A DNA stretch of 64,000 nt, taken from DHVE2 group archaeon. Its GTDB lineage: Archaea > Thermoplasmatota > Thermoplasmata > Thermoplasmatales > Aciduliprofundaceae. A model generated the notes under the pieces. That model was not told where the DNA came from and did not search any database. It saw only the letters and a program-made list of their open reading frames with translations. A program made the translations under genes and the position numbers. Of this stretch, positions 1 to 64,000 are shown one piece after another; the stretch's first letter is position 1, and every line of letters starts with the position of its first letter. The stretch covers positions 1-64,000 of the forward strand of contig WAKX01000029.1 in assembly GCA_015523125.1 (NCBI GenBank), given 5' to 3'.

Positions 1-1069
1 AGTCGCAAGGATTTGGGGGAAGGATGTGGCGAAGGATATGGTATGGGTTGAGCACGATGGGAGGGTGAGCTTCAGAGGATTGATTTCCAAGCCGTATTTG
101 ACGAGGAAGGATAAGAACAAAATAGTGATATTCGTAAACGGGAGGTACGTTAAAAATCACGCGCTGAGCAATTTTATAATCGAAGGCTACGGCACGCTGC
201 TCTTCCGGGATAGTTATCCCTACGCGGTCTTAATGCTCCAAGTTCCCCCAGAGGAGATGGATGTGAACGTGCATCCTGCAAAATACATCGTTAAATTTCA
301 CAACGAGGGGGAGATAAGAAAAGCCATTAAGGAGGAGATATGGAACACGCTAACTTCCAAGGACAACATTCCCCAGAAATCCATAGAGAACATGGAGAAA
401 AAGAGCGAGAGGCCTGTGCTCGTTGGAGAGGTGAAGAAGGAGAAGCAGGTGGTATTCGAAGTAGAAAAGAAGAAAAAGAGCCTGTTCGATTACATCTCTC
501 GCTCTCGATTGCCGGGATTCGAAGTACTCGGGCAATTCGACGACACTTACATCATCGTCAAATCCAAGGATTCTTTAATCATCGTGGACCAGCACGCCGC
601 CCACGAGAGAATCAGGTACGAGAGATTTCTCAGGGAGATGAAAGATAAAAAGATTCAGGAGTTGATAGAGCCTGTCATAATCGAGTTAGGTGCGAGGGAT
701 TACGAAGATATCATGGCGGTGAAAGATAAGCTCAAGGAATTTTCTCTCATAATCGAAGATTTTGGCAACGGGAGCGTGGTGGTTCGTGGCATTCCACCTA
801 TCCTTAAAAGAAGCGAAGTGGAAGATATAATACGGGGAATAATAGACCTTGGCCCGAAGCTCATCGAGAAAAAGAGGGATGAGATAATAAAGTTGATTTC
901 GTGCAAAGGCGCCATAAAAGCCCATGATAAGTTGTCCATATACGAGATGGAAGAGTTGATAGGGCAGCTTTTAAAATGTGAAAATCCCTACACCTGCCCA
1001 CATGGCAGGCCAACGATGATTCGCTTCACACCTCAAGAACTCGAGAAAATGTTCAAAAGAAAAGAGTGA
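1..1069 (+). CDS. mutL: DNA mismatch repair protein MutL, C-terminal part (5' end outside window)
   Basis: MutL couples MutS mismatch recognition to strand incision. The reading frame is open from base 2, so the gene begins upstream of the window. What is visible is the end of the GHKL/transducer domain (GRYVKN..., NVHPAK motif typical of MutL) followed by a charged linker and the C-terminal dimerisation/endonuclease domain. That domain carries DQHAAHERIRYE (the DQHAx2Ex4E metal-binding endonuclease motif), SCKGAIKAHDKL and CPHGRPT. An endonuclease-type MutL is expected where no MutH exists. MutS/MutL are patchy in archaea and usually regarded as bacterial imports; mutS is probably just upstream. 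The gene ends directly against argF on the other strand with no gap. Confidence 0.93.
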   Translation, partial: VARIWGKDVAKDMVWVEHDGRVSFRGLISKPYLTRKDKNKIVIFVNGRYVKNHALSNFIIEGYGTLLFRDSYPYAVLMLQVPPEEMDVNVHPAKYIVKFHNEGEIRKAIKEEIWNTLTSKDNIPQKSIENMEKKSERPVLVGEVKKEKQVVFEVEKKKKSLFDYISRSRLPGFEVLGQFDDTYIIVKSKDSLIIVDQHAAHERIRYERFLREMKDKKIQELIEPVIIELGARDYEDIMAVKDKLKEFSLIIEDFGNGSVVVRGIPPILKRSEVEDIIRGIIDLGPKLIEKKRDEIIKLISCKGAIKAHDKLSIYEMEELIGQLLKCENPYTCPHGRPTMIRFTPQELEKMFKRKE

Positions 1070-1996
1070 TTAGTGTTTTATTATTCTCGCCAAAATCGCC
1101 TTCTGCGCGTGCAGTCTGTTTTCCGCTTCGTCGAACACCACGCTGTTTCTCGAATCGATCACTTCGTCCGTCACTTCTAGTCCGCGGTGCGCAGGTAGGC
1201 AGTGCATGAATATGTAATTTGGCTTGGCGTGCTTAACTAATTCCTCATTGACCTGATACGGCTTGAAAACTTTCATTCTCTTTTCCTTCTCTTCTTCGTC
1301 TCCCATGCTCACCCACACATCGGTGTATACCACGTCCGCATCCTTCACAGCTTCCACAGGATCATGGGTGATTACAACCTTGCTGCCGCTTTCGTTGGCA
1401 ATTTTCTTTGCCATTCCAGTCAAATCCTTATTTGGCTCGTAGCCTTCAGGGCACGCGATGTAGAAATCCATGCCCATGATTGCAGCACCTAACATGAGGG
1501 AGTTTGCAACATTGTTTCCATCGCCCACGTACGCAAGCTTGAGACCTGCTAACTCTCCTTTCTTCTCCTTTATGGTCATTAGGTCTGCGACGATTTGGCA
1601 CGGATGCTCTAAGTCATCCAGAGCGTTTATAACGGGCACGGTTGCATTCTCCGCGAGTTCGACCATCATCTCATGCTTATACGCTCTATACACGATTGCA
1701 TCCACGTACCTCGAAAGAACTTTGGCCGTGTCGGCGATTGTCTCTCCGCGGCCCAGCTGCATGTCCCTCGGTGAAAGATAAAGCGCGTGGCCTCCGAGCT
1801 GGGTCATTGCTACTTCAAAGCTTACACGTGTTCTTGTGCTAGGTTTTTCGAAGATCATAGCAAGGCTGCGATTCTTGAGCACTTGCTGAATCTCTCTCTC
1901 GCCCATCTGCTGTCTACGCTTCATCTCTATTGCAAGGTTTATTATGTCCGGCAGGTCTTCCTTAATGTCCACCATTGAAATCAGGTCTTTTTTCAT
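1070..1996 (-). CDS. argF: Ornithine carbamoyltransferase
   Basis: Catalyses carbamoyl phosphate + ornithine to citrulline in arginine synthesis, in the cytoplasm; it could also work in the reverse, catabolic direction. The 308-residue protein has the full family signature set: STRTR (carbamoyl-phosphate binding, about residue 54), HPCQ (about 132), and the C-terminal HCLPAHRG with the ornithine-binding cysteine. Length is normal. The ATG is preceded by GAGGTGA at good spacing. It is monocistronic here and abuts mutL tail to tail. An AT-rich promoter area lies at about 2030-2060. Confidence 0.96.
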   Translation of the reverse strand: MKKDLISMVDIKEDLPDIINLAIEMKRRQQMGEREIQQVLKNRSLAMIFEKPSTRTRVSFEVAMTQLGGHALYLSPRDMQLGRGETIADTAKVLSRYVDAIVYRAYKHEMMVELAENATVPVINALDDLEHPCQIVADLMTIKEKKGELAGLKLAYVGDGNNVANSLMLGAAIMGMDFYIACPEGYEPNKDLTGMAKKIANESGSKVVITHDPVEAVKDADVVYTDVWVSMGDEEEKEKRMKVFKPYQVNEELVKHAKPNYIFMHCLPAHRGLEVTDEVIDSRNSVVFDEAENRLHAQKAILARIIKH

Positions 1997-2099
1997 GGGT
2001 TCACCTCAGCGGAAAATCTCAATGGGGTATATAAAGTTATACTTCTCATTTAAATGCGGGATTTAAAACTACGCAGAAATGTCCAAACGAGCGCGGAGA

Positions 2100-2107
2100 T
2101 TTAAATA
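2100..2107 (+). promoter_or_regulatory. TATA box for the zinc-ribbon gene
   Basis: TTTAAATA lies 28 bases upstream of the ATG at 2135. Archaeal transcription starts about 25 bases after the TATA box, so the mRNA would start at or next to the start codon (leaderless). No ribosome site is visible, which agrees. Confidence 0.6.
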
Positions 2108-2134
2108 ACGCAAATCTTTATCTTCTCGTAGTGC

Positions 2135-2356
2135 ATGGGGCAATTAATGGAGGAAAACAGGTGTATTATTTGTGGCAAAAAACTCAAGGATCCCCTTGCT
2201 CTTTACTGCTCCGAGTGCGAATACGAATTGAAAAGAGCTCGCTTGGCGGATGAGGAAACGGTGGAGGAGTGGATGGAGAGAATGATTGCCCAGAATATAT
2301 CACCTCCTGTTCTGGAAGATAGGGAGAAAATAAGGCCTTTGGACTCATGGTTATGA
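2135..2356 (+). CDS. Small zinc-ribbon protein, function unknown
   Basis: A 73-residue soluble protein. The N-terminal half has two cysteine pairs, CIIC and CSEC, spaced about 17 residues apart (roughly residues 10-30), which would bind one zinc ion. The rest is acidic and helical and ends with a Trp-Leu. I do not recognise a characterised family. The start at 2135 fits a leaderless transcript from the TATA box at 2100; an in-frame ATG four codons later is an alternative. It lies 37 bases upstream of an amino-acid permease that appears to have its own promoter. Confidence 0.75.
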   Translation: MGQLMEENRCIICGKKLKDPLALYCSECEYELKRARLADEETVEEWMERMIAQNISPPVLEDREKIRPLDSWL

Positions 2357-2393
2357 GGGAAAAAATAATTTATCTCAAATTCTTACCTCTTTT

Positions 2394-3788
2394 ATGAGCG
2401 ATGAACTTAAGAGAGAGCTGGGGTTGAAAGAAGTTGTCGCGACGGTGATGACCTCCGTGATTGGTGGAGGATTATTTTTGACAACCGTTCAAATTCAGGA
2501 CAAGGTTTTCGTAGGCTCCAACGTAATTTTTTCCTATTTGATTGCCGCGATACCCGCATTTTTCATCGCGATGAGCTATGCAGTTCTATCGTCAGCCATT
2601 CCCGGGTCGGGCGGGGATTATCTCTATATTTCGAGAATTTTAGACCCCTTTTTGGGATTCATCACCACATGGGTTCGATGGTTTGGAATGGTGGCGGGAA
2701 TAGCAGCTATAGCAATAGGGGATTTGCAGTTGATTAACAACATGTTCATCGCGATTGGCATGAACCATGTGGCGCAATGGGTCACGGCGAACCAGATTCC
2801 GATAGCCATAACCATCGTAATTTCATTTCTCGCAATCAATTATTTCGGTGTGAAAATATACGGCTGGGTTCAGGATATAATGTTCTTCATACTCCTCGCA
2901 GGGATAATTGCATATATTGTATTCGGGCTCCCTCACGTGAATATACATTATCTTCAATCATCCGCCAGGGGCAATTTCATGGACATAATGAAGGCCACAT
3001 CAATCATATTCTTCAGTTACATCGGATTCGCGGCCATAGCCGACGCCGGCGGCGAGGTGAAGGAGCCCAAGAAGAATCTGCCCAAGGGCATCGTTATTTC
3101 CGTTCTCGCCATATCTGCCATTTACATTCTTGTAACTTTAGTGACATACGGTTCCCAAAGTCTCGACGATATAATGCAGGCGGGAAACGTGCCCGCGGTG
3201 GCCATGCTCTTTCTTCCATCTTTCATATCGTTGTTCATCTCATTTACTGCATTCATCGCCCTTGTCTCTGATATCAATCCCTCAATCCTCGCCACATCGC
3301 GCCTCACATTCGCATGGTCGAAGGATCGTGTAGTACCAAAGAAATTGAGCGAGTTGTCGCGGTATCACACGCCTAAGTGGACGCTGCTCCTCAATGCAGG
3401 AATTGCTATTCTCATAATCGCCCTTTTCAAAGATTTTATAGAAGCGATTGATGTGACGACGATCGCGATTCTCCTCACATATTCAATGGTGGCCATAACC
3501 GCGTTCGTGCTTCCTTTGAAGCGCCCGGACATATGGGAGAAAACGCAGGTGAAGTATAAGGGAACATGGTTAATCGCATTAGTCGGATTCATTACGACCT
3601 TCCTTCTCTTAGGGTTGATAATTCAAACATCCATAGTTCAATTCATAGTCGTAGTCCTTTGGGTGGCCGTGGGCGCGGTGATTTATTACGTCACACTCAC
3701 GAAACATCAGCTCAACTGGAGAATTGCAAGAGAAGCAAAGAAAGCGATGGATGAGATGGAGAGCAGAATAATAGAGAAGCTGAGATGA
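2394..3788 (+). CDS. APC-family amino acid permease
   Basis: A 464-residue integral membrane protein with about 12 hydrophobic segments and short loops, as in the amino acid-polyamine-organocation family. The first membrane segment contains the glycine-rich motif SVIGGGLFL that binds the substrate backbone in APC transporters, and segment 6 has FFSYIGFAAIADAGGEVKEPKK, matching the F-S-Y-x-G-F...E-x-x-x-P-x-x motif of the family. The substrate cannot be told from sequence; an amino acid driven by H+ or Na+ is likely. A TATA-like stretch near 2361-2370 suggests a leaderless start at 2394. It abuts the PsiE-like gene tail to tail. Confidence 0.9.
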   Translation: MSDELKRELGLKEVVATVMTSVIGGGLFLTTVQIQDKVFVGSNVIFSYLIAAIPAFFIAMSYAVLSSAIPGSGGDYLYISRILDPFLGFITTWVRWFGMVAGIAAIAIGDLQLINNMFIAIGMNHVAQWVTANQIPIAITIVISFLAINYFGVKIYGWVQDIMFFILLAGIIAYIVFGLPHVNIHYLQSSARGNFMDIMKATSIIFFSYIGFAAIADAGGEVKEPKKNLPKGIVISVLAISAIYILVTLVTYGSQSLDDIMQAGNVPAVAMLFLPSFISLFISFTAFIALVSDINPSILATSRLTFAWSKDRVVPKKLSELSRYHTPKWTLLLNAGIAILIIALFKDFIEAIDVTTIAILLTYSMVAITAFVLPLKRPDIWEKTQVKYKGTWLIALVGFITTFLLLGLIIQTSIVQFIVVVLWVAVGAVIYYVTLTKHQLNWRIAREAKKAMDEMESRIIEKLR

Positions 3789-4244
3789 TTACTCTTCCTT
3801 TTTCGGTTTTATCCCGTGCTCGATTAGAAATTCCTCGTGGGAGTTCATCCTCTTCATCTCTAAAATGTACAAGATTCCCATTACTAAAATCAGAGCGGCA
3901 ATTGCGAGCATGGTCTCCCACCCTAACTCTTGGAGATTGAGCGTTACCAGAAGCTCTTTCACTATCGCCAAAACACCGATTTCCACCACGCTTCTCAAAT
4001 TCACGTGGTGATATAGGAAGTACATGGATAAAATTTCGAAAATTTCTAAGAAAATCAGGATGGTGACAACCCTTTGGAGTATGGACTGAGCGTCGAATCC
4101 GTTTACTATGTCCAGCGCAAGGAGAAAAACAAGGTAAAAAACGTAAATCATCGCAAGAACTCCTACGGATATAACTATTAAATCGAAAAGGCGGCTAAGC
4201 CATTTCATCATCTTTTTCTCCGCGTTGCTGAACTCTCTTTCCAT
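3789..4244 (-). CDS. PsiE-like membrane protein
   Basis: About 151 residues with four hydrophobic segments. The middle contains YFLYHHVNLRSVVEIGVLAIVKEL, which resembles the conserved core of the phosphate-starvation-inducible PsiE family. The biochemical role of PsiE is not known. Two starts are possible: GTG at 4250 and ATG at 4244; I prefer the ATG. A T-rich TATA-like element (CTTTTTAAT on the minus strand) lies about 30 bases upstream. Nothing in the neighbourhood points to phosphate metabolism, so the family name should not be taken as a function. Confidence 0.72.
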   Translation of the reverse strand: MEREFSNAEKKMMKWLSRLFDLIVISVGVLAMIYVFYLVFLLALDIVNGFDAQSILQRVVTILIFLEIFEILSMYFLYHHVNLRSVVEIGVLAIVKELLVTLNLQELGWETMLAIAALILVMGILYILEMKRMNSHEEFLIEHGIKPKKEE

Positions 4245-4303
4245 GTGCACACAATATAAGCAGCATGGATTAAAAAGGTTTTGATATGAAAAATAAAAAA
4301 GAT

Positions 4304-5398
4304 TTAGACGCCCGAAGGCTTCTGGAACAGCTTTTTCTCTTCTGTGCTCGTCAGGTCCACTTTCTTCTCGTCCACCTTTTCCTTAGCTTCCTTTGTCTCT
4401 TTTTCTATGTCCTCATAGTTTGGGATGGGCCCAAGGATGTCATCCGCTTTGCCCACAATCTTCTCGATGTCTTCGTACTTAGTGTCCTCGCTAACAGATT
4501 CTTTCACGGGCACTCCCAAATAATTCGCGGTCGTTTCGATGAGTTTTGTAATTTCGAACGGGAATATGATCTTAGTGGCCTGTCCATCTGCCATTCTTGT
4601 CAACGTGTCCAACGAAAGAACGCTAAGTGCTTTGGATGTGAGCGTAGCAGATCCCAGCGAGATTATGCGGTATCTCTGCGCCTCGCCCTGTGCCTTTAAG
4701 ATGGTAGCGATTCTCAGACCTTCCGCCTCTAAGATATTTGCCTGTCTCTTACCTTCCGCTTCTAAAATGGCCGATTGCTTCTTACCCTCCGCCTCTAAAA
4801 TCTGCGAGCGCTTCACGCCGTCCGCTCGGAGAATAGCGGCCCTTCTTTCCCTCTCCGCGGAGGTCTGTTCTTCCATTGCCTGCTTTACCTTCGGCGATGG
4901 ATCCACTTCTTTGATTTCCACGGCCTCAACCTTCACACCCCACTGGTCAGTTGCTTCATCTAAAACGTCGCGAAGATGCGCGTTTATTTGCTCTCTGTTG
5001 TAGAGAATTTCGTCGAGGGACATGTTACCAATCACGGATCTTAGAGTTGTCCTTGCGAGATTAATCGTGGCGAGCTTGTAATCCTGCACCTCGTAAAATG
5101 CTTTATATGCGTCTACCACGCGAATATATATCACAGCGTCCACGCCAGTTGGTGAATTGTCCTTCGTGATCACTTCCTGCTTTGGGACATCCCATGTCTG
5201 CGTTCTCATATCTATGGGGTAGACTTGCGCAAAGGGATACACTATGTGGAAACCGGGATTCAGAACCCCGCGATGTTTCCCTAAGAATATGTATATCCCG
5301 CGCTCCCATGGCTTTACGATTCTCACAGCGGTGGAAAAAAATATCACCAGCAGAATCACTATCAGAAACACAATCCCTCCGATTATCCACGGATCCAT
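4304..5398 (-). CDS. Stomatin-like SPFH/band-7 membrane protein
   Basis: A 364-residue protein with one N-terminal membrane segment (residues 5-27), then an SPFH/band-7 domain (about 30-190; RIVKPWERGIYIFLGKHRGVLNPGFH is the classic opening) and a long coiled coil. The coiled coil at about 190-245 is a near-tandem run of ILEAEGKxQ units about 11 residues long. Stomatins form large ring oligomers in the membrane and organise membrane proteins. The gene starts 2 bases after nfeD stops, giving the nfeD-stomatin operon conserved in bacteria and archaea. The acidic tail past residue 290 is variable. Confidence 0.93.
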   Translation of the reverse strand: MDPWIIGGIVFLIVILLVIFFSTAVRIVKPWERGIYIFLGKHRGVLNPGFHIVYPFAQVYPIDMRTQTWDVPKQEVITKDNSPTGVDAVIYIRVVDAYKAFYEVQDYKLATINLARTTLRSVIGNMSLDEILYNREQINAHLRDVLDEATDQWGVKVEAVEIKEVDPSPKVKQAMEEQTSAERERRAAILRADGVKRSQILEAEGKKQSAILEAEGKRQANILEAEGLRIATILKAQGEAQRYRIISLGSATLTSKALSVLSLDTLTRMADGQATKIIFPFEITKLIETTANYLGVPVKESVSEDTKYEDIEKIVGKADDILGPIPNYEDIEKETKEAKEKVDEKKVDLTSTEEKKLFQKPSGV

Positions 5399-5400
5399 TT

Positions 5401-5838
5401 TTATTTCACCTCCTCAACTACAAGATGCACTCCTTCCGCCTTTTTCACAACAACTTTTTTCCCTTCTTCTATCTTATCATCGGCTGTGGCGCTCCATATT
5501 TGATTCTCGATTCTCACTTTCCCCTTCAGGGTTCCCGGTTCAATTTCTTTAGTCACTATTCCTGTTTTTCCGACGAATTGGTCCGGGGTGGTTGTGCTCG
5601 GCAGCTCCGGCTCTCCTAACTTTCGGTAGAACCAAAGGGTGAACAAAGAGGAGCCTATGGCACTGATTATTATCAAAATCGATGCGGTTACTATGTCCAC
5701 GTTGCCCATTATCATTATGGCCAGCCCCAGAATCAGAAGGATAGTGCCCGGAATCGCTATGAAAAACCCGGGAATGTGCACCTCTGCTAAAAGGAGAATG
5801 AGACCAATTATCACCAGCGCCACTCCCAGCCAGAACAT
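5401..5838 (-). CDS. NfeD-like membrane protein (short form)
   Basis: 145 residues: three or so hydrophobic segments in the first 75 residues, then a beta-rich OB-fold domain (about 85-145; GKTGIVTKEIEPGTLKGKVRIENQIWSATAD). This is the short NfeD form, which lacks the ClpP-like serine protease domain of long NfeD proteins. NfeD is the standard partner of stomatin, encoded directly downstream, and is thought to assist its assembly. A TATA-like GGTTAAATACC (minus strand) about 25 bases upstream suggests a leaderless start at 5838, so this is the first gene of the pair. Confidence 0.92.
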   Translation of the reverse strand: MFWLGVALVIIGLILLLAEVHIPGFFIAIPGTILLILGLAIMIMGNVDIVTASILIIISAIGSSLFTLWFYRKLGEPELPSTTTPDQFVGKTGIVTKEIEPGTLKGKVRIENQIWSATADDKIEEGKKVVVKKAEGVHLVVEEVK

Positions 5839-5884
5839 AGTTGAGGTATGTGATTCTGGTATTTAACCATGTTGCAGATGAAAA

Positions 5885-5900
5885 TTCAAAAAATTTTGAA
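5885..5900. repeat. Perfect inverted repeat upstream of amt
   Basis: TTCAAAA-aa-TTTTGAA is a perfect palindrome with 7-base arms about 70 bases upstream of the amt TATA element. It may be an operator for nitrogen control of the ammonium transporter or for nfeD on the other side. It does not match the GGAA-N6-TTCC operator described for NrpR of methanogens. In such AT-rich DNA it may also be chance. Confidence 0.35.
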
Positions 5901-5953
5901 ATTCTATAGTATGGGTGAAATTTTAAATGTCAAATTTTTTACATCTTCTCTAT

Positions 5954-5975
5954 AAATTCAAAATATTTAAATATG
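5954..5975 (+). promoter_or_regulatory. amt promoter, shared with the peptide importer
   Basis: The block AATTCAAAA followed by TATTTAAATATG holds a TATA box (TATTTAAATA) about 50 bases before the chosen amt start. It is identical at 21 of 22 positions to the block at 26312-26333 before the peptide-binding protein gene, well beyond what the TATA core needs. Confidence 0.55.
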
Positions 5976-6023
5976 CCATCGACGATTTCCGTGAAGAATT
6001 AAGAAAAACAGGAGATGATGAAA

Positions 6024-7229
6024 ATGCTGGATACTGGTAGCGACGGGTTTATGCTAATAGCGGCTGCACTGGTGTTCATTATGACGCCGGGACTTGCGCT
6101 ATTCTACGGTGGCTTAGTGAATAGGAAGAACGCTGTGGCAATGATGATGCAAAACTTTTTCTCGGCTGGATGGACGACCATACTTTGGGTGCTCTTTGGC
6201 TTCACACTGGCTTTTGGCATGGATGTGGCGGGAGTTATTGGGAATGGACAATACATGTTCCTGCTCAATATAACTCCGAACACACTGTTTCCAGACAACA
6301 CCGGTGTTATAAGCATGTACACCTTCATGATTTATCAGCTGATGTTCGCAATCATTACGCCAGTGCTTATGACGGGAGCGTTTGCGGACAGGATGAAATT
6401 CAAGGGATTCATAGTATTTACTACGCTCTGGCTATTCTTGGTGTATTTCCCATTTGCTCACTGGCTCTGGGGCGGTGGTTTTCTGCAGCAGTGGGGAGTT
6501 GAGGATTTCGCTGGAGGTATTGTAGTTCATGTGAGCGCGGGATTCGGAGCCCTTGCGGCAATGTTCTATCTTGGCAAGAGATTGCATCCTAAACCAGGTA
6601 ATCATAGCATCCCAATGGTTGTCCTTGGTACAGCACTCCTGTGGTTTGGATGGTTTGGATTCAATGCCGGAAGTGCTTTGAGGGTTGATGCGGATACCAA
6701 TGTGGCATTCATAAACACGATGATTGCCGCTGCTTTTGCATCAGTAACATGGATGTTCTGGGATTATGCAGTGCATAAGAAATGGAGCAGTATAGGTTTC
6801 TTAACTGGCTCCATAGCAGGTCTGGCAACTATAACGCCGGCAGCAGGATTCGTAAGCCCTCAGGCGGCCATGCTCATAGGTATTCTCGCAGCCCTTATTT
6901 CGCACTGGGTCGTAGACTTCGTGCATAAGAAGGGCTGGGATGACGCGTTGGACGTTTGGGGTGTACACGGAATAGGAGGATTTACCGGAATAATTTTGCT
7001 GGGGATCTTTGGGAGTGCAGTAGTGGCAGGTGCAAACGGATTGATATATGGCGGTGTTGAGTTCTTTGGAAAGCAGGTAGCAGCAGCATGTCTCACTGCG
7101 GTTTACGCGTTCTTAGTGACATACGGCATTGCATGGATTACCAATAAAATCACGCCTCTGAGGGTTTCCGAGGAAGAGGAAGAGAAAGGCCTCGATGAAT
7201 CTGAGTTCCTGGAAACTGCGTATTCTTAA
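6024..7229 (+). CDS. amt: Ammonium transporter (Amt/MEP/Rh family)
   Basis: Trimeric membrane channel for ammonium. About 401 residues with 11 membrane segments. Family hallmarks are visible: DGFMLIAAALVFIMTPGLALFYGGL at the N-terminus, WFGWFGFNAGSAL in the middle, and the paired pore histidines in HVSAGFGA and GVHGIGG. The short acidic C-tail is the usual PII contact region. GGAG at 6011-6014 sits nine bases before the ATG at 6024; ATGs at 6015 and 6018 are in frame but too close to it. No glnK (PII) follows, unlike many archaeal amt loci; the next gene encodes a TPR protein. Confidence 0.95.
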   Translation: MLDTGSDGFMLIAAALVFIMTPGLALFYGGLVNRKNAVAMMMQNFFSAGWTTILWVLFGFTLAFGMDVAGVIGNGQYMFLLNITPNTLFPDNTGVISMYTFMIYQLMFAIITPVLMTGAFADRMKFKGFIVFTTLWLFLVYFPFAHWLWGGGFLQQWGVEDFAGGIVVHVSAGFGALAAMFYLGKRLHPKPGNHSIPMVVLGTALLWFGWFGFNAGSALRVDADTNVAFINTMIAAAFASVTWMFWDYAVHKKWSSIGFLTGSIAGLATITPAAGFVSPQAAMLIGILAALISHWVVDFVHKKGWDDALDVWGVHGIGGFTGIILLGIFGSAVVAGANGLIYGGVEFFGKQVAAACLTAVYAFLVTYGIAWITNKITPLRVSEEEEEKGLDESEFLETAYS

Positions 7230-7238
7230 ACCCAGAAT

Positions 7239-7262
7239 CTTATTTTTCCCTTTTTTCTTTTG
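7239..7262 (+). terminator. T-rich terminator after amt
   Basis: Three T runs (TTATTTTT, TTTTTT, TTTT) follow the amt stop codon within 32 bases. Intrinsic termination at T-runs is usual in archaea. Confidence 0.5.
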
Positions 7263-7301
7263 GAAAAATCTTAAATATATTGGTTTCTCTTCACTTACCG
7301 T

Positions 7302-8408
7302 ATGGATTTCGATGCAATAATGGAGAAAGCCAGAAAGCTTCAGAGGGATGGCAATTACGATGAAGCCATGAAATTATACGAAGAAGCTGAAAAAATCGCC
7401 CAGACAAAATCTCAAAAGGCTCTCGTTCTCAGGGGTTTTGCAAACGTGTATCTTCGGAGGGGGGAGATGTACAAGGCCCAGAAATCCATAGCGGATGCAA
7501 TTGCCTTTGGGGAAGAAGAGGGAGATGAAAACATACTCACTTCTCTTTATACAACCGCACTTGAGATTCACAATACCATGGGGGATTACGACGCGTGTGT
7601 GAGAGATATAAAAATGGGCCTTAAATATGTCGACAATGCGAATGATAAAACAAAGTTCATTTTCCACAACATGGTGGGTATATTCAATTTCTATCTGGGT
7701 AAAGTTGGGATGGCCCAGAGGGAGTGGGAAACGTGCCTTGACATTGCGAAAAAGATGGGTGATTCTTCTCTCTTAGCCATAGTTTACAACAATTTAGGGG
7801 AGGTGTACAGAATAAGGGGGGAGAGAAAAAAAGCTTTGGATTATTACGTGCAGGCTTACGAGCAATCTAAGAAGATGGAGGATTATCACGGGATGGCCAT
7901 AAATCTGCTAAACATGGGGTTAATCGAGAGAGAAAATAAGAATCTTGAAATGGCCGAAAAATATTTCAGGGAGAGCGTTGAGCTCTATGAGAAGCATAAA
8001 GATAAGGCGGTGGGTGCCACATCGTATGCTCCCCTATCTTTAGTTCTCGCCGACGAGAAAAGATACGAAGAAGCTCTGGAAGCAGCGAAAAAAGGTATAG
8101 AGCTTGCGGAAGAATCTGCCAGTAAGGCCGAGGTGGGCGAATGCACCTTATCACTCGGATACGTTTACGAGATGCAGGGCGATTACAAGAAGGCGATGCA
8201 GACTTATAACGAGGCGAAAAAAGTTCTGGAGGAGATAAACAACAAACTTCTTTTAAGCCAGTGTGAGCTCTATATAGGAAGAGTCCTGCTTAAGGGCAAC
8301 ATGAAGGAAGCGGCGAGATTCCATTTAGAAAAGGCGAAGAAGATAGCAAATGAAATAGGTGAATTCAGCGTTGCTCAGAAGGCAAACTCGCTTTTGGCAA
8401 AATGTTAA
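7302..8408 (+). CDS. Tetratricopeptide-repeat protein
   Basis: 368 residues, soluble, built almost wholly of about nine TPR-like helical hairpins (for example ALDYYVQAYEQSKKMEDYHG, MAEKYFRESVELYEKH, KAMQTYNEAKKVLEEI). TPR arrays are protein-binding scaffolds; no enzymatic domain or HTH is seen. AAATATATT near 7274 and no ribosome site indicate a leaderless ATG at 7302. The last 7 bases overlap the start of the downstream radical-SAM gene, so the two are probably co-translated and may act together. The partner protein cannot be deduced. Confidence 0.88.
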   Translation: MDFDAIMEKARKLQRDGNYDEAMKLYEEAEKIAQTKSQKALVLRGFANVYLRRGEMYKAQKSIADAIAFGEEEGDENILTSLYTTALEIHNTMGDYDACVRDIKMGLKYVDNANDKTKFIFHNMVGIFNFYLGKVGMAQREWETCLDIAKKMGDSSLLAIVYNNLGEVYRIRGERKKALDYYVQAYEQSKKMEDYHGMAINLLNMGLIERENKNLEMAEKYFRESVELYEKHKDKAVGATSYAPLSLVLADEKRYEEALEAAKKGIELAEESASKAEVGECTLSLGYVYEMQGDYKKAMQTYNEAKKVLEEINNKLLLSQCELYIGRVLLKGNMKEAARFHLEKAKKIANEIGEFSVAQKANSLLAKC

Positions 8409-9979
8409 TCACAATCTTGGATGGATATGTTGACGAACCCTCCATGTTAGGTGTTCCCCCATATATTTCTCCGTACATCAGGGAAGTTGCAGGAGTGTGC
8501 AAAGATCTCAATGTGGAATGCAGGTACATGAGCATAGACCAGTGGCGCAAAGGGAATAAGGTGGAAGGAGATGTGCTGGTGTTCATAGGCGGTGCAATAG
8601 TCCCGGGGAAATATTTGCGCACATATCCGGCTTCCAAGAGGGAAATAATGGAAATCGCGAAATCATTTCGTGGATTGAAGATTTTAGGAGGTGGCCTGGC
8701 GAGGTTCCGGTTGATCAACGAAGGGTTCGATTACTATGCCCGCAAGGATGTTGATGCGCTTCTCTATGATATTCTGACTGAGAATTTCGAGGGGCATAGG
8801 TTTCATACCTTAGATGAATGGAACCGCTGGCTTTTGAAAGGCACATATATCGTGAGGGAGCATGAAGATTTTCCAGATACCATAATGGTTGAATTGGAAA
8901 CTTTTCGCGGATGTCCTAGGTATTTCAATGGCGGCTGCTCGTTCTGCATCGAGCCACTTTACGGAAAGCCAGTGTTCAGGGAAATCGAAGATATCTACGA
9001 GGAGATGAAAACCTTCTTGGATATGGGAATCAGGCATTTCAGGGTGGGGGGCCAGAGCTGCATCTACTCATACAAGGGATTCGGTCTCGGGGAGAAGGAT
9101 GTGGTTGAGCCAAATGTTCCCGCAATCGAAGAATTATTCAAAAAATTGCATGCGTTGGCCCCGAAAGTTCTGCACGTGGACAACGCGAACCCTGCGGTTA
9201 TAGCATCTTATCCTGAGAAAGGAGAGAAAATAACCGAAATTCTCGTGAAATATACCACTCCGGGCAACGTACTCTCATTCGGTATGGAATCGGCGGATCC
9301 TGTGGTGAGGAAAAAGAACAATCTCAACGGGGATGTGGAAGATGTCATGGAGGCTATAAGGATAGTGAACGAAATCGGCCGCGAAAGGGGAGATAACGGC
9401 ATGCCCCATCTTCTTCCCGGGTTGAATTTCATCTGCGGGCTCTGGGGCGAGAGAAAAGAGACGTACGAAATGAATTTCAAATTCCTAAAGGAAGTTCTAG
9501 AGCGAGGATATTTGCTGAGGAGAATAAACATAAGGCAAGTTGCTTCGATTAGAAACAAATTCAGGTTGAAGTACAAGCACGAATGCTGGAAATTTAGAAA
9601 TAAAACGAGGGAAGAGATAGATAAAAAAATGCTTGCTAAGGTAGTTCCTAAAGGCACGGTTTTAAAAGATGTTTTCACGGAGCTCACCAAGGGAAACTAC
9701 ACCTTTGGGAGGCAGATAGGCTCGTATCCCCTCATCGTTGTTATCCCGTACAAAAGGAAAAAGGGAGAATTCGTGAATGTGAAAATAGTGGATTACGGAG
9801 AGAGAAGCGTTACAGCGGTGGATTTTCCCCTCGATGTGAATTCCATAAGTTATTCGGCCATCCGCGCTATTCCGGGGATAGGGGAGAAAAAAGCGGCGGA
9901 AATTGTGAAAAATAGGCCATTGAGCGAAAAGGAAATAGAAAAGAATTATCCAGAGCTTAAAGAGTACATCAGTGCATAG
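8402..9979 (+). CDS. Radical SAM enzyme with C-terminal helix-hairpin-helix (COG1031 type)
   Basis: 525 residues. The N-terminal 150 residues look like a Rossmann/B12-binding-like fold (VLVFIGGAIVPGKYL, LKILGGGLARFRL). The radical SAM domain follows, with the cluster cysteines in GCPRYFNGGCSFC (about residue 178), a wider spacing than the standard CX3CX2C because of an insertion after the first Cys. A helix-hairpin-helix motif (ISYSAIRAIPGIGEKKAAEIVKNRP) near residue 480 suggests nucleic-acid contact. This architecture is the COG1031 family, mainly archaeal, with no substrate known to me. RNA or DNA modification is a reasonable inference. Its 3' end overlaps the V4R gene on the other strand by 11 bases. 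Confidence 0.85.
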   Translation: MLITILDGYVDEPSMLGVPPYISPYIREVAGVCKDLNVECRYMSIDQWRKGNKVEGDVLVFIGGAIVPGKYLRTYPASKREIMEIAKSFRGLKILGGGLARFRLINEGFDYYARKDVDALLYDILTENFEGHRFHTLDEWNRWLLKGTYIVREHEDFPDTIMVELETFRGCPRYFNGGCSFCIEPLYGKPVFREIEDIYEEMKTFLDMGIRHFRVGGQSCIYSYKGFGLGEKDVVEPNVPAIEELFKKLHALAPKVLHVDNANPAVIASYPEKGEKITEILVKYTTPGNVLSFGMESADPVVRKKNNLNGDVEDVMEAIRIVNEIGRERGDNGMPHLLPGLNFICGLWGERKETYEMNFKFLKEVLERGYLLRRINIRQVASIRNKFRLKYKHECWKFRNKTREEIDKKMLAKVVPKGTVLKDVFTELTKGNYTFGRQIGSYPLIVVIPYKRKKGEFVNVKIVDYGERSVTAVDFPLDVNSISYSAIRAIPGIGEKKAAEIVKNRPLSEKEIEKNYPELKEYISA

Positions 9980-10526
9980 GCTCAAACACGAATTCGCAGT
10001 ACTCCGAGCCCATGGCCATGCACATCTTCTCTTCCGCCTTGTATTTTCTACCTTCCACACCCTCTACTATTCCATTTAAAACTCCTTTCATAAAGTGACA
10101 AACGGGCTTTTCTGTTCTTTCAACTCTCCTCTTGAAACTATCCGCTTCGAAGGAGTCGTAGACTCTTATTCTGTATTTTCCTCCTTGTTCTCCCCTCTCC
10201 ACGACTTCGCCCGTGCCCCAGCCGAAGTACCAGCCCACTGCAGATATTATATCCCATATATCTATCCCGTACTCTCTGGCGATGGGCAGATAATGCTCGT
10301 AAAGTTCTCTACCTATCTTCTCCCCTCCTTTATAGAGAACCGCGTCCCCTGCGGCGCTGAAAAGCTCTTCGAGATCGCGGGTTAGATCGAAAGGGAAATA
10401 GTCGGTGGAGAGAAGCACGTATCTCCTGTTGAGCAGTTTTATCTTTCCATCTCCGCAAGGGTTCTTATCCGCAAATTTTCGTATTATTTTTTGTATTTTT
10501 TCCTCTATCTCCTTTTTATCGTTCAT
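9969..10526 (-). CDS. V4R (4-vinyl reductase/Bet3-like) domain protein
   Basis: About 185 residues. The C-terminal two thirds is a V4R domain, ending in KYKAEEKMCMAMGSEYCEFVFEP, the family's typical E..C.a.G...C.F.f signature; a conserved Cys-His pair (CHFMKG) lies about 45 residues before. V4R domains bind small hydrophobic ligands or metals, and the fold is homologous to the eukaryotic TRAPP subunit Bet3. The gene starts with ATG at 10526, sharing one base with the stop of the Ras-like GTPase (TAATG), with GAGGTGG upstream. The two are therefore one translationally coupled operon. An upstream in-frame GTG at 10535 is less likely. Confidence 0.85.
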   Translation of the reverse strand: MNDKKEIEEKIQKIIRKFADKNPCGDGKIKLLNRRYVLLSTDYFPFDLTRDLEELFSAAGDAVLYKGGEKIGRELYEHYLPIAREYGIDIWDIISAVGWYFGWGTGEVVERGEQGGKYRIRVYDSFEADSFKRRVERTEKPVCHFMKGVLNGIVEGVEGRKYKAEEKMCMAMGSEYCEFVFEPMH

Positions 10527-11329
10527 TAAGACCACCTCACTCTCTTCAAAATTCCCAACCTAATTATTTTTTTCTCCTGCGCTTTTTTTATGTCCATATA
10601 ATCTTTCTCGATGGTGTATAGCTTGTCAATCAATGCAATTAGCTGGGGTGCGCTCGGATGCTCGATGTCCATTTCCACCAATTTCATGTTTGCTGTTAAT
10701 ATGGCCATTCCATCCTCGTAGTTACCATAGTTCCTTGCGAAATCGTCCATTATGTAATCCAGCGCTTCTTTTAAGGTGGAGGGCATCTTTTCATTGCTCT
10801 CGTTTACAACCACCGGGTAGAATAGGAAGGTCATTCTGGCAAGTTCTCTAAACGCTTCTTCCACATTCTCACCCGTTTTTGCGCTCGTTAGCATGAATGG
10901 CATTCCCAGCTGATTTGCAAAGTTTTCAACATCTTCGTACGTAACATCCCAATTTTCCAAATCACTCTTATTGGCTAAAAGTATTGCGGGTACGCCTGCC
11001 ACCCGCTCTAAAATTGGAAGCCAGTAATGAGATATGCTGTAAAGGGTCTCTTTTCTCGTCAGGTCGCAAACCAAGAGTGCTCCGTCGCTCCCCTTGAACG
11101 CAGTTTCCTGAACCTGCGTGAAGCCCTGCTGGCCAAGAACATCCCAGACCATTAGACTGAGGTTGATGTTAATTCCCTCCCACTCCATATCTATTACTTT
11201 TTTACTAACTTTCGTTCCGATGGTCATTATGTATTTATCGTCGAAGGCATCGTAGACAAATCTCCGAACCAACGATGTTTTTCCCACAGCCGCGTCACCC
11301 AGAAGAACAACTTTGCGCTTAATCTCCAT
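10526..11329 (-). CDS. Ras/Rab-like small GTPase with C-terminal extension
   Basis: About 267 residues. Residues 1-175 form a Ras-superfamily G domain with all motifs: G1 GDAAVGKTS, switch-I threonine in TIGTKV, G3 WDVLGQQG, G4 NKSD, G5 TSAKTG. It differs from bacterial MglA-type and Era-type proteins and looks like the Rab/Ras-like group seen in many archaea. About 90 mainly helical residues follow (PSTLKEALDYIMDDFARNYGNYEDG...), with no lipidation cysteine. ATG at 11329 is chosen; a GTG three codons upstream is possible. It is the first gene of an operon with the V4R protein and is divergent from a second GTPase gene. Confidence 0.9.
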   Translation of the reverse strand: MEIKRKVVLLGDAAVGKTSLVRRFVYDAFDDKYIMTIGTKVSKKVIDMEWEGININLSLMVWDVLGQQGFTQVQETAFKGSDGALLVCDLTRKETLYSISHYWLPILERVAGVPAILLANKSDLENWDVTYEDVENFANQLGMPFMLTSAKTGENVEEAFRELARMTFLFYPVVVNESNEKMPSTLKEALDYIMDDFARNYGNYEDGMAILTANMKLVEMDIEHPSAPQLIALIDKLYTIEKDYMDIKKAQEKKIIRLGILKRVRWS

Positions 11330-11547
11330 ACCGCTCACTGAGTTATAAATGTTTTTCTATTATTTAATCGTTTTTGTAAATGCTGCGGAGGGCGGTGCGC
11401 TGTATGGTTCATCGTTTTTAATGTTTTTGGAAATATTACCCATACGGATGCCGACAAACAAACCGTTCAAATATCGATGCAAATATTGCGTGTGGGAGAA
11501 ATAAGGCATGAAAAAATTTTAAATAGCTAAACCCATTGGACAATTGA
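11330..11547. promoter_or_regulatory. Divergent promoter region between two GTPase genes
   Basis: A 218-base AT-rich spacer. TTTTAAATAG at about 11517-11526 is placed for a leaderless start of the plus-strand GTPase at 11548. On the minus strand TTTATAACTC (11343-11352) and TAAATAATAG (about 11357) are candidates for the other GTPase. I see no gene in the spacer. Confidence 0.5.
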
Positions 11548-12021
11548 ATGAAGCCCCCTAAAATATGGAAAATATGCGTAATCGGCGATAAAGATGTGGG
11601 TAAAACTTCATTAGTACGAAGGTTCGTGTTCAACACATTCTCGGATGAAAAAGAGGAGACATTAGAGAGCAAAGCGTTTAAGAGAAAGATTGGGGACGTT
11701 ACCCTTATGGTATGGGACGTGAGCGTATATGAGGAGCATATCGAAAAGATATTGAACGGTGCCAGAGCGATTTTGATTTTGGGGGACATCACGAGGGGAG
11801 AAACTTACGATACAATGCGTGAGATTTCAAGGTTCTTGGATGGTCACCCGGGCATGAAGGTTTTTGTGGGGAACAAGAACGACATGAAATACCAAGCTGA
11901 GTTCTGGACCGATGAATTGAGCCAGTTATCCTCGGAATACTCTTCTCCATATTTCTTCGCAAGTGCCAAGACGGGGGATAACGTGGAAAACATCTTCAAA
12001 TATATTGTGGAGAATGCTTAA
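11548..12021 (+). CDS. Small Ras-like GTPase with altered G3 motif
   Basis: 157 residues, a minimal G domain. G1 is GDKDVGKTSLVRRF, almost identical to that of the GTPase encoded divergently (GDAAVGKTSLVRRF); G4 is NKND and G5 SAKTGD. The G3 motif, normally WDxxGQ/E, reads WDVSVYEE: the invariant glycine and catalytic glutamine are missing, so GTP hydrolysis or the switch may be impaired. Switch I is shortened. It may be a pseudo-GTPase or a partner of the neighbouring one. A TATA box about 26 bases upstream indicates a leaderless mRNA. Confidence 0.85.
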   Translation: MKPPKIWKICVIGDKDVGKTSLVRRFVFNTFSDEKEETLESKAFKRKIGDVTLMVWDVSVYEEHIEKILNGARAILILGDITRGETYDTMREISRFLDGHPGMKVFVGNKNDMKYQAEFWTDELSQLSSEYSSPYFFASAKTGDNVENIFKYIVENA

Positions 12022-12072
12022 TTTGTGGAAAATTTTTATATCGGTTGAGGCATGCCCGCCCGGTGATTAAAG

Positions 12073-12726
12073 ATGAGAAAAATCATGGTGGCTCCATCAA
12101 TTCTCTCAGCAGATTTTGCAAATCTCTGCGATGAAATACAAAAATGTGAAAAGGGTGATGCAGATATAATTCATCTGGACGTGATGGACGGGCATTTCGT
12201 TCCGAATATCACATTCGGGCCGGTGGTGATAAAGAGCATAAGAAGATGCACAAAGCTCCCATTCGATGCTCACCTGATGATAGAGAAGCCAGAGAAGTTT
12301 GTCAAGGATTTTATAAGTGCAGGGGCGGACATTGTCACGGTGCATTTGGAAACGAAGGTTGATTTCGACACCATAATCAGGAAGATAAGGAATTACGGCG
12401 CGGAGGTGGGTATCGCGATAAACCCCGATACTCCTTTCTCCAAGGTTAAGGAGTACATGGACGAGATAGACTACCTTCTGATAATGTCTGTTTATCCGGG
12501 ATTCGCGGGGCAGCGATTCATAAAGGATGTACTTCCAAAGATAAAGGAAGCCAGGGAATACGTTGACAAGGAGGATTTGCAGGTGAAGATAGGAGTCGAC
12601 GGGGGAATCAAGCACACAAATTACAAAGAGGTGCTTAATGCAGGAGCCGATATACTCGTGGCCGCCAGCGCCATATTCGGCGGTGACATAGTGAGGAACA
12701 TACAGGATTTCAAAAAGATGAAGTAA
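12073..12726 (+). CDS. rpe: Ribulose-phosphate 3-epimerase
   Basis: Interconverts ribulose 5-phosphate and xylulose 5-phosphate. A 217-residue TIM barrel of normal length with the family's strands: VAPSILSADFANL, IIHLDVMDGHFVPNITFGP (metal and acid-base residues His, Asp, His), HLMIEKPE, MSVYPGFAGQRF (PGFxGQ signature) and VDGGI. TATATCGG near 12040 and GGTGAT before the ATG are seen. Together with rpiA at 17626 it covers two steps of the non-oxidative pentose phosphate route. The stop is 52 bases before the next gene, which has its own ribosome site. Confidence 0.96.
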   Translation: MRKIMVAPSILSADFANLCDEIQKCEKGDADIIHLDVMDGHFVPNITFGPVVIKSIRRCTKLPFDAHLMIEKPEKFVKDFISAGADIVTVHLETKVDFDTIIRKIRNYGAEVGIAINPDTPFSKVKEYMDEIDYLLIMSVYPGFAGQRFIKDVLPKIKEAREYVDKEDLQVKIGVDGGIKHTNYKEVLNAGADILVAASAIFGGDIVRNIQDFKKMK

Positions 12727-12778
12727 GTGATGAAAAAATTTAAGTTTAGAAAACCATACGATTCAGGAGGTGATGTGA

Positions 12779-13459
12779 ATGAAGATAACATGGCTCGGAC
12801 ATTCAGCGTTCTTGATTGAGGGAAGCAAGAAGGTGTTGATTGATCCTTTCATAACTGGCAACGATAAGGCTCCCGTTAAGCCCGATGATGTTGATTGCGA
12901 TATAATTGCCGTGACCCACGGGCACGGGGATCATCTGGGGGATGCAATATTCATATCAAAGAGAAAAAATGTGCCCATCGTGGCCATTTACGAACTCGCT
13001 GAATACATAAATTCCAAAGGGGCAACTGCAATCGGGATGAATTTCAGTGGCACATATGAGCATGAGGGTGTAAAGCTCACCATGGTACCGGCCCTGCATT
13101 CTTCAGGGATTACAGAAGCGGAATTCACGCATAGCGGGGGTTTGCCTGCAGGGTTTATAATTGAAATGGACGGAAAAACGGTTTATCACGCGGGAGACAC
13201 CGGATTATTTGGGGACATGAAGATAATCGGCGAACTTTATACGCCCGACGTTGCTCTTCTACCAGTGGGTGGATTGTTCACCATGGACACGCGGTTGGCC
13301 ACTATAGCTGCAAAATGGCTCAAACCCAAGGTGGTTATTCCGATGCATTACAACACATGGCCTCCAATCGAAGCTGATCCTGAAGAGATGAGGGATGACC
13401 TTGAGAGAGAGGGTATAGATCTGGTTATTCTCGAGCCTGGCCAGAGTTACGAGCTCTGA
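12779..13459 (+). CDS. UPF0173-type metallo-beta-lactamase-fold hydrolase
   Basis: 226 residues with the metallo-beta-lactamase fold: THGHGDHLGDA (HxHxDH two-metal motif, about residue 43), HSSGITEAEF, HAGDTGLFGDM and MHYNTWPP supply further metal ligands. MKITWLGHSAFLIEG at the start is typical of the UPF0173 family. The substrate is unknown; family members are loosely compared with RNase Z and UlaG-like lactonases. GGAGGTGATG precedes the ATG at good spacing. The 3' end overlaps the antiporter gene on the other strand by 13 bases. Confidence 0.9.
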   Translation: MKITWLGHSAFLIEGSKKVLIDPFITGNDKAPVKPDDVDCDIIAVTHGHGDHLGDAIFISKRKNVPIVAIYELAEYINSKGATAIGMNFSGTYEHEGVKLTMVPALHSSGITEAEFTHSGGLPAGFIIEMDGKTVYHAGDTGLFGDMKIIGELYTPDVALLPVGGLFTMDTRLATIAAKWLKPKVVIPMHYNTWPPIEADPEEMRDDLEREGIDLVILEPGQSYEL

Positions 13460-14634
13460 GCCTTCCCGTACAATTTTTTGAGCATTATTGGAGTTGATAT
13501 AGAAGATATTATAACGTAGAGTATCGTTGTTGCAATTATGGCAGATCCTACAGCAGGGGGGAATATGCCACTGGCATAGGCCAGCGAAGCTATCACTAGT
13601 GCCACTTCCATCTCGGGGGTCATGCCTACCCCCACCCGAAAAGAATCTTTAAAGCCCATTCCATAAATTTTCGCACCTAACCCGCAACCCACAATTTTGC
13701 CTATGAACACCAACGGAATGACGGCCAAAAGTGCTAAGTCGAACTGACTTAAGAGTTTAAAATCAACAAGAATGCCGACTTTCACGAAGAATATTGGTAT
13801 GAATATGGCGTACGCGATTGCTCGAAGGGGATTTATTATCTTTCTCTCCTGCGAAGATTGCCCTATTAACAGACCTGCGAAGAACGCGCCTGTTATTGTG
13901 GCGATATGAGCCATCTGTGCGAAAAAGGCGAAGAGAAGCATCACGCCAACGGTTATGCTCACCAGTCCGTACGGAGTATGGATGAAATTATCAGTTTTGG
14001 CCATTATTTTTTCTATGATTCCGTACTTTGCGAGTAGGAACAACGCGATGAAGAATAGGGAGATACCAACAATCAGTTCTAGCATTTCTCCTTGACTCAA
14101 CACGATTGTTACGAGAATAATTCCGAAGATATCGTCTGCAACCGCAGCGGCTAGTATTGTATTTCCTACTTTTGTGTTTAGGATATGCATGTCCATCATG
14201 GTTCTAACGGTCACCCCGACGCTGGTAGCTGTGAAAATCGTACCGAAGACCATTGCCTGATTCAAGGTGAATCCAATTAAATAAAGCGCAAAAATAAATC
14301 CTAAAAGAAATGTAATCAATACTCCAAAAGCACCAACGAACATTGCACCCTTCCCGCTCTTCTTGAAATCTTCTATATTTGTCTCCATTCCCGAGAGGAA
14401 GAGAAGGAAGATTATGCCCATGTCCGCGAAGAAGTCGAAGGCGGGGTGGTAAATATCGAGGTTTAGAGAGAACGAATAATTGACCATGGTTATTTCCGAA
14501 GGGAGAACGAAGGCTAAAAATGAGAAAAATATACCAACTAAAATCTCGCCTATCACCGGTGGCTGGTTCTTCCTTATGAATATTTCGTCCATTATTTTAA
14601 CTAAAATCAGAGCAAGTGCGAGTTCAATGAGCAT
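13447..14634 (-). CDS. CPA2-family Na+/H+ (cation/proton) antiporter
   Basis: 395 residues with about 12-13 membrane segments. AVADDIFGIILVTI in the middle contains the paired aspartates that bind the ion in electrogenic CPA2 antiporters (NapA/KefB-like); FLSGMETN near residue 85 and FFVKVGILVDF near 285 are typical of the family. There is no C-terminal TrkA-N domain. Regulation may instead come from the separate CBS protein encoded just upstream, whose reading frame overlaps the antiporter start by 11 bases. Export of Na+ or K+ for pH homeostasis is the likely role. Confidence 0.92.
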   Translation of the reverse strand: MLIELALALILVKIMDEIFIRKNQPPVIGEILVGIFFSFLAFVLPSEITMVNYSFSLNLDIYHPAFDFFADMGIIFLLFLSGMETNIEDFKKSGKGAMFVGAFGVLITFLLGFIFALYLIGFTLNQAMVFGTIFTATSVGVTVRTMMDMHILNTKVGNTILAAAVADDIFGIILVTIVLSQGEMLELIVGISLFFIALFLLAKYGIIEKIMAKTDNFIHTPYGLVSITVGVMLLFAFFAQMAHIATITGAFFAGLLIGQSSQERKIINPLRAIAYAIFIPIFFVKVGILVDFKLLSQFDLALLAVIPLVFIGKIVGCGLGAKIYGMGFKDSFRVGVGMTPEMEVALVIASLAYASGIFPPAVGSAIIATTILYVIISSISTPIMLKKLYGKAQSS

Positions 14635-15073
14635 GCTTTTTCATCTCCAGCCATGCGGCTATGAGCTCTAAAATATTTAAATCGCCAATCACGTGCATCT
14701 CTTTATCCACTACGGGCAATTCTTTGAGATTGTTTTTAAACATTTTTCTGAACGCCTCTCTTATTGAATCTTCGTCTTTAACGTAAACGGGGGGAAGCAT
14801 GATGTCCGAGGCTTTCGGCTCTCTGCTCAGTGCCAATGGAAATCGGTAAGTTATGTACTCCGAAGGAATATCCTCGTAATACATGTACTGGATTAGCTCA
14901 ATGACAGGTATTATTCCCACCAGTTTTTCATTTGAGTTCAAAACATAAACGGAGCGCGTTTTCGGGTCTTCCAATATTTTCTCAGCAACCTTCACCAAGG
15001 AATCATCTTCATAAGTAACGGTTGGTTCTTGCGTGATGAGCTTTCTAACATCTCCCACCCTCACTTTTTCCAT
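14624..15073 (-). CDS. CBS-domain pair protein
   Basis: 149 residues consisting of two CBS motifs (about 8-68 and 85-145; SVYVLNSNEKLVGIIPVIELIQYM and LPVVDKEMHVIGDLNILELIAAWLE). CBS pairs bind adenosine nucleotides and act as energy or ionic-strength sensors. It is first in an operon with the cation/proton antiporter and overlaps it by 11 bases, so it most likely gates the transporter. AGATTAAT (minus strand) about 27 bases upstream suggests a leaderless transcript. Confidence 0.9.
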   Translation of the reverse strand: MEKVRVGDVRKLITQEPTVTYEDDSLVKVAEKILEDPKTRSVYVLNSNEKLVGIIPVIELIQYMYYEDIPSEYITYRFPLALSREPKASDIMLPPVYVKDEDSIREAFRKMFKNNLKELPVVDKEMHVIGDLNILELIAAWLEMKKHAH

Positions 15074-15154
15074 GGGATAGCTTATGCGTTCATTGGAAAT
15101 TAATCTTTTCCTCAGAGGTTTATGGTGTAGATCTTATTCGCTTGCGGAAAAATA

Positions 15155-15628
15155 CTACTTTCTCATGAATAGAGCTATAACTATCCCAACCACCGCAGCT
15201 ATTACTCCCGTGAAGAACATTATCTCGTAGTTCAACATCATATTGTGAATCCCCTCTAATTCCCCGCTTTTCAAAACAACCACCGCAATCCTATTATTTT
15301 TATTTTCCATATTTTTCATGTTTAATACGTAATTTCCGCTTTCTTTCGGTTTGAAATTGAAGCTGTTGTTCTTCTCCATGTTTCCTTCAACTATCTTCTT
15401 TCCGCCAGGTGAGTAAAGAGAGAAGTAAACATTGTTAAAATCAGCCGAGAATGAGAATTCGTATGTTGTGTTCTCCTTCAAATAAATTGTTTTGTTTTTC
15501 AATTCTCCAGGAGAGAGAGAATACGTTATGGTTTTGTTGCCCGCTTCGCTGAGCGTGTAGTAAAAACCTATTATTCCCGCGAATATTAGAATTACCCCCA
15601 ATGTGAATACGATAGCACCAATCTTCAT
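15155..15628 (-). CDS. Membrane-anchored protein with extracytoplasmic beta domain, unknown function
   Basis: About 157 residues from the ATG at 15628; the frame is open to a TTG at 15667 but that adds a charged stretch before the membrane segment. Visible are an N-terminal membrane segment (KIGAIVFTLGVILIFAGIIGFYY), an Asn-rich outside domain of about 90 residues with beta-sandwich character (YEFSFSADFNNVYFSLYSPGGK...ESGNYVLNMKNMENK, resembling GOLD or pre-peptidase C-terminal domains) and a C-terminal membrane segment with RK after it. No motif gives a function. Confidence 0.75.
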   Translation of the reverse strand: MKIGAIVFTLGVILIFAGIIGFYYTLSEAGNKTITYSLSPGELKNKTIYLKENTTYEFSFSADFNNVYFSLYSPGGKKIVEGNMEKNNSFNFKPKESGNYVLNMKNMENKNNRIAVVVLKSGELEGIHNMMLNYEIMFFTGVIAAVVGIVIALFMRK

Positions 15629-15671
15629 ACCTATCTTTAAATGATGGTCATATATCAACTTTCCCAAACAT

Positions 15672-15680
15672 TTTTATAAT
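15672..15680 (+). promoter_or_regulatory. TATA box of tRNA-Ala gene
   Basis: TTTTATAAT lies about 25 bases before the tRNA 5' end, the standard archaeal distance. Confidence 0.55.
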
Positions 15681-15700
15681 CTTCTCATATCACGCAATAA

Positions 15701-15774
15701 GGGCCGGTAGATCAGACCGGAAGATCGCCACATTCGCAATGTGGAGGTCGCGGGTTCAAATCCCGCCCGGTCCA
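15701..15774 (+). tRNA. tRNA-Ala (anticodon CGC)
   Basis: A 74-base cloverleaf: acceptor stem GGGCCGG/CCGGTCC, anticodon stem CCACA/TGTGG around loop TTCGCAA (anticodon CGC), T arm GCGGG-TTCAAAT-CCCGC, discriminator A. Base pair 3 of the acceptor is G-U, the alanine identity element, which confirms the assignment. CCA is not encoded. No intron is present. Confidence 0.95.
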
Positions 15775-15902
15775 CTCCTTCGCTTCGCTCAGTCGTGGAC
15801 GCGGGCTTAGTCGAAAAATAACAAGTATTTTTCTCCTCCCGCGACCTAAGAATTGGTTTCTTTTGGGGGTAAAGCACTTTTCTTTCTAAGAAAAGGGCTT
15901 AG
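15775..15902. other. Spacer between two convergent tRNA genes
   Basis: 128 bases without a gene. It contains CTTTTCTT/AAGAAAAG inverted arms at about 15878-15898 just past the 3' end of tRNA-Leu, a possible processing or termination hairpin, and CCCGCGACC at 15839-15847, an inverted copy of GGTCGCGGG in the tRNA-Ala T-arm region. Confidence 0.4.
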
Positions 15903-15987
15903 TGCAGGGGGAGGGATTCGAACCCTCGAACCCCTACGGGACGGGACCCTAAATCCCGCACCTTTGACCTGGCTCGGTTACCCCTGC
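15903..15987 (-). tRNA. tRNA-Leu (anticodon UAG)
   Basis: An 85-base tRNA with a long variable arm, as expected for leucine. The acceptor stem is GCAGGGG/CCCCTGC with discriminator A. The anticodon stem is CGGGA/TCCCG around loop TTTAGGG (anticodon UAG). The T arm contains GGTTCGAATCC. No intron and no encoded CCA. It faces tRNA-Ala tail to tail. Confidence 0.95.
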
Positions 15988-16010
15988 TCAGAAGAGGTTA
16001 TGGGCAGTGA

Positions 16011-16019
16011 ATATTTAAT
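16011..16019 (-). promoter_or_regulatory. TATA box of tRNA-Leu gene
   Basis: On the minus strand ATTAAATAT lies 24 bases before the tRNA-Leu 5' end. Confidence 0.5.
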
Positions 16020-16103
16020 TTTTCGTTCCCAAGGGTAAAATTTTGAGGTAAATGATAAAAAATCGGATTAAATTTAAATAGGATGTGGTAAATCATACAG
16101 GTG

Positions 16104-16970
16104 ATGGTTGAAAAGGTGAAAAGCGGGATACCGGGCCTCGACAGGATAACCGATGGCGGATTGAATAAGAATTCTTCCGTGGTGATTATCGGTTCCACGG
16201 GCGCAGGAAAAACCACATTCGCCACGCAATTCATTCGCAGGGGATTGATAGAAGGGAAAGAGTGTATATTCATAAGCTTGGATGAAAACAAAGAGCAAAT
16301 AATAAGGGATGCCCTGGACATGGGCTGGGACGAAATTCTTTACTACATTCAGGAGGAGAAATTAGTTTTCGTGGATGCCAGTGGGAAAGAATTCAGCACG
16401 TTCATAAAGAAAGAGCTTCCGGATTTTGTGTCTTCGTGGAAAAGCGCAAATGCGAGGGTTGCCATAGACCCGCTAACTCCTGTGGTATGGGCGAATCCCG
16501 CGAGGTACACCCAGCGAGAACTTCTCTCCTTCATGCTCAAAGAGTTGAGAAAAGTCGGGACCTTAGTGGCCACGTTGGAGGAGCACGGCCCGCCTGATTT
16601 GTCATCCCCTGAAACTGTTATTCCCATGTACCTTGCGGATTCGGTGATTCATCTTAAATACCGGGCGGGAGAGAATTTTAACCGTATGATAAAGGTAGTT
16701 AAGATGAGGGGAAGCAGGCACAGTGAAGACTACTACAAATATCGGATAATCCCCGGACTGGGGCTGGTGGTATTCTCGCCTCTAAAAGCTCTTGAGAGGA
16801 AGAGGGACCGCGTTATACAATTAGAAAAATTGGTGCTTTCGAGGATGAGAAATGAGTCGCCGGTGGTTATAAATCGAGTTAAGAAGATGCTCAAGAACAT
16901 CGAGGATGATGACATAGAGAACATAGAATTGGATGAGCTCGCCGCTTCGATCACCGAGGCGTTCCTATGA
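16104..16970 (+). CDS. RecA/KaiC-like (RadA paralogue type) ATPase
   Basis: About 288 residues, one RecA-type ATPase domain. VKSGIPGLDRITDGGLNKNSSVVIIGSTGAGKTTFATQFI is the typical KaiC/Rad55-like opening, with Walker A GSTGAGKTT (about residue 35). Walker B is ARVAIDPLTPV. About 60 mostly charged helical residues follow. Such archaeal proteins are often signalling or DNA-associated ATPases; no specific role is known here. GTG at 16101 and ATG at 16104 are both possible. TTAAATTTAAATA at 16069-16081 supports a leaderless mRNA. The last 4 bases (ATGA) overlap the downstream winged-helix gene. Confidence 0.88.
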   Translation: MVEKVKSGIPGLDRITDGGLNKNSSVVIIGSTGAGKTTFATQFIRRGLIEGKECIFISLDENKEQIIRDALDMGWDEILYYIQEEKLVFVDASGKEFSTFIKKELPDFVSSWKSANARVAIDPLTPVVWANPARYTQRELLSFMLKELRKVGTLVATLEEHGPPDLSSPETVIPMYLADSVIHLKYRAGENFNRMIKVVKMRGSRHSEDYYKYRIIPGLGLVVFSPLKALERKRDRVIQLEKLVLSRMRNESPVVINRVKKMLKNIEDDDIENIELDELAASITEAFL

Positions 16971-17629
16971 GCCTTCAAGATCTGGAAAGAAAGATAAAGG
17001 AATCGAAGGGTGAAGAAATATACGGGCTTCATATATTTTCCAATAAAAACAGGAGAGAAGTGTTCAGGGAATTGACGAGGCTGCCGTGCAGAACATCCTC
17101 TTCCATCGGAAAATCGCTGGGCATGGATGCGAGGGTGGTTGAGTGGCATCTGAAGAAGATGAAAAATGTGGGGTTCGTGGATGAGTGGAAAGATAAGAGG
17201 AGATATTACTACGTCCTCGGCTTGGTGGACCCCATTGATTTGCCTTTTTTCAAAGCTCTGAACTCCAAAGATGCCCGCATTATAATAATGTATGCCATAA
17301 ACGGATGCAGGAAAATTTCTGATATTCCTGTGGCGAGATCATCATTTTACCGCCATGTAAAGCTTTTTCAGGAGTGTGGGATAATAGAAGTTGGAGGTGC
17401 GAGTGGATCTTATATATGCCCGACTGAGAAGCTCAAAAAAATGGTGGAAAGGTACGAAACTCTTGGGATGAACTATAAAAGGGAAATAGTGAAAAAACTC
17501 GAAGTGGAAGGTTTTCATGTGAATGTTCTGGGAGTTGTTAAGAACGAACTGAAATTGGAAATCACTGGCATGGAAAATTTTAACATGGGGGTGTTCATTT
17601 CTCCCATATACACGGCGATGGAGGTATGA
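16967..17629 (+). CDS. Winged-helix transcriptional regulator (two HTH segments)
   Basis: 220 residues. An ArsR-like winged helix spans about 20-80 (NRREVFRELTRLPCRTSSSIGKSLGMDARVVEWHLKKMKNVGFV), and a second HTH-like segment about 95-150 (KISDIPVARSSFYRHVKLFQECGIIEV). The C-terminal 70 residues may be a sensing or dimer domain. It is coupled by 4-base overlaps to the KaiC-like ATPase upstream and to rpiA downstream. The gene pair may form an ATPase-controlled regulator, but the target genes are unknown. Confidence 0.82.
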   Translation: MSLQDLERKIKESKGEEIYGLHIFSNKNRREVFRELTRLPCRTSSSIGKSLGMDARVVEWHLKKMKNVGFVDEWKDKRRYYYVLGLVDPIDLPFFKALNSKDARIIIMYAINGCRKISDIPVARSSFYRHVKLFQECGIIEVGGASGSYICPTEKLKKMVERYETLGMNYKREIVKKLEVEGFHVNVLGVVKNELKLEITGMENFNMGVFISPIYTAMEV

Positions 17630-18312
17630 GTATGGATGTGGAAGAGCTCAAAAGGTTGGCTGGCGAGAAAGCGGCGGAAAGGGTAAAAGATGGAATGGTC
17701 GTGGGCTTGGGGACTGGAAGCACCGTTAAATACACCATATTAAAACTCGGAGAAATGGTAAAAGAAGGCTTGGATATAGTGGCGGTTCCCACGTCTAAGG
17801 CTACGGAAAAGCTGGCAAAGGAGATGGGTATAAAATTAGCAAACCTCGACGATTTTGAGCGCATCGATTTAACTATAGATGGTGCGGACGAGGTGGATGC
17901 CAATTTGAATCTCATCAAAGGTGGTGGCGGAGCTTTGCTCAGGGAGAAGATGATTGCGTATTACTCAAATTACGAAATCATAGTTGTGGACGAGAGAAAA
18001 ATCAGCAATGTGCTCGGCTCATTTCCTCTGCCTGTAGAAGTGGTGAAATTCGGCTACAAAAGGACCATGAGAACCCTCAAAACCATGGGGTGCACTCCGG
18101 AAATAAGGAGAAAAAACGGAGATATCTTCGTGACGGATAACGGAAATCACATAGTTGATTGCAAATTTGCGGAGATACGCAACCCCGAAGAAATAGAAGT
18201 GGAGATTAACATGGTGCCGGGAGTTGTGGAAAACGGAATATTTGCGAATCTCGCCAATGAGGTTATAGTGGGAACAAAAAATGGAATAGAGGTGCTGAAA
18301 TCACGCAAGTGA
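17626..18312 (+). CDS. rpiA: Ribose-5-phosphate isomerase A
   Basis: Interconverts ribose 5-phosphate and ribulose 5-phosphate. 228 residues, the usual RpiA length, with VGLGTGSTVKYTI (phosphate loop), TIDGADEVD (catalytic Asp/Glu), LIKGGGGALLREKM and VVDERK (catalytic region), all diagnostic of RpiA. It starts with ATG overlapping the stop of the winged-helix gene (ATGA); an ATG two codons later is possible. Its stop overlaps the gene on the other strand by 12 bases. Its linkage to a KaiC-like ATPase and a regulator is not a standard pentose pathway arrangement. Confidence 0.96.
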   Translation: MSMDVEELKRLAGEKAAERVKDGMVVGLGTGSTVKYTILKLGEMVKEGLDIVAVPTSKATEKLAKEMGIKLANLDDFERIDLTIDGADEVDANLNLIKGGGGALLREKMIAYYSNYEIIVVDERKISNVLGSFPLPVEVVKFGYKRTMRTLKTMGCTPEIRRKNGDIFVTDNGNHIVDCKFAEIRNPEEIEVEINMVPGVVENGIFANLANEVIVGTKNGIEVLKSRK

Positions 18313-18660
18313 TTCCAGCTCTTTTATTAACTTCTCTATCTTCTTTATTTCTCCTTCTAAATCTTTTTCGATTTCTGCAATTATCTTCGGAAATGGTTTC
18401 GCTAGACGATATCCGTGAACAGGCCTACCCTTCCCTTCTTTCTTTATGTCTCTCTTTGTGATCCACCCTTTCTCTCGAAGATACTTCATAGCAATGCTCA
18501 CTTCAGGCTGTCTCAAATCGGTATTTTTCTCAATTTCTATTGATTTAACTTCATCTCTACTTTTCATGTAAACGAGGGTTCTAGCCACATTCCTGGGTAA
18601 TCCTGCCCTTTGTAATACTTCAGCGAGTTTTTCATCTTCTTTAGTGAAACCTTCTTTCAT
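18301..18660 (-). CDS. Winged-helix (MarR/TrmB-like) transcriptional regulator
   Basis: 119 residues. A winged helix covers about 15-90 (LPRNVARTLVYMKSRDEVKSIEIEKNTDLRQPEVSIAMKYLREKGWI, then a wing with KGRPVHGYRL), followed by a C-terminal coiled coil (IAEIEKDLEGEIKKIEKLIKELE) for dimerisation. This layout is common among small archaeal DNA-binding regulators. GAGGTGAT precedes the ATG, and TATATATA lies at 18692-18703. The divergent queH gene shares a 9-base motif at its start, which may be this regulator's site. Confidence 0.85.
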   Translation of the reverse strand: MKEGFTKEDEKLAEVLQRAGLPRNVARTLVYMKSRDEVKSIEIEKNTDLRQPEVSIAMKYLREKGWITKRDIKKEGKGRPVHGYRLAKPFPKIIAEIEKDLEGEIKKIEKLIKELESLA

Positions 18661-18902
18661 ATTATCACCTCAAAAGAGAGATTGCCATATCCTATATATA
18701 ATTTTCTAAATTCAAAGCAAAATCTTTAAACGGAATTTGTAAAAAACGAAAAAGTTGTAAAATCGCACATTTGCATAAACTTGCATGGTCATCCAAAATT
18801 TAACCATTTTTAATTTTCAAACTTATAAATTTTTATGGTTTCAATTTTAAATCTCCTCAGTAGAGGGGATAATTATATTTAGATTGCCACATTCTCCAAA
18901 CT
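18661..18902. promoter_or_regulatory. AT-rich divergent regulatory region
   Basis: 242 bases without a gene. It holds TATA elements for both flanking genes (18692-18703 minus; 18873-18881 plus). AGATTGCCA occurs twice, at 18679-18687 and 18881-18889, each immediately downstream of the respective TATA box. TTGCAT is directly repeated near 18772-18787. An imperfect long inverted repeat (AAAATTTAACCAT ... ATGGTTTCAATTTT) spans about 18797-18850, and a CCTC-AGTA-GAGG hairpin is near 18854-18866. Confidence 0.5.
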
Positions 18903-19448
18903 ATGCGGTTATTGCTTCACGCTTGCTGTGCCCCTTGCTTAATGGCCCCTTACAAATATCTGAGCCAAGAGAATGAGGTGGTGGTTTTCTGGTATAACCC
19001 GAACATCCAGCCTTACAGGGAGTATTTGCGGCGATTGAAGGCGTTCAGGGAATATACTAAAAGAGAGGATATAAAAACGATAGAGGATCTGAGTTATTCC
19101 CTCGAAGATTGGCTTGCTAAGGCGGCAATGCTGAGCAAAAAGAGCAATGTTCTTAGATGCAGATACTGTTACGCGGAACGCCTTTACAAAGTTGCCATGT
19201 ACGGGAAGATGCACGGTTTTGACGCATTCTCCACCACACTTCTCCTCGCTCCTTATCAGAAGCATGAATTAGTCAAAGAAATAGGTGAAAAAATCGGAAA
19301 AAAGGCGGGAATCGATTTTTATTACGAGGACATGAGGAAGTGGTTCAACGAAGGAGAAGAGATGGCAAGAAAAGCGGGAATTTACCGACAGGGTTACTGC
19401 GGGTGCGTGTTCAGCGAAGCGGACCGATATTGGAGGGACAACCCCTAA
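18903..19448 (+). CDS. queH: Epoxyqueuosine reductase QueH (DUF208)
   Basis: 181 residues with the QueH signature: LLHACCAPCLMAPY (CC..C) at the N-terminus, CRYCYAERL in the middle (CxxC), and YCGCVFSEADRYW near the C-terminus. These cysteines bind a [4Fe-4S] cluster and a second metal. In bacteria QueH makes the last step of queuosine in tRNA as a non-homologous replacement for QueG. Archaea generally make archaeosine at another tRNA position, so the role here is uncertain: queuosine salvage or another deazapurine. A TATA box 22-30 bases upstream indicates a leaderless start. Confidence 0.88.
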   Translation: MRLLLHACCAPCLMAPYKYLSQENEVVVFWYNPNIQPYREYLRRLKAFREYTKREDIKTIEDLSYSLEDWLAKAAMLSKKSNVLRCRYCYAERLYKVAMYGKMHGFDAFSTTLLLAPYQKHELVKEIGEKIGKKAGIDFYYEDMRKWFNEGEEMARKAGIYRQGYCGCVFSEADRYWRDNP

Positions 19449-19478
19449 ATTAAAATATTTCAAATACATGCCAAAGGC

Positions 19479-19862
19479 ATGAAGGTGCTGGAGGGAGTGT
19501 TCGTATTCTTCGCCATAATGTTTCTATTGCTCTCTGCAATTTTCTTCATAGCGGCCTTCTCGCCCTTTTCCCTCGACATACTGGTGGAGGCGGTGGTTCT
19601 GCTTCTTATCGCCATGGTTTTTTTCTTCCTCTACTATCGCTCGGAGAAAATGGAGGCAAACAGGCCCGTGGAGGTGTATCAGGATGTAAATATAAGCACT
19701 TCCAAGGACCTTGCGGGGGAGGCGGAGCTTCACGACCTGAAATGTAAGCATTGCGGGGCCACTTTAACTGCGGAAGATATTAAGATAACTGATGCTGGGG
19801 TGATTGTGAAATGTCCATACTGCGGAGCGGTTTATCGGTTGGAAGAAGAGCCCAAGTGGTGA
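19479..19862 (+). CDS. Small membrane protein with C-terminal zinc ribbon
   Basis: 127 residues. Two membrane segments fill residues 1-52 (VFVFFAIMFLLLSAIFFIAAFSPF and ILVEAVVLLLIAMVFFFLYY). A short linker leads to a zinc ribbon at about 85-120: CKHCGATL and CPYCGAVYRL. Both termini would lie in the cytoplasm. The stop overlaps the GTG start of the DUF2207-like gene by 4 bases (GTGA), and that gene overlaps the radical-SAM gene by 4 bases. The three are one translationally coupled operon, so this protein may be a membrane or metal-handling partner of the Cys-rich system. No family name is recognised. Confidence 0.82.
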   Translation: MKVLEGVFVFFAIMFLLLSAIFFIAAFSPFSLDILVEAVVLLLIAMVFFFLYYRSEKMEANRPVEVYQDVNISTSKDLAGEAELHDLKCKHCGATLTAEDIKITDAGVIVKCPYCGAVYRLEEEPKW

Positions 19863-21379
19863 TTGTTCTTATTCTCTTTGGATTCACGTTCCTTTCGAGT
19901 TTCACTCATGGGGCCGAGTATTCATTTTCTCTCGACAAGGAATACGTGGACGTTGCGTTGAACAAGAACGGGACCGCGTGGATTTTTTATCATTTCGAAT
20001 TTACCAATTACGGAGACGGCTTCAACGTGGTGGATATAGGAATGCCCAACGAGGACTACGATTTATTATCTGCGAAAGCAAGCGTGAAGATAGGTAATTC
20101 CTCATACACACCTGTTTACGATATACGACCATCTGAGTACGTGCATCCCGGTGTGGAAGTGCATATCAATGCTTATTCCGCATCGCCAATTTTCCTTAAT
20201 TTCTCCATACTTTGCGACCGGATGATTTACGAGAGCCCCGAGAACACCAGCATGGCCAGTGTGGTTTTCAGACCCACTTGGTTTGACACGGATTATCAGA
20301 TAGGTGCGACTCATGATTTGCGAATACGAATTATCTTGCCAGAAGGTATGCACTCACTGGAAAACACATCTTGGTACAACAAGAAATGGACAAATACCGA
20401 AAATGTAAATGGAAGGCTCGCGGTTGTGTGGCATTACACCAACGTGAATCCAAATGCCATAGCCAACGGAAATTACGATATCGGGATAGGATTTCCCAAG
20501 AAGTACGTTAATAAATACTACGTGAAGAGCGCATCGAATGATTTTTACTCTTTTTTCTCGGATTTAGCGGATCTCATGTGTCTTTTAAGCCCCGTGATAA
20601 TCTTTGCGCTGTTCTTTTTCCTGATGATATACGCTTCAAACAGGGCCAAGAAGGATTATTTCCGCCCAGTTCTAACCACTCCAGGTGCAGGCCCGCGCAC
20701 CGGTTTAACGGCTCCCGAGGCTGCTGTCGTTTTGGAAGTTCCTCTGGATCGGGTCATCGCCATGGTTGTTTACGGAATGCTCAAAAAGGGCATACTCGAG
20801 GAGAAAGAGGACGGAAGGTTCGAAGCGATTAATCCTTACATAGCGGACAGGGATTACGAGAAAGATTTTCTCGCCGCTTTGAAAGAAGATGGGCACTTCG
20901 ATGAGAAACTCATTAAAAAGGCTTTAGTGAATCTTATCAAATCGGTGGAAAAGAAAGTTCGCGGGTTCAGCGTAGGTGCCACCAGAAAATATTACAAGGA
21001 TATCGTGGAGAAAGCGTGGGAAGAGGTGAAGAGCGCCACGAACCCAGAGGATATTAAAAAGGCCATAGACAAATACGGTCAATGGCTTCCGGCTTCTGAG
21101 AATTACGATGATTACGTGAACACATATTTCTTCCCAATTTATATGCCCGCGTCATCTTCCAACACTTCTTTATCCCCTCCTCCAGATGTTGCCGATGCAG
21201 TTAGGGGTTATGTGGGTTCTATAAGCATTGCATCTCAAAATGTGGTTTCCGATGTGCAGCAGTTAACGAAGGATGTGACGTACATGGTTCATCCCCCAAC
21301 ATACTCCACGGGCTCCGGAGGAACAGGATGTGCATGTGCTTGCGCGTGCGCCTGCGCCTGTGCGGGAGGTGGAAGATGA
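19859..21379 (+). CDS. DUF2207-like membrane protein ending in (Cys-Ala)x6
   Basis: 506 residues from the GTG at 19859, which gives a clean signal peptide (VVIVLILFGFTFLSSFTHG); the frame opens earlier, inside the upstream gene. Residues about 22-225 are an outside beta-rich domain like DUF2207, one membrane segment follows at about 240-262 (LLSPVIIFALFFFLMIYAS), then a cytoplasmic domain with a winged-helix-like part (LTAPEAAVVLEVPLDRVIAMVVYGMLKKGILEE). The last 16 residues are six Cys-Ala pairs (491-502) then GGGR. With one membrane span after the signal peptide, this tail lies in the cytoplasm. The next gene, overlapping by 4 bases, encodes a radical-SAM/SPASM enzyme, so the tail is a plausible modification or metal-cluster site. 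Confidence 0.85.
   Translation: MIVLILFGFTFLSSFTHGAEYSFSLDKEYVDVALNKNGTAWIFYHFEFTNYGDGFNVVDIGMPNEDYDLLSAKASVKIGNSSYTPVYDIRPSEYVHPGVEVHINAYSASPIFLNFSILCDRMIYESPENTSMASVVFRPTWFDTDYQIGATHDLRIRIILPEGMHSLENTSWYNKKWTNTENVNGRLAVVWHYTNVNPNAIANGNYDIGIGFPKKYVNKYYVKSASNDFYSFFSDLADLMCLLSPVIIFALFFFLMIYASNRAKKDYFRPVLTTPGAGPRTGLTAPEAAVVLEVPLDRVIAMVVYGMLKKGILEEKEDGRFEAINPYIADRDYEKDFLAALKEDGHFDEKLIKKALVNLIKSVEKKVRGFSVGATRKYYKDIVEKAWEEVKSATNPEDIKKAIDKYGQWLPASENYDDYVNTYFFPIYMPASSSNTSLSPPPDVADAVRGYVGSISIASQNVVSDVQQLTKDVTYMVHPPTYSTGSGGTGCACACACACACAGGGR
21329..21364 (+). repeat. Twelve-codon (Cys-Ala)x6 repeat
   Basis: Six Cys-Ala dipeptide codons in a row at the 3' end of the membrane-protein gene. The cysteines use both TGT and TGC and the alanines use all four GCN codons. 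The repeat is therefore kept at protein level and is not recent DNA slippage. The DNA alternates purine and pyrimidine for most of its length. Confidence 0.9.
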
Positions 21380-22695
21380 TGTTCAAGAAGGTTGAAGATG
21401 TGAAGGAAGGTATATATCATTTCAGGGGCAAGGGTGAGTACGAGGGAATGCGTTTTCATCTTAGGGTGGATAGCAAGGATAGGGGAGTTCTAATTATAAA
21501 TGCTTCCCGAATGTTGCTGTTGAACGAGACTGGAATAGAGTACGCCATGCTCATCTTAGAGGGATTGAGCGACAAAGAAATCGTTAAGAGAATAAGAAAG
21601 AGATACCGGGTGAAAAAAGAAACGGCTATGAGGGATTTGAAGGAGTTCAAAGAGGAATTGAAATCCGCTATAAGCTGTGAGGAGATAGTTTCCGGAGTGC
21701 ATGTGAATTTAGAAGAAATATACAAAGGGCAGAAAGCCCCGTACAGGATGGATTTAGCCCTTACTTATCATTGCAATAACAATTGCATTCATTGCTACAA
21801 CAATCGGAGAGATTCGGAAGAGCTAAGCACGGAGCAGTGGAAAAAAGTTCTTGATATTCTCTGGGAGATTGGGATACCACATATTGTTTTCACGGGCGGA
21901 GAACCAACTATGCGAGACGATTTGCCAGAGCTGATTGCTCATGCAGAAAAAAATGGGCAGATCACGGGATTGAATACCAACGGGAGAAAACTGAAAGATA
22001 AAGAATACCTCGAAAAATTAATTGCCTCCGGATTAGATCACGTGCAGATAACGCTCGAATCCCTCAATCCGAAGACGCACGAGTTAATCACGAGAATCCC
22101 CGGCTCCTTCGAAGAGACGTTGCAGGGGATAAAAAATGCAATTTCTTCTGGAATATATCTGGTGACTAATACAACAATAATGGCCGAGAACAAGGATGAA
22201 ATCATTCCCACAATCGAGTTCCTCAGGGATTTGGGTGTGAAGCACATTGCGGTGAACAGCATAATCCGCTCCGGCCGAGGCATTAACGCGCATGCGGTGG
22301 GCTACGAGGAATTGAGGGATATCTTGGAGAAGGGTCGTGAGTTGGGAGTGCTTGGAGGATTCGAATTCCGCTGGTACACGCCCACTCCCTATTGCAAGTT
22401 GAACCCCATGGAGATGGGCTTGGGGATGAAATCCTGCACTGCGTGCCGTCTAAACATGGCAATCGAACCTAATGGGGATGTGCTCCCGTGCCAGAGTTAT
22501 TACTCGCCCCTGGGAAACATACTCCGGGATAAATTCGAGAATATATGGAACGCACCGCTATGCAAAAGCATAAGGAACAGAGATTACGTGCCCGATGAAT
22601 GCAAAACCTGTCCTCTATTGGGTGTTTGCGGCGGGGGCTGCCCGCTGTCGTGGAAGGCGGGAGATTACGTGTGCACCGATTCCCTATCTACCTGA
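21376..22695 (+). CDS. Radical SAM/SPASM peptide-modifying enzyme with PqqD-like N-terminal domain
   Basis: About 440 residues from ATG at 21376 (ATGATG, GGAGGTG upstream, overlapping the previous stop). Residues 1-95 resemble PqqD/RRE peptide-recognition domains (ILIINASRMLLLNETGIEYAMLILEGLSDKEIVKRI is the PqqD pattern; first residues approximate). The radical SAM core has CNNNCIHC at about 134-141 and FTGGEPTMRDD. The SPASM region (about 350-435) has CTACR, PNGDVLPCQ, LGNI, and CKTCPLLGVCGGGCP, which bind auxiliary Fe-S clusters. Such enzymes install crosslinks, thioethers or other changes in peptides. The likely substrate is the (Cys-Ala)x6 tail encoded immediately upstream; heme-d1-type or tungsten-cofactor maturation are alternatives. 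Confidence 0.92.
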   Translation: MMFKKVEDVKEGIYHFRGKGEYEGMRFHLRVDSKDRGVLIINASRMLLLNETGIEYAMLILEGLSDKEIVKRIRKRYRVKKETAMRDLKEFKEELKSAISCEEIVSGVHVNLEEIYKGQKAPYRMDLALTYHCNNNCIHCYNNRRDSEELSTEQWKKVLDILWEIGIPHIVFTGGEPTMRDDLPELIAHAEKNGQITGLNTNGRKLKDKEYLEKLIASGLDHVQITLESLNPKTHELITRIPGSFEETLQGIKNAISSGIYLVTNTTIMAENKDEIIPTIEFLRDLGVKHIAVNSIIRSGRGINAHAVGYEELRDILEKGRELGVLGGFEFRWYTPTPYCKLNPMEMGLGMKSCTACRLNMAIEPNGDVLPCQSYYSPLGNILRDKFENIWNAPLCKSIRNRDYVPDECKTCPLLGVCGGGCPLSWKAGDYVCTDSLST

Positions 22696-23367
22696 TTTTT
22701 TTGCGATTACCCAGAAGGTTGGAAGGTAGAAGATTTCCACATCTTTTTTCTCAATTGCGTATCCTTCATTTTTCAGGAAATTTACCTCGAATTCGACCAT
22801 CTTTTCCATTTCTCTGTGCGTGGTATATAGGGGAATTGTTCCCACCATGAAATCATCGGTGAATTCTTTCACAAGCGATGGAAGTTTTATGCCCATGTCA
22901 GGGTCGCCGCCCCTCTCCTTAATCATCTTCCTCGTGTTTTCCACTATTTCTCCAATCCATGATGGTGAATAAACCGCGCCCTTCCAGTATGGTTCGGCGA
23001 AGAATATCACGTATTTTTTGGCCACACGGAACATCTCTTTTATTATTCCCTTCGGGTTTTTATTCCACATCAAAAGGTAATTTCCGTAGGCGATGTCGAA
23101 ATGATCATCCCTGAAAGGTATATTTTCCCCTTTGGCGAGAATAGCTTTGAATCCTCTTCTCCTTGCGCATTCCACGGAATCGGGATCGGAATCTATTCCC
23201 GTGACATCTAAAAGGGAGTTCAGGTTGGACATTATGTATCCGCAGCCGCATCCGATTTCAACGACAGTCCTTGCGTCATTTGCGTTCTCCCTAATCATGT
23301 ATTTTTGCCATTCTTCGAGCCATTGGGCCTGCATCCTCTGCAAGTACTCAGGAATCGTGCCGCTCAT
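22684..23367 (-). CDS. Class I SAM-dependent methyltransferase
   Basis: 227 residues, a Rossmann-fold methyltransferase: motif I VVEIGCGCGYIMSNL (about residue 36), acidic motif II VTGIDSDPDSVECARR, and IPFRDDHFDIAYGNYLLMW as motif IV region. The substrate is not evident. It is transcribed away from the HTH/zinc-ribbon gene across a 46-base shared promoter, and its 3' end overlaps the radical-SAM/SPASM gene on the other strand by 12 bases. It is not in the same operon as the (Cys-Ala)x6 locus but could still belong to the pathway. Confidence 0.88.
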   Translation of the reverse strand: MSGTIPEYLQRMQAQWLEEWQKYMIRENANDARTVVEIGCGCGYIMSNLNSLLDVTGIDSDPDSVECARRRGFKAILAKGENIPFRDDHFDIAYGNYLLMWNKNPKGIIKEMFRVAKKYVIFFAEPYWKGAVYSPSWIGEIVENTRKMIKERGGDPDMGIKLPSLVKEFTDDFMVGTIPLYTTHREMEKMVEFEVNFLKNEGYAIEKKDVEIFYLPTFWVIAKKSGR

Positions 23368-23382
23368 AAGCTTAGAGGGAAA

Positions 23383-23393
23383 ACATATTAAAC
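23383..23393. promoter_or_regulatory. Shared bidirectional TATA element
   Basis: ACATATTAAAC sits 16-26 bases from the methyltransferase start and 21-31 bases from the HTH/zinc-ribbon start. The whole divergent gap is 46 bases, so one AT-rich element probably serves both directions. Confidence 0.45.
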
Positions 23394-23413
23394 ACTTTTT
23401 CTTCTCATAAAGT

Positions 23414-23686
23414 ATGAAGACCCGCAGGGAGAGGATTGCGGAGCTGCTTCACAATGGGGATCTTTCGCCCACCGAGATTTCGAAAATTATGGAAATTTCG
23501 GTTAAAGATGTTTTGGAGGATTTGAGGCACATTTCCAAATCTAAAAAATTCGGAGAAATGAGGATTCTTCCAGCTCGATGCCTGAAATGCGGTTACGTTT
23601 TTAGCCCTGAGATTAAGATTCCCACCAAGTGTCCAAAGTGCAAGAGCACGTGGATTCAAGAGCCAAGGTTCATTCTGGTGAAATAA
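23414..23686 (+). CDS. Transcriptional regulator with HTH and zinc ribbon (COG3357 type)
   Basis: 90 residues: an HTH at about 5-50 (RERIAELLHNGDLSPTEISKIMEISVKDVLEDLRHIS) and a zinc ribbon at about 55-80 (CLKCGYVFSPEIKIPTKCPKC). This is the COG3357 family of predicted archaeal regulators. It lies 57 bases upstream of sufC, which has its own TATA box, so it may sense metal or Fe-S status for the suf genes; this is inference from position only. Confidence 0.85.
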   Translation: MKTRRERIAELLHNGDLSPTEISKIMEISVKDVLEDLRHISKSKKFGEMRILPARCLKCGYVFSPEIKIPTKCPKCKSTWIQEPRFILVK

Positions 23687-23743
23687 TTTTACCCTGCCTA
23701 AAACTCGGAGAATTGATAAATACTCAGCGGGCATAATCCAATT

Positions 23744-24439
23744 ATGCTCCAACTTAAAAATGTGTCGGTAGTAAGGGGCGGAACGAAAATAGTGAAAAAT
23801 GTGAATTTGAAATTCAAAGAAGGCCATATTCATGTGCTCTTAGGTGCCAACGGCTCCGGGAAGAGCACGCTTGCGCAGGGTATAATGGGTGTGTTTCCAG
23901 TTGAAGGGGAGATTTACCTCGGAGAGGAGAGAATCGACTCGTTGAGTATCAATGAACGTGCGAGAATGGGAATTACTTTAGCATTTCAGGAGCCTGCGAG
24001 GTTTGAAGGGATAAGGGTGAAGGATTACCTTCTTTTGAGTTCAAGGTCAAAGAGGATGAGTGAAATCGAGGAAGTGATTAAGATGGTTGGGCTCCCCAAG
24101 CCGGTGCTCTTTCAAACAATGGATGAATCTTTAAGCGGGGGGGAGAGGAAGAGAATCGAGCTGGCGGCGGTAATGCTGATGAAACCCAAATTTGCAATAT
24201 TAGATGAGATAGATAGCGGAATTGATATGGTTTCTTTCAGGAGGATTGGAGAGGCGATAACGATCATGAAGAGAGCGGGCACGGGGGTGATTTTGATAAC
24301 ACACAATGAGGATATGATAAATATAGGAGACTTGGCGAGCATAATCTGCAGGGGTGAAGTAATCAAGACTGGAGCTCCAATGGAGATAAGGGATATGTTT
24401 ACCTCATCTCCCTGCCCAGTTCTGGGGGTGAATGCATGA
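23744..24439 (+). CDS. sufC: Fe-S cluster assembly ATPase SufC
   Basis: 231-residue ABC-type ATPase: Walker A GANGSGKSTLAQG, Q-loop FQEPARF (the SufC-type Q-loop with EPARF), signature SLSGGERKRIE, Walker B KFAILDEIDSGID, H-loop ITHNED. The LDEIDSGID sequence is the SufC hallmark. SufC powers the SufB scaffold. GATAAATAC about 25 bases upstream indicates leaderless transcription. The stop overlaps the sufB start (ATGA). No sufD, sufS or sufU is in the window. Confidence 0.95.
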   Translation: MLQLKNVSVVRGGTKIVKNVNLKFKEGHIHVLLGANGSGKSTLAQGIMGVFPVEGEIYLGEERIDSLSINERARMGITLAFQEPARFEGIRVKDYLLLSSRSKRMSEIEEVIKMVGLPKPVLFQTMDESLSGGERKRIELAAVMLMKPKFAILDEIDSGIDMVSFRRIGEAITIMKRAGTGVILITHNEDMINIGDLASIICRGEVIKTGAPMEIRDMFTSSPCPVLGVNA

Positions 24440-25380
24440 ATTTCGAAAGGGAATACGAAACCTTGGTAAAGTACTATGAATCTTCGGGTGGGGATAGGAA
24501 ATATCTTCAATCGGAGGAATACGCCAGCATGGTGATTAATCATGACAAAATTTTGCACGTTAGCAGTACCGAAGGAATAAGGATAAATGCGAAAAAAATA
24601 GAAGATGGGGTAGAGGTGGAGATATTGATAAAGGAAAATTATCGTTCTTCAAATCCGGTGCATCTCTGCTTCGGGATGCTCCCCAAGGAAGGCAAACAAG
24701 TGATAAAAACGAAAATAGTTGCAGGTAGAGGAAGCAGGGTCAAAATTCTCTCGCATTGCATATTTCCAAATGCGGTGAACATTGAGCATGTGATGGACTC
24801 CGTTGTTCATGTGGGTGAAAATGCCGTTGTAGAATATGAAGAGGTACATATGCATGGCAAAGAGGGAATGATAAAAGTCGTTCCACACGCTAAGGTTTAT
24901 GTGGAGAAGGGAGGAGAATACAATACAACGTTTGTGGTGAAAACGGGTAGAGCAGGGCACATTGACATAGATTACGAAGTGAATCTTGGGGAAAAAGCGA
25001 AGAGCACCCTTCTCTCAAAGATATACGGGAGATACGACGATGAAATACATGCGAAAGAAAGTATGTATCTAAATGGCGAGAAATCCAAGGGATTGATAAA
25101 GACAAGGATGGTTCTCCGCGATTCTTCGAAGAGCGAAGTTGTAGGCGAAGTAATTGGTCGTGGAGCTTTTTCCCGAGGTCATGTGGATTGCATGGAAATA
25201 ATAATGGACGATGCAATTGCAAAAGCTTCTCCGGTGGTTGTGGCCGAGGACCCGCGGGCAAAGGTGACCCACGAGGCGGCCATAGGGAGCGTGGATAAAA
25301 AGCAGCTTTTAACTCTAATGGCAAGAGGATTGAGCGAAGAAGAGGCGGTGGATTTCATAGTTGGAGGATTACTCAGGTAG
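24436..25380 (+). CDS. sufB: Fe-S cluster scaffold SufB/SufD-family protein
   Basis: 314 residues, the beta-helical SufBD core with the short form typical of archaea. Late motifs GRGAFSRGHVDCMEIIMDD and PVVVAEDPRAKVTHEAAIGSVDKKQLLTLMARGLSEEEAVDFIVGGLL are diagnostic: the Cys and the HEAAIG histidine/glutamate correspond to cluster-building residues of SufB. It pairs with SufC in a two-gene operon. Archaeal genomes with only sufBC are considered to carry a minimal ancestral system; the sulfur donor is not visible here. Confidence 0.93.
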   Translation: MNFEREYETLVKYYESSGGDRKYLQSEEYASMVINHDKILHVSSTEGIRINAKKIEDGVEVEILIKENYRSSNPVHLCFGMLPKEGKQVIKTKIVAGRGSRVKILSHCIFPNAVNIEHVMDSVVHVGENAVVEYEEVHMHGKEGMIKVVPHAKVYVEKGGEYNTTFVVKTGRAGHIDIDYEVNLGEKAKSTLLSKIYGRYDDEIHAKESMYLNGEKSKGLIKTRMVLRDSSKSEVVGEVIGRGAFSRGHVDCMEIIMDDAIAKASPVVVAEDPRAKVTHEAAIGSVDKKQLLTLMARGLSEEEAVDFIVGGLLR

Positions 25381-25947
25381 GCTTATTTTTCTGGGACAAT
25401 ATTTCACCTTGCAGTAATTGCACACTAATTTTTCTTTATCTTTTTCCGCGGTTCTGATTACTATTGACTCCACATATTCTATATCCTTTATTTCGGAGAT
25501 TGTATCCATTTTCATTGGGTTCTCCACGATTATTATCAGTCGATTCGCCTCAGTCACATCCCTTTCGCCAATTATTTCCTTTATTTCGCATGCTTTGTCC
25601 TTAAGGATTTTGGCAATTTTTTCAAGGGAGCATCCGAATTTCCCCCTCTTAAACGTTATTTCAAGAACTTCCCAGCCCATCACCGGAGCGACGTTCTCCA
25701 AGCTCAGATGAGGGCGCAATCTCTCAAAAATGCTTTTTAATTCATATGTTTTTTCGATGTATTCTATTGTGTGGTATACAATTTTCCTGTTCACGCCCGC
25801 AGCCCTTGCGATTGAATTTACCGATATTTCGATATCGCCCATAAAAAGTTTTGAATCTCTTATAGAAATGCCATTGTTCACAAGAATTTCGGCAACTTTT
25901 CTTCTGGCGGGGTAATTTTTAAAGTATTCCCGAACTATAAACAGCAT
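25369..25947 (-). CDS. Predicted regulator with HTH-like and ACT domains (COG2150 type)
   Basis: 192 residues. The N-terminal half has an HTH-like segment (ISVNSIARAAGVNRKIVYHTIEYIEKTYELKSIFERL); the second half resembles an ACT ligand-binding domain (VLEITFKRGKFGCSLEKIAKILKDKACEIKEIIGERD). It ends in CNYCKVKYCPRK, a cysteine group able to bind zinc or Fe-S. This matches the COG2150 archaeal family predicted to regulate amino acid metabolism. The 3' end overlaps sufB on the other strand by 12 bases. Confidence 0.8.
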   Translation of the reverse strand: MLFIVREYFKNYPARRKVAEILVNNGISIRDSKLFMGDIEISVNSIARAAGVNRKIVYHTIEYIEKTYELKSIFERLRPHLSLENVAPVMGWEVLEITFKRGKFGCSLEKIAKILKDKACEIKEIIGERDVTEANRLIIIVENPMKMDTISEIKDIEYVESIVIRTAEKDKEKLVCNYCKVKYCPRKISLPE

Positions 25948-25989
25948 AGTTGGGAAAAAGGGAAAAAATATAATAAATTTATTCTTGCT

Positions 25990-26283
<294 letters not shown>

Positions 26284-26311
26284 TCACTGATGAGCGTGAA
26301 AATTATGCCTG

Positions 26312-26333
26312 AAATTCAAAAAATTTAAATATG
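26312..26333 (+). promoter_or_regulatory. Promoter of the peptide ABC importer operon
   Basis: AATTCAAAA followed by AATTTAAATATG, with TATA core TTTAAATA. It is identical at 21 of 22 positions to the amt promoter block at 5954-5975. Transcription would start near 26355, giving a leader of about 65 bases before the ATG, unlike the many leaderless genes in this window. Confidence 0.55.
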
Positions 26334-26419
26334 AAGATTGGTATATGCCGTCCGATGTGGCGTTCCCCTATATGCCAATAGGTGGAGCGTCAGAAAAGGC
26401 AAAAAGGAGGATATGTAAT

Positions 26420-29400
26420 ATGAACAGAAGAAACTGGAAAAGGATTATGTTAGTAAGTATAGTGCTATTAGCAGTGGTTATCAGTGGCTTTTCAGCGATG
26501 ACGCATGCAATGGCTCCTCAGCCAACTACGAGGGCTGGTGGAGTATTAAAAATTGCAATGCAGCAAGATTTACCAAACTTCAACTACTTTGACATTAACA
26601 GTAACACAGTGTGGAAGAGCAACGTGATAGGGTGGAATTTTGAAAGTATAATGGGTATGGATAAAGATGGAAGCGCTTATCCGCTGCTTGCATCGAAGGT
26701 TGATTTTAACACAACAACGCTCACAGCGACCATACACCTCAGGCACAACGTGACATTCCAGGATGGTACTCCAATGACCGCAAAGGATGTCATATTCTCA
26801 TACTGTGCTCTGAGGCAGGGTACAACAGTGTCTGGTACGGCGTTCACCGTTCCTTTCGATGATAATGGCGATGGTAAGGTTAGCTTCAGTGAAATACAGA
26901 ATCATGTCAAGTATGTGGACACATATACAGTGAAGATATCTGCGAAGCAGCCGTACAGCTACTTCTTCTTGGGAACCCTCGGGCTTCCGATAATCCCTGA
27001 GCACATCTGGAAGAACCACCTCACGGATGTGGATGGTCAGGGTACCAGCGTGGATGCAAATGGTTACACCCATGGGGTAGTTGATACTTCGTGGAATAGT
27101 GACCCTGCCGCAACCATAGGAACCGGGGCATGGATGTACGCGGGAGGTGTCAAAGACTCTTACAGAGTAGAGAAGCCATACAATGGATACTGGGGCAAAG
27201 ATTTCAAGACTCCAAATGGATTCCCGTTCTGGAACCCAAATGTCACTGAGATGATGTTCAAGGTGTACTCAAATCTCGATACAGCGGTTCTGGCGCTCCA
27301 GACCGGCGATGTTGATTACATTGCATGGAGCATTCAGCCTGGTAAGGTGCCTATATTGGAAAAGGATCCAAATATAGATCTGCACTTTATGGCTGATAAC
27401 GGATACTTCTATCTCGCGTTCAACGAGAAAAAAGAGCCGTCCAATTACATAGCATTCAGGCATGCCGTGTCCCACGTTATAGATAAGGCAACTGCTGTTC
27501 AAAGGTATTTGGGCGGATTTGGAAGGAAGGGAGACTCCGTTGAGCCGCCGTTCTTCGATGCATGGTATAATTCATCTGTTCAGCGCTATCCTTATGATTT
27601 GAACAAGGCTAAGGAAATATTGGATGGTCAGAAGGTCGTAGCTGATAACGGATTCGTCGAGCAGGATCCAGCATGGGGAGAGACGTTCAAAGATGTGAAC
27701 GGCGACGGCTGGAGAGACCTTCCTGATGGTTCTCCGATGCCTGCGATAACTCTGTTCACTCCGCCTGCAGATTACGACCCTGTGAGAATTAAGGTGGGTC
27801 AGGGTATTGCTCAGAACCTCAGGAGCTTGGGTATAAACATACAGGCAAAGCCTGTGGACTTTGATACACTCGTTGCTTACATGCAGTCATACAACTATGT
27901 AATGTTGGAGCTCGGTTGGTCACTCAGCGCTGATCCTATAGGGAATATTGCGGATATATTCGGACCCAAGTCCATCCAGAACACCTGGGGCTGGTGGAAC
28001 GCAAGCGACCCGAATCCTTACTATGTTAATGCGGGAGGTGTGCAGAATACTCGCGCTGACAAGATGTCCCAGGATTATGCAACACTCTTCAACAAAACCA
28101 TAAACAAAGCTATGACCACATTCAATGTTGATCAGCAGATTAAATATACCAAGTGGGCTCAGGATATTATAGCAAAGGCAACCGTTGTGAACGTTCTCTA
28201 TTATAGGCTGAACGTAGAAGCAACCCGCAAGTCATGGGAAGGCTGGGTCGAATGGATGGGTAGTGTTTTCAATGGTTTGTCTCTGGGTATGCTTCATGCA
28301 AGTGGTGCTGTCAAGCCACCGGTTGTGCATCCTGGAGAGAAGCTTTTGGATGCTGCCTTAACAGTGCCTGGCAGAGTGCTTATAAATGGTAATGGAACTG
28401 GCATGGTATATGTGATGGATAACAATGGGATGCCACTTTCAGGTGCGAACGTTGCTTTGACCGTGAATTCGTCGCTCATGTCGGTGACTCCCACCAGCGG
28501 CACAACAAATTCAAATGGTGTGATGTACTTCAAGGTGAAGGGAATTGCCGCCGGTATTGGTATTATAACTGCCACGGTGAGCAAAGAAGGGTATCCGACG
28601 GTTAACAAGACGGCCACTATAAACGTAGTGAATCCAATTACGCCTGCTCTGTCTGCTACTGCTACCGCCAGCAAGATGTCCCTCAGCGGCGGTGATAGCA
28701 CGCAGGTTACTGTGAAAGTGGTAGATCAGAATGGAAATCCAGTTAGCGGTGCGACGGTTAGCGTTGATCCGAACTTAGTTGGCTTCGGTACGGTTGCTCC
28801 TACCAATGCAACAACGGATTCTAATGGTGTGGCTACTTTCACGTATCATGCGCCTAGTGCTGCAGATATGGCTGGCAAGTACAAGAATATGCATGCTGTT
28901 GGTAAGCTGGTGTTCACAGTTAGTAAGACCGGGTATCTTTATGCAAATACTCCTGTGTTGCAGTTAATAACATATAACAACAATCCTAGCGTGTGGCACA
29001 TCTATCGCATCGTAAACGCAAGTACTTACGCTGTGAGTCCCACACTGGGTTGGACCACTACAATCTTCCTGAAGGCCGTGGGTGCCGATGGCTCACCACT
29101 CGCAAATGAGAATATACCGATTACTTACAGCGATGATTCATATATCATAAATGCTACAACTAATGTCGTTACTAATGCTACTGGATACGCTAGTTTCACT
29201 GTTCAGTTCAAGCCCGGATTGGCTACAAAGCCGATATACATCGATTTCACAAATAATAGCCTGGCCACATCTGTCGGAGATCGCCTTGAGATATTGTATT
29301 ATAATGGAAGCACAGACATGAGTTCAACGCATCTCTATGGTGGTTACATAAGCGTGAGTGATGCATTTATTAATGGAGATTCTAGCTTCACTGTGCATCT

Positions 29401-31402
29401 CTATGACCAGAACAACCAGCCTGTGGCAAGTAATGTCGGTGGAGCGGGAACAATGACTGCTCTGTTAAACTTGACTGGCGGCGGTAACGCAACTGTAAGT
29501 GGTAATTTCACTGTTACAGTTAAGGATCCTGTCATATCCAATGGCATGCTCGTTGGAGGTACTATATTATCTTCCAACTTAAACGGAACTGTTGTAAAGA
29601 GTTCCAACAGTGGCTATGTGAATAAAACGGTGAATGGTACTGTTACAGGTGTTATCGTAAAGGGTGTCGTAGTTGGTGTGTTCAATGGTACGGTTAATGG
29701 TACGCCGATGGTGGAGAACATCACCGGTACCGCAAATTTGGCAGTGGATATGAGCACCGTTGTGCCCATTGCGGCAGTTGTCTCTGGAACAACCGATGGC
29801 CAGTTGGTTGATTTGGACGATGAGAGTAACAGCGGTGGATGGTACTTCAACTCTGCATGGTATTACACGGGTATTGGAATATATTCACCGTACGATAACA
29901 TTGCTACCAGCGGAGACTTTATAGGTATTGCGAATACTACTGGAAATCCATACGATGATGGATTGAGCACATATGACGAAACCGGTGTGGTTCCTGCGCT
30001 GGTTGCTAACGGAACCGTCAACATAGGGCTGCCTCTTGCTGAGGAATCTTACAGAGACTTAGTGTTTGATCTGTTTGTCGTGCCTTACGGTGAAGTATAC
30101 CTATATATTGCTGATCCTAACTGGAACTTCTATCAGTTCAACATATCTGGCGAACAGGTATTCCACTCACAGGCAGTTGTGAGTAGGGCTATGAACATAT
30201 TGATAACAAGCATATCCACTGATCCAATTGCAACACCTGGACATCCATTCAATGTAAATGTGGTTACTTATGACCAGGCAAATAACCCAGTCAAAGGAGC
30301 AAAGGTGACTGTTTACAATAATGCGAAACCATGGAAGGCACTTTACAAGGCGGTGTCCGGTGTAACCGATGCGAATGGAACAGTGACTTTGACTCCTACA
30401 GCGCCGGTTATGTCTTCGCCATCTTTGATTGATGTGTATGCGAAAGCTTCCGCAGGCCCCACGACTTACAGTGTTCTTGAAGGTACGCAGATATCGGTGA
30501 TTCCACCTTACATGTTCGTTGATGTAACGCCTATGAGTAACGGTGTATTGCTCGGGCACAAAGTTGCCTTCGACGTGTATGTATACGCTGCCGATGGAAC
30601 TCCGCTTGCAGGTGCGACAGTATCTCCAGCGGCAAATATGGGTAACGTAACACCATCAACCTTGGTTACAAATGCGGAGGGTCACGCGGTATTCACTCTG
30701 GATACCTCTACAATCAGTGCTGATAGCATAATTACGCCTGTGATTGCAGACTCAATAACAGTTGCAGCAACGATGGATGGCTATAATCCCGCATCCAGCA
30801 CTGCTGGTGTGGTGATAACCAAGGGCTACGTTCCTATCCTCTCGGTTGGACTCGCTGACGGTGCAGTTGTAAGCACTGGGCAGTACACTGTAAAGGGATA
30901 CGTCTACGCAATCGCAAACCTCTCGCAGGTAGTTATAAGTGTAGATGGACACGTTGTCGGCAATGCGACTGTTTCGAAAGTAGAGGGTACGGTTGTTTAC
31001 ATGGGTGTTGAGTATCAGAAATACGAATGGACCTACACCATAAAGTCCATGTCTGCAGGGAAGCATACGATAACAGTGGAAGCAATAGATGAAAACGGAA
31101 TGTCTTCTTCTCAGGATGTCTCAGTGACTGCGCAGGCAGGTGGAGCTGGAGGCTCTACAACCACTCCTGGTGGTGGTGCAATAGTGGTTGGAGGTATGGA
31201 CCTCTGGCTGATATTGACCATAATACTGCTGATTGTTGTGGTAATCATGGGAGCAATGCTCGCAAAGAAACCAAAGGCACCGGTAGCTGAAGAAGCACCT
31301 GCAGAGGAAGAGGAACCAGAGGAAGCAGAAGAACCAGAGGCTGAAGAAGCACCTGCAGAGGAAGAGGAAGAAACTCCCGAAGAGGGAGGTGAAGAAGAAT
31401 AA
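26420..31402 (+). CDS. Peptide/oligopeptide ABC transporter binding protein with Ig-like stalk
   Basis: About 1660 residues. AAAGGAGG nine bases before ATG 26420 fixes the start, giving a signal peptide (RIMLVSIVLLAVVISGFSAMTHA). Residues about 40-630 are a family-5 (DppA/OppA) solute-binding domain: GGVLKIAMQQDLPNFNYFD, LRHNVTFQDGTPMTAKDVIFS, AFRHAVSHVIDK. From about 645 to 1585 come several Ig-like/Big domains (DQNGNPVSGATVSV..., TDSNGVATFTY), with an Asn/Gly/Thr-rich stretch. A Gly-rich linker, one membrane helix (about 1590-1612) and an acidic Glu/Ala/Pro cytoplasmic tail end the protein. The stalk probably carries the binding domain through the S-layer. It is first in the five-gene importer operon. 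Confidence 0.93.
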   Translation: MNRRNWKRIMLVSIVLLAVVISGFSAMTHAMAPQPTTRAGGVLKIAMQQDLPNFNYFDINSNTVWKSNVIGWNFESIMGMDKDGSAYPLLASKVDFNTTTLTATIHLRHNVTFQDGTPMTAKDVIFSYCALRQGTTVSGTAFTVPFDDNGDGKVSFSEIQNHVKYVDTYTVKISAKQPYSYFFLGTLGLPIIPEHIWKNHLTDVDGQGTSVDANGYTHGVVDTSWNSDPAATIGTGAWMYAGGVKDSYRVEKPYNGYWGKDFKTPNGFPFWNPNVTEMMFKVYSNLDTAVLALQTGDVDYIAWSIQPGKVPILEKDPNIDLHFMADNGYFYLAFNEKKEPSNYIAFRHAVSHVIDKATAVQRYLGGFGRKGDSVEPPFFDAWYNSSVQRYPYDLNKAKEILDGQKVVADNGFVEQDPAWGETFKDVNGDGWRDLPDGSPMPAITLFTPPADYDPVRIKVGQGIAQNLRSLGINIQAKPVDFDTLVAYMQSYNYVMLELGWSLSADPIGNIADIFGPKSIQNTWGWWNASDPNPYYVNAGGVQNTRADKMSQDYATLFNKTINKAMTTFNVDQQIKYTKWAQDIIAKATVVNVLYYRLNVEATRKSWEGWVEWMGSVFNGLSLGMLHASGAVKPPVVHPGEKLLDAALTVPGRVLINGNGTGMVYVMDNNGMPLSGANVALTVNSSLMSVTPTSGTTNSNGVMYFKVKGIAAGIGIITATVSKEGYPTVNKTATINVVNPITPALSATATASKMSLSGGDSTQVTVKVVDQNGNPVSGATVSVDPNLVGFGTVAPTNATTDSNGVATFTYHAPSAADMAGKYKNMHAVGKLVFTVSKTGYLYANTPVLQLITYNNNPSVWHIYRIVNASTYAVSPTLGWTTTIFLKAVGADGSPLANENIPITYSDDSYIINATTNVVTNATGYASFTVQFKPGLATKPIYIDFTNNSLATSVGDRLEILYYNGSTDMSSTHLYGGYISVSDAFINGDSSFTVHLYDQNNQPVASNVGGAGTMTALLNLTGGGNATVSGNFTVTVKDPVISNGMLVGGTILSSNLNGTVVKSSNSGYVNKTVNGTVTGVIVKGVVVGVFNGTVNGTPMVENITGTANLAVDMSTVVPIAAVVSGTTDGQLVDLDDESNSGGWYFNSAWYYTGIGIYSPYDNIATSGDFIGIANTTGNPYDDGLSTYDETGVVPALVANGTVNIGLPLAEESYRDLVFDLFVVPYGEVYLYIADPNWNFYQFNISGEQVFHSQAVVSRAMNILITSISTDPIATPGHPFNVNVVTYDQANNPVKGAKVTVYNNAKPWKALYKAVSGVTDANGTVTLTPTAPVMSSPSLIDVYAKASAGPTTYSVLEGTQISVIPPYMFVDVTPMSNGVLLGHKVAFDVYVYAADGTPLAGATVSPAANMGNVTPSTLVTNAEGHAVFTLDTSTISADSIITPVIADSITVAATMDGYNPASSTAGVVITKGYVPILSVGLADGAVVSTGQYTVKGYVYAIANLSQVVISVDGHVVGNATVSKVEGTVVYMGVEYQKYEWTYTIKSMSAGKHTITVEAIDENGMSSSQDVSVTAQAGGAGGSTTTPGGGAIVVGGMDLWLILTIILLIVVVIMGAMLAKKPKAPVAEEAPAEEEEPEEAEEPEAEEAPAEEEEETPEEGGEEE

Positions 31403-31406
31403 ACAT

Positions 31407-31431
31407 CTCTTTATCTTTTTTTAATATTTTT
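31407..31431 (+). terminator. T-rich stretch between binding protein and permease genes
   Basis: CTTTATCTTTTTTTAATATTT-like T runs directly after the binding-protein stop. They may cause partial termination so that the binding protein is made in excess over the permeases. Confidence 0.4.
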
Positions 31432-31458
31432 GGGTGGATGTGTTGGAGGTGAAAAATT

Positions 31459-32457
31459 ATGGGACCATTAGCAGTATACACAATAAAAAGAACGATACAA
31501 ATAATAATCACGCTCCTGGTCATAATGACCTTAATATACGCGTTGTTGGAAGCGCTTCCTGCTAAACCTTATCAGCTTTTGATGCAGTCTCCAGGAATGA
31601 CCCCTCAGCAGAAGGAGACTATGATCAAGCAGATGGGGTATGATAAAACTGTTTGGGAAAGATATTGGATATATATGGGTAATATGCTTACTTTCAATTT
31701 CGGTAGATCCTTTATGAAGGGTACTCCTGTTACTACGTTGTTATTCGGTGGTTATAATCCGAAGACCCACAACTACGAATACGGGCGCCTCTGGAATACA
31801 CTTATCCTTTTCGGGTTAGCCACAATACTTTCGTATATTGTTGGTTACTATTTGGGGACTATAATCGCCTGGAAACGGGGTAGTATTGTTGATTCGGGCA
31901 CAGTGGTTACCAGTTTGATATTCTATAATATGCCGTCTTTCTGGCTGGGCCTGATATTCATTTGGATATTTTCATTTCAGCTTGGATGGTTCCCATTAGC
32001 GTCTAATGAGTGGATGAAATATGGGTACCTCTCCATTGAATATATTAAAGCTCTTGCTCTGCCTTTGATAGTGTTGCTTTTAATAAGCTTGGCTGGAACT
32101 ACATTGCTTATGAGGACAAGTATGCTGGATGTTATGGGTGAAGAGTACATTGTGACTGCAAAGGCTAAGGGATTGTCTGAAAAAACCGTTTTGTACAAGC
32201 ATGCAGCTAGAAATGCGCTTTTGCCCTTGGTGACATCTTTCGTCCTTGCATTGGCTTTCACTGTTGCTGGTGGTGTGATTACAGAGGAGGTTTTCACCTA
32301 TCCTGGTATGGGCTTGCTTTACATATCTGCACTTATGCAATTGGATCTGCCGGTGGTCTATGCTACTCTCTACTTAATAACATTGCTCGTGTTAATTGGG
32401 AATTTTATAGCGGATCTGCTGTACGGAGTGCTTGACCCGAGAGTGAGGATTCAGTAA
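31459..32457 (+). CDS. Peptide ABC transporter permease (DppB/OppB type)
   Basis: 332 residues, six membrane segments. The N-terminal IKRTIQIIITLLVIMTLIYALLEALP and the EAA loop region MRTSMLDVMGEEYIVTAKAKGLSEKTVLYKHAARNALLPLV are typical of DppB-type permeases. An unusually long outside loop (about 35-115) separates segments 1 and 2, as in archaeal peptide permeases. GGAGGTG lies eight bases before ATG 31459. The stop is 13 bases before the next start. Confidence 0.94.
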   Translation: MGPLAVYTIKRTIQIIITLLVIMTLIYALLEALPAKPYQLLMQSPGMTPQQKETMIKQMGYDKTVWERYWIYMGNMLTFNFGRSFMKGTPVTTLLFGGYNPKTHNYEYGRLWNTLILFGLATILSYIVGYYLGTIIAWKRGSIVDSGTVVTSLIFYNMPSFWLGLIFIWIFSFQLGWFPLASNEWMKYGYLSIEYIKALALPLIVLLLISLAGTTLLMRTSMLDVMGEEYIVTAKAKGLSEKTVLYKHAARNALLPLVTSFVLALAFTVAGGVITEEVFTYPGMGLLYISALMQLDLPVVYATLYLITLLVLIGNFIADLLYGVLDPRVRIQ

Positions 32458-32470
32458 GGAGGTGTTATGG

Positions 32471-34759
32471 ATGTCTGTAAGATGGGATGAAATGAAAAGG
32501 AGCATGGAACGGAGCTTTAAGGCGAATTGGAAATTGTTTAAACAGAGCAAGTTAGGAATAGTGGGTTTAGGGATAATTTTGTTCTTCCTCATCCTTGCTA
32601 TTTTTGCACCGATTATACCTTATACATACTCTACTGGATATCTTGCGCCTGCGGGTGATTTGTTTGAGATAGATAATTATACAAAAACCATTCCAACTCA
32701 AGGTGATTGGCATTCCCCTGTGTCAATTAAATTGCCAATTTCCCATGGGAGACCACCAATTGCAGGTATTTGGATTTATTCCAGTTCGGGAAAGGGATAT
32801 TTGTATCCTAGAAATACTTCTGTACAACTTCTACTAAGGCTAAAAGATCCCGTGGAAAAGAAAATACCGGTGGGTATGAAAAACATGGTATATCTAGAAG
32901 AGAACACGAAGGTACTTGGGTTCACAAACAATTCTCTGTATTTGTATTCTATGGTCTATAAATATGGTGAATATTTGGACACTCAGAACTCCTTCAAAAA
33001 TCCCATAACCGTTAAATACAATTATCCAATTGAATACTACTCTAACATTTGGGATGAGAATACAACAAGCCATCATGGTACAATTGCTGTAGCGGTTGCA
33101 TCTAACAGAAATGTCTCTTTGTTTATTTGGTCTTACTATAAGGAAAGTATCGGTGGTTTGGCGAGTGTTCATGTGCACCACTTTGCATATAATTTCACCG
33201 TTAATTCTACGATTGTTGCCAATCCCAAAATAAGGATGCATGTGGCTTGGGGAACTGGTTCTGATGAAGAAACATGGATAATTATCCCTACCAAGGACTA
33301 CGTTTATAGGTACAATATCACATTGATAAAAGATAATAACGAAGGAGTAATTGCAGGTGTTTCTAGTCTCCATTTAGCGTGGGAGAACCCCATTATCCAA
33401 GTGCATCCACCACTTGGTAAGAATGCAGATGCTTTGATGTATTCTTCTTCAAAAGTATATTCGCAAATAAACGGTTCATTGGATATGTATGGGGTACTCT
33501 GCGATAATAACTATGCCTTTGGCTTATACGTGAAAAATGGAAAGGTTGCCTTCAACAAAACAGTCTCCTTTAACAGTGGAGACACCAGGATAAGAACTGT
33601 AAACCTGATGCACATCCAAACCACTGGACAGCCATATTTTATTATATATGGTACCGCAAATGGTGGGGGTATAGTTGGGAAGATTGCCCCTGCGTTAGGT
33701 GATACCTCTGCACTTAGTAACTATATAGTGCTTCGTGGTTCAATTCAATATGTATCTGAGTATGCGCAGCAAACCAGCACTTATTACGTGAGCACAAAAG
33801 AAGGTGCAATTTACCAAATAAACGATAGTTTCTATACTAAATTCGACAATAACACAGGTGCTCTAAATGTGTATGGCCTTTATAAGTCATTTATGGTTTC
33901 TCAGGGAATTGCAACTCCCATGGTGTATCTGGGTAATATTTTGGGAAGCGCGAATAATGGAGGTTACATCGGTGCAGTTACAAAAGGAAATACGTTGTAC
34001 TTCCAAGCTGATAGTGGCCATAGGATTCCCACCATTGTTATTCCTCCATTTGGACATGGTAGATATTCGGGTAATTTCTACCTGTTTGGGACAGATTATG
34101 AAGGTCATGATGTTTGGACATGGCTAGTCTATGGTTCCAGAACTTCATTGATAGTTGGTTTAACTGCAGCGTTCATTTCAGTGCTTGCGGGTACTTTCAT
34201 TGGAATCATATCTGGTTTCTATGGTGGATGGATAGATATAATAATCATGAGAACAGTGGACATAATCCTGACTCTTCCTGGACTGGTGATAATGCTTCTC
34301 TTAGCAGCAATCCTTGGTCCGAGTATTTGGAACATCGTTCTGATCATATCCGTGTTAGGCTGGGCCGGCATAGCTAGGGTTATCCGTGCGGTGACCCTGT
34401 CTCTCAAAGGTAGGCCGTTTATGGATGCTGCGAGGGTTGCAGGTGCATCTAATGCAAGGATGATTACAGTGCACATATTCCCCAACGTGCTTCCGCTGAC
34501 TTTCCTGTACATGACTTTCGGTGTTGCATCAGCTATTCTTTCGGAAGCTGCACTGGCTTTCCTTGGCCTGGGTGATCCCAATTCGGTGTCGTGGGGAATG
34601 ATGCTTCAGTTCTTGCGCATGTATGGACAGGTGACTAATCCCAATGCCTGGGGTTGGCTGTTAATGCCCGGTATCTTCATCGCTTTACTCAGTCTGGCGT
34701 TCTACTTGGTGGGTAGGGCATTCGATGAAATAGTCAACCCGCGTTTGAGGAAGAGGTGA
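32471..34759 (+). CDS. Peptide ABC transporter permease (DppC/OppC type) with large inserted ectodomain
   Basis: About 762 residues, against some 300 in ordinary DppC. Residues 1-55 hold the usual N-terminus and first membrane segment (LGIVGLGIILFFLILAIFAPIIP). About 480 residues of Asn/Tyr/Ser-rich, beta-rich outside sequence follow. The normal DppC body resumes at FGTDYEGHDVWTWLVYGSRTSL (about 538) with five more membrane segments and the EAA loop DAARVAGASNARMITVHIFPN. The insertion shows recurring short beta-strand/turn patterns (YVSTKEGAIYQIND, KDYVYRYNITLIKDN) that suggest a beta-propeller. GGAGG seven bases before ATG 32471 sets the start; a GTG three codons upstream lies in that site. 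Confidence 0.92.
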   Translation: MSVRWDEMKRSMERSFKANWKLFKQSKLGIVGLGIILFFLILAIFAPIIPYTYSTGYLAPAGDLFEIDNYTKTIPTQGDWHSPVSIKLPISHGRPPIAGIWIYSSSGKGYLYPRNTSVQLLLRLKDPVEKKIPVGMKNMVYLEENTKVLGFTNNSLYLYSMVYKYGEYLDTQNSFKNPITVKYNYPIEYYSNIWDENTTSHHGTIAVAVASNRNVSLFIWSYYKESIGGLASVHVHHFAYNFTVNSTIVANPKIRMHVAWGTGSDEETWIIIPTKDYVYRYNITLIKDNNEGVIAGVSSLHLAWENPIIQVHPPLGKNADALMYSSSKVYSQINGSLDMYGVLCDNNYAFGLYVKNGKVAFNKTVSFNSGDTRIRTVNLMHIQTTGQPYFIIYGTANGGGIVGKIAPALGDTSALSNYIVLRGSIQYVSEYAQQTSTYYVSTKEGAIYQINDSFYTKFDNNTGALNVYGLYKSFMVSQGIATPMVYLGNILGSANNGGYIGAVTKGNTLYFQADSGHRIPTIVIPPFGHGRYSGNFYLFGTDYEGHDVWTWLVYGSRTSLIVGLTAAFISVLAGTFIGIISGFYGGWIDIIIMRTVDIILTLPGLVIMLLLAAILGPSIWNIVLIISVLGWAGIARVIRAVTLSLKGRPFMDAARVAGASNARMITVHIFPNVLPLTFLYMTFGVASAILSEAALAFLGLGDPNSVSWGMMLQFLRMYGQVTNPNAWGWLLMPGIFIALLSLAFYLVGRAFDEIVNPRLRKR

Positions 34760-34764
34760 TACAG

Positions 34765-35802
34765 ATGGCAGATTTACTAACTGTGAAAAATCTCTCCGTG
34801 CACTACAAGATCCAGTCTGGGTGGGTTTACGCCGTGGATGACGTGAACTTTTCACTCAAACCCGGCGAAACCATGGGTCTTGTGGGAGAATCCGGATGTG
34901 GTAAGACCACCACAGGATATGCAGTAACACAATTGTTAGCTAACAACGCGTATGTGAAGGCTGATTCGAAGGTAATCTTCGACGGAAAAGATCTAATCAA
35001 AATGGGTACATATCCTAGCAAGGATTACGAGGGATACAGGAAAATCGATGAGTTCAATGCAGATATGCGAAAATATAGGTGGAAGAGGATATCCATGATC
35101 TTCCAGGGTGCTATGAACGCTTTTAATCCTGTGTACAAAGTTGGAGATCAGATTATAGAAGCCATTTTGGCCCATGAGAATATGACCGAGCAGGAGGCTC
35201 GAAAGAGGGTCGAAGAGCTTTATGATTTAGTGGGAATTCCTAAGGATAGAATAGATAATTATCCCCACGAGTACAGCGGAGGTATGAAGCAGAGGGCGAT
35301 GATAGCAATGTCCATGGCTCTTAACCCTGATCTCATAATCGCCGATGAACCCACTACTGCTTTAGACGTGGTCACTCAGGATAGAATATTGGGTAAAATG
35401 GTGGAATTGCAGAAAAAAGAGAATGTTGCCATGATTTTAATAACTCACGATGTGAGCGTGGTAGCAGAGATGGCTCATAAGATGTCTGTCATGTACGCTG
35501 GGCATCTTGTGGAAAAGGGTACGGCCAGGGAGATATTCAAAGAAACGGCACATCCTTACACGGAGGCGCTTCTTAAAGCGTTCCCGAGTATAAAGGGAGA
35601 GAAGAAGAAACTTCGGGCAATTCCAGGTTCGCCTCCGGATCTTGCGAATCCACCCAAAGGGTGCAGGTTTGCACCGCGCTGTCCGTATGCTAAGGATATA
35701 TGCTTGGAAAAGGAACCTCCGGTGGTTGAGATCTCGCCAGGGCATTTCTCAAAATGCCACTTTGCAGAGGAACTTTATGGTGAATTGAGTGGTGGTGAGT
35801 AA
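34765..35802 (+). CDS. Peptide ABC transporter ATPase (DppD/OppD type)
   Basis: About 345 residues. Walker A GESGCGKTTTGY, signature YSGGMKQRAMIAMS, Walker B LIIADEPTTALD, H-loop ITHDVS. The C-terminal oligopeptide/dipeptide region has CRFAPRCPYAKDICLEKEPP, the four-cysteine motif that binds an Fe-S cluster in this family. Start ATG 34765 has GAGGTG upstream overlapping the previous stop; the frame extends three codons to a GTG. It works as a heterodimer with the ATPase encoded next. Confidence 0.95.
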   Translation: MADLLTVKNLSVHYKIQSGWVYAVDDVNFSLKPGETMGLVGESGCGKTTTGYAVTQLLANNAYVKADSKVIFDGKDLIKMGTYPSKDYEGYRKIDEFNADMRKYRWKRISMIFQGAMNAFNPVYKVGDQIIEAILAHENMTEQEARKRVEELYDLVGIPKDRIDNYPHEYSGGMKQRAMIAMSMALNPDLIIADEPTTALDVVTQDRILGKMVELQKKENVAMILITHDVSVVAEMAHKMSVMYAGHLVEKGTAREIFKETAHPYTEALLKAFPSIKGEKKKLRAIPGSPPDLANPPKGCRFAPRCPYAKDICLEKEPPVVEISPGHFSKCHFAEELYGELSGGE

Positions 35803-35803
35803 G

Positions 35804-36850
35804 ATGGCAGATGAAAATGATAACAGAAGGGTAGTTATTGAAGTGAAAAATCTCAAGAAGTACTTCGAGCTGCATACCGGAATGTTCAAGTTCATGGGAG
35901 AGCCCCTCTACGTGAAAGCTGTGGATGGAATATCATTCAAGCTTCACGAGGGGGAAATAATAGGATTAGTGGGAGAATCCGGATGCGGTAAGACCACCAC
36001 TGGAAGGTTACTCACAAGGCTTGAAGACCCTACGGCTGGAAGCGTTATATTCGAAGGTAAGGATATAGCAAAGCTATCTGGGAAGGATCTAAAGGATTAC
36101 AGGAGAAACGTTCAGATGATATTCCAGGATCCGTACGAGTCGCTGAATCCCAGATTTACAGTGCAAAAGACCGTTATGGAGCCGCTCATCATACATGGGA
36201 TAGGAGAAACTTACGACGACAAGGTTGAAATGGTGATTAAAGCATTGGAAGATGCAGGGTTAAGACCTGCCGAAGAATATCTTTCCAGATTTCCCCACGA
36301 GATGAGCGGTGGTCAGAGGCAGAGGGTAGCAATTGCAAGGGCTTTAGTGCTTCGGCCGAAGTTTATAGTCGCGGATGAGCCGGTCTCCATGCTCGATGTG
36401 TCCATTCGTGCGGGTGTGATGAACCTTATGCTGGACCTCAGAGACAGGTACAAAATACCGTACATCTTCGTTACCCATGATATCGCGGTGGCCAGGTATA
36501 TGTCAGATCGCATTGCTGTGATGTACCTCGGAAAAATAGTGGAAATCGGAGAGACCGATGAGGTGATATTCAATCATGCGCATCCATATACCAAGGCTCT
36601 GATATCTGCGGTTCCCGTGCCGGATCCCGATCACAAGCATGGTAGGGTGGAGATAAAGGGAGAGATTCCGAGCCCCATAAATCTGCCCAAGGGATGCAGG
36701 TTCTGGCCTCGCTGTCCGTATGCGCAGAAGGGTATTTGCGATGTGAAGGAGCCACCTCTTAAAGAAGTCTCTCCTGGGCACTTTGTGGCCTGCCACTTTG
36801 CTGAAAAGTTCTTAGAAGAGGATGTTACGGAGAAGACAATGGAGGTATAA
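35804..36850 (+). CDS. Peptide ABC transporter ATPase (DppF/OppF type)
   Basis: About 348 residues. Walker A GESGCGKTTTGR, signature MSGGQRQRVAIAR, Walker B FIVADEPVSMLD, H-loop VTHDIA. The C-terminal CRFWPRCPYAQKGICDVKEPP cysteine motif matches that of the partner ATPase. The start ATG lies one base after the previous stop, with GGTGGTGAG upstream; GTG codons slightly earlier are in frame. It completes the importer: binding protein, two permeases and two ATPases, all in order. Confidence 0.95.
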   Translation: MADENDNRRVVIEVKNLKKYFELHTGMFKFMGEPLYVKAVDGISFKLHEGEIIGLVGESGCGKTTTGRLLTRLEDPTAGSVIFEGKDIAKLSGKDLKDYRRNVQMIFQDPYESLNPRFTVQKTVMEPLIIHGIGETYDDKVEMVIKALEDAGLRPAEEYLSRFPHEMSGGQRQRVAIARALVLRPKFIVADEPVSMLDVSIRAGVMNLMLDLRDRYKIPYIFVTHDIAVARYMSDRIAVMYLGKIVEIGETDEVIFNHAHPYTKALISAVPVPDPDHKHGRVEIKGEIPSPINLPKGCRFWPRCPYAQKGICDVKEPPLKEVSPGHFVACHFAEKFLEEDVTEKTMEV

Positions 36851-36863
36851 GCGAGGTAAGGAG

Positions 36864-37445
36864 ATGGATAATATCCAAAAAATCTTTATTATTTTTATTT
36901 TCGTGTCATTAGTTTTTTTATCCATGGGTGTTCTTGCGGGTTACAACCTTGCGGATATAGAATGGTCCAGAAATCAGCTAATATCTGATAATCCACAGAA
37001 CGTAGATTTCACAATGCATTACAATTCCTCTTACTACATCCCCGAGATATCCTTCACCATCAAAAACGAGGGGCGATTCGATTTTAATTTGGAAAAGATC
37101 ACATGGGTTGTTTATTTGGTCAACGGAAGCAAGAGTTATCAGGCAAATAACTATGCATGGACATACAAGAGGGGGGCCATGGTTGTTCCCTCCGAGGGAT
37201 CCAAGAAAATACACATTGTTGATAACTCATCTACGCATATGTGGATGCACTATGTTCTAAAGCAATTGAAGTGGATTGTGGATAATTACGGAAAGAATAA
37301 TGTGACTTGGAGAATAACACTTGACGTGGATGGCACTCTCGGAAATTTCAATGGGGAGCAGTACGAATACAACTTGAGAACTTGGTATCTTTGGAAACTT
37401 CCAGAGGTGAGTATAGAGTATGAAGGAAATCAAACAGCGTCTTAA
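36864..37445 (+). CDS. Exported or membrane-anchored protein, unknown function
   Basis: 193 residues from ATG 36864 (GAGGTAAGG upstream). One N-terminal hydrophobic segment (IFIIFIFVSLVFLSMGVLAGYNLA) is either an anchor or signal peptide. The rest is a soluble, aromatic-rich domain of alternating beta strands (HYNSSYYIPEISFTIKNEGRFDFNLEKITWVVYLVNGSKSYQANNYAW) that looks like a beta-sandwich of the LEA14/transglutaminase-like type. It follows the peptide importer by 13 bases and overlaps the next membrane protein gene by 26 bases, so it is probably transcribed with the importer. No function is deduced. Confidence 0.78.
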   Translation: MDNIQKIFIIFIFVSLVFLSMGVLAGYNLADIEWSRNQLISDNPQNVDFTMHYNSSYYIPEISFTIKNEGRFDFNLEKITWVVYLVNGSKSYQANNYAWTYKRGAMVVPSEGSKKIHIVDNSSTHMWMHYVLKQLKWIVDNYGKNNVTWRITLDVDGTLGNFNGEQYEYNLRTWYLWKLPEVSIEYEGNQTAS

Positions 37446-37851
37446 AAACGGGGGTCGGATTTTATTTTATTCTCTCTTAGCCGCGCCTATATATGCTTAT
37501 CTGACTTTCTACTTTGTTTACCCTATAATATGCCCTCTGCCAGTGGGTGTTTATCTCTATACTGGATATCTCTACATTATATATTCTCTGGTTATCGGGA
37601 TGATACTTGGGATATTTATGGAATCCGCTCAGGATGGGTTTTTAGCAGTCATTCTTGCATCCATAATTGGTTACATACTCTCTGTTTTCTATTTTACCAT
37701 GCCCTCATACCTCTACGGATATGGGATATATTCAAGCGATATAATGGTCTTCACTTATATCCAATACAGCTTCCTATTGCTTTTTTTCTACATCCTTTTT
37801 GGCCTAATAGGGCTTCTCTTTGGAGGGTATTTCAGGGATAAACTGGAATAA
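37420..37851 (+). CDS. Integral membrane protein, unknown function
   Basis: 143 residues with four strongly hydrophobic segments joined by short loops (LFYSLLAAPIYAYLTFYFVY, YLYIIYSLVIGMILGIFM, FLAVILASIIGYILSVFYF, YSFLLLFFYILFGLIGLLFGGYF). It is rich in tyrosine and phenylalanine and has no recognised motif. The start overlaps the upstream gene by 26 bases. It may form a membrane partner for that exported protein at the end of the importer operon. Confidence 0.75.
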   Translation: MKEIKQRLKNGGRILFYSLLAAPIYAYLTFYFVYPIICPLPVGVYLYTGYLYIIYSLVIGMILGIFMESAQDGFLAVILASIIGYILSVFYFTMPSYLYGYGIYSSDIMVFTYIQYSFLLLFFYILFGLIGLLFGGYFRDKLE

Positions 37852-37858
37852 TTAACAA

Positions 37859-39154
37859 TTAGGGTTTCAATCTCCTTATGGTTCTCGGATAGGGAATCGC
37901 GTACTTTATGTGGTCCAGTCCGGCGAGCCACCACACAAAACGGTCCACACCCAACCCGAATCCAGCGTGAGGTACGCTTCCGTATTTTCTCAGGTCAACG
38001 TACCAGTAATAATCCTCGGGATTAAGGCCTTCTTCTTCCATTCTCTGAAGCAGAACTTCTAATTTGTATGTTCTCTCACCTCCGCCTATCACTTCCCCGT
38101 AACCCTCGGGGGCGAGAAGATCATGGCAGAGTACCACGCTTGGATTCTCAGGATCAGGACGATGATAGAATGGTTTGATTTCCGTTGGATAATGTGTGAT
38201 AAACACAGGAGAATCAAAATGCTTGGTTATCGCACTTTCTTCATCTGCACCCAAGTCATCTCCGTATTTCATCTCAACCCCGTGCTCATTTGCAAAGTCC
38301 ACCAGCTTCTCGTAGCGCATCCTCGGGAAGGGAGTCTCAATGCTCTCCAAGAATTCTATATCTCTATTTAACAATTTTAACTCTTTTTTTCTCTTTTCCA
38401 GAACTTTTTGGATTATGTGAACAACCATCTCCTCTTCGTCCTTCATCATATCTTCGTTGTGGTACCATGCCGCCTCGGCTTCCGCGTGCCAGTACTCCGT
38501 TAGATGCCTCCGTGTTCTGCTCTTCTCCGCGCGAAAACTGGGGGCGATGGTGTAAACCTTCTCAAGCGCGAAAATCAAAGTTTCGAGGTAGAACTGAGAG
38601 CTTTGCGTTAGATATGCTTTCTTCCCAAAATACGGCACTTCGAATAGCGTTGATCCTCCTTCCACGGCGCCGGTGACGAACATTGGCCCCTGTGTCTCAA
38701 AATATCCGCGTTCCCTGAAAAATTCATGGAACCCTTCAAACACTGCATCTCTTATTTTCAGAATCGCGGTCATCTCCCTGCTCCTCACCCAGAGATGCCT
38801 GTTATCGAGGAGAAATTCATCGCTTTTATCTTTGTTTATGGGGAAATTGTACGCAGGACCCACTATTTCGAAATCGTCCACATGGATTTCGTAACCGGTT
38901 GGGGCTCTTTCCTCTTTTCTCACTTTTCCTTTGAGAATGAGGGATGATTCAACACCCACCTTATCCAACTCTTTGAATTTCTCGTTTCCGACGATTTTTT
39001 TCTCCACAACGCACTGCACTATATCGGAGGAATCACGGAGAACCACGAATATCAATTTCCCTGTTCTCCTCTTTCGGTATATCCATCCCCTTATTTCCAC
39101 CTCTTTTCCATCGAACTCGTCGCTGAGTATTTCTTCAATTCGATAAGCACTCAT
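37859..39154 (-). CDS. asnS: Asparaginyl-tRNA synthetase
   Basis: Charges tRNA-Asn. 431 residues: an OB-fold anticodon domain (1-105; VEIRGWIYRKRRTGKLIFVVLRD) and a class II core with motif 2 FRAEKSRTRRHLTEYWHAEAE and motif 3 GFGLGVDRFVWWLAGL. TEYWHAEAE favours AsnRS over AspRS, which has NEF.QLDAE-like sequence there; an archaeal AsnRS-like aminoacylase is a less likely alternative. GTATAAATA (minus strand) about 27 bases upstream suggests a leaderless mRNA. Confidence 0.93.
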   Translation of the reverse strand: MSAYRIEEILSDEFDGKEVEIRGWIYRKRRTGKLIFVVLRDSSDIVQCVVEKKIVGNEKFKELDKVGVESSLILKGKVRKEERAPTGYEIHVDDFEIVGPAYNFPINKDKSDEFLLDNRHLWVRSREMTAILKIRDAVFEGFHEFFRERGYFETQGPMFVTGAVEGGSTLFEVPYFGKKAYLTQSSQFYLETLIFALEKVYTIAPSFRAEKSRTRRHLTEYWHAEAEAAWYHNEDMMKDEEEMVVHIIQKVLEKRKKELKLLNRDIEFLESIETPFPRMRYEKLVDFANEHGVEMKYGDDLGADEESAITKHFDSPVFITHYPTEIKPFYHRPDPENPSVVLCHDLLAPEGYGEVIGGGERTYKLEVLLQRMEEEGLNPEDYYWYVDLRKYGSVPHAGFGLGVDRFVWWLAGLDHIKYAIPYPRTIRRLKP

Positions 39155-39197
39155 AGGCTTTGCATGGGATTTCCGTATTTATACCTTATCTGAGTAA

Positions 39198-39226
39198 GTT
39201 TTATATTTTGTTAGGCATTACCTAAC
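39198..39226 (+). promoter_or_regulatory. TATA box and DtxR/MntR-type operator
   Basis: TTTTATATTTT (39199-39209) is followed directly by the perfect inverted repeat GTTAGG-CATTA-CCTAAC (39210-39226), which ends four bases before the ATG at 39230. TTAGG...CCTAA is the core of DtxR/IdeR-type metal-regulator sites. It covers the expected transcription start, so binding would block transcription. A DtxR/MntR-family regulator is encoded at 50898-51263. Confidence 0.75.
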
Positions 39227-39229
39227 CAC

Positions 39230-40231
39230 ATGAAACTCCTATCCCTTCTTGTAGTGGCTTTGCTTCTCGTTACGATTGTATCCGGAATTGGAATTGCGGG
39301 AGAGAGAGGGGATAAAATAAAAATAGTCTCCACTTTGCAAATTTTTTCCACCATAGCCAAAAGAATAGGCGGAGATTACGTGGATTCTTCGTACATCGTT
39401 CCCCCTGGTACCGACATTCACGATTATTCCCTCACACCACAGGATGTGAATAAAATTGAAAATTCTGATCTGGTTGTATTGGCCAATAGCCAGTTTTTCG
39501 CCATAGACAGAGAGATAAAGAGCAACGCGGAAGGCAAAGAAGTTCTGGATTTCCCCGATTACAATGCCACATTGCTTCCCGTGGGGGATCTTCAGAAATG
39601 CTACCATGGATACTGGCTTTACTCTCAGAATACTCAGGGAATCGCAAGGGCCATATACCTGAAATTGTCAGCCATGGACCCAGCCAAAGAGGCTTATTTC
39701 AAATCGAGGTATCTCTCATTTTTAACCGAGGTAAATGCAACGATGAATACTTCGAAAAACATGATGGGAGAATCCAGCATGTCTGGGCAGGGGGCTCTTT
39801 TGGCTGTTCCAGGAGTATTTTACATTGTAAAAGAATTGGGGATGCGCATCGATGGTCTTTTGGTGGAAGGGCCTAATCAGTTTGCATCACAAGCGCAAAT
39901 AGAGGAATACAAAGAAGAGATAAGAGATGGGAAGATTAAGGTCATAGTGAATGTCAAGAACATGGAAGATTCCAAAGCTGGGATAATTGCTAGGGAAATA
40001 TCTAAGGAGACCGGTGCCAAGGTGGTTTATTTGGACATTTTTTCCTCTGATAATTTCTCTTCGTTGATTCTGGGCGATGCGGCGATTCTCTCCTCAGTGA
40101 ATTACGTGGAAGAATATTCATCGGTTAGTTGCGATTATTATCCTTACATTTACACTATAGTCGCTATGACCGCAATTATTGCCATAATCTCGTATTTTGC
40201 GTACTCCTACCGGAAAGAGCTTCTCAAATGA
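39230..40231 (+). CDS. TroA/ZnuA-family metal-binding protein, C-terminally anchored
   Basis: 333 residues: signal peptide (LLSLLVVALLLVTIVSGIGIAG), TroA/ZnuA cluster-9 solute-binding fold (KIKIVSTLQIFSTIAKRIGGDYVDSSYIVPPGTDIHDYSLTPQDVNKIENSDLVV), then a C-terminal membrane helix (about 304-326). His in GTDIHDY and His in CYHGYWL are placed as in the Zn/Mn ligand set; later ligands differ (the usual second His region reads GQGALLAVPGV), so binding may be altered. The operator over its start implies repression by Mn or Fe through a DtxR-type regulator. No permease or ATPase follows; they may be elsewhere. Confidence 0.85.
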   Translation: MKLLSLLVVALLLVTIVSGIGIAGERGDKIKIVSTLQIFSTIAKRIGGDYVDSSYIVPPGTDIHDYSLTPQDVNKIENSDLVVLANSQFFAIDREIKSNAEGKEVLDFPDYNATLLPVGDLQKCYHGYWLYSQNTQGIARAIYLKLSAMDPAKEAYFKSRYLSFLTEVNATMNTSKNMMGESSMSGQGALLAVPGVFYIVKELGMRIDGLLVEGPNQFASQAQIEEYKEEIRDGKIKVIVNVKNMEDSKAGIIAREISKETGAKVVYLDIFSSDNFSSLILGDAAILSSVNYVEEYSSVSCDYYPYIYTIVAMTAIIAIISYFAYSYRKELLK

Positions 40232-41205
40232 AAGTTCGAGGGTTGTACCAAAATTCATTTATTAATGCAAACCATTTATCACATGTGAAACTTATAACTT
40301 TGACGATTACAATGCTTATTCTTTCGGCTATGCCCTTGGCCGCGGGGCATGGGCAGGGTAATTATGAGTTTAAATTTCAATACGCTAAAATTTCACTTGA
40401 TGGGGCAAGTTCCTCGATTAACATATCTCTGAATTCCTCGGAGTACATTGAAATCGAGTTCGACAAGATTTACGTGGGCACCATGGATTTGCTCCAATTT
40501 CCACGATTTTATTATGGGAGTTTAAAGGGCATGAACGTGAGCGAGGAATATGGAAAAAGCGAATCTATGGGTGATTATCTTCACATCAAAATGTGGAAAG
40601 AAACGCAGTTGATTCGCTTAGGATGGGGCGAAGCCCATAAAGCCTCCGTGGTAATAGATTTCTACGTGGCCAGCGAAAATTATACCAAGAAGGGTGTGCT
40701 TGTTGATAAAAATACCCTGCGTTATGATGTAACCATAACGACAGATTGCCCCGGGGATTTCGTATATTTGTCCCACAGGATAAGCACTGGAGGGATGGAG
40801 GATGAGAAGGTGTTTTCCAAGCATGATCATCATTGGGATTCTATCGAAAAAACCACGGGTAAGAAGTGGATGAATTTCACATCCTGCGGGAATCTGGGAT
40901 TCGGAAAATCGTGGAATAATCTCTCCTTTGTGTATCTATGGAACGCGAGTAAAGTGAATTCTCTATACTCATATTGGGATAACCATTTGGATCTGTTTTT
41001 CGTGTACCCTAATACCGGAACGGTTGTTCAAGATCCTTATGTAAAGTTGCCAGTGCCCATATTTACCAACACAACCAAAGTTGCTGGCAAGATAGTTGAT
41101 TATTTTATGGAACACACCGTATCAATTACCATAGGGATAGGGGCTGCAGTGGCTATTATATTCGTTCCAGCGGTTCTTCGAAGGAGAAAAATGTCGCAGT
41201 TATAA
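40228..41205 (+). CDS. Exported, membrane-anchored protein next to the metal-binding protein
   Basis: 326 residues from the ATG at 40228, which overlaps the previous stop (ATGA); a GTG at 40285 would leave a cleaner signal peptide (VKLITLTITMLILSAMPLAAGHG) and is a real alternative. The outside domain is beta-rich with no known family; it contains the cluster HDHHWDSI and the signal cleavage area HGQG, both possible metal sites. A C-terminal membrane helix (SITIGIGAAVAIIFVPAVL) and RRRK follow. It is co-transcribed with the TroA-like gene, so a metal-related role under the same control is likely. Confidence 0.75.
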   Translation: MKVRGLYQNSFINANHLSHVKLITLTITMLILSAMPLAAGHGQGNYEFKFQYAKISLDGASSSINISLNSSEYIEIEFDKIYVGTMDLLQFPRFYYGSLKGMNVSEEYGKSESMGDYLHIKMWKETQLIRLGWGEAHKASVVIDFYVASENYTKKGVLVDKNTLRYDVTITTDCPGDFVYLSHRISTGGMEDEKVFSKHDHHWDSIEKTTGKKWMNFTSCGNLGFGKSWNNLSFVYLWNASKVNSLYSYWDNHLDLFFVYPNTGTVVQDPYVKLPVPIFTNTTKVAGKIVDYFMEHTVSITIGIGAAVAIIFVPAVLRRRKMSQL

Positions 41206-41244
41206 CTACAAAATTTTAAAATTATATGCGGAAATGGGGAAGTT

Positions 41245-42792
41245 ATGTATGTGATAAAACCATCTGATTTGAAAAAAGGGTTACCAAAGGAGACAAAATC
41301 GCTTTGTCCCGTTTGCGGGAAAGTGATTCCAGCGACGATATATGAGGAGGATGGAAAGATTTGGTACAAAAAGACATGTCCGGAGCACGGGGAATTTAAA
41401 GATATTTACTACGGAGACGCCGAAGTCTGGCACTGGATGGAGAAATGGGGAATGATTTTGGATGGAGTTGGGCCGGAGTACCCCCAGATATACAACGGTT
41501 TCTCGGATCATCATTACTCTTTCACAGCTCTCGCCAATCTGGATCTCACGAATAGATGCAATCTTAGATGCCCCATATGCTTTGCCAACGCCAACGCAGC
41601 CGGCTACGTTTATGAGCCGGATTTCGACACGGTTGTGAAGATGATGGAACTGCTTCGCGCAGAGAGGCCAGTACCTACCCCTGCGATACAGTTTGCGGGC
41701 GGAGAGCCTACTATCTATCCTAAATTCTTCGAGGTTATAGAGAAAGCCCGTGAATTAGGATTTCCTCAGATTCAAGTTGCAACAAACGGAATTTTGATTG
41801 CCAACGATCCAACTTTTGCTCAGAGAATGGCTGATGCCGGCATGCATACAGTTTATCTGCAATTCGACGGATTCAAGGAGAGCACTTACATTCAGGCAAG
41901 GGGTGTGAATCTCTTTCCGTTGAAAATGAAGGCCATCGAAAATCTTCGCAATGTAAAGCCAAAGCCTTTGGCAACTGTTCTGGTGCCTGTTGTGGTGAAG
42001 GGCGTTAACGACGATGAAGTTGGAAAGATTGTTGAGTACGGGCTGCAGAACTTGGATGTGATTCGCGCTGTTAATTTCCAGCCTGTTGCTCTAACTGGTA
42101 GAATTCCGCAGGGAGAATTGCTCAAAATGAGGTACACCACCGGAGATTTAATAAGAGATTTGCACGAGCAGACCGATTTCATCGAGAAGACGGATTTCTT
42201 CCCCATACCCGTAGCCGCTCTGTTCGCTGAACTTGCGGCTCAGATATTCAGAAAGCCCGAACCATCGTTCACTACGCACCCGGCCTGCGGAGCAGCCACG
42301 TATGTATTCCATGATTATGACAAGAACAAGAACATACCAATTTCGAGGTTCATAGACATCCCCGGTTTGATAGAGGAAATAGCTCCCATGGTGTTCAACG
42401 AGGAATTCGAGAAGAAGGGTAAGTTGAGGAATGTCCTTACGCTCTATAAGATTCTCAAGAGACACTATGACGCCCAGTACGCGCCCACTGGATTCAAGCT
42501 CAAAGAAATCGTGGGTGTGTTCGAGCAGGGTACCAAGGATTCCCTAGGGAAATTGCACTGGGATTCCATGTTCATAGGAGCCATGCACTTCCAGGACGCT
42601 TGGAACTATGATATAAACCGTGTGATACGCTGCGTCATTCACTACGTGACCCCTGACATGAAGCTCATTCCGTTCTGCTCGTACAACTCAGGGCCTACCT
42701 TCAGGACTGCTACGGAGAAGAAGTTCTCGGTCTCGCTGGAAGAGTACAGAAAGAAGCACGGAAACGTGGTTGGAGTAGAGGGATCATCATGA
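41245..42792 (+). CDS. tes: Radical SAM tetraether lipid synthase (Tes-like)
   Basis: 515 residues. An N-terminal Cys-rich domain (CPVCGKVIPATIY...KKTCPEHG) binds a metal cluster; the radical SAM core has TNRCNLRCPICFANANAAG (CX3CX2C, about residue 108) and QFAGGEPTIYP; C-terminal cysteines are in HPACGAATYVFHD, RCVIHYVTP and PFCSYNSGPTFR. This matches the archaeal MJ0619-type enzyme shown to join two archaeol lipids carbon-to-carbon into membrane-spanning tetraethers. It is followed, with 4-base overlaps, by a ferredoxin and a geranylgeranyl reductase, which saturates the same lipid chains. The operon therefore finishes the core membrane lipid. Confidence 0.88.
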   Translation: MYVIKPSDLKKGLPKETKSLCPVCGKVIPATIYEEDGKIWYKKTCPEHGEFKDIYYGDAEVWHWMEKWGMILDGVGPEYPQIYNGFSDHHYSFTALANLDLTNRCNLRCPICFANANAAGYVYEPDFDTVVKMMELLRAERPVPTPAIQFAGGEPTIYPKFFEVIEKARELGFPQIQVATNGILIANDPTFAQRMADAGMHTVYLQFDGFKESTYIQARGVNLFPLKMKAIENLRNVKPKPLATVLVPVVVKGVNDDEVGKIVEYGLQNLDVIRAVNFQPVALTGRIPQGELLKMRYTTGDLIRDLHEQTDFIEKTDFFPIPVAALFAELAAQIFRKPEPSFTTHPACGAATYVFHDYDKNKNIPISRFIDIPGLIEEIAPMVFNEEFEKKGKLRNVLTLYKILKRHYDAQYAPTGFKLKEIVGVFEQGTKDSLGKLHWDSMFIGAMHFQDAWNYDINRVIRCVIHYVTPDMKLIPFCSYNSGPTFRTATEKKFSVSLEEYRKKHGNVVGVEGSS

Positions 42793-42971
42793 TGAAGGTT
42801 GACCCTGCCTTATGTAACTACTGCGGAGCATGCGTTGGCTCATGCCCCGTGAACTGCATGTTCCTCAACGAAACTCGGGTGGAGATAGACGAGGAGAAGT
42901 GCATAAAATGCGGGTTCTGCATCCGCACATGCCCTGTGGGTGCAATCTCTGCTGACTGGTGGTCAAAATGA
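42789..42971 (+). CDS. Two-cluster [4Fe-4S] ferredoxin
   Basis: 60 residues with two complete CxxCxxCxxxCP motifs: CNYCGACVGSCP and CIKCGFCIRTCP. It starts at ATG 42789 overlapping the tes stop and ends overlapping the reductase start (ATGA). A dedicated electron donor for the lipid reductase or the radical SAM enzyme is the simplest reading; ferredoxin is known to drive archaeal geranylgeranyl reductases. Confidence 0.93.
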   Translation: MMKVDPALCNYCGACVGSCPVNCMFLNETRVEIDEEKCIKCGFCIRTCPVGAISADWWSK

Positions 42972-44155
42972 AGAGCTACGAGTACGATGTTCTGGTTATC
43001 GGTGCGGGCCCTGGAGGCTCCATGGCCGCTCGTTTCGCAGCGAGGAACGGAGCGAAGGTTCTATTGGTTGAGAAAAGACCGGAAATCGGAGTTCCGGTTA
43101 GGTGCGCCGAAGGTATATCTAGGGACTGGCTCGAGACGGTGGATGTGAAAGTGGATGAGAAATGGATTGATGCGAACATCGATGGGGCTAAAATTTATTC
43201 CCCGGATGAGAAGAGCGTTGTGGAGCTCTCTGCGGAGAAGGCAGGCAACGAAGTGGGATTCGTTATAAATCGCGAGTACTTCGATAAGCATCTTGCCGCG
43301 CTGGCCGTAGAAGAAGGAGCAGAGCTCTGGCTGAAGAGTCCCGCGATCAAGATAATAAAAGAGGACGGGAAAATAAAGGGAGCGATAATAAGAAAATTCG
43401 GAGAAGAAGTGGAAGTCAGAGCGAAGATAATCATCGCCGCAGACGGCTATGAGTCGCAGGTGGCCAGATGGGCAGGAATAAATACGGTTCTTCGAGAGAG
43501 GGATATAGTGTCCTGTATTGAGTACAGAATGTCAAACATCGACATCGATGAGAAGTTTACCCATTTCTACATAGGCTCATGTGCCCCCGGCGGGTACTTA
43601 TGGATATTCCCCAAGGGTAAGAATGAAGCGAACGTGGGAATCGGTGTAGCTCTGAACAAGATAAAGGAGCCTGGCGAGGTGAAGAAATATCTGGACAAGT
43701 TCATCGAGGAGCATCCTAACCTGAAGAAAGGAGGAATATTGCAGATAATAACTGGTGCCGTGTCCGTTTGCCCCGTTCCAAAGAAATTGGTGGACGACAA
43801 TATAATGTTAGTTGGAGATGCAGCTAGGCTCATAGATCCAATAACGGGCGGCGGGATAGCAAACGCGTCCATATCCGGAAGATGGGCCGGAGAAATCGCA
43901 GCAAAATGCTTGGTTAATCCCTCCAAGGAATGCCTGCAGGAGTACGAGAAGAAAGTGAAGGACAAATGGGAGAAGAAACACCTTAGGAATTGGTTCGTCA
44001 AGGAGAAATTATCTGAATTGGACGACGATACCCTGAACAAGCTCATGGACGTGATTTCGCAGGAGGACATAAGCGAGATTTCAGTGCGCGCAATCCTCGA
44101 GGCCGTGCAGAAAAAATATCCGGAATTAATAGAAGAATTTGAGGAACTCCTCTAA
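42968..44155 (+). CDS. Digeranylgeranylglycerophospholipid reductase (GGR family)
   Basis: About 395 residues, FAD-dependent. Dinucleotide motif DVLVIGAGPGGSMAARFAA at the N-terminus, PVRCAEG (the PxxxCxEG redox motif) near residue 45, GGYLWIFPKGKNEANVGIG (YxWxFPKG substrate motif) near 205, and VGDAARLIDPITGGGIANA near 280. These are all diagnostic of archaeal geranylgeranyl reductase, which saturates the isoprenoid chains of ether lipids. ATG 42968 overlaps the ferredoxin stop; a GTG three codons earlier is in frame. T-runs at 44156-44166 may terminate the operon. Confidence 0.94.
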   Translation: MKSYEYDVLVIGAGPGGSMAARFAARNGAKVLLVEKRPEIGVPVRCAEGISRDWLETVDVKVDEKWIDANIDGAKIYSPDEKSVVELSAEKAGNEVGFVINREYFDKHLAALAVEEGAELWLKSPAIKIIKEDGKIKGAIIRKFGEEVEVRAKIIIAADGYESQVARWAGINTVLRERDIVSCIEYRMSNIDIDEKFTHFYIGSCAPGGYLWIFPKGKNEANVGIGVALNKIKEPGEVKKYLDKFIEEHPNLKKGGILQIITGAVSVCPVPKKLVDDNIMLVGDAARLIDPITGGGIANASISGRWAGEIAAKCLVNPSKECLQEYEKKVKDKWEKKHLRNWFVKEKLSELDDDTLNKLMDVISQEDISEISVRAILEAVQKKYPELIEEFEELL

Positions 44156-44159
44156 TTTT

Positions 44160-46529
44160 TTATTTTACCCTCGCTGCGTTGAGCACCTCGTCATCTTTTT
44201 CCAGAGATATCAGCTTTACTCCGTGCGCGCTTCTTCCCATGACCCTGACGTTTTGCACTGGGAATCTGATGCTCATCCCCTTCTTCGTTAGAACTATTAT
44301 CTCCGAATCCTCATCTACGAGAATGCTCTTCACCACCGTTGCTCCATGGGTGGATATGTTCCTCACTCCGTAGCCCCCGCGGTTTATTTTCCGGTATTCG
44401 TCGAGGTGGGTTCTCTTTCCGTGTCCGTCGCTGAGTATTGCGAACACGTATTTTCCTTCAGATGAGAGTCCTGCGGAAACGACCTCATCCCCATCTCTTA
44501 GGCGAATTCCCCGCACCCCCCTGGCGTTTCTGCCCATTATTCTCACGTTGTCCTCGTCGAATCTTATTGCCTGTCCGAACTTGGTGAAGAGAAAAACGTC
44601 GCTGTTGCCAGAGGTAACTAAAACATCGACAATTTCGTCGTCCTCATCGAACCTTATTGCCCTTATTCCGTTGCTCCTTATGTTTGCGAAATCTTCTAAG
44701 TATGTTCTCTTCACCACTCCCTTCTTGGTCACGAAGAACAGGATTCCCTCGAAGCTCTTGACGGAAATCATGCGTATTACGTCCCCGTCTATCTTCTTTA
44801 TTATGTTCACAATTGCTCTTCCCTTGGCTCTTCTGGAACCCTCCGGAATCTCGTATGCCTTTATGGCGAAGACCTTGCCCGTTGAGGTGAAGAACATGAG
44901 CAGGTCATGCGTATCAGCTTTAACCACATCTCTAACTAAATCTTCGTCCCCGTACGAAATCATGAGTCCCTTGCCCCCGCGCTTTTGAACTCGATATTCA
45001 TCCAATGTTATCCTCTTCACATAGCCTCTTTCGGAGAGTATTATAACCGTTTCTTCCTCGGGAATGAGTTCTTCGATGCTTCTCCTTTCCACGTCGCTGT
45101 AGAGAATCTCTGTTCTCCTTTCATCTCCGTATTTTTCTTTTATCTCTCTCAGTTCATCCTTTATCACCGAGTAGCGCATTTCTTCGTCGAATAGCAATTT
45201 TTCCAAGTACTCGATTTTCTCCTCCAGCTCCTTCGCCTCGTTTTTCAACGCGGTTATCTCCATGGAGGTGAGCTTTTGCAGGCGCATCTCCAAAATCGCT
45301 TTTGCCTGCACGTCGGAGAACCCCATATTAACCAGATTTCCGTGGGCTTCCTTAACATCCTTAGACGCCTTTATCGTTGCGATTACCTCGTCGATCATGC
45401 TCAGCGCCCTGATTAAGCCGTCCAGTATGTGCTTTCTCTCCTTCGCCTTCTTCAATTGAAACTTAGATTTTCTTATCAACACTTGCATGCGATGCTTTAT
45501 GTATTCCCACATCAATTCTTTGAGGTTCAAAACCTTTGGAACTCCGTCCACTAAAACAAGATTGATAATTCCATAGGTGGTTTCTAATTCCGTGTGCTCC
45601 AGCAGCTGGTTCACCACCACCTCCGGATTGTAATCCCTCTTTACCTTCACTACGATTCTTATGCCGTCCCTGTCGCTCTCGTCTTTCAGGTCCGAAATTC
45701 CCCTGAGCTTATCCTCCCTTACCAACTCAGCTATTTTCTTGAGTAGATTGCTCTTGTTCACCCCGTAAGGAATTTCCCGAATTATGATATTCTGTCCTTG
45801 CACCTCGTACTTTGCAACTATCTTTATTTTACCTCGACCGGTGGTGTACGCTTCCACCAATCCGGAATATCCCATGACCTTGGCCCCCGTGGGAAAATCG
45901 GGGCCTTTCACAAATTTAAGAAGCTCCGCAATTCCTGCTTCTGGATTATCGATTAGATAAATCATTGCATCCACTATTTCGCGAAGATTATGGGGCGGCA
46001 TGTTGGTGGCCATGCCCACTGCAATACCGCTGGAGCCGTTTATCAGCAAATTGGGAACCCTAGCTGGAAGAACAACGGGCTCTTGGAGGGTGCCATCGAA
46101 GTTGGGCATGAAATCCACGGTCTCCATGTCGATATCTTTGAGCATCTCCTCTGCAATCTTGGACAATCGCGCTTCGGTGTATCGCATTGCCGCAGGTGCA
46201 TCGCCATCTATCGAGCCGAAATTACCCTGCCCGTCTACCAGCATATATCTTAGGGAAAAATCCTGAGCCATCCTTGCGAGGGTGTTGTAAATCGCCTGAT
46301 CTCCATGGGGGTGGTATTTACCCATAACCTCTCCCACTATTCTCGCGCTCTTTTTGTATGGCTTATTATGATATAATCCCAATTGGTACATTCCGTAAAG
46401 GATGCGGCGATGCACAGGCTTAAGTCCATCGCGAACATCAGGAATTGCTCGTGATACGATAACGCTCATTGCGTAATCCAAATACGAATTTTTCATCTCT
46501 TCGTCAATCGCTCTCTCTTTAATATCCAT
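44160..46529 (-). CDS. gyrA: DNA gyrase subunit A
   Basis: 789 residues, bacterial-type GyrA. The breakage-reunion domain has [33 protein letters not shown] and [10 protein letters not shown] with the catalytic tyrosine. The C-terminal beta-pinwheel (about 500-789) has the GyrA box QKRGGKG, which marks true gyrase able to wrap DNA and supercoil negatively, and further blade repeats ([23 protein letters not shown]). Gyrase in archaea is thought to be imported from bacteria. gyrB is not in the window; the gene upstream is a histidine kinase. It faces the GGR gene with a 4-base gap. Confidence 0.96.
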
Positions 46530-46587
46530 ACTTTTGGAGAAGGAGGGATGTTATTTATTCCTTTTCATTTCCTCGTTAAGAGGCGGT

Positions 46588-49500
46588 TCATTTTTGATAT
46601 GGCAGAACAATTATAAATTTGGATCCTTTTGGCTTGTTATCTTCAACCCAAATCTGGCCGTTGTGCAGCTCCACGACCTTCTTTACGATTGCCAGACCCA
46701 ATCCGGAGCCCTTCTTGGATAATTTTTCAAATGCTTCGAATATTATTTCCTTCTGTTTGTCTGGAATTCCAGAGCCGTTATCCGCCACTTCGATTCTCAC
46801 GTTCTCTCCCTTTTCTATCTTAATCATCACTTCGGTGGCCCCGTATTTGAACGCGTTGTCCAGCAAATTCACGAAGACTTCTTCGATTATGGGGTATAGA
46901 GGTATCTGCGCGTCCCCTTCCACTTCTACTCTTCCCTCTGGATATTTTTCTTTGATTAATTCGTACGCCCTTTTGATTATGTCCCTCAGATTCATTTCCT
47001 CTTTCTCCTGCTTTATCTTCTTCATGTCCAGTTTGGAGAATAACCGAGCTCTTTCGATTATCTTGCTCGCTCTCTCCAGTGCGTTCTGCATTTCTTCTAA
47101 GAATTCTGGATTGTACTCTTCCTTAAGCAATTCAATGTATCCGCTTATCACAGCCAACGGATTTTTCAGGTCATGGCTCACTATGTGCAGCATAAGCTCC
47201 TGAAGATTTCTCGACGCTTCCAGTTCCTTCTGATATTTCAGGCTTTCAATAGTGGCTCCAACTTGCGCCGCCAGCATGTCCAGCATCATTCTCTCCTCTT
47301 GTGAAATTCCATCTTCCTCGCTGCTCTGCACATCTAAAACTCCGTATACCTTTCCGTTCACGATTATGGGTGTGGCATATTCGCTGAGCATGACGAAGTG
47401 GGCCTTCAGGTAAAGCGGGTCATTTTTGGTGTTTCCCGTGTAATATGATTTTCCGTTTCTCGCCACCCATACAACTATCCCCTTATCGCTGTTCAAATCC
47501 AGTTCTATGAATGGTGGTGTTTTATTCTTTTTCCACTCAAAGAAACGCATTACTATTTTATTCCCATCCACTTTCAGTATGCTGACGTTTGAGAAGTGCA
47601 TTATTGATTTTATCCCATCAGTGACAATTTTGAAAATTTCTTCCTCGCTCTTTGCTCTCTTTATCTCCGCAGATATCTTCTCGAGGGCGATGAGGGTTTC
47701 TTCAGTCTCTTTGAGATGAGTTATATCCGTTATGCTCGCCATCACAGCTGGTCTACCTTCCCATTCTATCTTGGAAGCTTTTATCTCGCACCACACCGTT
47801 GAGCCATTTTTACTGAGTAATCTGGATATGTAATTTCTTGGAGCCGGTAAATCGCTGAGTCTGGCTTTATAGTATTCCACTACTGTTTTTAATGCATGAG
47901 GGTGTATGAAATTTACTATGTTTGCACCTATTAGCTCATTCCGGGAGTATCCCAACATTCTTGTTATCTCTTCATTGACGTACACCACGAGCTCATCCTG
48001 AATTATTGCAATTCCAGTAGCAACATTTTCGAATAACATCTTGTATTTTTTCCTCTCAACTTTTAGTTTCTCTTCCATCTCTTTGATATTGGAAATGTCG
48101 ATTATCACACCTACAGTTCCTATTATTTCTTCTTTGTAATTTTTTATGGGTGATGCGTAAATTAACACGGGGATGATTTTTCCAGATTTTGTTAGAAATT
48201 CAGATTCGTAAGAATCCGAGATTCCTTTCCTCCTTCTCTTCGTTCCTTCCAACATATCCCTGAGACCCTTTTCGGTGGTGAATTCTCCGATGTACCTTCC
48301 TATCATTTCATCTTTTCTGTATCCCAGCAGTTTCGTGAAGTATTCGTTCACGTAGGTGAAGCGCATGTTCAAATCGGTGGTTGCCACTCCCACGATGGAG
48401 GTGTTGACGATTGAGCTGTACATTTTCTCCCTGAGTTTCAGCTCTTTGTACATCTCCCCATTGGCGAGTACCATGGCAAAATTATCTGCCAACAACCTCA
48501 GGATCCTCAGGTCTCTCTCGCTGAAAGCGTTCTCCCTTTTGCTCTGAACACTCAAAACTCCTAAAACTCTATCCCGATATTTCAACGGAAATCCGGCCCA
48601 TGAGAGCATGGGGTATCCTATTACTTTTATTCCCGAAGGTAGCTTCTCTTTTTGAACATTTCTTACGTACAATTCTTTGCCATGTACTGCTACCCAGCCG
48701 GTGATGGTGTCTCTATCGTTAAGTGGGATGCTGTGCTTTTTGAATCTTTTACCGTTTCCAACCACGAATTCCACATTTATATTTCCATCTTTCTCGTTAA
48801 CTAATGCTACTGTGAATGCGTCCATGTTCTCTAGAAGCTTTGAGAGTTCCTCGTAGGCCATTTGAAACATTTTATCTGGATCCAGCGTTCCAGATATTTT
48901 GTTCAAAAATTTGTAGAGAAATGCCAGTTCATCCTTCTCTTTTTCCAACTCCAATTCCTTTTCCACCCTCTCCGTGATGTCCCTTATTACCGCCACAGCG
49001 TGCCACTTGTCTTTGATTTTCACCGTTCCTATGCTCATCTCCAGTGGGATTTCTATTCCGTCCTTTCTCTTTCCAGGCATGTTCACGGGCTTCCCGATTA
49101 TTGGCCCCTTTCCATTCTTTAAGAATTTTTCAAATCCCTTTTTGTATTCTTCTACGAATCTATCAGGAATTATGGTTTCCCATATCTTTTTGCCCACAAC
49201 ATCGTCCCTTCTGTATCCAAATATTCTTTCAGCGGCGGGGTTCCATGAAAGTATGTTTCCATCTTCATCTATCACGATTATGCCGTCTTGGATGGATTCT
49301 TCTAAAACTCTCCATATGGAGAGCTTCTCTTCCAAAGTTTTCTCCATCTGGAGCATATCCGAGATATCGATTATATTAACCAGCAGATGATTTCCGAGGG
49401 TTCTCACGATTAGCGTAACCCAGAGCGATGATCCATCGGGCCTGAGAAGCTTCGCTATTATACTTCCTTCCCCTTTTTTATCCATAACTTTTTTGAGTAC

Positions 49501-49692
49501 CCTCTTTACTTTTTCACGGTCTTCAGATACTATGTGTCTTAGAAAATTCGTCCCCACAAATTGCGATATGTCTATTTCTCCCCTTTTTCCTATCTCTTCG
49601 TTTAATTCAATTATCTTAAAATTTTCATCTATGACCACGAGCCCGATAAACGCCTTGTGACATGCCTCACACAGCAGCTTTTCTTTTTCCAT
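46588..49692 (-). CDS. Soluble sensor histidine kinase with four PAS and two GAF domains
   Basis: 1034 residues without membrane segments. Order: PAS (1-115), PAS-PAC (about 125-240; ILSWNPAAERIFGYRRDDVVGK), GAF (about 255-410), PAS (about 428-545), PAS (about 550-665; GIAIIQDELVVYVNEEITRMLGYSRNELIG), GAF (about 680-815), HisKA with H-box VSHDLKNPLAV (about 837), and HATPase with N box NLLDNAFKYGA, G1 DNGSGIP and G2 KGSGLGLAIVKK. It should sense a cytoplasmic signal. Archaeal kinases of this kind often act without a DNA-binding response regulator; none is encoded nearby. First-domain cysteines CEACHKAF near residue 9 could bind a metal. Confidence 0.93.
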   Translation of the reverse strand: MEKEKLLCEACHKAFIGLVVIDENFKIIELNEEIGKRGEIDISQFVGTNFLRHIVSEDREKVKRVLKKVMDKKGEGSIIAKLLRPDGSSLWVTLIVRTLGNHLLVNIIDISDMLQMEKTLEEKLSIWRVLEESIQDGIIVIDEDGNILSWNPAAERIFGYRRDDVVGKKIWETIIPDRFVEEYKKGFEKFLKNGKGPIIGKPVNMPGKRKDGIEIPLEMSIGTVKIKDKWHAVAVIRDITERVEKELELEKEKDELAFLYKFLNKISGTLDPDKMFQMAYEELSKLLENMDAFTVALVNEKDGNINVEFVVGNGKRFKKHSIPLNDRDTITGWVAVHGKELYVRNVQKEKLPSGIKVIGYPMLSWAGFPLKYRDRVLGVLSVQSKRENAFSERDLRILRLLADNFAMVLANGEMYKELKLREKMYSSIVNTSIVGVATTDLNMRFTYVNEYFTKLLGYRKDEMIGRYIGEFTTEKGLRDMLEGTKRRRKGISDSYESEFLTKSGKIIPVLIYASPIKNYKEEIIGTVGVIIDISNIKEMEEKLKVERKKYKMLFENVATGIAIIQDELVVYVNEEITRMLGYSRNELIGANIVNFIHPHALKTVVEYYKARLSDLPAPRNYISRLLSKNGSTVWCEIKASKIEWEGRPAVMASITDITHLKETEETLIALEKISAEIKRAKSEEEIFKIVTDGIKSIMHFSNVSILKVDGNKIVMRFFEWKKNKTPPFIELDLNSDKGIVVWVARNGKSYYTGNTKNDPLYLKAHFVMLSEYATPIIVNGKVYGVLDVQSSEEDGISQEERMMLDMLAAQVGATIESLKYQKELEASRNLQELMLHIVSHDLKNPLAVISGYIELLKEEYNPEFLEEMQNALERASKIIERARLFSKLDMKKIKQEKEEMNLRDIIKRAYELIKEKYPEGRVEVEGDAQIPLYPIIEEVFVNLLDNAFKYGATEVMIKIEKGENVRIEVADNGSGIPDKQKEIIFEAFEKLSKKGSGLGLAIVKKVVELHNGQIWVEDNKPKGSKFIIVLPYQK

Positions 49693-49766
49693 CTACCCAA
49701 ATAATAGAAATGAAATTAATTAAGGTTGCCCTCATGATTATCAAAGAAGATTATCATGAGCAGAAA

Positions 49767-50279
49767 TTAAATGAATTCCTTCTCCACTTTGATGATTTCT
49801 TCCCACGAATTTGCATTCGCATAAGCTTCCAGGGGTTCTTTGTTCATCACGAAAAAATTTGGGCCCCACTTGAATATGCCCATGAGCTTTTTCGCCTGCT
49901 CCTCGTATCCTATTATGTATAGCGTAGCAGCCAGCGCCTCGGCGCTGCTCAGCTTCCCGGGGTGTCCGTAATTCACAGGGTTCACGGGAACCAAAAAAGG
50001 CAAGCGGCGAAAATTACCTTTCAAGCTCCAAAACACCTCACGAGCATGTTGCCATGAGCAGTCAACCACAGTTATTCCTCTCCGCTCCGCCGTTCTTTTG
50101 TCCTTCGGAGAAACAACGCGCTCCGTGAACGGCGAGAGAATTATGCTTCCCGCCGGAATTTTGTTTTTTCTCGTTGTCAAGTTGGCGTATCTGAATCTCG
50201 CTAACTTCTTGGCGGTGCATTTTTTCGGGTCGTCTTGGTTCAAATGCAATATGTGCAAGCGAATCTCACCTTGGTCCAA
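49767..50279 (-). CDS. tsr3: rRNA aminocarboxypropyltransferase Tsr3
   Basis: 170 residues. HLNQDDPKKCTAKKLARF, GSIILSPFTERVVSPKD, GITVVDCSWQHARE and RRLPFLVPVNPVNYGHPGKLSSAEALAATLYIIGY are the conserved Tsr3 (DUF367/RLI-related) blocks. Tsr3 transfers the aminocarboxypropyl group of SAM to a small-subunit rRNA pseudouridine at a late ribosome-assembly step. The start is a TTG at 50279 with GGAGGGG at good spacing; another TTG seven codons later (after GGTGAG) is possible. It overlaps the upstream PLP-protein gene by 14 bases. Confidence 0.9.
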   Translation of the reverse strand: MDQGEIRLHILHLNQDDPKKCTAKKLARFRYANLTTRKNKIPAGSIILSPFTERVVSPKDKRTAERRGITVVDCSWQHAREVFWSLKGNFRRLPFLVPVNPVNYGHPGKLSSAEALAATLYIIGYEEQAKKLMGIFKWGPNFFVMNKEPLEAYANANSWEEIIKVEKEFI

Positions 50280-50901
50280 ATATACCCCTCCCTATTCGCA
50301 CTATGTTTGCACCTTCTTCCACCGCGATTCTCCATGAATCCGTCATTCCCATGGAGAGATATTTTACCCCGTATCTATCTTGGAGAGAATCGAAGATTTC
50401 CCGGGTGATTTTGAAGTATTTTCTTATCTCCTCTCCCTCCACGGCGGGCCCCATGGTCATGACCCCCACTAATTCCACATGCTTTAAATTCACTATTTCA
50501 TCGGCCAAACCAATGGCGTTCTCCGGAAACACCCCGCTTTTGTTTTCCTCCCGCCCGGAATTTATTTCTATCATGACCGGCATTATTTTTCCCATGGAGC
50601 CGCATCTCTTCTCGAGTTCTTTCGCTATTTTCAGCGAATCCATGCTCTCTATCACGTGGAAAATTTCGCATGCTTTCTTCACTTTATTCTTCTGCAAATG
50701 CCCTATGAAATGCCATTCTACCTCTTTTTTTATTTCTCCGTATTTTTTGGCGGCCTCCTGCACGTAGTTCTCCCCTATTAGATTAACTCCCGCATCGATG
50801 GCCCTTTCTATCTCCTCCACGCTCCTGCCCTTGGTCGCGGCTAATAATCTAACGTTGGGTGGTAATCCTTCTAAAATCCTTCTAACGTTTTCTTCAATCA
50901 T
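50266..50901 (-). CDS. YggS-family PLP-binding homeostasis protein
   Basis: 211 residues from ATG 50901, overlapping the mntR stop by 4 bases (ATGA); the frame runs further upstream but inside mntR. The alanine-racemase-like barrel has the PLP lysine in LLAATKGRS, IGENYVQEA, EWHFIGHLQKNK, LMTMGP-like VGVMTMGP and SMGMTDSW..GANIVRIGRGIFGPR, all typical of YggS/PROSC. These proteins buffer pyridoxal phosphate. pdxS for PLP synthesis lies at 60486, but is not linked in an operon. Confidence 0.93.
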   Translation of the reverse strand: MIEENVRRILEGLPPNVRLLAATKGRSVEEIERAIDAGVNLIGENYVQEAAKKYGEIKKEVEWHFIGHLQKNKVKKACEIFHVIESMDSLKIAKELEKRCGSMGKIMPVMIEINSGREENKSGVFPENAIGLADEIVNLKHVELVGVMTMGPAVEGEEIRKYFKITREIFDSLQDRYGVKYLSMGMTDSWRIAVEEGANIVRIGRGIFGPR

Positions 50902-51263
50902 TCTTTTAGAGAATCGGCGAACTCCATTATCTTTTTTGCGGTCTCGTCGCTTATAATGTGCTCTATAAGGCATGCATCCTTGTTGGCGATATCTTCGCTC
51001 ACACCCAAATGCATGAATAGCTTCTTTATGGCGTTGTGCTTTCTCTCCAATTCCATGGCTAATTTTAATCCCTTCTCGGTCAAATCCACATTTCTGTATT
51101 TCTCGTATTTCACATACCCCTCTTTTGAGAGTTTCTGGAGCATCTCCGTAACACTTGACGGTTTCACGCCCATGTACCTCGCAAGCTCTATCGCTCTAAT
51201 GTATCCTTTTTCTTTCTTCAGCTCGTACATTCTCTCTATGTATGTCTCCCTAATTTCTTTCAC
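50898..51263 (-). CDS. DtxR/MntR-family metal-dependent regulator
   Basis: 121 residues: winged helix (about 12-65; YIRAIELARYMGVKPSSVTEMLQKLSKEGYVKYEKYRNVDLTEKG) and dimerisation/metal domain (ERKHNAIKKLFMHLGV..DACLIEHIIS). His of RKHN and Glu-His of IEH correspond to MntR metal ligands. There is no SH3-like third domain. The start is GTG at 51263, supported by TTTAAATAA about 25 bases upstream on the minus strand (leaderless). The likely target is the TTAGG-N5-CCTAA operator at 39210. It leads the mntR-yggS-tsr3 operon. Confidence 0.9.
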   Translation of the reverse strand: MKEIRETYIERMYELKKEKGYIRAIELARYMGVKPSSVTEMLQKLSKEGYVKYEKYRNVDLTEKGLKLAMELERKHNAIKKLFMHLGVSEDIANKDACLIEHIISDETAKKIMEFADSLKE

Positions 51264-51265
51264 AT

Positions 51266-51303
51266 AACCGAAACTGATTAGATTTATTTAAATTTTTTCG
51301 GTT
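51266..51303. promoter_or_regulatory. Inverted repeat around the mntR promoter
   Basis: AACCGAAA (51266-51273) and TTTCGGTT (51296-51303) flank the TATA box of the DtxR/MntR gene. One arm is next to the start codon, the other just upstream of the TATA box, which would suit an autoregulatory site. The arms do not resemble the TTAGG-N5-CCTAA site. Confidence 0.45.
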
Positions 51304-51392
51304 CGAGTTTTATTCGAAGAATGTACTAATGTTTGAAGATTGTACCACAAATCAATTATATACCCCGATAGATGTTGAATTGGTGATGTAAG

Positions 51393-52529
51393 ATGAAAAA
51401 AGGAATAATAATAGCAGTATCGATGCTTCTCCTCGTTGGTATGATTCCAGCCTTCGCATCGGCCAGCGAGCACAGCGGGATGGAAAGGATGAGCGAATGG
51501 GGACACTTCAATTACACCTCAGGTTCTGCGGTGGGCAAATTCGTGAAATTTGATATAAATCCCACCAGCGGGGAAATCAAAAATTACGAGGTGAACGGAA
51601 CCACGATTTTCTCTTCGATAACCTATGAGAACGCCACACAGGGTCACGTGATGGTGAACGGTGCGAATCTCTTCTACTACGGAATAGGCATGAAGCTCAA
51701 CTGGAGCAACATGGACCACAGATTCGGATACATGTGGAGGTTCGTTCACTCCCATGACAATCCTGCCGGAGTTCTCCACATAGTGGTGTACGGGGGTGAT
51801 ACAATAACTTACAAGCTCGCCGATGGGCTGAGCGCTGAGAAAACAGGGAATAAGACCATAACGATAAGCGGGGAAATCAACGGTATTCTGGTGTTCACAG
51901 GAAATGCGGATGTCAATGGAAATACCATTACGGTGAAGTTAGGCACCAACGAGTTCAACTTTGGCAACTACACGTACAAGGGAGGAAGCGCCGTATTCAT
52001 AAGAACCGGAGCATGGCACATGCAGAAACAACTCAAAGAGAGAATAATAAAGGCCATAAGTGAGGGCAGAGTTGGTGGAGAGATACAGGTTGGTAAATAT
52101 ATGGATTTCACCAATTATACATACGGATTCCACGCCAAGATTCAAAACGTGGAAAAGAACAGATTGAAGATAACTGTGGACTCGGAGAACCATGAGGGAA
52201 AAGTCGTTATGATTGATGTGAACAAGAGCGGTCTGCAGTACGATTCATCGCACAAGATAGTGGTGAAATTAGATGGAAATGAACTTAAAATGACTTCGGA
52301 CAACGACGTTCTCGCTGGGGGAAGTGAGGGAAAGTATGCGGTAGTGGATAACGGTAACTCTGTGATGATACTCGTTTATGTGCCGCACTTCTCAGAGCAC
52401 ACAGTTGACGTTGAAAGCCAGTCTACGAGTCCAATAGAGGTCATGGGTAACCCAATGTACATGGGCATAATAATTGCAGTTGTGGTAATAATCATCGTTG
52501 CCGTCGTGGCAATCATTAAGAAACGATGA
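51393..52529 (+). CDS. Exported protein with C-terminal anchor, unknown function
   Basis: 378 residues: signal peptide (IIIAVSMLLLVGMIPAFASA), a long outside region rich in Gly, Asn, Thr and beta strands, and a C-terminal membrane helix (YMGIIIAVVVIIIVAVVAII) followed by KKR. The outside part begins with several Met/His residues (EHSGMERMSEWGHFNY) and has many N-glycosylation sequons, as expected of an archaeal S-layer-associated protein. No known domain is recognised. ATTATATA at 51353 gives a leader of about 10-15 bases. It is monocistronic and divergent from mntR. Confidence 0.8.
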   Translation: MKKGIIIAVSMLLLVGMIPAFASASEHSGMERMSEWGHFNYTSGSAVGKFVKFDINPTSGEIKNYEVNGTTIFSSITYENATQGHVMVNGANLFYYGIGMKLNWSNMDHRFGYMWRFVHSHDNPAGVLHIVVYGGDTITYKLADGLSAEKTGNKTITISGEINGILVFTGNADVNGNTITVKLGTNEFNFGNYTYKGGSAVFIRTGAWHMQKQLKERIIKAISEGRVGGEIQVGKYMDFTNYTYGFHAKIQNVEKNRLKITVDSENHEGKVVMIDVNKSGLQYDSSHKIVVKLDGNELKMTSDNDVLAGGSEGKYAVVDNGNSVMILVYVPHFSEHTVDVESQSTSPIEVMGNPMYMGIIIAVVVIIIVAVVAIIKKR

Positions 52530-52540
52530 AGCCGCCATCA

Positions 52541-52562
52541 CTTCTTTTTTTCTTTCTTTTTT
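52541..52562 (+). terminator. T-rich terminator
   Basis: Runs of seven, four and six T separated by single bases follow the stop of the exported-protein gene by 12 bases. Confidence 0.55.
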
Positions 52563-52603
52563 GCTCATAAATTTTAAATACTCTGTGTTCTTCCTCCAAT
52601 AAG

Positions 52604-53167
52604 ATGAGAAAGGCAATACTCGTGATGACACTGACCATTTCGCTGCTCCTGATGACATTTGCTAATGCGCTTCCACCGAATCATGGTGAGGAGAAAAGTA
52701 TATATCCGACTGTAACCCTCTACTTTTCCGACGGCACCTCCGCTAATATCACGGGAAAAGTGTGGTCCGGAACTATATTCCCCATAGTAGAAGGATCTAT
52801 CCACAGCTACGACTGGTCAAAGAAAATCAAGTACCTGTTTTTCGATAAAACTCTCAAGGGTCTTAATCCATACGGCTTGGACTTCATAAGGGCCATGGAG
52901 AAATACACCCTGAAGGATTTCGACACAAACTTTTACAAGTTAGTTAACGAGTCAATGAACGACATAAAGAATCTGGACTCCGACGGCGATGGGTACACCA
53001 ACATCGAGGAGCTCAACGCAGGCACATATCCTGGAGATCCGAGTGACCATCCGGGAATGAATCAGGAAGAGTTCTGGAACGAATACGGGGGATACATCAC
53101 CCTTATCGCAATAATTGCATCCATTTTCGTTCTCTACTTCGTTTTCAACAGGGAAAAGAAGGATTAA
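52604..53167 (+). CDS. Exported protein with calcium-binding-like loop and membrane anchor
   Basis: 187 residues: signal peptide (AILVMTLTISLLLMTFANA), a soluble domain, then DSDGDGYTNIEELNAGTYPGDPSDHPG at about 125-152 and a C-terminal helix (YITLIAIIASIFVLYFVF) with RxKKD. DxDxDGxxNxEEL is the loop of thrombospondin type-3/dockerin-like calcium sites, often placed before anchors in archaeal surface proteins. The first 120 residues match no family I know. ATTTTAAATA about 25 bases upstream supports a leaderless start. The stop overlaps the ABC permease gene on the other strand by 4 bases. Confidence 0.8.
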   Translation: MRKAILVMTLTISLLLMTFANALPPNHGEEKSIYPTVTLYFSDGTSANITGKVWSGTIFPIVEGSIHSYDWSKKIKYLFFDKTLKGLNPYGLDFIRAMEKYTLKDFDTNFYKLVNESMNDIKNLDSDGDGYTNIEELNAGTYPGDPSDHPGMNQEEFWNEYGGYITLIAIIASIFVLYFVFNREKKD

Positions 53168-54516
53168 TCGAAATAAACCCATTTTTTCTTGCCCTTTTTG
53201 ATGCTCATCTCCCCGATTATAAGCATGAACGTGGCGGTGGCTCCGATTACCACGTAGCTGATCCATTCTAATCTTAGGCTCGATATTGTTAGAATTATAC
53301 CCGGGACCACGCTGAAAAGGCTGAACTTCATCACTATTTCCGGGTCAAAGAGCATGCTCGTCACGCGATATCCAGCCAAATAAGCGGTTATCGCGAGAAG
53401 ATAAAAAACGTTGAGGTAGAACAGGAGGAAAGAAGGAAGGAGAAACACGGGATTACTGAGGTTAAAAAATATTATTATGGGGATGGAAATGAGAGAGACG
53501 ATGATTACATGCGCTTTCATGTGTGTTTTAATCATATCCCAAGGAGACAGGGGAAGTATGGCCATGTAGTGATAATCGTCCATTATTGTGAGCCAAGAGT
53601 AAATCACCGTTGAGAATATGGAGAGCATAACAGTTAGAGAAAGAGGGGTGTAAATATCCCCCGAGGATATGGAGTTGAGAACCCGAACGAATATGAACAG
53701 AAGAATCATGGGTAGGAAATATGTGAGGGTGGATTTCACTATGATGCCCCCTCGAACCACGTCAATCATTTCCTTTGCAAGCATTATGTCTTTAAACCTG
53801 AGGTGATATTTTTTCAGTTTTTCAGCCCTTTCTTTTCTTCTCTCCACGAGTTCGTTTGGAGTCAGGAGATATGCGATTCCCGAGAAAGAGAGAATGACTC
53901 CGAGGGAAATGAGGAGATAAAAGGGATTTTTCGTGATTTGGAACTCCGCCACGGAGAATGGCAGGATGCGGAAATAGGAAAGAAGGAGATATAGGAACAC
54001 AACGGTGAGAAAAGAAATATAGGCGATTTTAGAGCGATAGTAGAGGGGGAATGAGAGATAAGAAGTGGAGTATCCGAGGAACATGGAAAAGAGGATTGAG
54101 AGGGAGAATATGGAAATCTGAATCACGGAGAAATGGGAAAAAGGAATGGATATGAGAAGGCCCACGAACATTGGCAGGATGAAGAGAAGGGTGTAATAAA
54201 TAGCATCCCTCAAGAATGCGTACAGGTACATCTTTTTGGCGTTAACAGGAAGAATTGAGAATGTGTTCACGAGGGTGAACCCCTCCATGCTCCTCCCTAA
54301 GAATTCGAAGGAGCCCACGCCGAATCCGTATATGAATGTGCTTATGAGCGTGAGATATATGAACGACGTGTACGGAAAAATTTTGAATACCTCGTCCACG
54401 AAGGCGGCGCTTATGGACGTGAAAAATATCACGTAGAGGGGAAAAACGAAAAGAGAGTATTTTTTTGCTATTGCTAAATGCCTGCGATACTCTTCAATCA
54501 GGAAGTACCTCAGCAT
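53164..54516 (-). CDS. ABC-2-type transporter permease
   Basis: 450 residues with about 12 hydrophobic segments, an ABC exporter membrane subunit. It has no clear substrate motif. A charged cytoplasmic stretch (NELVERRKERAEKLKKYHLRFKDIMLAKEM) lies in the middle, dividing the protein into two membrane halves. Its start overlaps the ATPase gene by 23 bases, so the two form one exporter. Lipid, antibiotic or peptide export are all possible. Confidence 0.85.
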   Translation of the reverse strand: MLRYFLIEEYRRHLAIAKKYSLFVFPLYVIFFTSISAAFVDEVFKIFPYTSFIYLTLISTFIYGFGVGSFEFLGRSMEGFTLVNTFSILPVNAKKMYLYAFLRDAIYYTLLFILPMFVGLLISIPFSHFSVIQISIFSLSILFSMFLGYSTSYLSFPLYYRSKIAYISFLTVVFLYLLLSYFRILPFSVAEFQITKNPFYLLISLGVILSFSGIAYLLTPNELVERRKERAEKLKKYHLRFKDIMLAKEMIDVVRGGIIVKSTLTYFLPMILLFIFVRVLNSISSGDIYTPLSLTVMLSIFSTVIYSWLTIMDDYHYMAILPLSPWDMIKTHMKAHVIIVSLISIPIIIFFNLSNPVFLLPSFLLFYLNVFYLLAITAYLAGYRVTSMLFDPEIVMKFSLFSVVPGIILTISSLRLEWISYVVIGATATFMLIIGEMSIKKGKKKWVYFD

Positions 54517-55189
54517 AGCCTACCTCCTTCATAAACACCTCTTCCAAATTGTCCAACTCTTCCACGATTTTAACTATTTTTCCATCTTTTATTATGCCAA
54601 CTCGGGTGCATAATTTCTTCGCGATTTCAAGTATGTGAGTGGCCATGAATATGGTATTCCCTTTGGAGATGAAATCTTCCAGAACTTTTTTCATAACTCT
54701 CTGGTACACTGGGTCCAGATTTATGAACGGCTCATCTAAAAAAAGGATTTTAGGCTCGTGCATGAGGGCTGCGGCGAACATCAATCTCTGCTTCGTGCCC
54801 TTAGAGAGATCCTTGCATATCACTTTCCTGTAGCTTTCCAAATCAAATTTCTTTATGCTTTTTTCCACCACGTCGCCCTTTATTTTTCTTATCTCTGCTA
54901 CGAAGTAAAGGTACTCTTCCACGTTGAGATAATTTGGCACACTCTCGCTCTCGGGCACTATTCCAACGAGTTCCCGAACCTTGAGCGGCTCTTTTATCGG
55001 GTCTACGCCTGCAACCTTAACTTCGCCCCGTGCGTCAGTCTGGCCTGTGAGAATTTTTATGAGCGTTGTCTTGCCTGCGCCGTTGGGGCCCAGCAGTCCG
55101 AAAACCTCCCCATCTTTTACCTCCAAATTCAGGCCTTTGAGTACATGCTTCTTTCCGTACCATTTCTGAAGGTCCTTTGCGGATATCAT
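54494..55189 (-). CDS. ABC transporter ATPase (exporter type)
   Basis: 231 residues: Walker A GPNGAGKTTLIK, signature LSKGTKQRLMFA (LSxGxxQR, typical of the drug/lipid exporter group), Walker B KILFLDEPFINLDP and H-loop ATHILE. It pairs with the permease encoded next. It is the third gene of a pyrD-pyrK-ATPase-permease run; its ATG overlaps the pyrK stop by 4 bases, an unusual link between pyrimidine synthesis and an exporter. Confidence 0.93.
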   Translation of the reverse strand: MISAKDLQKWYGKKHVLKGLNLEVKDGEVFGLLGPNGAGKTTLIKILTGQTDARGEVKVAGVDPIKEPLKVRELVGIVPESESVPNYLNVEEYLYFVAEIRKIKGDVVEKSIKKFDLESYRKVICKDLSKGTKQRLMFAAALMHEPKILFLDEPFINLDPVYQRVMKKVLEDFISKGNTIFMATHILEIAKKLCTRVGIIKDGKIVKIVEELDNLEEVFMKEVGYAEVLPD

Positions 55190-55935
55190 ATTTTCACCTT
55201 TAATCCCGAAGGCCTTCTTTTCTCTTTTCCCAGTTCATCCATCTCAAATAAAAGCGGAGAGGAAAATACTGGGCCATCTACGCAAACTCGATATCCGTTG
55301 ATGCTGCAAGAATCGCATATACCTATGCCGCATTTCATGAATCTCTCCAACGATGCTTGAATTTTTATTCCTCTTTTCTTTGCGATTTCCACCATTTTCG
55401 CCATCATCGGCTCCGGGCCGCAGGTGTATATCACATCATAGGTGTTTTCCTCTAGCATTATTTCCGCCAATTCCGTCGCAAAACCATGATACCCTAGGGA
55501 GCCGTCGTCTGTGGCGATTTTCACATCTTTGAATCGCTCGGTGAATAGCAACTCTTCTTTGTTTCTGGCGGCGATTATCACCTCGTAATCCTTCAATTTT
55601 TCGATTAAGGGCGCTAAGGTGGCCATGCCCGAGCCTCCGCCTACCACTAACGCCTTTCCCTTTTCCACCTTGAACCCGTGGCCGTAAGGACCGCGAATCC
55701 AGAGCTTATCCCCTTCTTTCATCCCGTGCATTTTCTCGGTGCCCTTTCCTATTTTTTTAACCGTAACTCCCTTCAAATCGTGCACGTATGACACGCTCAT
55801 GGGGAACTCGTCCACGCCCGGGAGCCAAATCATATAGAATTGCCCCGGCTCAACTTTATGAGAATCGTGGAATCTGAAAGTTTTTATTCCCTTAGCCTCA
55901 TCTTTTATTTTCTCTATCTTTACAACCCTGTACAT
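55186..55935 (-). CDS. pyrK: Dihydroorotate dehydrogenase electron-transfer subunit
   Basis: About 249 residues. FAD-binding part (EPGQFYMIWLPGVDEFPMSVS), NAD-binding part (LVVGGGSGMATLAPLIEKL, IYTCGPEPMMAKM) and C-terminal [2Fe-2S] cysteines in KCGIGICDSCSINGYRVC. It passes electrons from the PyrD flavin to NAD+. GAGGAG is six bases before ATG 55935; the ATG at 55941, which overlaps the pyrD stop, is too close to that ribosome site. The frame is open far upstream inside pyrD, but that part is an out-of-frame shadow. Confidence 0.94.
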   Translation of the reverse strand: MYRVVKIEKIKDEAKGIKTFRFHDSHKVEPGQFYMIWLPGVDEFPMSVSYVHDLKGVTVKKIGKGTEKMHGMKEGDKLWIRGPYGHGFKVEKGKALVVGGGSGMATLAPLIEKLKDYEVIIAARNKEELLFTERFKDVKIATDDGSLGYHGFATELAEIMLEENTYDVIYTCGPEPMMAKMVEIAKKRGIKIQASLERFMKCGIGICDSCSINGYRVCVDGPVFSSPLLFEMDELGKEKRRPSGLKVKI

Positions 55936-55937
55936 GT

Positions 55938-56843
55938 TCATCTCCTCTGCACGATTCCGACCAGTTCTTCCGCGTTTTCGAATCCGTTCTCCTTCATCCA
56001 GCTTTCCATATTTTTCGCAATTTCCTCGAATACATTTATCCCTTTGTAGCGAATCGCGGTTCCGATCTCCACCGCATTGGCGCCGGCCATCATGTATTCT
56101 ATCACATCTCTGTAATTTTCCACGCCTCCTACCCCCAATATTGGAATATCCATCTCTCTCCGGATATCGTAAACCGCTCTCACTCCTATTGGCTTTATGC
56201 ACTTTCCCGAGTAACCCCCGTAAATGTTGCTGAGCACAGGCATTCTCGCGTCTATGTCTATCGCCAGACCTTTGACGGTGTTTATTACCACGAGAGCATC
56301 CGCGTTCTCGGCTGATTTCGCGATATCCACGATGTTGCTGGTGTTTGGGGTGAGCTTCGCCCACACAGGAATTTTAACCTCTCTTTTCACTTTTTTCACT
56401 ATTCTCTCCACTAGCTCGGTATCGATGCCTATCTCCATTCCGTAACCCTTGGCGTGGGGGCACGAGAGATTAAGCTCAATGGCATCAGCGCCGTACTCTT
56501 CCATCTTTTTGCCGAGGTATGCGAATTCATCCTCGTTTGAGCCGAATATGCTCCCTATGATTGGAACCCCGCCTTTCTTCGCGATCCTTATTTCCTCTCC
56601 GTAATTCTCGATTCCCGGGTTTGCGAGGCCTATGGCGTTCAGGAGTCCCATGTGGCCCGGAAATTCGTAAACAACCGGGTTCTCGTAACCTTCTCTTTCC
56701 TTAATTCCGATTGATTTCGTCACAATGCCCCCCGCACCATTCTTGGCGATTCGCAGCATTGTCTCTCCGGATTCGTCCAAAATTCCCGATGCTAAAATAA
56801 GGGGATTTCTGAGATTCAAAGTTCCCACTTTAACTTGAAGCAT
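55938..56843 (-). CDS. pyrD: Dihydroorotate dehydrogenase, catalytic subunit (class 1B)
   Basis: 301 residues, FMN TIM barrel. NPLILASGILDESGE, NAIGLANPG, ELNLSCPHAKG (catalytic cysteine region), VWAKLTPNTSNI and GVGGVENYRDVIEYMMAGANAVEIGTA are class 1B blocks. Oxidises dihydroorotate to orotate in pyrimidine synthesis, with PyrK as partner encoded immediately downstream. The start is the ATG at 56843 (MLQVKVG); the frame extends upstream through an AT-rich promoter. It is the first gene of the pyrDK-ABC operon and is divergent from the prolidase gene. Confidence 0.95.
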   Translation of the reverse strand: MLQVKVGTLNLRNPLILASGILDESGETMLRIAKNGAGGIVTKSIGIKEREGYENPVVYEFPGHMGLLNAIGLANPGIENYGEEIRIAKKGGVPIIGSIFGSNEDEFAYLGKKMEEYGADAIELNLSCPHAKGYGMEIGIDTELVERIVKKVKREVKIPVWAKLTPNTSNIVDIAKSAENADALVVINTVKGLAIDIDARMPVLSNIYGGYSGKCIKPIGVRAVYDIRREMDIPILGVGGVENYRDVIEYMMAGANAVEIGTAIRYKGINVFEEIAKNMESWMKENGFENAEELVGIVQRR

Positions 56844-56926
56844 ACTTATGAAATTGAAACTGCGTATAAAACGTTTCTCATGAAAATCAGAAAAGCGTAT
56901 ATAGCACGAAGAAATACCTCTTGCAC

Positions 56927-58000
56927 ATGAATACAAAAAAGTATTTAGAAGAGGCAAATGTGGACTCGATTCTCATATATAACGGAAGCAACGAGGACCT
57001 TAACTTTTACTATTTTACGAGGCTTTTAGAAGGAGGTATATTCGAAGGCTCATTCGCTGTGCTCACCGATGATGGAATCAAGGTCATAACTTCCATTTTA
57101 GAGGAAGAGAGTGCCAAGAAGGGAAAGCATGAGGTTCTCCTTTACAGAACGGCCAGCGAGAGGGAAGAACTTCTCAGAAAGGCTTTGAAGGGTTCTAACA
57201 CCATAGGGGTAAATTACAATGCTTTGAGTGTCAGAGATTTTGAAAAGCTGAAAAAGATCCTGGGGGAGAGAGACTACAAGGACATATCCGAGAAGCTGGG
57301 AGAATGGAGAATGATTAAGGACGAAGAAGAGATAAATTTGATTAGAGAAGCGGGAAAAATAGCCAGCGAAGTGGCGGATATAATGCCTAATTTCATGAAA
57401 GAAGGAATAAGGGAATACGAGCTAGCCGCTCGGCTTGGATACGAGATGTTCAAGAGGGGCGCGGAGGATTTCGCCTTTACCACGATCATGGCCTTCGGAG
57501 AGCATTCTGCGGAGCCACATTATCTCTCGGGCGATCGAAAGTTGAAGAAGGGCGATTTCGTGCTGATGGATTTCGGAGCCAGATACCACCATTACAATTC
57601 TGATACTACTAGAACCTTTGTTTTCGGGCGCGCTTCCGAGAAGCAGAAAAACATGTATTACACGGTTTTGGAAGCGCAGAAGCTCGGAATAAGCATGATT
57701 AGGGAAGGAGTGAATGGAAAGGATGTGGACATAGAGGTGAAGAAATTTATAGATTCCACAGAGTTCAAAGGGAGAATGATTCATTCCACCGGCCATGGTC
57801 TCGGGCTCGCAGTGCATGACCACGTGGGTCTGAGCTCTCAAATGGACTTAATTCTTAAAGAGGGAATGGTTGTAACCGTTGAGCCGGGCGTATATATTCC
57901 CGGATTTGGAGGCGTGCGCATTGAAGACGACGTACTTGTGAAGAAGGACGGCGCAGAGGTTCTTACCTTCGCAAAGAAGGATGAGCTTATAGAGGTCTGA
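56927..58000 (+). CDS. pepQ: Xaa-Pro dipeptidase/aminopeptidase (M24 family)
   Basis: About 357 residues. An N-terminal creatinase-like domain (1-120) and a pita-bread metallopeptidase domain. All five metal ligands are visible: Asp in LMDFGARY, Asp in NSDTTRTF, His in STGHGLG, Glu in TVEPGVY and Glu in VRIEDDV. It cleaves Xaa-Pro bonds, the last step in using proline-rich peptides brought in by the importer. TATATAG at about 56898-56904 is placed for a leaderless ATG at 56927; a TTG two codons earlier is in frame. Confidence 0.94.
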   Translation: MNTKKYLEEANVDSILIYNGSNEDLNFYYFTRLLEGGIFEGSFAVLTDDGIKVITSILEEESAKKGKHEVLLYRTASEREELLRKALKGSNTIGVNYNALSVRDFEKLKKILGERDYKDISEKLGEWRMIKDEEEINLIREAGKIASEVADIMPNFMKEGIREYELAARLGYEMFKRGAEDFAFTTIMAFGEHSAEPHYLSGDRKLKKGDFVLMDFGARYHHYNSDTTRTFVFGRASEKQKNMYYTVLEAQKLGISMIREGVNGKDVDIEVKKFIDSTEFKGRMIHSTGHGLGLAVHDHVGLSSQMDLILKEGMVVTVEPGVYIPGFGGVRIEDDVLVKKDGAEVLTFAKKDELIEV

Positions 58001-58017
58001 GCGAATCTTCACCACAA

Positions 58018-58028
58018 TCTTTTTTTAA
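58018..58028 (+). terminator. Short T run after pepQ
   Basis: TCTTTTTTTTAAT lies 18 bases after the stop codon. Confidence 0.35.
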
Positions 58029-58048
58029 TCTCCCTCCGAGGAAAATAC

Positions 58049-58216
58049 ATGGAATGCAACAATAGAAGCATTACAGAATTGGAAGAAGAAAAGGTTTGGC
58101 ACTGGCGCAGGGCGTGGGCGGCCATGCGCGCCGGGAGGCTCTTGGAGGCGAGGGAAGGATTCATGGTTGTGGAAAAAATAAACGCATGTATAGATGATAA
58201 AAAAAGAACTACATGA
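58049..58216 (+). CDS. Possible small protein of 55 residues
   Basis: An ATG at 58049 preceded by CGAGGAAAA opens a 55-codon frame ending with TGA at 58216. The product is charged and helical with the core EEEKVWHWRRAWAAMRAGRLLEARE, three tryptophans and two cysteines (CNN, ACI). The segment is clearly richer in G+C than the AT-rich spacer on either side, as real coding sequence would be. It fits between pepQ and the protease gene, which has its own promoter. I recognise no family; protein-level evidence is lacking. Confidence 0.5.
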   Translation: MECNNRSITELEEEKVWHWRRAWAAMRAGRLLEAREGFMVVEKINACIDDKKRTT

Positions 58217-58250
58217 AAAAGCATAAATATCTTGGGATATATGTCCACCG

Positions 58251-60017
58251 GTGAAATTCGGCGCAGCTCTGATAATTGGATTACTAATTCTTTCCTCCGT
58301 CCCTTTTATTAGCGCCGCTAACATTCACTCTTCAAATGTTCATGCTTCTAACCTTCCTCACTGGACATTCATGGTTTACATGGATGCGGATAATAGCCTT
58401 GCAGATTACGCCCCAGACGACCTTGCGGAGATGATGACCTACGGCTCAAACTCTAATGTATCCATTGTTGTTCTTTACGATTCCACACAGAGCGGGGATT
58501 CTGGCATTTATCTAATTGAGAAGGGCAAGAAAAAGCTGCTTGAGTCCTTGGGAGAAGTGGACATGGGCAGCGAGGCAACCCTTTACAACTTCATCAACTG
58601 GACATACCATAATTATCCAGCGGAGCACTATTTCTTGGATTTGTGGGACCATGGGGCCAATTATGAGGGAGTGTGCCTGGACCACGGGGACTGGCTCACC
58701 CTCAACGAATTGGATTCTGCACTCTCCAATTTTATGCTCGAAACAGGAAAGAAGATAGACGTGGTGGGATTCGACGCCTGCAGGATGGGGAGCATAGAGG
58801 TGTACTACGCTCTGAAAGATTACACAAATTACGTGGTTGCCTCTGAGAAGGACGAGCCCGCGGACGGATGGCCCTACTACGACGTTCTCAGCAAGCTCTC
58901 CAATAAGAATCCTGAAGAAGCATCCGAGCTGGTAGTGGATGCGATGTACAATTGGGCAAAGCGATTTTACAAAGATGACGGGCTCTCGGTGATTTTAGCG
59001 TCGGTGAACATGTCTAGATTGCAGGGTTTCATCGGGGAATTCAATGCAAACATCCAAAGCGCCATGTCCATCGCCTCATATTTGAACGAGGAGATAATCA
59101 ACTCCACGCGCGATGTGGAAAGATACGAGCTCACCACGGTGGCCGATTTTTACGATCTGATGGAGAAGATGGACGAAGTGGGAGATTACAAGCTCTCTAA
59201 ATTCGCGAAAGCTACCATGGAGGGAATTGAAAATATCACATACTTCAAAGCGTGGGACTGCCCTAACCCTGCGAATGGGGTACATGCGAAGAACGCGCAT
59301 GGGATTGGAATCTATTATCCGCAATTTGCAGTATCCGGAGATTATTATTCAACGCAATTCGCAAAGGATACCTATTGGGACAATTTCTTGAAGCTTGTTT
59401 TTAACCCTCCGGGATGGAAGGGGCATGGAGAAGCTGAACTCACGGTTAACGGGGGAAACGTGAGCGTGGTTTACAGCACCAACGGGAGTTACGTGGATAT
59501 TTACATATCAAACTCCTCTATTTACAGCGGGATTCTGCCCAGCAGCGGAAACTTCACGGCAAGAGTGGGATACGGAACCTACACAATTTACCTTTACTCC
59601 TACGATAGCCATGGCAATGTGAGATGGCTCTGGAAGGAGAGTATAGAACATACGAGAAAAGTGAAAATTATAGGGAAATTCTACCTAAACGGCAATATTG
59701 CGAAAGGAGCCAAAATCACGGTGGAAATAGGAAATAAGAGTTTCACAACCACGCAAAACGAATCCGGATTTTCTCTATCCCTCTATTATCCTCAGGACAT
59801 ACGGGACAATTCCACCATAATAATCAAAGTGCAGTACGGATTGTTCGAAAAGGAATACACGTACAAAATCTCATCTCTCAAAGGGGACGATGTGCTTCCG
59901 CTGGTTATAAAAGATAGTACTTTTCCCTCAGTGTTCTCTTTGCTCATCTCATCGGTATTGCTCACCATATTTGCAGTTTTACTCGTTCTTCTCCTCAGAA
60001 GATTTGGCGGCGAGTAA
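58251..60017 (+). CDS. Exported clostripain-type cysteine protease (C11 family)
   Basis: 588 residues: signal peptide (ALIIGLLILSSVPFISAA), C11 protease domain (about 35-390) with the catalytic His in LDLWDHGANYEG and Cys in VVGFDACRMGSIEVYYALK, an Ig-like domain (about 395-540) and a C-terminal membrane helix (VFSLLISSVLLTIFAVLLVLLL). It would digest proteins outside the cell for uptake by the peptide importer; C11 enzymes usually cleave after Arg or Lys. The start is a GTG, supported by CATAAATATC about 25 bases upstream and the lack of a ribosome site. It overlaps the gene on the other strand by 39 bases. Confidence 0.92.
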   Translation: MKFGAALIIGLLILSSVPFISAANIHSSNVHASNLPHWTFMVYMDADNSLADYAPDDLAEMMTYGSNSNVSIVVLYDSTQSGDSGIYLIEKGKKKLLESLGEVDMGSEATLYNFINWTYHNYPAEHYFLDLWDHGANYEGVCLDHGDWLTLNELDSALSNFMLETGKKIDVVGFDACRMGSIEVYYALKDYTNYVVASEKDEPADGWPYYDVLSKLSNKNPEEASELVVDAMYNWAKRFYKDDGLSVILASVNMSRLQGFIGEFNANIQSAMSIASYLNEEIINSTRDVERYELTTVADFYDLMEKMDEVGDYKLSKFAKATMEGIENITYFKAWDCPNPANGVHAKNAHGIGIYYPQFAVSGDYYSTQFAKDTYWDNFLKLVFNPPGWKGHGEAELTVNGGNVSVVYSTNGSYVDIYISNSSIYSGILPSSGNFTARVGYGTYTIYLYSYDSHGNVRWLWKESIEHTRKVKIIGKFYLNGNIAKGAKITVEIGNKSFTTTQNESGFSLSLYYPQDIRDNSTIIIKVQYGLFEKEYTYKISSLKGDDVLPLVIKDSTFPSVFSLLISSVLLTIFAVLLVLLLRRFGGE

Positions 60018-60398
60018 TTTTTCAACTTTATAAAGATACCTTGAGGTCTTCACCGCCTCGCTTGATATTTCCACTATTTTTCCATCTCTGACGATATAAT
60101 GAACCACATCGAAATTTTTCTTCGAATACCTTTTAACTTCATCCGCGATGTAGTGGAGCTGTACGCAGTGAGGCGAGCCATCAACGGTTACCACGGTGAG
60201 CGATTTCGCAACGGACATCATTGCCATAAGCTTGTAAAACGCCATGTTTATGTGCTCCTTTTCAGGACAGAAAGAGAGCTTGGAATAATTTTTGAATTTT
60301 TCCAATATTCCCTCGTGTTCTTCCACGCAGGTTCCGTAGAGGAGAAGATCTTTATCCCTCACGTTTTTCCCCTTGGCGTTTGTGCTCATTAGGTCCAT
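59979..60398 (-). CDS. Conserved-looking small protein, unknown function
   Basis: About 139 residues from ATG 60398. Soluble. A central segment HINMAFYKLMAMMSVAKSLTVVTVDGSPHCVQLHYIADEVKRY suggests an alpha/beta fold, with cysteines in GTCVEE, FCPEKEH and HCVQ. TTAAATTCG about 27 bases upstream suggests a leaderless start; the frame extends further to 60458. I recognise no family. Its unusually long 39-base tail overlap with the protease gene makes the exact end of one of them worth checking. Confidence 0.68.
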   Translation of the reverse strand: MDLMSTNAKGKNVRDKDLLLYGTCVEEHEGILEKFKNYSKLSFCPEKEHINMAFYKLMAMMSVAKSLTVVTVDGSPHCVQLHYIADEVKRYSKKNFDVVHYIVRDGKIVEISSEAVKTSRYLYKVEKLLAAKSSEEKNE

Positions 60399-60485
60399 GG
60401 CTCTTAATCCCCTTCCCGAATTTAACCTTTCTCCTGCGAAAGATAGATATGGCAGCAAAACATCTCGATGATGAGGTGAAAAGAT

Positions 60486-61496
60486 ATGCCGTTCAATTTG
60501 AATGTGGAAAATCTCAGGTACGGAAGCGAGCTCGTTAAGAGAGGATTCGCCAAGATGCAGAAGGGCGGAGTGATTATGGACGTTACCAACGCGGAGCAGG
60601 CTCAGATTGCGGAGGACGCAGGGGCCGTTGCCGTCATGGCTTTAGAGAGGGTTCCTGCGGACATACGCAAGGCCGGCGGAGTGGCGAGGATGTCTGATCC
60701 GAAGAAGATTCAGGAGATTATGGACGCCGTAACCATACCCGTCATGGCAAAGGTTCGCATTGGACATATCTCCGAAGCGAGAACTCTGGAATCAATGGGT
60801 GTGGATATGATTGACGAGAGCGAAGTTCTGACACCTGCGGATCCGTTCTTCCACATAGACAAGAGGGAATTCACCGTGCCATTCGTTTGCGGTGCCAGAA
60901 ATCTGGGCGAAGCTGTACGCAGGATTTGGGAAGGAGCAGCTATGATTAGAACGAAGGGAGAAGCAGGTACGGGAAATGTGATAGAAGCGGTTCGTCATAT
61001 GCGCTTGGTGAACCGCGGAATCGAAGAGTTGAAGTACATGGACGATGCCGAGATTTACAAAATTGCCAGAAAATACTCCGAATCATACGAGAAACTACTT
61101 CTCCGCGTTAAAGAATTCAACGGGATGCCCGAGGAAGTGGATCCCCACGAGCCTGTTTTCGGGGAATACACGCTTAACGACATAATCGAAGGTCTGTATA
61201 AAGAGCTCATCGAGATAAAGAAGCTCCAGCGCTTGCCCGTGGTGAACTTCGCCGCCGGCGGAATAGCAACGCCTGCAGATGCCGCTCTCATGATGCACCT
61301 CGGCTCCGACGGAGTCTTCGTTGGCTCAGGTATATTCAAGTCCCCGAATCCCGAGGAGATGGCTAAGGCAATCGTTGAAGCTGTGCACAACTACGATGAT
61401 CCGAGCATAATAGCCGAGGTCTCCAAGGGGCTCCAGGGTATGCCGGGCCAGGAGGTTTCCGAACTGAAGGAGCATCTTCAGGAGAGAGGATGGTGA
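60486..61496 (+). CDS. pdxS: Pyridoxal 5'-phosphate synthase subunit PdxS
   Basis: 336 residues, TIM-barrel synthase subunit. [39 protein letters not shown], the lysine region [29 protein letters not shown] and [30 protein letters not shown] are highly conserved PdxS blocks. It makes PLP from ribose 5-phosphate, glyceraldehyde 3-phosphate and ammonia supplied by PdxT, which is not in the window. rpiA and rpe provide pentose phosphates. GAGGTG precedes the ATG. Confidence 0.97.
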
Positions 61497-61497
61497 A

Positions 61498-61519
61498 TTT
61501 TTTCTTTTTTTCATATTTT
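61498..61519 (+). terminator. T-rich terminator after pdxS
   Basis: TTTTTTCTTTTTTT-type T runs directly after the pdxS stop, before the ppdK promoter. Confidence 0.55.
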
Positions 61520-61606
61520 GATTCCCTCTTTTCCCATAATGAGTAATCAAAAAAGGAGAGAAATTTTTTAATAGCGTGCCTTATTCTCACTGGAAGGTGA
61601 TGCAAA

Positions 61607-64000
61607 ATGAAGTACATTTACTTCTTCGATGAAGATAGCGAAGAGATGAAAGAGTTGATAGCCAAGGGAATGAATGAGATGAAGAGAGTCTTAGGAGGAA
61701 AAGGAGCGGGATTGGTTGAGATGACCCACATAGGGCTTCCCGTTCCCCCCGGGTTCACCATAACCACCGAAACCTGCATAAAGTTCTTCGAAAAGAAGGA
61801 TTTTCCCGAGGGCCTGTGGGAAGATGTTAAGGCCGCAATGAAAAAATTGGAAGAGAAAACGGGAAAAGACTTCGGAAGCTCTCAAAATCCTCTTTTGGTT
61901 TCCGTTCGCTCTGGCGCTCCAATTTCCATGCCCGGTATGATGGACACGATTCTCAATTTAGGGTTGACCGACGAGAGTGTTAAGGGCCTCGCTTATTCCA
62001 CCAACAACGAGAGATTTGCGTGGGACGCGTATCGCCGCCTTATTCAGATGTTCGGTGATGTTGTTCTGGGCATAAAACACAGCGAGTTCGAAGAGAAATT
62101 AGATGAGATAAAGCTCAAATACGGGCTCAGGCAGGATGTAGATTTGAACGTAGAACATCTCAAAGAATTGGTGGAGGAGTACAAGAAGATATATCAGAAG
62201 CACGGATATGAGTTCCCGCAGGATCCATACAAGCAGTTGGAGATGGCAATTCGCGCCGTTTTCGAATCGTGGAACAACGAGAGGGCAATAGTGTATAGGA
62301 AGATAAACAAGATTCCCGATGACATGGGAACCGCCGTGAACATAGTTAGCATGGTCTTCGGAAACATGGGCAATGATAGCGGAACCGGCGTTGCATTCAC
62401 CAGGGACCCGAGGACGGGTGAGAAGCATCTTTACGGAGAATTCCTCCCGAATGCGCAGGGTGAGGATGTGGTCGCTGGGATTAGAACTCCCCACGCCATA
62501 AACGAGTATTCAAAGCAGGATGCAAATAGAGACTTGCCAACCATGCAGGAGATGATGCCAGAGGTGTACGGTCAGCTTCTCAATGTGGCCAGAGTATTGG
62601 AGGATCATTATCGTGACATGCAGGATATCGAGTTCACGATAGAGCACGGAAAATTGTATCTTTTGCAAACGAGAACAGGTAAGAGGACAGCCATGGCAGC
62701 CGTCCGAATCGCCGTGGAGATGGTAGACGAGGGAATAATAAGCAAAGAGGAAGCGGTAATGCGCGTAACCCCGGAGAATGTTGATACTCTGCTTCATCCT
62801 CAGGTGGATCCAAGCGCTGAGAAGGAGGTAATAGGGAAGGGTCTCGCTGCGAGCCCCGGGGCTGCCGTTGGTAAGGTTGTGTTCGACCCGGATGAAGCCG
62901 TCGAGATGGCAGAGAGCGGAGAGAAAGTTATACTGGTAAGATTGGAGACCTCGCCCGATGATATCCATGGAATGAACGCCGCTCAGGGAATATTGACTGC
63001 AAGGGGCGGAATGACCTCGCATGCTGCGGTAGTCGCACGAGCCATGGGCAAGCCCGCCGTGGTGGGATGCGAGGAGCTAATGGTGAACATGGAGGAAGAG
63101 TACTTCATAGCGAGGAACCACAAGATAAGGAAGGGAGATGTGATCACAATCAACGGAACAACGGGAGAGGTTTACCTCGGAGAAGTTCCTCTAATAGTGC
63201 CATCGCTCAGCGGAAATCTGGAGAAGATTCTCACATGGGCCGACGAAATACGCGTTCTTGGAGTTCGCGCTAATGCGGACACGCCTGAGCAGGCAAAGAA
63301 GGCTAGGGAGTTCGGAGCTGAGGGAATCGGCTTAGCGAGAACCGAGCACATGTTCTTCGGAGAAGAACGCCTTCCGATTATGCAGGAGATGATAATGGCC
63401 AAAACGAAGGAGGAGAGAGTAGAAGCGCTCAACAAATTGCAGGTGATGCAGAAGAGCGATTTCGTGGAGTTCTTCCGCACAATGGAGGGCTTCCCCGTGA
63501 TCATTCGACTTCTCGACCCGCCGCTGCACGAATTCCTGCCAAAAAGAGAAGAGTTAACCGCAGAGATAGCTGAGCTTAAAATGAAGCTCAAAGAGGCCAA
63601 ATCCCTGAAGGAGATGGACGATATAATACAGAGAATCAACGAAAAGGAGAAGATCCTGGATGTGGTGAACGAATTGCACGAGTTCAATCCCATGCTGGGA
63701 TTCCGCGGCTGTAGGTTAGGCATAATATATCCGGAGATTTACGAGATGCAGGTTCGTGCCATAATGCAGGCGGCAATAGAGGTGAAGAAGGAGAACGTGG
63801 AGATATATCCGGAGATAATGATACCTTTAATCGGGCATGTGAACGAACTTAAGATTCTCAAGGAGAAACTGGAGAAAGTGGCGAAGGAAGAGATGGAGAA
63901 GGCCGGTGTGGAAATAAAGTACATGTTTGGCACTATGATCGAGATACCCCGCGCCGCTCTGACCGCTGATGAAATCGCCAAGTACGCGGAGTTCTTCTCC
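61607..64000 (+). CDS. ppdK: Pyruvate, phosphate dikinase (3' end outside window)
   Basis: Interconverts pyruvate + ATP + Pi and PEP + AMP + PPi. 798 codons are in the window of about 880-900 expected; the frame is open to the last base. N-terminal nucleotide-binding part: LGGKGAGLVEMTHIGLPVPPGFTITTE, SVRSGAPISMPGMMDTILNLG. Central phosphohistidine domain: ARGGMTSHAAVVARAMGKPAVVGC, with the catalytic His. C-terminal barrel begins with GLARTEHMFF and continues with FRGCRLG. AAGGTG nine bases before the ATG sets the start, and TTTTTTAATAG at about 61564-61574 is a promoter candidate. In a peptide-fermenting archaeon it probably serves gluconeogenesis. Confidence 0.97.
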   Translation, partial: MKYIYFFDEDSEEMKELIAKGMNEMKRVLGGKGAGLVEMTHIGLPVPPGFTITTETCIKFFEKKDFPEGLWEDVKAAMKKLEEKTGKDFGSSQNPLLVSVRSGAPISMPGMMDTILNLGLTDESVKGLAYSTNNERFAWDAYRRLIQMFGDVVLGIKHSEFEEKLDEIKLKYGLRQDVDLNVEHLKELVEEYKKIYQKHGYEFPQDPYKQLEMAIRAVFESWNNERAIVYRKINKIPDDMGTAVNIVSMVFGNMGNDSGTGVAFTRDPRTGEKHLYGEFLPNAQGEDVVAGIRTPHAINEYSKQDANRDLPTMQEMMPEVYGQLLNVARVLEDHYRDMQDIEFTIEHGKLYLLQTRTGKRTAMAAVRIAVEMVDEGIISKEEAVMRVTPENVDTLLHPQVDPSAEKEVIGKGLAASPGAAVGKVVFDPDEAVEMAESGEKVILVRLETSPDDIHGMNAAQGILTARGGMTSHAAVVARAMGKPAVVGCEELMVNMEEEYFIARNHKIRKGDVITINGTTGEVYLGEVPLIVPSLSGNLEKILTWADEIRVLGVRANADTPEQAKKAREFGAEGIGLARTEHMFFGEERLPIMQEMIMAKTKEERVEALNKLQVMQKSDFVEFFRTMEGFPVIIRLLDPPLHEFLPKREELTAEIAELKMKLKEAKSLKEMDDIIQRINEKEKILDVVNELHEFNPMLGFRGCRLGIIYPEIYEMQVRAIMQAAIEVKKENVEIYPEIMIPLIGHVNELKILKEKLEKVAKEEMEKAGVEIKYMFGTMIEIPRAALTADEIAKYAEFFS

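Follow-up and report, generated by a model that had tools for sequence, protein, structure and literature searches.

A four-gene cassette in a DHVE2 group archaeon links a Cys-Ala-tailed membrane protein to a radical-SAM/SPASM enzyme and probably directs a post-translational modification

The window, i.e. the whole 64,000-nucleotide stretch of DHVE2 group archaeon DNA that was analysed, carries a compact cassette of four genes (Table 1) separated by -4, -4 and -12 bases. The tail-protein gene most likely starts with GTG at 19859, giving a 4-base overlap with the preceding stop codon, and an ATG at 19811 is also open; for the enzyme gene the likely start is the ATG at 21376, again with a 4-base overlap, and an earlier in-frame ATG is located at 21328. 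The original prediction, made from the letters of this DNA, described three genes overlapping by 4 bases each, and this layout was confirmed with small corrections to the coordinates. The methyltransferase gene, on the minus strand, is a fourth member that was absent from it. With gaps of this size no further precursor peptide fits in the cassette, and an unseen small precursor peptide was therefore ruled out.

Table 1. Positions of the cassette genes and of the Cys-Ala tail in the window
Feature	Position	Strand	Description
Small membrane protein, 127 aa	19479..19862	+	C-terminal CxxC...CxxC zinc ribbon
Tail protein, 506 aa	19859..21379	+	Signal peptide, beta ectodomain, one main membrane span, cytoplasmic winged-helix-like and helical region, Cys-Ala tail
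Tail, (Cys-Ala)x6-Gly-Gly-Gly-Arg, then stop codon	21329..21376	+	Putative modification site
RRE-radical SAM-SPASM enzyme, 439 aa	21376..22695	+	
Class I methyltransferase (fourth cassette gene)	22684..23367	-	Pfam Methyltransf_11

In two genomes of the same genus (G006 and G008) queH directly adjoins the PF0610-like gene and all four genes are missing from the site, and hence the cassette is either there whole or lacking altogether; the methyltransferase gene is gained or lost together with the other three at this site. Tail and tail-protein gene each occur just once in the whole genome. For the 127-residue protein the zinc-ribbon matches in Pfam were weak and below cut-off; its homologues lie directly 5' of the tail gene in approximately 50 loci, and in Bacillota and one archaeal family the zinc ribbon is found inside the tail protein instead of being encoded by a separate gene.

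The tail protein ends CACACACACACAGGGR, in agreement with the predicted 16-residue C-terminal (Cys-Ala)x6-GGGR. Given the composition of the window ORFs (Cys 0.84%, Ala 6.6%), (CA)6 is expected approximately 5e-16 times, and the next most Cys-rich C-terminus among these ORFs has two Cys. Synonymous codons are mixed within the repeat, and in the relative G009, the enzyme of which is 98% identical, the tail differs by two synonymous changes and zero replacements. On this sequence evidence the repeat is maintained at the protein level, and chance or DNA slippage as its origin was ruled out. A reversed control pattern gave no matches in 390 genomes.

Among 63 relatives of the window type (type A), a set that carries selection bias, the tail end is near-invariant while the bodies are approximately 32% identical. 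Many versions have a central Gly (CACACACA-G-CACACA). In types B and D the tail is not C-terminal and is followed by an AGC... extension, such that the Bacillota (type B) motif is internal (GGGRAGC...) and that of type D reads GGGAAGC, without Arg. The tail is disordered in the AF2 model and has no classical leader peptide. We also note that one contig of a viral collection has the tail end.

The AF2 model of the tail protein (mean pLDDT 85.5) has an ectodomain with a fold resembling ribophorin I and the M1-aminopeptidase N-terminal beta domain. Together with a hydropathy peak at residues 239-257 and the location of five of the six N-glycosylation sequons in the ectodomain, the model supports a type I membrane protein with its tail on the cytoplasmic side, which is where the original prediction had placed it. 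Its label "DUF2207-like" fared less well. Specifically, Pfam DUF2207 (PF09972) matched neither the window protein nor its 38 type A relatives and membership was rejected, since none of these 39 proteins reached the gathering score; one type B tail protein gave a match below cut-off (16.4 bits versus a gathering score of 24.4, E 0.011). DUF2207 membrane proteins have a predicted topology similar to that of the tail protein, and the ectodomain of the window type is homologous to those of the Bacillota tail proteins, to which this relative belongs. The cytoplasmic region differs between the tail-protein types and the remaining body is poorly conserved. The ectodomain homology between types A and B therefore indicates that enzyme and tail stayed paired through a remodelling of the cytoplasmic region that lies between.

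For the enzyme, Radical_SAM (4.6e-34), SPASM (2.1e-11) and PqqD (6.1e-6) were all above the Pfam cut-offs. The three cysteines of the CxxxCxxC motif (C133, C137 and C140) are invariant in 47 of 47 aligned enzymes, and the SPASM pattern is complete (C354-x12-G-x4-C372 and C409-x2-C412-x5-C418-x3-C422); of the 40 type A enzymes, 39-40 retain the radical-SAM and SPASM cysteines and 40/40 have the SPASM motifs Cx12Gx4C and Cx2Cx5Cx3C, and the C-terminal part of the type B enzymes aligned poorly. Profile positions 30-106 match the TfuB1 RRE (E 4e-5), and residues 12-100 of the AF2 model (pLDDT 91.5, pTM 0.91) form strands followed by three helices. A radical-SAM/SPASM enzyme with a PqqD/RRE-like front domain had been predicted, and these data support it.

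The solved structures nearest to the enzyme are the RRE-guided peptide maturases SkfB, SuiB and CteB, with the thioether maturase SkfB being the best match by both profile (E 1.1e-33) and structure, at 22% identity in the structural alignment. SkfB/AlbA-type sactisynthases (sporulation killing factor, subtilosin) share the domain order RRE-radical SAM-SPASM and act on substrates with Cys in the core. In contrast, the candidate substrate here, a membrane protein of 506 residues, carries its Cys at the C-terminus and lacks a leader, unlike the small leader-bearing precursor peptide by which sactipeptides are defined. The CteB/PapB ranthipeptide maturases (SCIFF and related) likewise have this domain order and perform thioether chemistry on repeated Cys; their substrates are small peptides, whereas here strict Cys-Ala alternation ends a membrane protein. 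The PapB model scored far under cut-off against a type B enzyme. In the ACGX-repeat system (TIGR04340) a radical SAM/SPASM enzyme also has a Cys-repeat target; judged by the model name the repeat differs, and the window enzyme scored 77.9 bits against a cut-off of 400. Moreover, the window enzyme reached none of the NCBIfam radical-SAM equivalogs (NirJ2, PqqE, MftC, SkfB, AlbA, ACGX and others; best 149 bits versus 500), and type A, B and D enzymes were likewise below every equivalog cut-off. QhpD introduces thioether crosslinks from Cys to Asp/Glu in the small exported subunit of quinohemoprotein amine dehydrogenase, and is as such a radical-SAM/SPASM enzyme whose modification is retained in the working protein. 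No database family or paper on the system was found; for papers this holds for the literature covered and is weak evidence of absence, the matches there being, by title and abstract, works on RiPPs, radical-SAM enzymes or DUF2207 in general.

Enzymes of this class are also capable of C-C crosslinks, epimerisation and Cys oxidation. It is conceivable, though on balance unlikely, that the tail is modified by another radical-SAM reaction such as epimerisation of alternate residues (resulting in an alternating L/D tail), oxidation of Cys to formylglycine or thioaldehyde, or C-C coupling. The strict two-residue period would fit an enzyme acting at every second residue, and EpeE/YydG, an epimerase, and anSME, which oxidises Cys, are among the structural and sequence neighbours; both EpeE and anSME rank under SkfB, SuiB and CteB by score, however, and the conservation of every Cys of the fixed part, beyond mere spacing, points to sulphur chemistry. 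Sulfatase maturation was rejected as the function of the enzyme, since anSME ranked under the peptide maturases.

The co-occurrence of enzyme and tail was scored in three independent samples comprising 738 genomes (390 of the phylum, 201 Chloroflexota and 147 Oscillospirales). In the phylum sample the enzyme is present in 20 of the 390 genomes and the tail in exactly those 20. Main-clade enzymes were found in 12 of the 201 Chloroflexota genomes, all 12 with the tail, and one more genome (G588) has the tail only; among the Oscillospirales both are present in the same 2 of 147 genomes. Summed, 34 genomes have both, one has the tail only and none has a main-clade enzyme only, i.e. searches starting from the enzyme always recover the tail for the main clade. 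Two Chloroflexota genomes have weaker enzyme relatives (193 and 224 bits) and no tail. In 15 genomes the enzyme gene is mostly not next to the tail locus, and 14 of these carry an enzyme relative at another place in the genome or just past the locus. The phyla with tail loci number at least ten, Asgard archaea, Chloroflexota and Bacillota among them, and this spread beyond archaea was also absent from the earlier account.

A general tail residing beside many enzyme types was rejected on the basis of the main-clade co-occurrence. The original prediction was taken to fail if homologous enzymes occurred mostly without a Cys-repeat neighbour; instead, the tail is present in all genomes bearing the main-clade enzyme (20/20, 12/12 and 2/2), and this co-occurrence strongly supports the proposed enzyme-substrate pairing at the sequence level. 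Given that it is near-constant across many bacteria and archaea, the pair very probably represents an uncharacterised system that chemically modifies the cysteine tail of the membrane protein. We consider it rather improbable that the tail is an un- or lightly modified metal or Fe-S ligand, with the radical enzyme acting elsewhere in the protein or as an assembly factor. Six to seven close-set Cys would bind soft metals and most types have a zinc ribbon next to the tail, but the fixed Cys-Ala alternation differs from CxxC metal sites, the nearest relatives of the enzyme act on peptides, and a metal site alone leaves the co-occurrence with an RRE-SPASM enzyme unexplained. Even less probable is a tail that is a docking signal only, which recruits the enzyme to the membrane or the zinc-ribbon partner while the modified residue is situated elsewhere: RREs do bind peptides that are not themselves modified, yet poor conservation elsewhere and a type-specific cytoplasmic region leave no other shared cytoplasmic candidate site.

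The reading we favour, with a rough probability of 0.55, is that the product of the four-gene cassette is a membrane protein with a post-translational modification. The Cys-Ala tail would very probably be the substrate of the enzyme. In a likely scenario the RRE grips part of the cytoplasmic region and a 5'-deoxyadenosyl radical acts on the Cys-Ala units. There is about an even chance that the product consists of thioether crosslinks of the kind present in sacti- and ranthipeptides, joining Cys sulphur to Ala carbon, which would fold the tail into a cage or hairpin around the Gly that many versions have. The tail probably stays on the protein. Its cleavage and release as a diffusible peptide natural product, with the membrane protein as delivery scaffold, appears improbable: substrates of RiPP maturases are usually cleaved later, and the internal Bacillota motif could be a cleavage site, but no recurrent dedicated protease family was seen near the cassette (type A neighbour clusters, judged by eye from sequence), the tail is cytoplasmic and on a 500-residue membrane protein, and the type D motif lacks the Arg.

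The methyltransferase may, more tentatively, add a second mark, possibly on the free C-terminal Arg or a leftover thiol. Its family is present in 36 of 44 type A tail loci with at least 3.5 kb of downstream sequence and in none of 14 complete type B/D loci (tail not C-terminal), and therefore the methyltransferase step is not general. As a possible wider interpretation, which we hold with less than even confidence, a hitherto undescribed protein modification class widespread in Bacteria and Archaea (at least ten phyla) would use a radical-SAM enzyme to build, from the C-terminal (Cys-Ala)n of type I membrane proteins, a retained polycyclic thioether that serves at the membrane as a redox, metal or signalling element, with a catalytically dead enzyme paralogue assisting in Chloroflexota and the methyltransferase finishing the product in type A.

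The motif of the tail and the RRE enzyme together provide a genome-neighbour rule for finding further members, and since (Cys-Ala)x6 makes for a simple substrate core, enzyme and tail could be co-expressed and the outcome read by mass. Small secreted peptides are the best-known setting of radical-SAM/SPASM maturases; in the present case such an enzyme belongs with a conserved membrane protein and its cytoplasmic tail. Hosts include Asgard archaea, Thermoplasmatota, Chloroflexota and Bacillota common in the gut and rumen, and the cultured species Gemmiger formicilis and Ornatilinea apprima are among them. A spread this wide points to a basic physiological role and not to a niche antibiotic.

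The gene block carrying the putative substrate has more members than originally predicted. The three genes described there, with their 4-base overlaps, are real, but they do not make up the whole set, as a class I methyltransferase gene is the fourth member of the cassette (Table). There is no room inside the cassette for another precursor peptide. In G006 and G008, two genomes of the window's own genus, all four genes are absent and queH directly adjoins the PF0610-like gene; the four genes were therefore gained or lost as one block. Among 17 relatives in the family the enzyme is also present only in the sister genome G009 (98% identity), and the cassette is thus sporadic in this family.

Table. 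Genes of the cassette in the window and second enzyme copies at two Chloroflexota loci
Feature	Position	Strand	Remark
Small membrane protein	window 19479-19862	+	ORF; 4-base overlap with tail gene
Tail protein	window 19859-21379	+	ORF; 4-base overlap with enzyme gene
RRE-radical SAM-SPASM enzyme	window 21376-22695	+	ORF
Class I methyltransferase	window 22684-23367	-	12-base overlap with the enzyme's end
Second enzyme copy adjoining active one	L102:2121-3296	-	motif loss
Second enzyme copy adjoining active one	L070:4111-5316	+	motif loss

The final 16 residues of the tail protein read CACACACACACAGGGR, that is, the (Cys-Ala)x6-GGGR end already noticed, and the genome has a single such tail and a single tail-protein gene. 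Because Cys is so rare across the window's ORFs (0.84% of residues), (CA)6 is expected only ~5e-16 times given their composition, and all other C-termini in the window have at most two Cys among their final 16 residues. Codon use in the repeat is mixed, its twelve codons including each of the two for Cys and each of the four for Ala, and the two Ala codons that differ in G009 are both silent changes. Selection therefore acts on the amino acids, and these data speak against a DNA repeat as the thing conserved.

Enzyme and tail occur together. A DNA pattern for (Cys-Ala)4 matched 20 of 390 genomes of the window's phylum, a reversed control pattern matched none of the 390, and an independent protein search with the enzyme scored ≥285 bits in these same 20 genomes, the next matches being at ≤157 bits and ~33% identity. 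Among 201 genomes of Chloroflexota (the phylum of Ornatilinea) the enzyme was found at ≥480 bits in 12, all with the tail at the same locus; the tail pattern matched 13, G588 being the additional one, and weaker enzyme relatives in G551 (224 bits) and G511 (193 bits) have no tail. For Gemmiger's order (147 genomes) enzyme and tail were present in the same two. Of 15 tail genomes, picked mostly for a locus without an adjacent enzyme, 14 have an enzyme relative. Hence every genome with the main-clade enzyme carries both (20/20, 12/12 and 2/2), and the refuting condition set out in the original prediction, homologous enzymes mostly lacking a Cys-repeat neighbour, does not hold; at the sequence level the pairing is clear. 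A second radical-SAM group (L213-L217; five genomes of the phylum, all without the tail) gave 140-157 bits to the query enzyme and aligned only from residue 120 on.

Scanning a single genome for each species gave at least 119 tail loci, and those listed include Thermoplasmatota, several Asgard groups, Chloroflexi, Bacillota, Eggerthellaceae, Aminicenantes/Acidobacteriota, Zixibacteria, Coatesbacteria, Armatimonadetes, Pirellulales, Fermentibacteraceae and others. In type A, which accounts for 74 of the compared loci, the tail lies exactly at the C-terminus and ends GGGR, while in types B and D it is followed by AGC. The 63 non-redundant type A proteins end in CACACACAGCACACAGGGR (28), CACACACACACAGGGR (16) or five rarer forms. 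Type B (48 loci, Bacillota and one Eggerthellaceae) runs on as GGGRAGC[ST]xK, and type D, in four archaeal genomes, has the motif SCACVSCACV[SA]SCACACACAGGGAAGC. Identity in type A is 96% for the tail vs 32% for the body, the tail figure being inflated because loci were picked by CACACAGGG; tails recovered enzyme-first are free of this bias. Types A and B share a homologous ectodomain (hhalign probability 99.9, E 3.5e-33). Close to the tail there is usually a zinc ribbon, which type A has in a small membrane protein of its own, and many type B and the type D systems within the tail protein. Methyltransferase relatives adjoin the cassette elsewhere too, many archaea having them on the opposite strand and Chloroflexota on the same one; they are present in 36 of 44 type A loci with at least 3.5 kb downstream and in 0/14 complete type B and D loci. 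Some Lachnospiraceae contigs have two tail-protein genes (L083; L105 with L112). In an Oscillospiraceae locus a gene for a LURP-one-related (LOR, scramblase-like) domain (L108:732-1211, +) lies just upstream of the enzyme and tail genes, and a viral-collection contig encodes a tail-protein C-terminus with a CACACAGGGR end (L188:5856-6152, -), representing host contamination or viral carriage.

The AF2 model of the enzyme (pLDDT 91.5, pTM 0.91) combines a radical-SAM barrel with an RRE at the N-terminus and SPASM, and the TfuB1 RRE matches profile positions 30-106, which bears out the anticipated PqqD/RRE-like front domain. The best solved matches are SkfB, PqqE and SuiB by profile and SkfB, SuiB and CteB by structure. 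None of the type A, B or D enzymes approaches an NCBIfam equivalog cut-off, and the enzyme meets no named equivalog. Many Chloroflexota cassettes have a second enzyme copy (L102, L070 and ~17 other loci) that has lost the CxxxCxxC motif and the SPASM Cys; most retain FTGGE, and the fold motif FTGGE[PA]TLR is largely kept. Judging from these motifs it is a conserved pseudo-enzyme, and this dead paralogue may be a binding partner.

In the AF2 model of the tail protein (mean pLDDT 85.5) a signal helix and a beta ectodomain (~23-213) precede membrane helices near 225-265; on the predicted cytoplasmic side lie a winged-helix-like and helical region and then the disordered tail (483-506). The best Foldseek matches of the ectodomain (window 19925-20500) are ribophorin I, an oligosaccharyltransferase subunit (E ~1e-10), and the M1-aminopeptidase N-terminal domain, with low overall TM, as the match is confined to that domain. 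Of the six glycosylation sequons five lie in the ectodomain, and a basic stretch, NRAKKDYFR, follows the membrane span; both support the predicted arrangement, with the ectodomain outside and the tail in the cytoplasm. Neither Pfam nor NCBIfam has a family that covers the type A tail protein, and no description of the system was found in the literature, mainly openly accessible papers.

Most likely, the tail protein would be inserted with its tail on the cytoplasmic side, where the enzyme would dock via its RRE and 5'-deoxyadenosyl radicals would create bonds between Cys sulphur and Ala carbon along the tail. We favour thioether formation, since thioether formers are among the nearest relatives and every Cys in the fixed part is retained; epimerisation or Cys oxidation is a possible outcome instead. 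In type A systems the methyltransferase would put on a second mark, and the modified tail would be retained on the membrane protein. The sequences show the pairing, the domain make-up and the gene block; we infer the chemistry, step order and function for a system that would represent RRE-guided radical-SAM peptide maturation, here on the tail of a membrane protein.
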